In this document: piece by piece, positions 1 to 32,410 of the stretch
How positions within the stretch are numbered: position 1 is the first letter of the stretch
Layout: each line of letters opens with the position of its first letter
Assembly (NCBI GenBank): GCA_947632395.1
Contig: CANRPA010000008.1
Coordinates: forward strand, 1-32,410
DNA from: an uncultured Bacilli bacterium
GTDB lineage: Bacteria > Bacillota_I > Bacilli_A > RF39 > UBA660
Length of the DNA: 32,410 nucleotides
Direction of reading: 5' to 3'
Position numbers and translations under genes: made by a program
The notes under the pieces: generated by a model
The model's input: the letters and a program-made list of their open reading frames with translations, nothing else
What the model was told of the DNA's origin: nothing
Databases searched by the model: none

Positions 1-1
1 A

Positions 2-958
2 GAAACAAATGATGGAGCATACTGTGAAGTAACTATAGAAAATGGATTACAAGTTTCATGTTATTCAAGTACAGAAAAAGAAAATGCAAAACATTACTTT
101 ACAAAATATGTACAAACTGATTCAGAATCTGGAGAAGGTAATGAGCCAATTGTTCAAGAAAGCCCAAAAGATTGGTTTATATATGATGAAGCAACTGGAA
201 CAATAACAGGTTTTTCAGATACATGGAATAGTTTAGAAGATGAAAATAAATATGATATAGTAATTCCATCAACAACACCAAATGGTAATACAATTGTTGA
301 TATAAGGGCAGGCGCATTTTCATCAAGACCATTGACAAGTGTCACAATCCCAGATAGTGTAATTACTATTGGAGATGGCGCATTTTATCAAAACAATCTA
401 ACAAGTTTAGTTTTAGGAGATAATGTTAAAACAATAGGTGGATCTGCTTTTTTAGGTAATAAACTAGAAAGTTTAGATTTAGGGGAAGGTGTTCAAACGA
501 TAAAATCAGGCGCTTTTTATGGTAATAAATTAGAAAGTGTAAAAATTCCAGATAGTATGATTACAATTGAAGCAGGAGCATTTAATCAAAATAATATAAC
601 AAGTTTAGATTTAGGAAATGGAACTCCAACAATAGCAGCTGCTTTTCATAATAATAAACTTGAATATATTAAAATCCCTAGTGGTGTAACATTATTAGGT
701 GGGGCATTTGCCTATAATAATTTAATTACTATCGAATTAGAACCAAATGTTCAAGCAATTGCAAATGGTGCTTTTTATAAAGGTATTACTTCTAACGATG
801 ATATTTCTAATCTAAATTTAGCCCAAATAATCAATAGGACTGGAAAAAGTTTTGATTGGGATAATGTAATAAATAGTTCGACATCAGGGAGATATACATT
901 TGAAACTGGAATTGTTGAAAACAATTATGGTAATGTAACAGTTACAAATACTAATTAA
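2..958 (+). CDS. 3' part of a secreted/surface leucine-rich repeat (BspA-like, LRR_5 type) protein, truncated by the window start
   Basis: The frame of ORF 332..958 is open back to base 2 (ETNDGAYCEVTIENGLQVSCYSS...). About seven ~22-aa repeats of the form LTSVTIPDSVITIGDGAFYQNN / LESLDLGEGVQTIKSGAFYGNK. Stop TAA at 956-958. Confidence 0.85.
   Translation, partial: ETNDGAYCEVTIENGLQVSCYSSTEKENAKHYFTKYVQTDSESGEGNEPIVQESPKDWFIYDEATGTITGFSDTWNSLEDENKYDIVIPSTTPNGNTIVDIRAGAFSSRPLTSVTIPDSVITIGDGAFYQNNLTSLVLGDNVKTIGGSAFLGNKLESLDLGEGVQTIKSGAFYGNKLESVKIPDSMITIEAGAFNQNNITSLDLGNGTPTIAAAFHNNKLEYIKIPSGVTLLGGAFAYNNLITIELEPNVQAIANGAFYKGITSNDDISNLNLAQIINRTGKSFDWDNVINSSTSGRYTFETGIVENNYGNVTVTNTN
332..787 (+). 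repeat. Tandem ~66-bp (22-aa) LRR units, about 7 copies
   Basis: Units begin at 332, 398, 464, 530 and 596, with recurring L-x-S/Y-[IL]-x-[IL]-x...IxxGAFxxN. Confidence 0.85.
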
Positions 959-972
959 TAAAAAAATAGTAT

Positions 973-1004
973 AACCCCGTTCCTTAAATAGAAACGAGGT
1001 TTTT
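973..1004 (+). terminator. Rho-independent terminator candidate after the LRR gene
   Basis: AACCCCGTT...AACGAGGTT stem with one C.A mismatch, followed by TTTTT. Confidence 0.65.
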
Positions 1005-1152
1005 ATATGAGTAAATTGATATAAAAAAATTGACTCATTTTATGTGTCTATGAATTTGCACTACTATTTTTTTTCATGATATCTATAATTCTTCAAAATA
1101 AAAATATTTACCCATTTGTCAACAGTCTGAATCTAGTTATAACTAGTTTTTC

Positions 1153-1181
1153 TTTACACACTTTTAAAAAATGTGTATAAT
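1153..1181 (+). promoter_or_regulatory. Sigma-A-type promoter of the racemase cassette
   Basis: TTTACA (1153-1158), 17-bp spacer, TATAAT (1176-1181). It overlaps the ORF-track start at 1171, which argues for the ATG at 1216 as the real start. Confidence 0.75.
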
Positions 1182-1215
1182 TAATATGTCAATAACTTTA
1201 GAAAAGAGTGATAAT

Positions 1216-2358
1216 ATGAACGATAGTTATGTAGAAATAGATACAAAGCAAATAGGAAAAAATGTAGAGAATATTATTAAGAAATATGATAACTATAAAT
1301 ATTATATAGGGGTTATTAAAGGAAATGCTTATGGACATGGATTTGGTGTTGTAAAAACTATGGTGGATTCTGGAATAAATTATTTAGCAGTATCTACTTT
1401 AAAAGAAGCAATTGAGGTAAGAAATTTAATTGATATTCCAATATTATGTTTACAACCAATAGATATAGGGGATTTACCTTTAGCTAGTGAAAATAATATA
1501 ACAATAACAGTAAGTAGTTATGAATATTTTAAAAAAATTCCAAAAGAAAAATTAAAGTTAAATATTCATTTAAAACTTGATACAGGTATGAATAGACTTG
1601 GTATAAATAAAAAAAGTGAAGTAGAAGAAATTTATAATGAACTTATAGATAATGAAAATATAAAACTAGAGGGAATATATACTCATCTTGCAACTATTGG
1701 TATAGAAGATAAAAAATGGGATGATCAAGTAAATAAATTCTGCAATTTAACTGATAACATAGATTTAAATAAAATAAAAATAGTTCATTTATTTAGTAGT
1801 AATAGTTTAGTAGTACATCCTAAACTTGAATTTGCAAATGGAGTTAGAATTGGCATAATGATGTATGGAATAGCGTTAAAAGCGCCAAACTATAATGGAA
1901 TTAAAGGTCGTTTAAGAAAAATAAAAAGAGACTATTTAAGAAAAAAGTATAAATTATCACAAATATTGAATGACTATAATATAGATATAAAACCTGCTTT
2001 TCATCTTTATAGTAAAGTAATAGAAATAAAAGATGTAAAACCTAATGAATATATAGGATATGGTTTAAAATATAAAACATCTGAAAAATCTAAGGTAGCA
2101 GTTGTTCCTATTGGGTATGCAGATGGATTATCACTTAAAAATAGTGGAAGAAATGTATTAATTAATGGCGAGCCTTATAAAATCGTAGGTTCAGTTAATA
2201 TGAAAATGTTAACAGTAATTGTAGATGATAAAGTAAAATTAAATGATAAGGTAGAGATAATAGGTGACAATGTAAGATATATATGTGGATATTTAGGAGT
2301 TACTCCTCATAGTTTATTTACAATGGTACCAAAAGAAATACCAAAAATATATAAATAG
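1216..2358 (+). CDS. Alanine racemase family PLP-dependent amino acid racemase
   Basis: GVIKGNAYGHG PLP-lysine motif, LKLDTGMNRLGI, VRIGIMMYG, IGYGLKY, PIGYADG. The ATG at 1216 follows an AAGAGTGATAAT SD-like segment. The ORF-track start (1171) lies inside the promoter. Confidence 0.85.
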   Translation: MNDSYVEIDTKQIGKNVENIIKKYDNYKYYIGVIKGNAYGHGFGVVKTMVDSGINYLAVSTLKEAIEVRNLIDIPILCLQPIDIGDLPLASENNITITVSSYEYFKKIPKEKLKLNIHLKLDTGMNRLGINKKSEVEEIYNELIDNENIKLEGIYTHLATIGIEDKKWDDQVNKFCNLTDNIDLNKIKIVHLFSSNSLVVHPKLEFANGVRIGIMMYGIALKAPNYNGIKGRLRKIKRDYLRKKYKLSQILNDYNIDIKPAFHLYSKVIEIKDVKPNEYIGYGLKYKTSEKSKVAVVPIGYADGLSLKNSGRNVLINGEPYKIVGSVNMKMLTVIVDDKVKLNDKVEIIGDNVRYICGYLGVTPHSLFTMVPKEIPKIYK

Positions 2359-2372
2359 AATTGAGTGATAGT

Positions 2373-3584
2373 ATGGACTTTGAAGTTTTACTACTAGGTA
2401 GTGATATAAATACATATTATATGGCTAGGTGCTTACACGAAGAATATGGTAAAAAGGCTTATGTAATAAGTAAATTTCCTATGATGTTTACAAGCATAAG
2501 TAAAATATTAAATCTAAAGATAGAACCTAAAATACAAGAGAAAGAAACCTTTGTAAAAATATTAAAAAAATTTTACAATGAGCATAAAGATAAAAAAATA
2601 TTATTAGTAGGTACAAATGATAATTATGTTAGATTAATAATAGAAAATCAAGATTATTTGAAAAAGTATTTCTATTTTCCAACTTTTAGTGTAGAGTTAT
2701 TAAATAATATGTTAGTAAAAGAAAAATTTTATAATAATTTTGATGGTCTTGATAAGCCAGAAACATATATTTATAATACTTTAGAAAAATTAGATATGGA
2801 TAAGATAAAAGAGTTAGGATATCCATTAATACTTAAACCTAGTGATGGTATAAAATATCATGAACATGAATTTGATAATCAATATAAAGTATTTAAAATA
2901 AAAGATGAAGAAAATTTAAAAAGTGTTATAAACGATATAAAAAAGTCTGGATATAAAGATAATTTAATAATACAAAAATTTATTAAAGGTGATGATAGTT
3001 ATCTTTTCGATTGTGTAGCATATTTAGATAGGTATGGTAAAGTAAAACTTATGACATTTGCGCAAATCGCACTTCAAGAACATACTAAAACAGGTATTGG
3101 AAATGCGACTGTTGTCGTAAATGGTGTTAGTACACATGGTAGTTTTGAAAAAATAACAAAACAGTTAAAGAAAATAATAGAAAAAGAAAATTACCATGGA
3201 TTTTGTGAATTTGATTTAAAATATGATCCAGATGATAAAAAGTTTAAAGTACTTGAAATAAATCCAAGACAAGCTAGATGTAGTTATTATTTAGCATTTG
3301 CTGGGTTTAATTTGATTAAATATTTGGTAGATGATTTAATTTATAAGAAGGATTTAGAATATCATTTCATAGATAAAAAGGTGTGTTTATCATTTGTACC
3401 TAAAAATATAATAAAAAAATATGTATTTGATAAACAATTAAAACAAGAAATTTTTAAATTATATAAACAAGGAAAAGTTGTTAATCCTTTAAAATATAAA
3501 AAAGATAATTTATTTAAGAGAAAATTATGGTTAATAGTTAGAGATTTTAATTATAATAAAAAATATAAAAATAACAGGTGGTGA
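2373..3584 (+). CDS. ATP-grasp ligase resembling D-aspartate ligase (Asl family)
   Basis: N-terminal VLLLGSDINTYYMARCLHEEYG resembles the start of Enterococcus D-aspartate ligase as remembered. ATP-grasp features YPLILKPSDGIKYHE, IIQKFIKGDD and VLEINPRQARCSYY. Ends in TGA. Confidence 0.75.
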   Translation: MDFEVLLLGSDINTYYMARCLHEEYGKKAYVISKFPMMFTSISKILNLKIEPKIQEKETFVKILKKFYNEHKDKKILLVGTNDNYVRLIIENQDYLKKYFYFPTFSVELLNNMLVKEKFYNNFDGLDKPETYIYNTLEKLDMDKIKELGYPLILKPSDGIKYHEHEFDNQYKVFKIKDEENLKSVINDIKKSGYKDNLIIQKFIKGDDSYLFDCVAYLDRYGKVKLMTFAQIALQEHTKTGIGNATVVVNGVSTHGSFEKITKQLKKIIEKENYHGFCEFDLKYDPDDKKFKVLEINPRQARCSYYLAFAGFNLIKYLVDDLIYKKDLEYHFIDKKVCLSFVPKNIIKKYVFDKQLKQEIFKLYKQGKVVNPLKYKKDNLFKRKLWLIVRDFNYNKKYKNNRW

Positions 3585-3588
3585 AATT

Positions 3589-5418
3589 ATGTGTGGATTT
3601 ACAGGGTATATAAGTAAAAAGAAAAATAAAGAAAAAATTGTAAAAGAGATGAACAAACTGATACAACACCGTGGTCCTGATGATGAAAATTATTACATAG
3701 ATGAAGACATTGCTATGGCATTTAGAAGACTTAGTATAATAGATTTAAAAAATGGTAGACAGCCAATGATGAATGAAGATGAGTCTATGATAATAACTTT
3801 TAATGGTGAAATATATAACTTTCAAGAGTTAAAAAAAGACTTAATAAAAAAAGGTCATAAATTTAAAAATAATGCTGATACTGAAGTAATAATTCATGGA
3901 TATGAAGAGTATGGTGAAAATATACTAAATAAATTAAGGGGAATGTTTGCATTTGTAATATGGGATAAAAATAAAAAAGAATTGTTCGGTGCAAGAGATT
4001 ACTTTGGAATTAAACCATTCTATTATTATAAAAATAATGATACATTTATGTATGCATCAGAAATAAAGAGTTTTATTCCTAATCCAGAATTTAAAAAAGA
4101 GATGAACAAAGAAGCCCTTAAAACATATTTGACATTTCAATATTCTGCTTTAGACGAAACATTTTTTAAAGGTGTATATAGATTAAAACCAGGTCACTAT
4201 TTAAAATATAAAAATGGAAAACTTGAAATTAAATCATATTTTGATTATACATATGAAGAAGAAATGATGGAACTTGAAAAAATTGTAAATGATATAAATG
4301 AGGAGGTTAAATCTTCAGTAGAATATCATAAAATTAGTGATGTTAAAGTAGGTGCTTTTTTATCAAGTGGTGTAGATTCAAGTTATATAGTATCTCTTCT
4401 TAAACCAGATACAACTTATTCAGTTGGTTTTGATTTTGATGGATTTAATGAAACAACAGATGCTAAGGAATTATCGGATATATTAAAAATAAAAAATAAA
4501 AGTAAGATTATAAATGACAAAGAATTTTTTGAAGGAGTAAAAAAGGTTCAATATTATTCAGATGAACCACATGCTAATCTTTCTGCTGTTCCACTATATT
4601 ATTTATCCGCACTTGCAAGAAAAGATGTAAAAGTAGTATTAAGTGGAGAGGGTGCTGATGAACTATATGGTGGATATTTACCATATAAACAATCAAATAT
4701 ATTATTAAAATATAGAAAATTACCAAAAGGCTTAAGAAAAACTTTAAAAAATATAGCTAACCATTTACCTAATATTAAAGGAAAACAATTTTTAATAAGA
4801 GGTGGATCAGGTATAGAAGATTATTATATAGGTCAAGCATTCATATTTGATGATAATTCTGCTAATGACATACTTAAAGATGAATATAAGACAAATATAA
4901 AATTTAAAGATTTAACTAAACCATATTTTGATAAAGTTAAAGATAAAGATGATGTAGTAAAAATGCAATATTTAGATATGAATATGTGGCTTCCAAATGA
5001 TATATTACTTAAGGCAGATAAAATGACTATGGCAAATAGTTTGGAACTTAGAGTACCTTTTTTAGATAAAAAAGTTTTTGAGGCTAGTTTAAATATACCA
5101 ACTAAGTACAAAATAACTGATGAAACTACTAAATATGCACTTAGAAAAGCAAGTTTAAAAGCTGTACCAATAGAGTGGGCAAAAAGAAAGAAAAAAGGAT
5201 TTCCAGTACCATTTAGAGAATGGTTAAAAGAGGAAAAATATTATAAAGAAATAAAAGAAGTATTTGAAAGTGATTATGCTGCTAAATTCTTTAATACAGA
5301 AAAAATAGTTAAATTATTAGATGAACATTATAATGGTATTAAGAATACTTGTAGAAAGGTATATACTATATATTGCTTTCTAATATGGTATAAAATATAT
5401 TTTATCGATATGAAATAA
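3589..5418 (+). CDS. Glutamine-hydrolysing asparagine synthase (AsnB/AsnH family)
   Basis: MCGFTGYI with catalytic Cys2, QHRGPDDE, FNGEIYNF, FLSSGVDSSY PP-loop, SGEGADELYGGY, RVPFLDKK. Confidence 0.92.
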   Translation: MCGFTGYISKKKNKEKIVKEMNKLIQHRGPDDENYYIDEDIAMAFRRLSIIDLKNGRQPMMNEDESMIITFNGEIYNFQELKKDLIKKGHKFKNNADTEVIIHGYEEYGENILNKLRGMFAFVIWDKNKKELFGARDYFGIKPFYYYKNNDTFMYASEIKSFIPNPEFKKEMNKEALKTYLTFQYSALDETFFKGVYRLKPGHYLKYKNGKLEIKSYFDYTYEEEMMELEKIVNDINEEVKSSVEYHKISDVKVGAFLSSGVDSSYIVSLLKPDTTYSVGFDFDGFNETTDAKELSDILKIKNKSKIINDKEFFEGVKKVQYYSDEPHANLSAVPLYYLSALARKDVKVVLSGEGADELYGGYLPYKQSNILLKYRKLPKGLRKTLKNIANHLPNIKGKQFLIRGGSGIEDYYIGQAFIFDDNSANDILKDEYKTNIKFKDLTKPYFDKVKDKDDVVKMQYLDMNMWLPNDILLKADKMTMANSLELRVPFLDKKVFEASLNIPTKYKITDETTKYALRKASLKAVPIEWAKRKKKGFPVPFREWLKEEKYYKEIKEVFESDYAAKFFNTEKIVKLLDEHYNGIKNTCRKVYTIYCFLIWYKIYFIDMK

Positions 5419-5425
5419 GAAAACA

Positions 5426-5453
5426 AAAATGACTCATAAAAGGGTCATTTTTA
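5426..5453 (+). terminator. Rho-independent terminator after the asparagine synthase gene
   Basis: AAATGACTC-ATAAAA-GGGTCATTTTT stem-loop with a T tract. Confidence 0.75.
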
Positions 5454-5532
5454 TTGCATTTTTTAATTCATTAAATATTTTATGTATATTTATGTTTTTC
5501 AATTGTATTTTTTAATTTATTTTTAAAATTTA

Positions 5533-5561
5533 TTGACATAATAAATAATATATGATAACAT
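5533..5561 (+). promoter_or_regulatory. Promoter for secE-nusG
   Basis: TTGACA (5533-5538), 17-bp spacer, TAACAT (5556-5561). Confidence 0.6.
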
Positions 5562-5627
5562 TTACTTAGACACGAAAGAGTGTTTTTATTTTAGGAAAAA
5601 ACATAAAATTAAGAGGTGGTGCTTTTC

Positions 5628-5807
5628 ATGAAAAAATTAGCAAGATTTTTTGCAAATGTTAAAAAAGAAATGAAAAAAGTTAGATGGCCTAAAAAAGGAG
5701 AAATGATTAAATTTTCAACTGCTACTATAGCAATCGTTTGTTTCCTTATGGTATTTTTTACTTTAGCAGATGTAGTAATTGTTGCAATAGAGAAGGTGTT
5801 TAGTTAA
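5628..5807 (+). CDS. secE: Preprotein translocase subunit SecE
   Basis: Short single-TM protein with VKKEMKKVRWPKKGEM, directly upstream of nusG. AAGAGGTGG SD before the ATG at 5628. Confidence 0.92.
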   Translation: MKKLARFFANVKKEMKKVRWPKKGEMIKFSTATIAIVCFLMVFFTLADVVIVAIEKVFS

Positions 5808-6343
5808 TGGAAAAAGAATGGTATGTAGTTAATACTTATTCGGGACACGAGAATAAGGTAAAAGAAAAATTAGAAATGCGTGCTAGTTCCATGGGAATGG
5901 AAGATTATATATTTCGTGTAGTTGTACCATCCCAAAAGGAAATATCAACTAATAAAAAAGGTGAGGAGACAGAAAAAGATGTTAAAATGTTTCCTGGCTA
6001 CATATTAGTTGAAATGATTATGACTGATGAAGCATGGTTTGTTGTTCGTAATACACCAGGTGTTACTGGATTTATAGGATCAAGTGGTAAGGGAGCAAAA
6101 CCATTCCCACTTACTAAGTCTGAGGTAGATAAAATACTTGGAAGTATGGGAATGAGTAGAATAGATGTAGTTAATGAAATAAAAGAAGGGGATTCAGTTA
6201 AAGTAATTACTGGAGCATTTGCTAATATGTATGGTAAGGTTAAACTTGTAGATATGGTTAATCAAAAAATAGAAGTTGCCCTAGATTTATTTGGTCAAGA
6301 AACTATAGTAGAAGTAGGATTTACAGAAATAGAAAAAGCGTAA
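5807..6343 (+). CDS. nusG: Transcription termination/antitermination factor NusG
   Basis: EWYVVNTYSGHENKVKEKLE, FPGYILVEM, VRNTPGVTGFIGS, KOW domain. Overlaps the secE stop. Confidence 0.97.
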   Translation: MEKEWYVVNTYSGHENKVKEKLEMRASSMGMEDYIFRVVVPSQKEISTNKKGEETEKDVKMFPGYILVEMIMTDEAWFVVRNTPGVTGFIGSSGKGAKPFPLTKSEVDKILGSMGMSRIDVVNEIKEGDSVKVITGAFANMYGKVKLVDMVNQKIEVALDLFGQETIVEVGFTEIEKA

Positions 6344-6350
6344 AAAATTA

Positions 6351-6379
6351 TAGACAAACAAAAAAAAATATGTTATTAT
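6351..6379 (+). promoter_or_regulatory. Promoter for the rplK-rplA operon
   Basis: TAGACA (6351-6356), 17-bp spacer, extended -10 TGTTATTAT (6371-6379). Confidence 0.65.
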
Positions 6380-6410
6380 TAAATGGCTATATTGATTTTA
6401 ATATAGATTT

Positions 6411-6460
6411 TGTGGGAGCGATGTCAAGATTATTCTTGAAAGCGGAGCATTTGTACCACA
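6411..6460 (+). promoter_or_regulatory. Probable ribosomal protein L1-binding autoregulatory leader (23S rRNA mimic)
   Basis: TGTGGGAGCGATG...CAAGATTATTCTTG...GCGGAGCATTTGTACCACA, closed by TGTGG/CCACA. It shares GTGGGAG, GGAGC and TTGnnnTACCAC-like segments with the 23S L1-stalk region, and lies in the 5' leader of rplK-rplA. Confidence 0.7.
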
Positions 6461-6501
6461 TTAAAATTACGAAAAGCTAAAAATTATAGGAGGTGTTTTT
6501 C

Positions 6502-6927
6502 GTGGCACAATTAGTTAAAGAAATTAAATTACAAATTCCAGCAGGAAAAGCAACACCAGCTCCTCCAGTAGGAACTGTACTTGGTCCAGCAGGAATTAAT
6601 TTACAAGAATTCTGTACAAAATATAATGATGCAACTAAAGATAAAATAGGTGATATATTACCAGTAGTTATTTCTATATATGAAGATAGAAGTTTCGATT
6701 TTGTAATTAAAACTCCACCTACAGCATTCTTAATAAAGAAAATCTGTAATGTAAAAAAAGGTTCAAGCAAAGGCTCTAACGAAAGCGTTGGAACTATGTC
6801 TCAAGCACAACTTAGACAAATTGCTGAAATTAAATTACCAGATTTAAACTGCTATACAGTAGAAGAAGCCATGAAAATTGTTGCAGGCACTGCAAGAAAC
6901 ATGGGAGTTAAAGTAGAAGAAAACTAA
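6502..6927 (+). CDS. rplK: 50S ribosomal protein L11
   Basis: KEIKLQIPAGKATPAPPVGTVLGPAGINLQEF, GTARNMGV. GTG start at 6502 after an AGGAGGTG SD. Confidence 0.97.
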   Translation: MAQLVKEIKLQIPAGKATPAPPVGTVLGPAGINLQEFCTKYNDATKDKIGDILPVVISIYEDRSFDFVIKTPPTAFLIKKICNVKKGSSKGSNESVGTMSQAQLRQIAEIKLPDLNCYTVEEAMKIVAGTARNMGVKVEEN

Positions 6928-6995
6928 AATACGATTTGAAATAGGAATTCCGCTTTTCCAAAACTTATTGTATAAAAAATATTATGGAGGTTAAT

Positions 6996-7691
6996 ATGAA
7001 AAGAGGAAAGAAATATTTAGAAGCTGCTAGTAAAATAGAAAAGACTAAAGCTTATTCATTAGAGGAAGCAGTTAAATTAATAAAAGAATTTAAGATAGCT
7101 AAATTTGATGAATCTATAGAATTAGTTTTAAGACTAAATCTAGATACTAAAAAAGCAGATCAACAATTAAGAGGAGCTACAGTGCTTCCAAATGGTATTG
7201 GTAAGACTAAAAAAGTTTTAGTAATTGCTCGTGGAGCTAAAGCAACAGAAGCAAAAGAAGCTGGAGCTGACTATGTTGGAGATGTTGATATGATAGACAA
7301 AATAGCTAATGAAAATTGGTTTGATTTTGATACTATGATAGCTACTCCAGATATGATGCCTGCTTTAGGTAAAATTGGTCGTGTTTTAGGACCTAAAGGT
7401 TTAATGCCAAATCCTAAAACTGGTACAGTTACAATGGATGTTGCTAAAGCTGTTAGTGATGTTAAAAAAGGACGTGTTGAATATAGAACAGATTCTTTTG
7501 GAAATGTTGCTATAATAGTTGGTAAGTCATCATTTGATGCTGATAAATTAGTAGAAAATATAAACTCTTTTGTATCACTTATTAATAAAACTAAACCTAG
7601 TACAGTTAAAGGTAAATATATATTAAATATGTCTATCTCAAGTACTATGGGACCTGGTATTAAAGTAGATACAACAAATTTTGAAATTTAA
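6996..7691 (+). CDS. rplA: 50S ribosomal protein L1
   Basis: [51 protein letters not shown] at 6996 after a TATGGAGG SD. Confidence 0.97.
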
Positions 7692-7694
7692 TTG

Positions 7695-7723
7695 TTTACA
7701 AAATAATAATGATATGTTATAAT
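7695..7723 (+). promoter_or_regulatory. Promoter for rplJ-rplL
   Basis: TTTACA (7695-7700), 17-bp spacer, TATAAT (7718-7723). Confidence 0.75.
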
Positions 7724-7728
7724 AAAAT

Positions 7729-7803
7729 CTAGTTGGAAGGAAAGTACCAAAGACAGTAGGGGAGAAATCTTAATTACCTACCGAGGAACTTAAATATAGG
7801 TTC
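7729..7803 (+). ncRNA. Ribosomal protein L10 leader
   Basis: TACCAAAGACAGTAGGGG...AATTACCTACCGAGGAACTT core of the L10 leader family, directly upstream of rplJ. Confidence 0.9.
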
Positions 7804-7834
7804 AATGTCTCTATGGTATTATAGGGACATTTTT
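7804..7834 (+). terminator. Attenuator-like hairpin between the L10 leader and rplJ
   Basis: AATGTCTCTA / TAGGGACATT 10-bp stem (one G-U pair) followed by TTTTT. Confidence 0.65.
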
Positions 7835-7863
7835 GATAAGGTACAAAGATTAGGAGGTGTTTT

Positions 7864-8355
7864 ATGGCAAATCCAAAAATATTAGAGGGTAAACAACAAG
7901 TTATCGATGAAATAACTAAAAATGTAAAAGAATCTAGTTCATTTATATTTCTTGAAAATAACGGATTAACTGTTCAAGAAACAATGGAATTAAGAAGAAA
8001 ATTAAAAGAATCTGATTCAGAACTTAAAATTTATAAGAATACTTTAGTAGCACGTGCTCTTAAAGAATTAAATATAGATGTTGAATCAGAACTAAATGGT
8101 CCAAAAGTTGTTGCTTTTGGTAAAGATATCATTGAACCAATTAAGGTTGTTAATGAATTTGCAAAAACTCATGATAAGCTAGTAATGAAAATTGGTATCG
8201 TAGATGGTAAAGTTACAGAACTTGATGAACTTAAGAAACTTGCAACTATTCCATCAAGAGAAGGTTTACTTACAATGTTTGCAAGTGGATTACTTGCTAT
8301 TCCAAAAGACTTTGCAATATGCTTAGATTTACATAGTAAAAATTTAGAAAATTAA
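7864..8355 (+). CDS. rplJ: 50S ribosomal protein L10
   Basis: NNGLTVQETMELRRKLKES, LKIYKNTLVARAL. Downstream of the L10 leader and upstream of rplL. Confidence 0.95.
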   Translation: MANPKILEGKQQVIDEITKNVKESSSFIFLENNGLTVQETMELRRKLKESDSELKIYKNTLVARALKELNIDVESELNGPKVVAFGKDIIEPIKVVNEFAKTHDKLVMKIGIVDGKVTELDELKKLATIPSREGLLTMFASGLLAIPKDFAICLDLHSKNLEN

Positions 8356-8377
8356 AAATATAAAGGAGGATATGTTT

Positions 8378-8749
8378 ATGGCAAAAATAAGCGCAAAAGA
8401 AATTATTGATTCACTAAAAGAAATGACTCTTTTAGAAATTAAAGAAGTAGTAGATTTAATGAAAGAAGAATTTGGTGTTGATCCATCTGCAGTAGCAGTT
8501 GCTGCTGCACCAGCAGTATCAGCTGCTGCTAATGAAGGACCAAGTGCTGTTGATGTAGTACTTGCTAGTGCTGGAGCTAACAAAATAGCTGTTATCAAAA
8601 TAATTAAAGAAATAACTGGATTAGGTTTAGGAGAAGCTAAAGCTATCGCTGATAACGGTGGAGTTATTAAAGAAAAAGTTGCTATGGCTGAAGCTGATGA
8701 AATGAAAGCTAAATTCGAAGAAGCTGGCGCTACAATTGAACTTAAATAA
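8378..8749 (+). CDS. rplL: 50S ribosomal protein L7/L12
   Basis: ISAKEIIDSLKEMTLLEIKEVVDLMKEEFGV, Ala-rich hinge, NKIAVIKIIKEITGLGLGEAKAI. AAGGAGG SD is 8 nt before the ATG at 8378. Confidence 0.97.
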   Translation: MAKISAKEIIDSLKEMTLLEIKEVVDLMKEEFGVDPSAVAVAAAPAVSAAANEGPSAVDVVLASAGANKIAVIKIIKEITGLGLGEAKAIADNGGVIKEKVAMAEADEMKAKFEEAGATIELK

Positions 8750-8766
8750 TAATGAATAATGGTTTT

Positions 8767-8796
8767 AAGCCTGTACTAAAATATAGTATGGGCTTT
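8767..8796 (+). terminator. Terminator-like hairpin after rplL
   Basis: AAGCCTGTACTA / TAGTATGGGCTT 12-bp stem with two G-U pairs. The T tract is weak (TTTCG). Confidence 0.55.
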
Positions 8797-8862
8797 CGCT
8801 GTTTCTAAATAGTTAGTAATATAAATTTATAGATTATAATAAAAGGAATAGAGGTTTTGGTT

Positions 8863-9405
8863 ATGGAAAATAAAACAATATCACAGAAAAAAATATCACA
8901 AGCAATTGAAAGTTCTTTGATTTCTATTGGTGGATTAGCGATACTCCTTTCACCAACAATAGGTTTGATTTCTAATATGATGGAAAATAATGATACACAA
9001 GAAGGTGCAATAAATGTTGACCATATAATAATAGGAAATATAGAATATAAAAAATTAAAAGATTGCTATTTTGTACAAATTGAAAATAGTAATTTAAATT
9101 TAGATGAATTTTATATTTGTGCTAAAAATATGTCAAAAAATGAAGAAAATTCTTTTAAATACACAAATATAATTAATAATGAAACAGTTTTTGAATATTC
9201 ACCTTTAAATAATTTACCAGAGGAAAATGGTAAAAAATTGATAAGTGAAATTCCATTATCTGATTATCTATATGGTTTTAATTTGAAATCAGAGTATACA
9301 ATAGGAGATGTAGAAGATATATTAGAACAAATTAAAGAAAAGAAACAAGAACAAAGCAAAAAATTTATTAAAATAAAATTAAATACAATTGATACAATTA
9401 GTTAA
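8863..9405 (+). CDS. Unknown small protein with one N-terminal TM segment (paralog A)
   Basis: ISIGGLAILLSPTIGLISNMM hydrophobic segment. IGNIEYKKLKDCYFVQIENSNLNLDEFYIC and DYLYGFNLKSEYTIGDVEDILEQIK are shared with the next ORF. ATG at 8863 is preferred over the TTG at 8857. Confidence 0.75.
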   Translation: MENKTISQKKISQAIESSLISIGGLAILLSPTIGLISNMMENNDTQEGAINVDHIIIGNIEYKKLKDCYFVQIENSNLNLDEFYICAKNMSKNEENSFKYTNIINNETVFEYSPLNNLPEENGKKLISEIPLSDYLYGFNLKSEYTIGDVEDILEQIKEKKQEQSKKFIKIKLNTIDTIS

Positions 9406-9421
9406 CGACTGGGGGATTATT

Positions 9422-9973
9422 GTGGAATTTGAAAATAAAATTAAGAATGAAAAGAAAAACAAAAATTCAAAAGAATTTATTGAAACTATTGCACTTGCAT
9501 CAGTATTAGCAACATCTGTTTCATGTGCTTACGGTGCGTTAACAGCATTAGTTTATGACTCATATAAATTAAATTTTACGTATAGTAAAAATGAAAACGG
9601 GGAATATGTTGCTATTGGTACCATAAATTATAAAGAATTAAGTAAATGTTATTTTGTACAAATTAAAAATGATACAACTAATACTGATGAATTTTATGTT
9701 TGTAAAAAAGAGAATTCTAAGTATATAAACATATTGAATAATAAAAATGTCTTTGAATTTAAAAATAATAGCAATAGAAAAATAATTAATGAAAATTTAG
9801 TGGATGATTATTTATATGGATATGATGAAATAAAATCAAAATATACATCAGGAGATATAGAAAATTTGATTGAAAAAATAAAATATGATATAAAACAAGA
9901 AGATAAAGAATTTGTTAAAGTAAAATTTAGTACTAATAATATAACGAAAGTAAATTTAAAAGAATCTAAATAG
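9422..9973 (+). CDS. Unknown small protein with one N-terminal TM segment (paralog B)
   Basis: IGTINYKELSKCYFVQIKNDTTNTDEFYVC and DYLYGYDEIKSKYTSGDIENLIEKIK match the preceding ORF. GTG at 9422 after a GGGGG SD-like tract. Confidence 0.75.
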   Translation: MEFENKIKNEKKNKNSKEFIETIALASVLATSVSCAYGALTALVYDSYKLNFTYSKNENGEYVAIGTINYKELSKCYFVQIKNDTTNTDEFYVCKKENSKYINILNNKNVFEFKNNSNRKIINENLVDDYLYGYDEIKSKYTSGDIENLIEKIKYDIKQEDKEFVKVKFSTNNITKVNLKESK

Positions 9974-9988
9974 TAAAGAAGTGATATA

Positions 9989-10576
9989 ATGTCTTATTAT
10001 TTTGATAAAGAAACTAATATAGAAAGTAAGGAGATTACTACTCATTCAGAGATTAAAGGTAGCCTTTATACTTTTAAAACAGATAATAATGTATTTTCTA
10101 AAAAAGGTTTAGATTTTGGTACTAGAACTTTATTAGAAAATATAGATATTAAAAATATTAATGGTGATATTCTAGATTTTGGATGTGGTTATGGACCTAT
10201 TGGGATATATATAGCAAGTAATACATCCTCAAATGTAGATATGGTTGATATAAATGTTAGAGCGCTCAATCTTGCTAGAGAAAATGCTAAAATAAATGGG
10301 ACAAGTGTTAATATATTTGAAAGTGATATATATAGTAATATTACTAAAAAATATGATTATATAGTAACTAATCCACCTATTAGAGTAGGTAAAGAAATAT
10401 TATATAAAATATTAATAGGTGCTAGGGAACACTTAAAAAAAGAAGGACATTTAATATTTGTAATAAATAAAGATCAGGGTGCTAAAAGTACTATGAAAAA
10501 TATGGAAGAATATTATAACGTAAAATTAATTAAAAAAAATAAAGGATTTTACGTAATTGATTGTCAAAAATGTTGA
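9989..10576 (+). CDS. Class I SAM-dependent methyltransferase (RsmC/YbxB-like)
   Basis: ILDFGCGYGPIGIYIAS motif I, VTNPPIRVG catalytic motif. Classic Firmicutes position before rpoB. Ends in TGA. Confidence 0.9.
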   Translation: MSYYFDKETNIESKEITTHSEIKGSLYTFKTDNNVFSKKGLDFGTRTLLENIDIKNINGDILDFGCGYGPIGIYIASNTSSNVDMVDINVRALNLARENAKINGTSVNIFESDIYSNITKKYDYIVTNPPIRVGKEILYKILIGAREHLKKEGHLIFVINKDQGAKSTMKNMEEYYNVKLIKKNKGFYVIDCQKC

Positions 10577-10601
10577 CATATTGATTGAAATAGAGTAAAA
10601 T
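10573..10601 (+). promoter_or_regulatory. Promoter for rpoB, overlapping the methyltransferase stop codon
   Basis: TTGACA (10573-10578), 17-bp spacer, TAAAAT (10596-10601). Confidence 0.65.
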
Positions 10602-10673
10602 TATAAATTGGCGGCATATATTATTCTGCTAAATATGTGCTTACTAAAAAAATATAGTTTATGGGGTGAAAAA

Positions 10674-13600
10674 GTGGCTTATACAGTTAAAAAATTCGGT
10701 GATTACCGTGAAAGAAGAAGTTATGCAAAAACTAAAAATGCAATAGAACTCAATAATTTATTAGAGATTCAAAAAAAGTCATATGATTGGTTTATGACTG
10801 AAGGAATAAAAGAAGTATTCGATGATATTTTTCCAGTTGAAAGTTTTACTGGAAATTTAACACTTGAATTCGGAGAATATTCTTTTGAGGAGCCAAGATA
10901 TTCAATTAAAGGTTGCAAAGATAGATATGCAACTTATGCAGCACCTTTAAAAGTACAAGCAAGACTTTTTAATCAGGAAACTGGCGAAGTTAAAGAGCAA
11001 GAGATTTATTTAGGTGATATGCCTATTATGACTGATAGTGGTACATTTATAATTAATGGTGCAGAACGTGTTATAGTATCACAGTTAGTTCGTTCACCAA
11101 GTGTTTATTTTTCAAGAGAAATAGACAAAAAAAATGGCAAACATATAATTACTTCACAAGTAATTCCAACTCGTGGAACATGGCTTGAATATGAAACAGA
11201 TGCAAGAGATGTTATTTACTGTCGTATCGATAGGACACGTAAAGTACCAGTAACAACACTACTTCGTGCATTAGGACTTTCAAGTGATGCTGATATAGTT
11301 GATTTATTTGGTGAAGATGACTATATTATGCGTACTATTGAAAAAGATTCAAATAAAAATACAGATGAATCATTAATAGATATACATTCTAAATTGAGAC
11401 CAGGTGAACCTAGCACATTAGATAGTGCTAAAAATCAATTAATATCTAGATTTTTTGATTCATTTAGATATGATTTAGCTAAAGTAGGACGTTATAAATT
11501 TAACAAAAAATTAAATATCATAGATAGATTATATAATACTATACTTGCTGAAGATATTAAAGTTAATGGAGAATTAAAATATGAAAAAGGAACTTTAGTA
11601 ACTAAAGAAGTATTAGAAGGTTTAAAACCTATAATGGCAGAAGGTTATGGTGTTAAAGAAGTATTAATTAATAATGAATTAGATACTTATAATAAAGTAC
11701 AGATAGTTCATGTTTATTCTAAGAATAACCCAGAAAAAATTGTTAAAGTTATAGGTAATGATCAAAGTATTACTGAAAAGAGACTTACAATTTCTGATAT
11801 ATATGCATCAATTTCTTATTATTTAAATTTACATGAAGGTATTGGTTCTTATGATGAAATTGATCATTTATCAAATCGTCGTGTAAGACAAGTAGGAGAA
11901 CTATTACAAAATCAATTTAGAGTAGGTGTTTCTCGTATTGAAAGAGTTATAAGAGATCGTATGAGTACTCAAGAACTTGAGGAAGTAACACCAAAAACTT
12001 TAATCAATATTAGACCACTTACAGCAGCTATTAAGGAGTTCTTTGGTTCAAGTCAATTATCTCAATTCATGGATCAAACAAATCCAGTTGCAGAACTTGC
12101 AAATAAACGTCGTTTATCAAGTCTTGGACCTGGTGGACTTTCAAGAGATAGAGCAGGAATGGAAGTACGTGACGTAAATCCATCACACTATGGTAGACTT
12201 TGTCCAATTGAATCTCCAGAAGGACCAAATATAGGACTTATAACTGCTTTAGCTAGTTATGCAAGAGTTGATGATTATGGATTTATTATGACTCCATATA
12301 GAAGAGTAGAAAATGGTCATTTAACAGATGATATAAGATATATGACAGCTGATGAAGAGTTAGATTATCATATATCACAAGCAACAGATAAAATAGATGA
12401 AAATAATAATTTTATAGAAAAAATAGTACCTGTACGTTTCCGTGGTGAAAACATTATGGTAAATAGTAGTGATGTTGATTATATTGACGTATCAAGTCAA
12501 CAAGTATTTTCAATTACTACAGCAGGAATTCCATTCCTTGAACATGATGATGGTAAACGTGCCCTAATGGGTTCTAACATGCAACGTCAAGCAATTCCAC
12601 TTCTAAAACCAGAAGCACCTATCGTAGGTACTGGTATAGAAGCAATAAGTGCTAGAGATAGTGGCGCTGTTGTAATATCAAAAGCTGATGGTGTCGTTGA
12701 TTATGTCGATGCAAGAAAAATTCATGTTAAAACTAAAGGTGGTATGGATACATATTACTTAAATGACTTTGAGAGAAGTAACGCAGGTACTTGTTATCAT
12801 CAAAGACCTATTGTTAGAGTAGGAGATGTAGTTAAAAAAGGTCAAGTTATAGCAGATGGTCCAGCAACAGATATGGGAGAAATGGCTCTTGGTAGAAATG
12901 TAACAGTAGCATTTATGAACTTTAATGGATATAACTATGAAGATGCTGTTATCCTAAATGAAAGACTTGTTCGTGATGATGTTTATACATCAATACATAT
13001 TCAAGATTATCAAATTGAGTGTAGAGATACTAAACTAGGACCAGAGGAATTTACAAGAGATATTCCAAATGTAAGTGAAGAAGCTCGTAAGAATTTGGAT
13101 GAAAATGGTTTAATACGTATAGGAACAGAAGTTCATGATGATGATATATTAGTAGGTAAAGTAACTCCAAAAGGAATGGCAGAACTTACTAGTGAAGAAA
13201 AACTATTACATGCTATATTTGGTGAAAAGACTCGTGAAGTAAGAGATACTTCTTTACGAGTACCTCATGGTGGTGAGGGTATAGTTCACGATATAAAGAT
13301 ATTTACAAAAGAAGATACAGATGAACTACCAAGTGGAGTTTCAAAAATAATTCGTGTATATATTGCACAAAAACGTAAAATAACAGTAGGAGATAAAATG
13401 GCTGGACGTCATGGTAATAAAGGTGTTATTTCACTTGTACTTCCATCAGAAGATATGCCTTATTTAGCAGATGGTACACCAATAGATATTATGCTTAACC
13501 CACTAGGAGTTCCTAGCCGTATGAATATAGGACAGATACTTGAAATGCATTTAGGTGCAGCTGCTAAAAAACTTAATATTCATGTAGCAACTCCAGTATT

Positions 13601-14339
13601 TAGTGGAGCAAACAGACAAGAAATAATAGATGCTTTAAAAGAAGCTGGAATAGATGAAGATGGAAAGACAGTATTATATGATGGACGTACTGGAGAACCA
13701 TTTGATAATCGTATTAGTGTTGGTGTTATGTATATGATTAAATTACACCACATGGTAGATGATAAATTACATGCGCGTTCAACAGGACCATATAGTATGG
13801 TAACTCAACAACCATTAGGTGGTAAAGCACAATTTGGTGGTCAAAGATTTGGAGAAATGGAAGTTTGGGCACTTTATGCTTATGGTGCAGCACATGTTCT
13901 TCAAGAAATGATGACAATCAAGTCTGATGACGTAGTTGGTCGTGTTAAAGTCTATGAATCATTAGTTAAAGGAACCCCAATACCACAACCAGGTATTCCA
14001 GAAAGTTTTAGAGTTTTAATAAAAGAATTCCAAGCTCTTGGACTTGATATAACTGTATTAAATGAGCAAGGAAATTTTGTAGAACTTAAAGATTTAGAAG
14101 AAGCAGAAAAATTAGAAAATCCATTAGAAAAGAAAGCAGAAAAAGTAGAAGCTAAACTAATTGGAGATGAATCATCAGATGAAGTATTTGAAGATTATGA
14201 AGATACTATGGATGATGAAGATGAAAATGAAAATTATGAAGATTATGAAGATACTATGGATAACGAAGATGAATTTGAGGAAAATGACTTAGATATTATC
14301 GATGACATAGATGAAAATGTAGGGGAGGATGAGGATTAA
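10674..14339 (+). CDS. rpoB: DNA-directed RNA polymerase subunit beta
   Basis: [68 protein letters not shown] and [18 protein letters not shown] start at 10674 after GGGGTG; the ORF-track start at 10608 is in the 5' UTR. Confidence 0.97.
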
Positions 14340-17300
14340 TGGATGTTAATAATTTTGAAGGATTAAAAATTAGTATTGCCTCACCTGAAAAAATTCGTTC
14401 ATGGTCTTATGGTGAAGTAAAAAAAGCAGAAACAATAAACTATCGTACTTTAAAACCAGAAAGAGATGGATTATATTGTGAGAAAATATTTGGACCTACT
14501 AAAGATTATGAGTGTTCTTGTGGTAAATATAAAAGATTAAGATATAAAAATATCATATGTGATAGATGTGGAGTTGAAGTAACAAGTTCTAAAGTACGTC
14601 GTGAACGTATGGGACACATAGAACTTGCAACTCCTGTATCTCATATTTGGTTCTTTAAAGGTGTACCATCAAGAATGGGTCTTGTACTTGATATGAGTCC
14701 AAGAGATCTTGAAGAAGTATTATACTTTGTAAGTTATGTAGTATTGGATCCAGGAAGTGCTCCACTTGAGAAAAAACAAACAATAAGTGATAAAGAATAT
14801 CGTGCTTACTATGAAAAATATGGAAATAGTTTTAGAGTAGGTATGGGTGCTGAAGCAATAAAAGAGTTACTTGAAGAAGTAGACTTAGAAAAAGAAGTAA
14901 ATGAACTTAAAGCAGAAATAGAAGAAATTAAAGATTCACAAAGCCAAAAAAGAATTCGTTTAATAAAAAGATTAGAAGTATTAGATGCATTTTTAGAATC
15001 AGGAAATCGTCCTGAGTGGATGATCCTTACAGCACTCCCAGTAATCCCACCAGAACTTAGACCAATGTTACAATTAGATGGTGGTAGATTTGCTACATCA
15101 GACCTTAATGATTTATATAGACGTGTTATTAATCGTAATAATCGTTTAAAGAAATTAATGGAACTTGGTGCACCTTCAATAATAATTCAAAATGAAAAAC
15201 GTATGCTTCAAGAAGCAGTAGATGCTTTATTTGATAATGGTAGACGTGGAAGAAATATAACAGGTGCTGGAAATAGACCTTTAAAATCTTTAGCAAGTAT
15301 GTTAAAAGGTAAGCAAGGACGTTTCCGTCAAAACTTACTAGGTAAACGTGTTGACTATTCTGGTCGTTCAGTTATCGTAGTAGGACCTAATCTTAAAATG
15401 TATGAGTGTGGTATACCAAAAGAAATGGCATTAGAGTTATTTAAACCACATGTAATTAATGGTTTAGTTCAAAAAGAAATAGCAAGCAATATTAAAGTTG
15501 CTAAAAGAATGATTGAAAATCAAGATCCAAGAGTATGGGACATAGTAGAAGAAAAAATAAAAGAACACCCTGTAATGTTAAACCGTGCCCCAACACTTCA
15601 TAGACTTGGTATTCAGGCATTTGAACCAAAATTGATTGAAGGTCGTTCAATACGTTTGCACCCACTTGTTTGTGCAGCGTTCAATGCAGACTTCGATGGA
15701 GACCAAATGGCCGTTCATGTACCTATTACAGAAGAAGCTCAAGCAGAAGCAAGAATACTTATGTTAGGTGCAAACAATATCTTAAAACCATCTGATGGTA
15801 AACCAATCGTTACGCCAGGACAAGATATGGTTTTAGGAAACTATTATATAACAATAGAAAAAGAAGGATTACCTGGGGAAGGTAGAGTATATAAAGATCC
15901 AAATGAAGTTTTAATGAGTTATGAAAGACGTGAAATAACACTTCATACAAGAATTGCTTTGCCAGTAAAATCATTTAAACATAAAATATTCCCAGATAAA
16001 TATATGGATAAATATTTAATGACTACACCTGGTAAAATATTATTTAATGAAATATTCCCTGATACTTTCCAATTTATAGCAGAAGGAACATCAGAAAATA
16101 TTGAAAAGGTAACTCCTAGTAAGTATTTTATAAATATGGGAGAAAATATACCTGAAAAAATAAAAGCGATGCCACTTACAGAAGCATTTAATAAAAGTGT
16201 ACTTTCTAAATTAATTGCTCAAATTTATAAACGTTATCAAACAACTGAAACATCAGTAATGCTTGATAAATTAAAAGATTTAGGATTTAAATATTCAACT
16301 GTTGCTGGAATAAGTATAGCTATCAGTGATATAAAGGAATCTAAGAAAAAACCAGAAATAATTGCAAATAGTCAAGCAAAAGTAGATCAAGTTAATAAAC
16401 AATTTAAACGTGGTTTAATAACAGAAGAAGAAAGATATGGAAAAGTTGTTCAAATTTGGACAGATACTAAAAAACAAATTACTGCAGAACTTGAGGCAAT
16501 GGTAAAAGAGGATAAAGATAATCCAATATGTATCATGATGACAAGTAAAGCACGTGGAGATATGGGTTCATATACACAATTAGTTGGTATGAGAGGATTA
16601 TTCTCTAAGCCAAATGGTCAGTCAGAAGAAATCCCAGTTATTTCTTCATTCAGTGAAGGTATAACAGTTGCAGAATTCTTCTTATCAACACACGGAACTC
16701 GTAAGGGTGCAGTTGATACAGCACTTAAAACTGCAGATGCTGGATACTTAACTCGTCGTTTAGTTGATGTTTCACAAGATATAATTGTAAAAGAAGAAGA
16801 TTGTGGTACTGAAAATGGTACAGTAGTTGAAGCATTTATAAATGATGCAGATGGAACAGTAATTGAATCATTATATGATCGTATATTAGGTAGATTTACA
16901 AATAAGAAAATACTACATCCAGAAACAAAAGAAGTTATTTGTGAAAGAAATACTTATATAACAGAACAACTTGCTGATAAAATAATAGCTGCTGGAATTA
17001 CAAAAGTACCAATTAGAACAGTACTTACTTGTAAAACACAACATGGTGTTTGTCAAAAATGTTATGGACGTAACCTTGCAACTGGTCAAATAGTTGAAGA
17101 GGGAGAGGCTGTAGGTATTATGGCTGCTCAATCAATTGGAGAACCAGGTACACAATTAACCATGAGAACTTTCAATACTGGTGGAGTTGCAGGAGATGAT
17201 ATAACACAAGGTTTACCTCGTGTACAAGAATTATTCGAAGCTCGTAATCCAAAAGGAAAAGCAACTATAGCAGAAATTAATGGTGTAGTTACTAAGATTG

Positions 17301-17974
17301 AAGAAGAAAATGGTAAATATATTATACATATTAAAAATGATGTTGAAACTCGTAAACATGTTACAAATTACAGTGTAAAACTTTCAGTAGTTGAAGGACA
17401 AGAAGTTAAAGCAGGTCAAAAACTTACTTATGGTGCTATAAGTCCAAAAGAATTATTAGTTGTAACTGATCCAATTTCAACACAAGAATACATATTGTCA
17501 GAAACACAAAAGGTTTATCGTTCACAAGGTGTTGATATTTCAGATAAACACGTTGAAGTTATTGCAAAACGTATGATTTCTAAAATAAAAATAATTAATT
17601 CTGGAGATTCATTATTCTTACCTGGAACAATGATTAATATTAATGAATTTACAGATGTAAATAAAGAATTAATCCTTGAAGGTAAAAGACCAGCTACAGG
17701 TAGACCAGTCTTACTTGGTATTACTAAGGCGTCACTTGAAACTGATTCATTCTTATCTGCTGCTTCATTCCAAGAGACAACTCGTATCTTAACAGATGCA
17801 GCAATTCATGGAAAAGTAGATAAGTTAGAAGGTTTAAAAGAAAATGTTATACTTGGTAAATTAATACCAGCTGGAACAGGTGCTAAAAAGTATAGAAAAG
17901 CAGATTATGAATTAGAACTTGAAGCACTTAAAGAAGAACCTTTAGAAGCGCTTGAACAAGAATTATTAGATTAA
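14339..17974 (+). CDS. rpoC: DNA-directed RNA polymerase subunit beta'
   Basis: [23 protein letters not shown] zinc site, [15 protein letters not shown] catalytic motif. Overlaps the rpoB stop. Confidence 0.98.
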
Positions 17975-17976
17975 TC

Positions 17977-18004
17977 AAAAGGCAATCATAAGGTTGCCTT
18001 TTTG
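17977..18004 (+). terminator. Rho-independent terminator of rpoBC
   Basis: AAAAGGCAA-TCATAAGG-TTGCCTTTTTG. Confidence 0.85.
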
Positions 18005-18037
18005 CTTTTTCTAAAGCGAAATTTTTCTTAATTATAA

Positions 18038-18066
18038 TTGACCTAAAACACAATTCATGCTATAAT
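18038..18066 (+). promoter_or_regulatory. Promoter of pheST
   Basis: TTGACC (18038-18043), 17-bp spacer ending TGC, TATAAT (18061-18066). Confidence 0.75.
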
Positions 18067-18072
18067 GAATTT

Positions 18073-18277
18073 ACAAAGCGATGATGAAAGAGTAGTAGTA
18101 AGTCTAATTATTTAAAGAGATGAAGTGGTTGGTGAAAACTTCAATAAATTCTTACAAATTCACTTTCTAGTGTTACTAATAATAAACGTAGGTGGCGTTA
18201 TACACAAAAAAGATAATAACTATTATGAAATAGGGTGGTACAGCGGACATTTCGCCCCTATAAATAATAGTTTTTTT
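18073..18277 (+). ncRNA. T-box riboswitch leader upstream of pheST
   Basis: GATGATGAAAGAGTAGTAGTAA stem I start, AGGGTGGTACAGCGG T-box sequence, and a terminator CTATTATGAAATAGGG...CCCCTATAAATAATAG-TTTTTTT directly before pheS. Confidence 0.92.
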
Positions 18278-18292
18278 AATGGAGGGAATATT

Positions 18293-19342
18293 ATGGAAAC
18301 AGAAAAAATATGTAAAGAAATAATAGAAAAAATTGATAAAGTAGTTACTTTAAAAGAATTGAATGATCTAAAAGTAGAATACATGGGTAAAAAAGGAATT
18401 ATTACAGAACTTCAAAATAAGATAAAAGAAGTTAGTGATAAAAAAGCATATGGAATGATGATAAATACTATAAAAACTACTTTTAATGAAAATTATGAAA
18501 ATAAACTAGATAAATTAAATTTAGAGGAACTTAATAAAAAACTAGAAAACGAAAAAATAGATGTAACACTACCAAGTAAAAAAATTAGACCTGGATCAAA
18601 ACATCCAATGACAAGAACATTAGAAGAATTAGAAGATTTATTTGTGTCTATGGGATTTGATGTATATGATGGTCCAGAAATAGAATCAGATGAAAATTGT
18701 TTTCAAAAATTAAATTTACCTTTGGGACATCCTGCTAGAGATGCTCAAGATACTTTTTATCTAGAAAATGAATATGAAAAATATTTACTTAGAAGTCAAA
18801 CTTCAACTGGACAAGTAAGAGTAATGGAGGCAAATAAGGAAAAAGGACCTATAAGAGTAGTATGTCCAGGTAAAGTATACAGAAGAGATGATGATGCAAC
18901 ACATTCACATCAATTTATGCAAATGGAAGGTCTTGTTATAGATGAAAATGTATCTATGGCAGACTTAAAAGGTACTTTGGAAACATTTTGTAAAAAATTA
19001 TTAGGTGAAAAAACAAATGTAAGATTTAGACCAAGTTTCTTTCCATTTACTGAGCCTAGTGTAGAAGTTGATGCCACATGTTTTAAATGTGGTGGAAGCG
19101 GATGTTCACTTTGTAAAAATACTGGATGGATAGAAGTATTAGGTGCGGGTATGGTACATCCTAATGTACTTAAAATGAGTGGATATGATCCAGAAAAATA
19201 TCAAGGTTTTGCTTTTGGAACAGGACTTGATAGGTTTGCAATGTTTAAATATGGTATAACAGATATTAGAACAATTTATGGAAATGATATGAGATTTTTA
19301 AATCAATTTACAAGAGGAGATGAGACACATGAAATTAAGTAG
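18293..19342 (+). CDS. pheS: Phenylalanine--tRNA ligase subunit alpha
   Basis: RPGSKHPMTRTLEELEDLFVSMGFDVYDGPEIE, HQFMQMEGLVID, GTGLDRFAMFKYGITDIR. ATG at 18293 after GGAGGG. The ORF-track N-terminus (18125) is translated T-box RNA. Confidence 0.96.
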   Translation: METEKICKEIIEKIDKVVTLKELNDLKVEYMGKKGIITELQNKIKEVSDKKAYGMMINTIKTTFNENYENKLDKLNLEELNKKLENEKIDVTLPSKKIRPGSKHPMTRTLEELEDLFVSMGFDVYDGPEIESDENCFQKLNLPLGHPARDAQDTFYLENEYEKYLLRSQTSTGQVRVMEANKEKGPIRVVCPGKVYRRDDDATHSHQFMQMEGLVIDENVSMADLKGTLETFCKKLLGEKTNVRFRPSFFPFTEPSVEVDATCFKCGGSGCSLCKNTGWIEVLGAGMVHPNVLKMSGYDPEKYQGFAFGTGLDRFAMFKYGITDIRTIYGNDMRFLNQFTRGDETHEIK

Positions 19343-21686
19343 AAATTTTTTAAACGATTATATAAATATAGATGTAGATTTTAAAACACTTGCAGAAGAT
19401 ATGACAAATGTAGGAAATGAATATGATTCATGTGAAAAATTAATACCTGCAACAAATCTTGTAATAGGAAAAGTTATAGAATGTAATAATCATCCTGATA
19501 GTGATCATCTTCATGTATGTAAAGTTGATATAGGAGATGAAGTACTTGATATAGTATGTGGCGCACCTAATGTTAGAAAAGATTTGAAGGTAATAGTTGC
19601 TAAAGTAGGTGCTAAATTACCAGGTGGTGAAATAAAAAAGAGCAACATTCGTGGATGTGAATCTAATGGAATGTTATGTGCAATGAGTGAACTTGGACTT
19701 GATTCAAAGTTTTTAAAAGAAGAGGATTATACTGGAATACATGAATTAGATGAAAGTGCTATAGTAGGTGAAGATCCAATTAAATTTTTAGGACTTGATG
19801 ATGATGTAATAGATTTTGAACTTACATCAAATAGAGGAGATTTACTTAGTGTACTAGGTATGGCCTATGAAATAGGTGCTATATATGGTAAAAAAGTAAA
19901 AGATGTAGATTTATCTTATAAAGAGAGTGAAAATATAGATTTTAAAGTAGAAATAGAAACTGAAAATTGTCCATTATTTTTAGCAAAACAAGTTAAAAAT
20001 ATAACTATAAAAGAAAGTCCAGATTTTATAAAAAATAGGCTTATTGCTAGTGGAATTAGACCAATAAACAATGTAGTAGATATATCAAATTATGTAATGC
20101 TTGAATTAGGACAACCACTTCATTTTTATGATAATGATAATCTTGGAAATAAAATAGTTGTAAGAATGGCTAAAGATGGTGAAAAACTAACTACACTAGA
20201 TAATCAAGAAAGAATATTATCTAGTGAAGATATAGTAATAACTGATGGAGAAAAGGCAGTAGGTCTTGCTGGAGTTATGGGAGGTTTATCAACTGAGATA
20301 GAAAATACTACTAAAAATATATTAATAGAATCAGCAATATTTGATAGTGTAAAAGTTAGAAAAACATCTAAAAAAATACTTAGAAGTGAAGCTTCAAATA
20401 GATTTGAAAAAGGAATTGATCCTAAAAGAACATATATGGCAATAGATAGATGTTGTAATTTACTTGAAAAATATGCAGATGCTACCATTATAAAAGGTAT
20501 GGTAGAAATAAATAATATAAATTTAGAAGATAAAGAAATAATAGTAACCTTAGATAAAATAAATAAGGTACTTGGTACAAACATAACAAAAGAAGAAGTA
20601 GTAGATATATTAAATAGATTAGATTTTAAAGTAGAAGAAAATAATAATACATTTAAAGTAATAGTACCTACAAGAAGATTAGATATTAAAATAAAAGAAG
20701 ACATAATTGAAGAAGTTGGAAGATATTATGGAATGGATAAAATAAATGGTACTAAACTTGTATTACCTTTAAAAGAGGGTAAATTCGATAAAACTAAAAG
20801 ATTGATAAAAAATAAAATGATATCTATGGGACTTAATGAAACTTTATCATATGCTTTAATTCCAGAAGATGAAGTAAATAAATATACATTAGATAATTTT
20901 AATCATATTAATTTAGATTATCCTATGAGTGAAGATAGAAAGACTTTAAGATATAGTTTACTTTATTCTCTTGAACAAATATATGAATATAATAAAGCAC
21001 GCTCATTAAAAGATATTTGTATATTTGAAATAGGTAAAGGCTTCTACAAAGAAAATAACGAATATAAAGAAGATAATAAACTTGCTTGTCTTATGACAGG
21101 TAAATATTATTTAGATATAAATAGTACTAATGTAGATTTTTATATAATAAAGGGAGTAGTAGAAGAATTACTTGATTATTTAGGATATAATGGAAGATAT
21201 AGTATAGATTATAAGGCAACACCAAAAGAACTTCATCCTGGAGTAAGTGCTAATATTATAGTACAAGGTGAAGATATTGGTTGTATAGGAATGCTTCATC
21301 CATCTATTACTAAAGATAAAGTATTTGTATTTGAAATAAATTTAGATAAATTACTTCAAAATAGAACATCAAATATTAAATTTAAAGAAATACCTAAGTA
21401 TTTAAGTATGGAAAAAGATGTAGCTTTTGTAGTAAATAAAAATATAAAAAATAAAGATATAATAGATGTAATAAAAAAAGCTGGTGGTAAATTACTTACT
21501 AATATAGAAGTATTTGATGTATATACTGGTGATAAAATAAATAGTGATGAAGTATCAATCGCATATAAATTAACATTTGTTGATAATAACAAAACTCTTA
21601 CAGAAGAAGAAGTAATGAATATATTTAATAAAGTAATATCAGATGTAGAAAGTAAGTTGGGTGCTAAAGTAAGAAATGGGGAATAA
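19329..21686 (+). CDS. pheT: Phenylalanine--tRNA ligase subunit beta
   Basis: KLSRNFLNDYINID, VIGKVIECNNHPDSDHLHVCKVDIG tRNA-binding domain, SNRFEKGIDP, C-terminal FDX-ACB-like region. Overlaps the pheS 3' end. Confidence 0.96.
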   Translation: MKLSRNFLNDYINIDVDFKTLAEDMTNVGNEYDSCEKLIPATNLVIGKVIECNNHPDSDHLHVCKVDIGDEVLDIVCGAPNVRKDLKVIVAKVGAKLPGGEIKKSNIRGCESNGMLCAMSELGLDSKFLKEEDYTGIHELDESAIVGEDPIKFLGLDDDVIDFELTSNRGDLLSVLGMAYEIGAIYGKKVKDVDLSYKESENIDFKVEIETENCPLFLAKQVKNITIKESPDFIKNRLIASGIRPINNVVDISNYVMLELGQPLHFYDNDNLGNKIVVRMAKDGEKLTTLDNQERILSSEDIVITDGEKAVGLAGVMGGLSTEIENTTKNILIESAIFDSVKVRKTSKKILRSEASNRFEKGIDPKRTYMAIDRCCNLLEKYADATIIKGMVEINNINLEDKEIIVTLDKINKVLGTNITKEEVVDILNRLDFKVEENNNTFKVIVPTRRLDIKIKEDIIEEVGRYYGMDKINGTKLVLPLKEGKFDKTKRLIKNKMISMGLNETLSYALIPEDEVNKYTLDNFNHINLDYPMSEDRKTLRYSLLYSLEQIYEYNKARSLKDICIFEIGKGFYKENNEYKEDNKLACLMTGKYYLDINSTNVDFYIIKGVVEELLDYLGYNGRYSIDYKATPKELHPGVSANIIVQGEDIGCIGMLHPSITKDKVFVFEINLDKLLQNRTSNIKFKEIPKYLSMEKDVAFVVNKNIKNKDIIDVIKKAGGKLLTNIEVFDVYTGDKINSDEVSIAYKLTFVDNNKTLTEEEVMNIFNKVISDVESKLGAKVRNGE

Positions 21687-21732
21687 TAGTTCTCTATTTT
21701 TTATTTTATTTTTTAATTTTTTATTGTAAAAA

Positions 21733-21761
21733 TTGATAAAGAATGATATCATTAATATAAA
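21733..21761 (+). promoter_or_regulatory. Promoter of the giant prepilin-like gene
   Basis: TTGATA (21733-21738), 17-bp spacer, TATAAA (21756-21761). Confidence 0.6.
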
Positions 21762-21809
21762 CGGATGTTTAGAAACAATATCTTATACTACAGCGAAAGG
21801 AAGTATAAA

Positions 21810-24800
21810 ATGAAACAAAATATTAAATTTAAAAAAGATAAAAATACATGTAATAATATAAAGGCATTTACCTTAATGGAATTACTAGCAGTAATAGTAA
21901 TATTAGCTATACTAGCTTTAATTGCAGTTCCAATTGTTACAGGATTAATAGAAAATTCTAGAAAAAGAGCAGCATATATAAGTGCTGAAGGTGTGTTAAG
22001 AACAGGTAAATTATATTATTCATATAATCAATTAAAATTTAATGAAGAAACAGGGTTAATAAAATTTGATTGTAAAGATAATAAGTGTATATCTAAAGAA
22101 TTAGATTATTATAATCCTCAAGAACTTGATATAGATGGTCAAGTAGGTGATGGATATATCATCGGAAGTAAGGATGGAAACTTTGCTTTTGAATTTTCTA
22201 TGTATGGATATTGTGCGTATAAACATTTTGGCGAAGATGAAATAAAAGTATCTAGCAAAGATTGCGATGAAATTGATGTTGTTGATGATGCAACAAGACC
22301 AGTAATAATTGAAGAGAAACGTTCTCCATTCACTTCAAGTAATCGTATTACAATAAGCTATAACATAATTGAGAATGAATCTAAATTAATAGATGTAACA
22401 TGTAGATATGGAGAAAAAGAATTTAATTTAGATAAAACTTCAAATGAAGTAACTGATAGTCAATGTACAATAAGAGATATAGAAAATGGTAAAACAATAT
22501 ATTATGAAGTATGTGCTACAGATGAAGGTAAAAACGTTACTAAACCATGTTTAACAGGAAAAGCAACGACAAATGTAATAAAAATACCAACAATCACACT
22601 TGTAAATGATCCAAGTACAATACAAAACCAATATTATAGACAACAAGTAGCGCAAGTAAGATATTCAACAGAAGGAGTAGAACACCCACAATTCTTCGTA
22701 TATACATCAAAAGATGGCTTTGTTAAAGAAAATGTACAAGTATGTGAAACAGTTGCAGATTCTTTAGGAAATACAGAACCAGGATTACCAGGAACATGTA
22801 GTGGCAGTACAACAACACTTGAAGGTGGAAAATGGTATAAAGTAAATGGTAATATAGATATAACTTATTCTGGTAATTATGATATTGGATATATGTATGC
22901 AGTATTATATGATGGAACAAGTTATGGAAAATCAGTATCAGCTGACTTAAATAAAACAGAAGATAAAGGTCCAGTATTAACATTTGTTGATACTACAAGT
23001 TCAACAAATTCAATAACTGTTGAATTTACAGGAAAAGATGATCAATCTGGATTAAATGACGATAGTTTTGTATGTACAATAGGTGGAAAGACAGGAAAAG
23101 TAACTAAAGTATCAGGAAATCAATTTGAAAGTACATATAGATGTACAGCAGTAGGATTTACAACAACAGCTGCACAAAATTATAGCATAACTATTAAAGA
23201 TAAAGTTGGAAATTTATCAAATAATTTAACAGGTAGTATGTCAACAAAACCAGTATTGGCTCCAGATATTGCATGGCAAGGATATAATCATGATTTAGCT
23301 GAAATAGAATCAATAAATGGGTATGTATATGAAGATAGAGCAACAGTAACATATAATGATACAAATATAACAAGTGGACAGGCAATACACTATATAAAAA
23401 CTACTGTTGCTACTAAAACAACAGCAAAAGTAACAGCAACAAATTGTGGAACAGAGGACTTACCATCATGTTCAGGAAATTCTTCATCTATATCTGAATT
23501 TGCAGCAGATACATGGTATAAGATAAATACAAATACAATAACAGTAAGATTTGAAGCAGAAGGAAGTGTAATAGCTTATACTTATGATGCAAGTAGTAAT
23601 AATAACTATAAATCAGGAACAACTAGAAAAATAGATAGAACAGAACCAGTATTAACATTAATAAATACATCAAGTACAACAAATTCAATTACAGTACAAT
23701 TTGCAGCTACAGATGCAGCAGTAGGATTTGATATGAGTGGATTTAGTTGTAAAATTGGATCAATTAAAGGAACAGTAAATAAAGTATCAGAAGGTAGATA
23801 TTTATGTGTTGCAGTAGGATTCACAACAACAAATGCACAAACATATGATATTACTTTAACAGATAGATTAGGTACAACATCAAAAACATTAACAGGAAAT
23901 ATGTCAGCTAAACCAGTAGTAGCTCCAGATATTGTATGGCAAGGATATAATCATAATTTAGCTGAAATAGAATCAATAAATGGATATGTATATGAAGATA
24001 GAGCAACAGTAACATATAATGATACAGATATAACAAGTGGACAGGCAGTACACTACATAAAAACTACTGTTGCTACTAAAACAACAGCAAATGTAACAGC
24101 AACTGCCTGTGGAACAGGTGAATTACCATCATCATGTTCAGGAGATCCTTCATCTATATCTGAATTTGCAGCAGATACATGGTATAAGATAAATACGAAT
24201 ACAATAACAGTAAGATTTGAAGCAGAAGGAAGTGTAATAGCTTATACTTACGATGCAAGTAGTAATAATAACTATAAATCAGGAACAACTAGAAAAATAG
24301 ACAGAACAGCACCAGTATTAACATTAATAAATACATCAAGTACAACAAATTCAATTACAGTACAATTCACAGCTACAGATGCAGCAGTAGGATTTGATAT
24401 GAGTGGATTTAGTTGTAAGATTGGAGCAATTAAAGGAATAGTAAGCAATGTATCAGGAAGCACATATAAATGTGTATCAACAGGCTTTACAACAACAGCT
24501 GCACAAACATATGACATAACTTTAACAGATAGATTAGGTACAACATCAAAAACATTAACAGGAAGTGAAACACCAAAAGCAGTAGCAGCTCCAGATATTG
24601 TATGGCAAGGATACAATAATAGCTTATCTGAAATAGAATCAATAAATGGATATGTATATGAAGATAGGGCAACAGTAACATACAATGATACAAATATAAC
24701 AAGTGGTCAGGCAGTACACTATATAAAAACTACTGTTGATACTACTACAACAGCAAATGTAACAGCAACTGCCTGTGGAACAGGGGACTTACCATCATGT

Positions 24801-27800
24801 GAAAATAACAAATCAGAAAGTACAACATCTCTTGTAGCTAATACATGGTATAAGATAAATGAGGGAAAATTAACAGTAAGATTTACTTCAGAAGGAAATA
24901 TAACAGCATACACTTACGATGCAAGTAGTAACAATAACTATAAATCAGGAACAACTAGAAAAATAGATAGAACAGCACCAGTATTAACATTATCAGGTAC
25001 ATCAAGTACAACAAATTCAATTACAGTACAATTCACAGCTACAGATGCAGCAGTAGGATTTGATTTAAGTGGATTTAGTTGTAAAATTGGATCAATTAAA
25101 GGAACAGTAAGTTTAGTATCAGGAAACACATATAAATGCGTATCAACAGGATTTACAACAACAGCTGCACAAACATATAACATAACTTTAACGGATAGAT
25201 TGGGTACAACATCAATTGCTTTAACATCAAGTGCATCAACAAAAGAAGTATCAAAACCAACAATTGATTGGCAAGGATATAATAATACTTTATCTGAAAT
25301 AGATTCAATAAATGGATATGTATATGAAGATAGGGCAACAGTAAAATATGATGATACAAATATAACAAGTGGTCAGGCAGAACATTATATAATGACAACA
25401 GTTGAAACAACAACAACTGCAACTGTATCAGCAATTAATTGTGGAACTGCTGGAACAGGAAACGAACCTCCTACTTCATGTACAGGTTCACCAGATAATA
25501 TAACAACTCTTAAAGCAAAAACGTGGTATAGAATAAATGCAAATACATTAACAGTAAAATTCACTGCAGAAGGAAGTGTAACAGCATATACTTACGATGC
25601 TAGTGATAATAAAGCATATGCAACAGGACCAACTAGAAAAATAGATAGAACAGCACCAGTATTAACATTATCAAGTACATCAAGTACAACAAATTCAATT
25701 ACAGTACAATTTACAGCAACAGATGCAGCAGTAGGATTTGATTTAAGTGGATTTAATTGTAAAATTGGATCAATTAAAGGAACAGTAAGTTTAGTATCAG
25801 GAAGTACATATCAATGTACAGCAGTAGGATTTACAACAACAACTGCACAAACATATGACATTACTTTAACTGATAGATTAGGAACAAAGGCAAGTCTAAA
25901 AACTGGAAATGCATCAACAAAAGAAGTATCAAAACCAACAATTAAATGGCAAGGATACAACAAGAGTGGAGCAGTAATAGTAGACGCAGATAAAAAAGAT
26001 TCAATAAATGGATATGTATATGAAGATAGAGCAACAGTAACATATGATGATACAAATATAACAAGTGGTCAAGCAGAACATTATATATTAACAACAAAGA
26101 AAACAACACTTACAGCAGGTGTGTCAGCAATTAAATGTGGAGCTGCTCAAGCGTTAAGTGAGCCTCCTACTTCATGTACAGGTGAAGCTAGCAATACAAC
26201 AGCGTTTGAAGCAAATACATGGTATAAGGTAAATGCAAATACAGTAACAGTAAAATTTGAAGCAGAAGGAAGTGTAACAGCATATACATACGATGCTAGT
26301 GATAATAGAGCATATGCAACAGGACCAACTAGAAAGATAGATAGAACAGTTCCAGTATTAACATTATCAAGTACATCAAGTACAACAAATTCAATTACAG
26401 TACAATTTATAGCAGCAGATGCAGCAGTAGGATTTGATATGAGTGGATTTAGTTGTACAATAGGTGGAAAGAAAGGAACAGTAAGTAATGTATCAGGTAG
26501 TACATATAATTGTATATCAACAGGATTTACAACAACAGCTGCACAAAATTATACGATAGGTTTAACAGATAGATTAGGAAATGTAGCTACTAACTTAACT
26601 GGAAATGCATCAACAAAAGAAGTATCAAAACCAACAATTAAATGGCAAGGATATAACAAGAGTGGTGCAGAGATAAAAGTAAACTCAAGCGATTCAATAA
26701 ATGGATACGTATATGAAGATAGAGCAACAGTAACATATATTGATACAAATATAACAAGTGGTCAAGCAGAACATTATATAATGACAACAGTTGAAACAAC
26801 AACAACTGCAACTGTATCAGCAATTAATTGTGGAACTGCTGGAACAGGAAACGAACCTCCTACTTCATGTACAGGTTCACCAGATAATATAACAACTCTT
26901 AAAGCAAAAACGTGGTATAGAATAAATGCAAATACATTAACAGTAAAATTCACTGCAGAAGGAAGTGTAACAGCATATACTTACGATGCTAGTGATAATA
27001 AAGCATATGCAACAGGACCAACTAGAAAAATAGATAGAACAATGCCTTCATTATCAGGTGCAAGTGCATCAAGTACAACAAATTCAATTGTGGTAAAATT
27101 TACAGCAACAGATGCAGCAGTAGGATTTGATTTAAGTGGATTTAGTTGTACAATAGGTGGAAAGAAAGGAACAGTAAGTCTAGTATCAGGAAGTATATAT
27201 CAATGTACTGTAATAGGATTCACAACAACAGCTGCACAAAGTTATACAATAGGTTTAACAGATAGATTAGGAAATGCAGCTACTAACTTAACAGGAAGTG
27301 TATCACCAAAAGCGGTATCAAAACCAAAAATAACATGGCAAGGATACAACAAGAGTGGTGCAGAGATAAAAGTAAACTCAAGCGATTCAATAAATGGATA
27401 CGTATATGAAGATAGAGCAACAGTAACATATATCGATACAGACATAACAAGTGGTCAAGCAGAACATTATATAAAGACAAATGTAAACACAGTTCCTACA
27501 GCAAGTGTATCAGCAGTTAAGTGTGGAACAGGTGAAGAACCTCCTACTTCATGTACAGGTTCAGCTGTTAATACAACAGCGTTTGAAGCAAATACATGGT
27601 ATAAGGTAAATGCAAGTACAGTAACAGTAAAATTTACTGCAGAAGGTAATATTAAAGCATATACTTACGATGCTAGTGATAATAAAAATTATGAATCAGG
27701 AACAACTAGAAAAATGGATCAAACAGGTCCAACTTTAGGAAGTGCAAGTGTATCAAGTACAACAAATTCAATTACAGTACAATTTACAGCAACAGATGCA

Positions 27801-30800
27801 GGTGCAGGTTTTGATTTAAGTGGATTTAAATGTACAATAGGTGGAAAGACAGGAACAGTAAGTAATGTCTCAGGTAGTACATATAAGTGTACAGCAACAG
27901 GATTTACAACAACAACTGCTCAAAATTATAGTATAGGTTTAACAGATAAATTAGGAAATGCATCTACTAACTTAACTGGAACTGGAACAGCAAAAGAAGT
28001 ATCAAAACCAACAATAACATGGAAAGGATATAACAAGAGTGGTGGTGAAGTAGCATCACAAAATGGATACGTATATGAAGATAGAGCAACAGTAACATAT
28101 ATTGATACAAATATAACGAGTGGTCAAGCAGAGCATTATATATTGACGGATGTAAGAACAGTTCCTACAGCAGGAGTACCAGCAGTTAATTGTGGAACAG
28201 GAGAAAAACCTCCTACTTCATGTACAGGTACACCAGTTAATACAACAGAGTTTTTAGCAAAAACATGGTATAAAGTAAATGCAAGTACAGTAACAGTAAG
28301 ATTTGAATCAGAAGGAAGTGTATCAGCTTATACTTATGATGCTAGTGATAATAAAGCATATGCAACAGGACCAACTAGAAAAATAGATATAACAGGTCCA
28401 ACTTTAGGAAGTGCAAGTGTATCAAGTACAACAAATTCAATTACAGTACAATTTACAGCAACAGATGCAGGTGCAGGATTTGATGCAAATAAATTTAGTT
28501 GTACAATAGGAGGAAAGACAGGCACAGTAAGTAATGTGTCAGGTAGTACATATAAGTGTACAGCAACAGGCTTTACAACAACAGCTGCTCAAAGTTATAC
28601 AATAGGTTTAACAGATAGATTAGGAAATGCAGCTACTAACTTAACTGGAACTGGAACAGCAAAATCAATAACACCTCCAAATATTTCATGGCAAGGTTAT
28701 AACAAGAGTGGTGGTACAGTAGCATCACAAAACGGATATGTATATGAAGATAGAGCAACAGTAACATATATTGATACAAATATAACGAGTGGTCAAGCAG
28801 AACATTATATAATGACAAATGTAAGAACAGTTCCTACAGCAAGTGTATCAGCAGTTAATTGTGGAGCAACTGTACCATGTACAGGTACAGCTACAAACAC
28901 AACAGTGTTTGAAGCAAATAAATGGTATAAGATAAATGCAAGTACAATAACAGTAAGATTTGATTCTGCCGGTGGAGATGTTCAAGCAAAAACATACGAT
29001 GCTAGTGGTAATAATGCTGGTAAGACAGGAACAAGTAGAAAAATAGATAAAACAGGCCCAGTATTAACATTATCAGGTACATCAAGTACAACAAATTCAA
29101 TTACAGTACAATTTACAGCAACAGATGCAGCAGCAGGATTTGATACAAATAAATTTAGTTGTACAATAGGAGGAAAGACAGGAACAGTAAGTTTAGTATC
29201 AGGTACTAAATATCAATGTATTGCTGTAGGTTTCCCAGCATCAACTGCTCAAAGTTATACAATAGGTTTAACAGATAAATTAGGCAATGCATCTAACAAC
29301 TTAACTGGTAGTGTTTCCACTAAAGGTATTGAACCTATAAAAATAACATGGCAAGGATACAACAAGAGTGGTGGTACAGTAGCAGCACAAAACGGGTATG
29401 TATATGAAGATAGAGCAACAGTAACATACAATGATACAAATATAACAAGTGGTCAAGCAGTACATTATATAAAGGTAGATGTAAGAACCGCACTTACAAC
29501 AGGAGTATCAGCAGTTAATTGTGGAACAGGTGACAAACCTCCTACTTCATGTACAGGTTCAGCTACAAATACAACCGCATTTGAAGCAAATGTATGGTAT
29601 AAAGTAAATGCAAGTACAGTAACAGCAAGATTTGCTTCTGCTGGTAATGTAACGGCATATACATATGATGCTAGTGGTAATAATGCTAGTGCGGCTGGAA
29701 CAAGTAGAAAGATAGATATAACAGCTCCAACTTTAGGAAGTGCAAGTGTATCAAGTACAACAAATTCAATTACAGTACAATTTACAGCAACAGATACAGG
29801 CGCAGGCTTTGATTTAAGTGGATTTAGTTGTACAATAGGAGGAAAGACAGGCACAGTAAGTAATGTCTCAGGTAGCACATATAAGTGTACAGCAACAGGC
29901 TTTACAACAACAACTGCTCAAACTTACAGTATTACATTAAAGGATAAACTTGGTACAGTATCAAGTACTTTGACAAATAGTGCGTCAACAAAAGAAGTAT
30001 CAAAACCAACAATAACATGGAAAGGATATAACAAGAGTGGTGGTGAAGTAGCATCACAAAATGGATACGTATATGATGATAGAGCAACAGTAACATATAT
30101 TGATACAAATATAACGAGTGGTCAAGCAGAACATTATATAAAGACAGATGTAAAAACAATTCCTACAGCGAGTGTATCAGCAGTTAACTGTGGAGCAACT
30201 AAACCATGTACAGGTAAAGCTGAAAACACAACAGTGTTTGAAGCAAATACATGGTACAAGATAAATGTAAGTACAATAACAGTAAAATTCAATACAAAAG
30301 GAAATATTGAAGCATATACATATGATGCAAGTAGTAATAATAATTATAACTCAGGAACAAGTAGACAAACAGATCAAATAGGCCCAGTATTAACATTGTC
30401 AAGTACATCAAGTACAACAAACTCAATTACAGTACAATTTACAGCAACAGATGCAGCATCAGGATTTGATGCAAATAAATTTAGTTGTACAATAGGAGGA
30501 AAGACAGGCACAGTAAGTAATGTCTCAGGTAGTACATATAAGTGTACAGCAACAGGCTTTACAACAACAGCTGCCCAAAGTTATACAATAGGTTTAACAG
30601 ATAAATTAGGCAATGCATCTAACAACTTAACTGGTAGTGCGGCTGCAAAAGATATTACTCCTCCAGCAATCGCATGGAAAGGATACAACAAGAGTGGAGC
30701 AGTAATAGAAACCTCAGATAAAAAAGATTCAATAAATGGATATGTATATTCAGATTGGGCAACAGTAACATACAATGATGCAAATATAACAAGTGGTCAA

Positions 30801-32410
30801 GCAGTACACTACATAAAAACTACTGTTGCTACTACAATAACATCAGCAGCCGTATCTGCAACAAACTGTGGAACAGGAACAGATCCATCATGTGGAAGTA
30901 ACCAACCGGTAAACAATACAACATCTCTTGTAGCTAATACATGGTACAAGATAAATGTAAGTACAATAACAGTAAAATTTGAATCAGAAGGAATTGTAAT
31001 AGCTTATACATACGATGCTAGCGGTAATAAAAAGAATAATAAAACTGACAGTGGAACAACTAGAAAAATAGATAGAACAGCTCCAACAATCACATTTGGA
31101 ACAAATGGAAATGGTACAGCAGCTAAATCACAAAGTAGTAAGATAACTGTATCTGACAGCGCATCTGGTGGAAATACTTCAAGTTATAAATATATATGGT
31201 CAACAAGTAATTCAGCAACTCCAACAACAGGATTCACATCTGGACAAACATATTCACAAACAAGTGGAAATGGAACATATTACTTAAGAGCAACAGCGTG
31301 TGACTTACTTGGAAACTGTACAACATCAACATCCGGAGCATTTAAGTTAGATAATACAGGTCCAACAATTTCATTTGGAACAAATGGAAATGGTACAGCA
31401 GCAAAATCACAAAGTAGTAAGATAACAGTAACAAATGACTCATATGGAGCAGATTTAAATACTTCAAGTTATAAGTATATATGGTCAACAAGTACAGCTG
31501 CAACCCCATCAACAGGATTCACATCTGGACAAACATATTCACAAACAAGTGGAAGTGGAACATACTACTTAAGAGCAACAGCGTGTGACACACTTGGAAA
31601 CTGTACGACATCAACGTCCGGAGCATTTAAGTTAGATAATACAGGTCCAACAATCGCATTTGGAACAAATGGAAATGGTACAGCGGCTAAATCACAAAGT
31701 AGTAAGATAACAGTAACAAATGATTCATATGGAGCAGGATTGAATACTTCAAGCTATAAATACATATGGTCAACAAGTAATTCAGCAGCGCCAACAACAG
31801 GATTCACATCTGGACAAACATATACACAACCAAATGGAAGTGGAACATACTATTTAAGAGCAACAGCGTGTGACACACTTGGAAACTGTACGACATCAAC
31901 ATCCGGAGCATTTAAGTTAGATAACACAGGTCCAACAATCGCATTTGGAACAAATGGAAACGCTACAGCGGCAAAATCACAAAGTAGTAAGATAACAGTA
32001 ACAAATGATTCATATGGAGCAGGATTGAATACTTCAAGTTATAAATATATATGGTCAACAAGTAATTCAGCAGCTCCAACAACAGGGTTCACATCTGGAC
32101 AAACATATACACAACCAAACGGAAGTGGAACATACTATTTAAGAGCAACAGCATGTGACACACTTGGAAACTGTACAACATCAACATCTGGAGCATTTAA
32201 GTTAGATAACACAGGTCCAACAATTTCATTTGGAACAAACGGAAATGGTACAGCAGCTAAATCACAAAGTAGTAAGATAACAGTAACAAATGATTCATAT
32301 GGAGCAGGATTGAATACTTCAAGCTATAAATACATATGGTCAACAAGTAATTCAGCAGCTCCAACAACAGGGTTCACATCTGGACAAACATATACACAAC
32401 CAAACGGAAG
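21810..32410 (+). CDS. Giant modular secreted protein with a type IV prepilin-like N-terminus and tandem Ig-like repeats (3' truncated by the window end)
   Basis: ATG at 21810 after AAAGGAAG. NIKAFTLMELLAVIVILAILALIAVPIVTGLIENSRKRAA is a class III signal/pilin N-terminus. The frame was checked at 21861, 23274, 24000, 27000, 30000 and 32400 and no stop was seen while reading it. Absent from the ORF track, presumably because there is no stop within the window. Confidence 0.88.
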   Translation, partial: MKQNIKFKKDKNTCNNIKAFTLMELLAVIVILAILALIAVPIVTGLIENSRKRAAYISAEGVLRTGKLYYSYNQLKFNEETGLIKFDCKDNKCISKELDYYNPQELDIDGQVGDGYIIGSKDGNFAFEFSMYGYCAYKHFGEDEIKVSSKDCDEIDVVDDATRPVIIEEKRSPFTSSNRITISYNIIENESKLIDVTCRYGEKEFNLDKTSNEVTDSQCTIRDIENGKTIYYEVCATDEGKNVTKPCLTGKATTNVIKIPTITLVNDPSTIQNQYYRQQVAQVRYSTEGVEHPQFFVYTSKDGFVKENVQVCETVADSLGNTEPGLPGTCSGSTTTLEGGKWYKVNGNIDITYSGNYDIGYMYAVLYDGTSYGKSVSADLNKTEDKGPVLTFVDTTSSTNSITVEFTGKDDQSGLNDDSFVCTIGGKTGKVTKVSGNQFESTYRCTAVGFTTTAAQNYSITIKDKVGNLSNNLTGSMSTKPVLAPDIAWQGYNHDLAEIESINGYVYEDRATVTYNDTNITSGQAIHYIKTTVATKTTAKVTATNCGTEDLPSCSGNSSSISEFAADTWYKINTNTITVRFEAEGSVIAYTYDASSNNNYKSGTTRKIDRTEPVLTLINTSSTTNSITVQFAATDAAVGFDMSGFSCKIGSIKGTVNKVSEGRYLCVAVGFTTTNAQTYDITLTDRLGTTSKTLTGNMSAKPVVAPDIVWQGYNHNLAEIESINGYVYEDRATVTYNDTDITSGQAVHYIKTTVATKTTANVTATACGTGELPSSCSGDPSSISEFAADTWYKINTNTITVRFEAEGSVIAYTYDASSNNNYKSGTTRKIDRTAPVLTLINTSSTTNSITVQFTATDAAVGFDMSGFSCKIGAIKGIVSNVSGSTYKCVSTGFTTTAAQTYDITLTDRLGTTSKTLTGSETPKAVAAPDIVWQGYNNSLSEIESINGYVYEDRATVTYNDTNITSGQAVHYIKTTVDTTTTANVTATACGTGDLPSCENNKSESTTSLVANTWYKINEGKLTVRFTSEGNITAYTYDASSNNNYKSGTTRKIDRTAPVLTLSGTSSTTNSITVQFTATDAAVGFDLSGFSCKIGSIKGTVSLVSGNTYKCVSTGFTTTAAQTYNITLTDRLGTTSIALTSSASTKEVSKPTIDWQGYNNTLSEIDSINGYVYEDRATVKYDDTNITSGQAEHYIMTTVETTTTATVSAINCGTAGTGNEPPTSCTGSPDNITTLKAKTWYRINANTLTVKFTAEGSVTAYTYDASDNKAYATGPTRKIDRTAPVLTLSSTSSTTNSITVQFTATDAAVGFDLSGFNCKIGSIKGTVSLVSGSTYQCTAVGFTTTTAQTYDITLTDRLGTKASLKTGNASTKEVSKPTIKWQGYNKSGAVIVDADKKDSINGYVYEDRATVTYDDTNITSGQAEHYILTTKKTTLTAGVSAIKCGAAQALSEPPTSCTGEASNTTAFEANTWYKVNANTVTVKFEAEGSVTAYTYDASDNRAYATGPTRKIDRTVPVLTLSSTSSTTNSITVQFIAADAAVGFDMSGFSCTIGGKKGTVSNVSGSTYNCISTGFTTTAAQNYTIGLTDRLGNVATNLTGNASTKEVSKPTIKWQGYNKSGAEIKVNSSDSINGYVYEDRATVTYIDTNITSGQAEHYIMTTVETTTTATVSAINCGTAGTGNEPPTSCTGSPDNITTLKAKTWYRINANTLTVKFTAEGSVTAYTYDASDNKAYATGPTRKIDRTMPSLSGASASSTTNSIVVKFTATDAAVGFDLSGFSCTIGGKKGTVSLVSGSIYQCTVIGFTTTAAQSYTIGLTDRLGNAATNLTGSVSPKAVSKPKITWQGYNKSGAEIKVNSSDSINGYVYEDRATVTYIDTDITSGQAEHYIKTNVNTVPTASVSAVKCGTGEEPPTSCTGSAVNTTAFEANTWYKVNASTVTVKFTAEGNIKAYTYDASDNKNYESGTTRKMDQTGPTLGSASVSSTTNSITVQFTATDAGAGFDLSGFKCTIGGKTGTVSNVSGSTYKCTATGFTTTTAQNYSIGLTDKLGNASTNLTGTGTAKEVSKPTITWKGYNKSGGEVASQNGYVYEDRATVTYIDTNITSGQAEHYILTDVRTVPTAGVPAVNCGTGEKPPTSCTGTPVNTTEFLAKTWYKVNASTVTVRFESEGSVSAYTYDASDNKAYATGPTRKIDITGPTLGSASVSSTTNSITVQFTATDAGAGFDANKFSCTIGGKTGTVSNVSGSTYKCTATGFTTTAAQSYTIGLTDRLGNAATNLTGTGTAKSITPPNISWQGYNKSGGTVASQNGYVYEDRATVTYIDTNITSGQAEHYIMTNVRTVPTASVSAVNCGATVPCTGTATNTTVFEANKWYKINASTITVRFDSAGGDVQAKTYDASGNNAGKTGTSRKIDKTGPVLTLSGTSSTTNSITVQFTATDAAAGFDTNKFSCTIGGKTGTVSLVSGTKYQCIAVGFPASTAQSYTIGLTDKLGNASNNLTGSVSTKGIEPIKITWQGYNKSGGTVAAQNGYVYEDRATVTYNDTNITSGQAVHYIKVDVRTALTTGVSAVNCGTGDKPPTSCTGSATNTTAFEANVWYKVNASTVTARFASAGNVTAYTYDASGNNASAAGTSRKIDITAPTLGSASVSSTTNSITVQFTATDTGAGFDLSGFSCTIGGKTGTVSNVSGSTYKCTATGFTTTTAQTYSITLKDKLGTVSSTLTNSASTKEVSKPTITWKGYNKSGGEVASQNGYVYDDRATVTYIDTNITSGQAEHYIKTDVKTIPTASVSAVNCGATKPCTGKAENTTVFEANTWYKINVSTITVKFNTKGNIEAYTYDASSNNNYNSGTSRQTDQIGPVLTLSSTSSTTNSITVQFTATDAASGFDANKFSCTIGGKTGTVSNVSGSTYKCTATGFTTTAAQSYTIGLTDKLGNASNNLTGSAAAKDITPPAIAWKGYNKSGAVIETSDKKDSINGYVYSDWATVTYNDANITSGQAVHYIKTTVATTITSAAVSATNCGTGTDPSCGSNQPVNNTTSLVANTWYKINVSTITVKFESEGIVIAYTYDASGNKKNNKTDSGTTRKIDRTAPTITFGTNGNGTAAKSQSSKITVSDSASGGNTSSYKYIWSTSNSATPTTGFTSGQTYSQTSGNGTYYLRATACDLLGNCTTSTSGAFKLDNTGPTISFGTNGNGTAAKSQSSKITVTNDSYGADLNTSSYKYIWSTSTAATPSTGFTSGQTYSQTSGSGTYYLRATACDTLGNCTTSTSGAFKLDNTGPTIAFGTNGNGTAAKSQSSKITVTNDSYGAGLNTSSYKYIWSTSNSAAPTTGFTSGQTYTQPNGSGTYYLRATACDTLGNCTTSTSGAFKLDNTGPTIAFGTNGNATAAKSQSSKITVTNDSYGAGLNTSSYKYIWSTSNSAAPTTGFTSGQTYTQPNGSGTYYLRATACDTLGNCTTSTSGAFKLDNTGPTISFGTNGNGTAAKSQSSKITVTNDSYGAGLNTSSYKYIWSTSNSAAPTTGFTSGQTYTQPNG
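22965..31082 (+). repeat. Tandem ~660-696 bp repeats (alternating alpha 'W[QK]GYN...' and beta 'GPVLTL..TSSTTNSITVQF' domains), 12 copies
   Basis: W[QK]GY codon positions: 23274, 23937, 24603, 25269, 25947, 26643, 27336, 28020, 28689, 29349, 30018, 30675. Spacings are 657-696 bp, all multiples of 3. A divergent unit precedes the array. Confidence 0.92.
31083..32410 (+). repeat. Tandem 285-bp (95-aa) repeats, at least 4 full copies plus a partial one, cut by the window end
   Basis: PTI[TSA]FGTNGN..AAKSQSSKITV...SYKYIWSTS...TGFTSGQTY...GTYYLRATACDTLGNCTTSTSGAFKLDNTG. The FGTNG TTT codon is at 31095, 31374, 31659, 31944 and 32229. Confidence 0.92.

Follow-up and report, generated by a model that had tools for sequence, protein, structure and literature searches.

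An orphan protein family of uncultured gut Bacilli in a variable slot between rplL and an rsmC-type methyltransferase gene

The rplJL-rpoBC cluster is usually treated as almost fixed, and in E. coli its rplL-rpoB attenuation involves a hairpin between rplL and the downstream genes. Departures from this order are nevertheless on record: in the Lactobacillaceae, nrdHEF was inserted between rplL and rsmC (event F37; Brandis 2021, PMC8046335), a lineage event that involved known metabolic genes and after which rplL and rsmC in some cases became fully separated. Novel gene families of uncultivated prokaryotes have likewise been catalogued as FESNov families (Rodriguez del Rio et al. 2023, PMC10849945), the criterion being exclusivity to uncultivated taxa together with strong purifying selection. 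Few-gene insertion at rplL-rsmC in Bacilli and orphan families from uncultivated taxa are therefore already known (PMC8046335, PMC10849945). What is new here is one such family, which we call X, together with the fold predicted for it and the repeated use that a single genus makes of this junction, which is flanked on either side by conserved elements.

The window, by which we mean the whole 32,410-nucleotide stretch of DNA analysed, carries two adjacent genes, A (8863..9405, ATG at 8863, 180 aa) and B (9422..9973, 183 aa), arranged head to tail on the forward strand, which also carries the flanking genes and the leader, hairpin and promoter-like elements described below. They lie between rplL (L7/L12; 8378..8749, identified from its ORF and sequence) and an rsmC/ybxB-type methyltransferase gene (9989..10576), identified by its place in the rplL-rsmC order known from Bacilli (PMC8046335), and upstream of rpoB (10674..14339), whose probable GTG start at 10674 has a start motif conserved in alignment. 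The end of rpoB (14100-14339) encodes a long acidic tail in which the motif EDYEDTMD(D/N)EDE recurs, and a leucine-rich-repeat surface-protein-like ORF lies near the left end of the window (332-958). The A stop codon is 16 bp from the GTG at 9422, most likely the start of B and preceded by GGGGG, and the B stop codon is 15 bp from the methyltransferase ATG.

A and B share 63 of 156 aligned residues (40%; 102 bits, E=1e-32 in a single BLASTP comparison), far beyond chance, and on this alignment are paralogues, as an earlier note on this DNA had proposed for two neighbouring ORFs of about 180 aa. The shared motifs listed in that note are present. Its statement that the two had diverged elsewhere was too narrow: the duplicates have diverged in sequence, and their homology spans the entire soluble domain, some 110 residues after one N-terminal hydrophobic segment. 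That each protein has a single such segment is borne out by hydropathy, the best 17-residue mean being 2.0 in A (from residue 20) and 1.7 in B (from residue 28). These most hydrophobic 17 residues are the transmembrane (TM) segments predicted by hydropathy only, at residues 20-36 of A (8920..8970) and 28-44 of B (9503..9553). For A, an N-in, C-out topology is suggested by the basic N-terminus and acidic C-flank. The segment of B contains a Cys in SVSC and lacks a canonical lipobox; both proteins fail the lipobox test ([LVI][ASTVI][GAS]C plus signal peptide), and we file them as TM-anchored relatives of lipoproteins. No further X copy besides A and B was found in the genome bin (92.6% complete), also when the later domain profile was used.

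We define the X family as proteins with a C-terminal domain alignable over its strands and the YL...(K)xxYT..D(I/V)..L...I helix region, in an open frame. A and B match profile A2 at E=7e-43 and 1e-39 and profile A3 at 1e-27 and 1e-23, both proteins being among the profile rows. A contig scan seeded with short peptides of protein A yielded zero relatives, because the family diverges too fast. Among 58 relatives there is one clear homologue of A, a single-copy gene in the same place in a congener (G010), while profiles built from three and then 19 sequences recover more members within the same taxonomic family. The 19-sequence profile hits 36 of 386 genomes at E<=0.001, a few of these matches falling inside long unrelated ORFs. 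Weak matches inside longer or unrelated ORFs (L006, L007, L020-L022, L024, L026 and similar) were left out of the X counts, and the longer proteins (267-740 aa) to which an iterated HMM on fetched ORFs drifted were removed by hand. In a class-wide sample of 395 genomes, all convincing matches fall inside one family of uncultured Bacilli; the named relatives of the methyltransferase are likewise metagenome-assembled genomes of uncultured Bacilli, several of them from the 'Lapin' series. A and B had no match in Pfam, NCBIfam, PHROGs or PADLOC, none being reproducible over 19 members, and the best hit of X in a PDB sequence search had E=0.22. A PepSY-like appearance of the strand pattern, judged by eye, was rejected as unsupported in Pfam. 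On these searches, X is an undescribed, fast-evolving family, all its convincing members coming from a single group of uncultured gut Bacilli.

The X domain of A as modelled by AlphaFold2 (9013..9402; mean pLDDT 84, pTM 0.74) has five strands and two short helices, with a long helix at its C-terminus. Foldseek searches of the PDB gave best E values of 0.89 for full-length A and 0.74 for the domain model, nothing reaching E<=0.001, and viral structure models contained no convincing match to the A model. The absence of a fold match in the PDB carries little weight for so small a domain. Neither profile search nor Foldseek thus linked the pair to a characterised family, in agreement with the earlier description of these proteins as unknown.

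Classified by regular expression and hydropathy, 31 X members comprise 18 with a lipobox and hydrophobic core, seven with a TM anchor, the group in which A and B fall, and six without an anchor. The script's 18 lipoboxes become 19 by eye, as G132 has an LTGC just below the hydropathy threshold and is scored anchorless. The anchorless members include G117, G395, G243 and a fusion protein in G368, which indicates that the X domain is not always extracytoplasmic. With a lipobox in over half of the homologues, the extracytoplasmic domain suggested earlier is probable for A and B. The family thus resembles Gram-positive lipoproteins in that over half of the homologues of the pair carry a signal peptide and lipobox, but A, B and the homologue in G010 are TM-anchored and lack a canonical lipobox, and the X domain matches no known lipoprotein family. 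The two Cys that had been singled out are shared by A, B and the orthologue in G010, but the family at large does not conserve them, and a disulfide between them was dropped as a defining feature for that reason. Across 30 members not one residue is invariant, an argument against a conserved catalytic site. In G163 (L041 125-1105), one ORF seems to hold two X-like regions, the first lipoprotein-type and the second beyond a Ser/Thr-rich linker; a further X gene comes next, and after it rny.

In the comparison of the window genome (G000) with G010, X has a dN of about 0.5 against 0.11 for the methyltransferase (NG86), so that X is clearly the faster-evolving of the two. Apparent dS is 0.77 and 0.65, respectively (NG86), values that are unreliable because third codon positions are about 90% A+T (10% GC3). 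The resulting dN/dS of X, at saturated sites, is about 0.6 (NG86). By description, X is like the FESNov families in being without database match, present in several species and, here, found in uncultured genomes only; it differs in that purifying selection on it is weak rather than strong, by a rough test that uses this ratio at saturated sites. The X tree is poorly resolved, so gain and loss are indistinguishable in it; members from the same site tend to group, those from the rplL slot do not, and support is low.

In the window, 1242 nt separate rplL from the methyltransferase gene, and both flanks are collinear. The arrangement is that of an rplL-rsmC insertion, with collinear ancestral neighbours and extra genes between them over less than 10 kb. 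As the earlier note had suggested, such an insertion is unusual: 61 of the 70 scored relatives outside the genus have no inserted ORF, the gap usually being 44-90 bp, and the remaining nine hold unrelated genes. Within the genus, 10 of 14 congeners have an occupied slot (Fisher p=2e-5 against 9/70, ignoring phylogeny). X is present in G000, G010 and G008; in G003 it is joined by Y, also an orphan family, whose occurrence is scattered (38 of 272 genomes). Y is found in G002, G005 and G015, and Z, which is related to a many-copy family of genus g71, in G007, G009 and G014; G001, G004, G011 and G006 have no ORF there. The closest relatives of G008, whose slot is occupied, are G011 and G004, whose slots are empty. 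The junction spans 75-1242 nt within the genus, while six other junctions from nusG to rpoC are nearly constant, with the exception of a nusG-rplK insertion in G005, one being present in the outgroup G088 too. The rplL-methyltransferase junction is therefore a variable slot that turns over within the genus, and the insertion inferred in the earlier note is one state of it. Event F37 is alike in using the same junction, with few genes inserted between rplL and rsmC in a collinear cluster; it differs from the present case, in which members of several orphan families take turns within a single genus and the flanks remain collinear.

Several other contents of this region were observed. The Z relatives of the g71 genomes G088 and G220, with at least 17 matches listed in each, are often ORFs of 300-490 aa and look like pilin-type surface proteins. 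G088 also carries, in the same cluster, two related ATPase-like genes (L044 329-1528 and 4293-5525), starting MFIREKYLSKMRGFYHTESLIKIIYGMRRSGKSVIL and MMYNMRRGDNMLVRENYLARIRGFYNSDLIKILVGIRRCGKSVIL, one upstream of rplK and the other in the rplL slot beside X. In two other genera (L130 and L132) the slot holds pairs of small ORFs, of 126 and 91 aa and of 123 and 83 aa, with a by-eye likeness to accessory proteins of type VII secretion effectors.

X itself is not tied to rpoBC. It occupies the rplL-methyltransferase slot in G000 (two copies), G010, G008, G003, G088, G313 and G368, where it is fused to a longer N-terminal region (352 aa), and relatives occupy some ten further sites, most of them within operons for translation, repair or transcription. 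By our reading of the translated neighbouring ORFs, these are ychF-rpsF, hisS-aspS, uvrC-mutL, between two U32 peptidases, truA-rplM, nusA-infB, miaA-mutS, ileS, rny and rsmD; the ychF-rpsF, hisS-aspS and U32 sites are common to two or more genera. The earlier note had named occurrence at scattered unrelated loci as what would speak against a lineage-specific insertion into this operon, and X does occur at many such loci: restriction of the family to a lineage holds, and a special link to rplL-rpoB does not. The pair is real and its neighbourhood unusual, but proteins of this kind occur outside rplL-rpoB as well.

The slot is bracketed by two conserved elements, downstream of the autoregulatory L10 leader that precedes rplJ-rplL (Rfam RF00557; 7729..7844; cmscan 63.2 bits, gathering score 44). 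Directly 3' of rplL, at 8767..8795, is a 12-bp hairpin, AAGCCTGTACTA-loop-TAGTATGGGCTT, present in every congener examined and in many other genera. Over 44 sequences, 95.6% of cells are paired and 7 of the 12 pairs show changes on both sides, values that 0 of 500 shuffled controls reach; the hairpin has no match in Rfam. The U-tract downstream of it is interrupted, so that the hairpin is no canonical terminator, and we regard it as a candidate attenuator-like or processing element. The E. coli attenuation hairpin lies at the same place, but the two differ in sequence and flanking genes, and here only covariation points to a function. On the other side, before rpoB, is a sigma-A-type promoter-like sequence, TTGACA-17-TAAAAT (10573..10601; 11/12 consensus match), with the methyltransferase stop codon TGA inside its -35 hexamer in the window. 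It recurs in 24 aligned genomes, whether the slot is empty or occupied, with TTGACA near-invariant (TTGACT in three). A possible stem, GCATATAT...ATATGTGC, follows it in the rpoB leader, within the 10573-10613 region. The bracketing of the slot by hairpin and promoter-like sequence could explain its tolerance of insertions.

The placement of X invites a functional reading, in which A and B are membrane-tethered modulators of the production of L12, the ribosome or RNA polymerase. The many copies in translation, repair or transcription operons, at several sites common to two or more genera, are what one would expect of such modulators, but the neighbours of X differ widely, the slot is empty in close relatives and filled by the unrelated Y and Z in others, and the export or lipid-anchor signals of most members would place the domain away from ribosomes. 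The apparent neighbourhood enrichment, moreover, concerns small genomes that are rich in just such operons, and we consider this reading improbable. Slightly less credible still is that X, Y and Z are the cargo of a mobile or recombination-driven system for which the junction is an integration site. Patchy presence, unrelated cargo in closely related genomes and the scatter of X loci would fit, but the slots of the genus showed no integrase, transposase, tRNA or phage gene, and protein A, the sole query, had no match in phage or plasmid records. Third-codon-position base composition also equals that of the genome, and the cargo fits closely into the space from the hairpin to the methyltransferase start.

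An equally slim chance attaches to A and B being ordinary orphan ORFs under relaxed constraint, recent, decaying and with no selected function. Their fast divergence, with a dN/dS near 0.6, the loss in sister species, and a G380 homologue riddled with stop codons all point that way; against this, frames are open over some 30 homologues that share a confidently predicted fold, dN/dS is below 1, and anchors and domain architecture are maintained across genera.

We suggest that A and B are most plausibly, and on balance probably, tandem duplicates of the lineage-restricted X family, carried along as passengers by the rplJL-rpoBC cluster, in a slot that is permissive. Transcription from the rplJL promoter would leak past the hairpin, so that A, B and the methyltransferase would be made at a reduced level, while rpoBC would be served by a promoter of its own; the slot could then gain and lose genes without disturbing the supply of L12 or RNA polymerase. 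The X domain would lie on the outer side of the cytoplasmic membrane, tethered there by a lipid or TM anchor. That it is a small surface binding or shielding module and not an enzyme is a tentative suggestion, prompted by the lack of invariant residues over 30 members. A bolder and rather unlikely extension is that the slot, set between a readthrough hairpin and an independent rpoBC promoter, is an insulated expression site from which rapidly changing orphan surface proteins are displayed in amounts that follow the growth rate, with X a new small fold engaged in surface conflict, for example through phage or host-molecule binding.

This work defines, in uncultured gut Bacilli, a new orphan family whose fold is predicted with confidence. 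One junction of the rplJL-rpoBC cluster changes its content between close relatives while the neighbouring junctions stay as they are, and the two conserved elements around the slot offer a testable reason, namely that rpoBC may be transcriptionally independent of whatever is inserted there.
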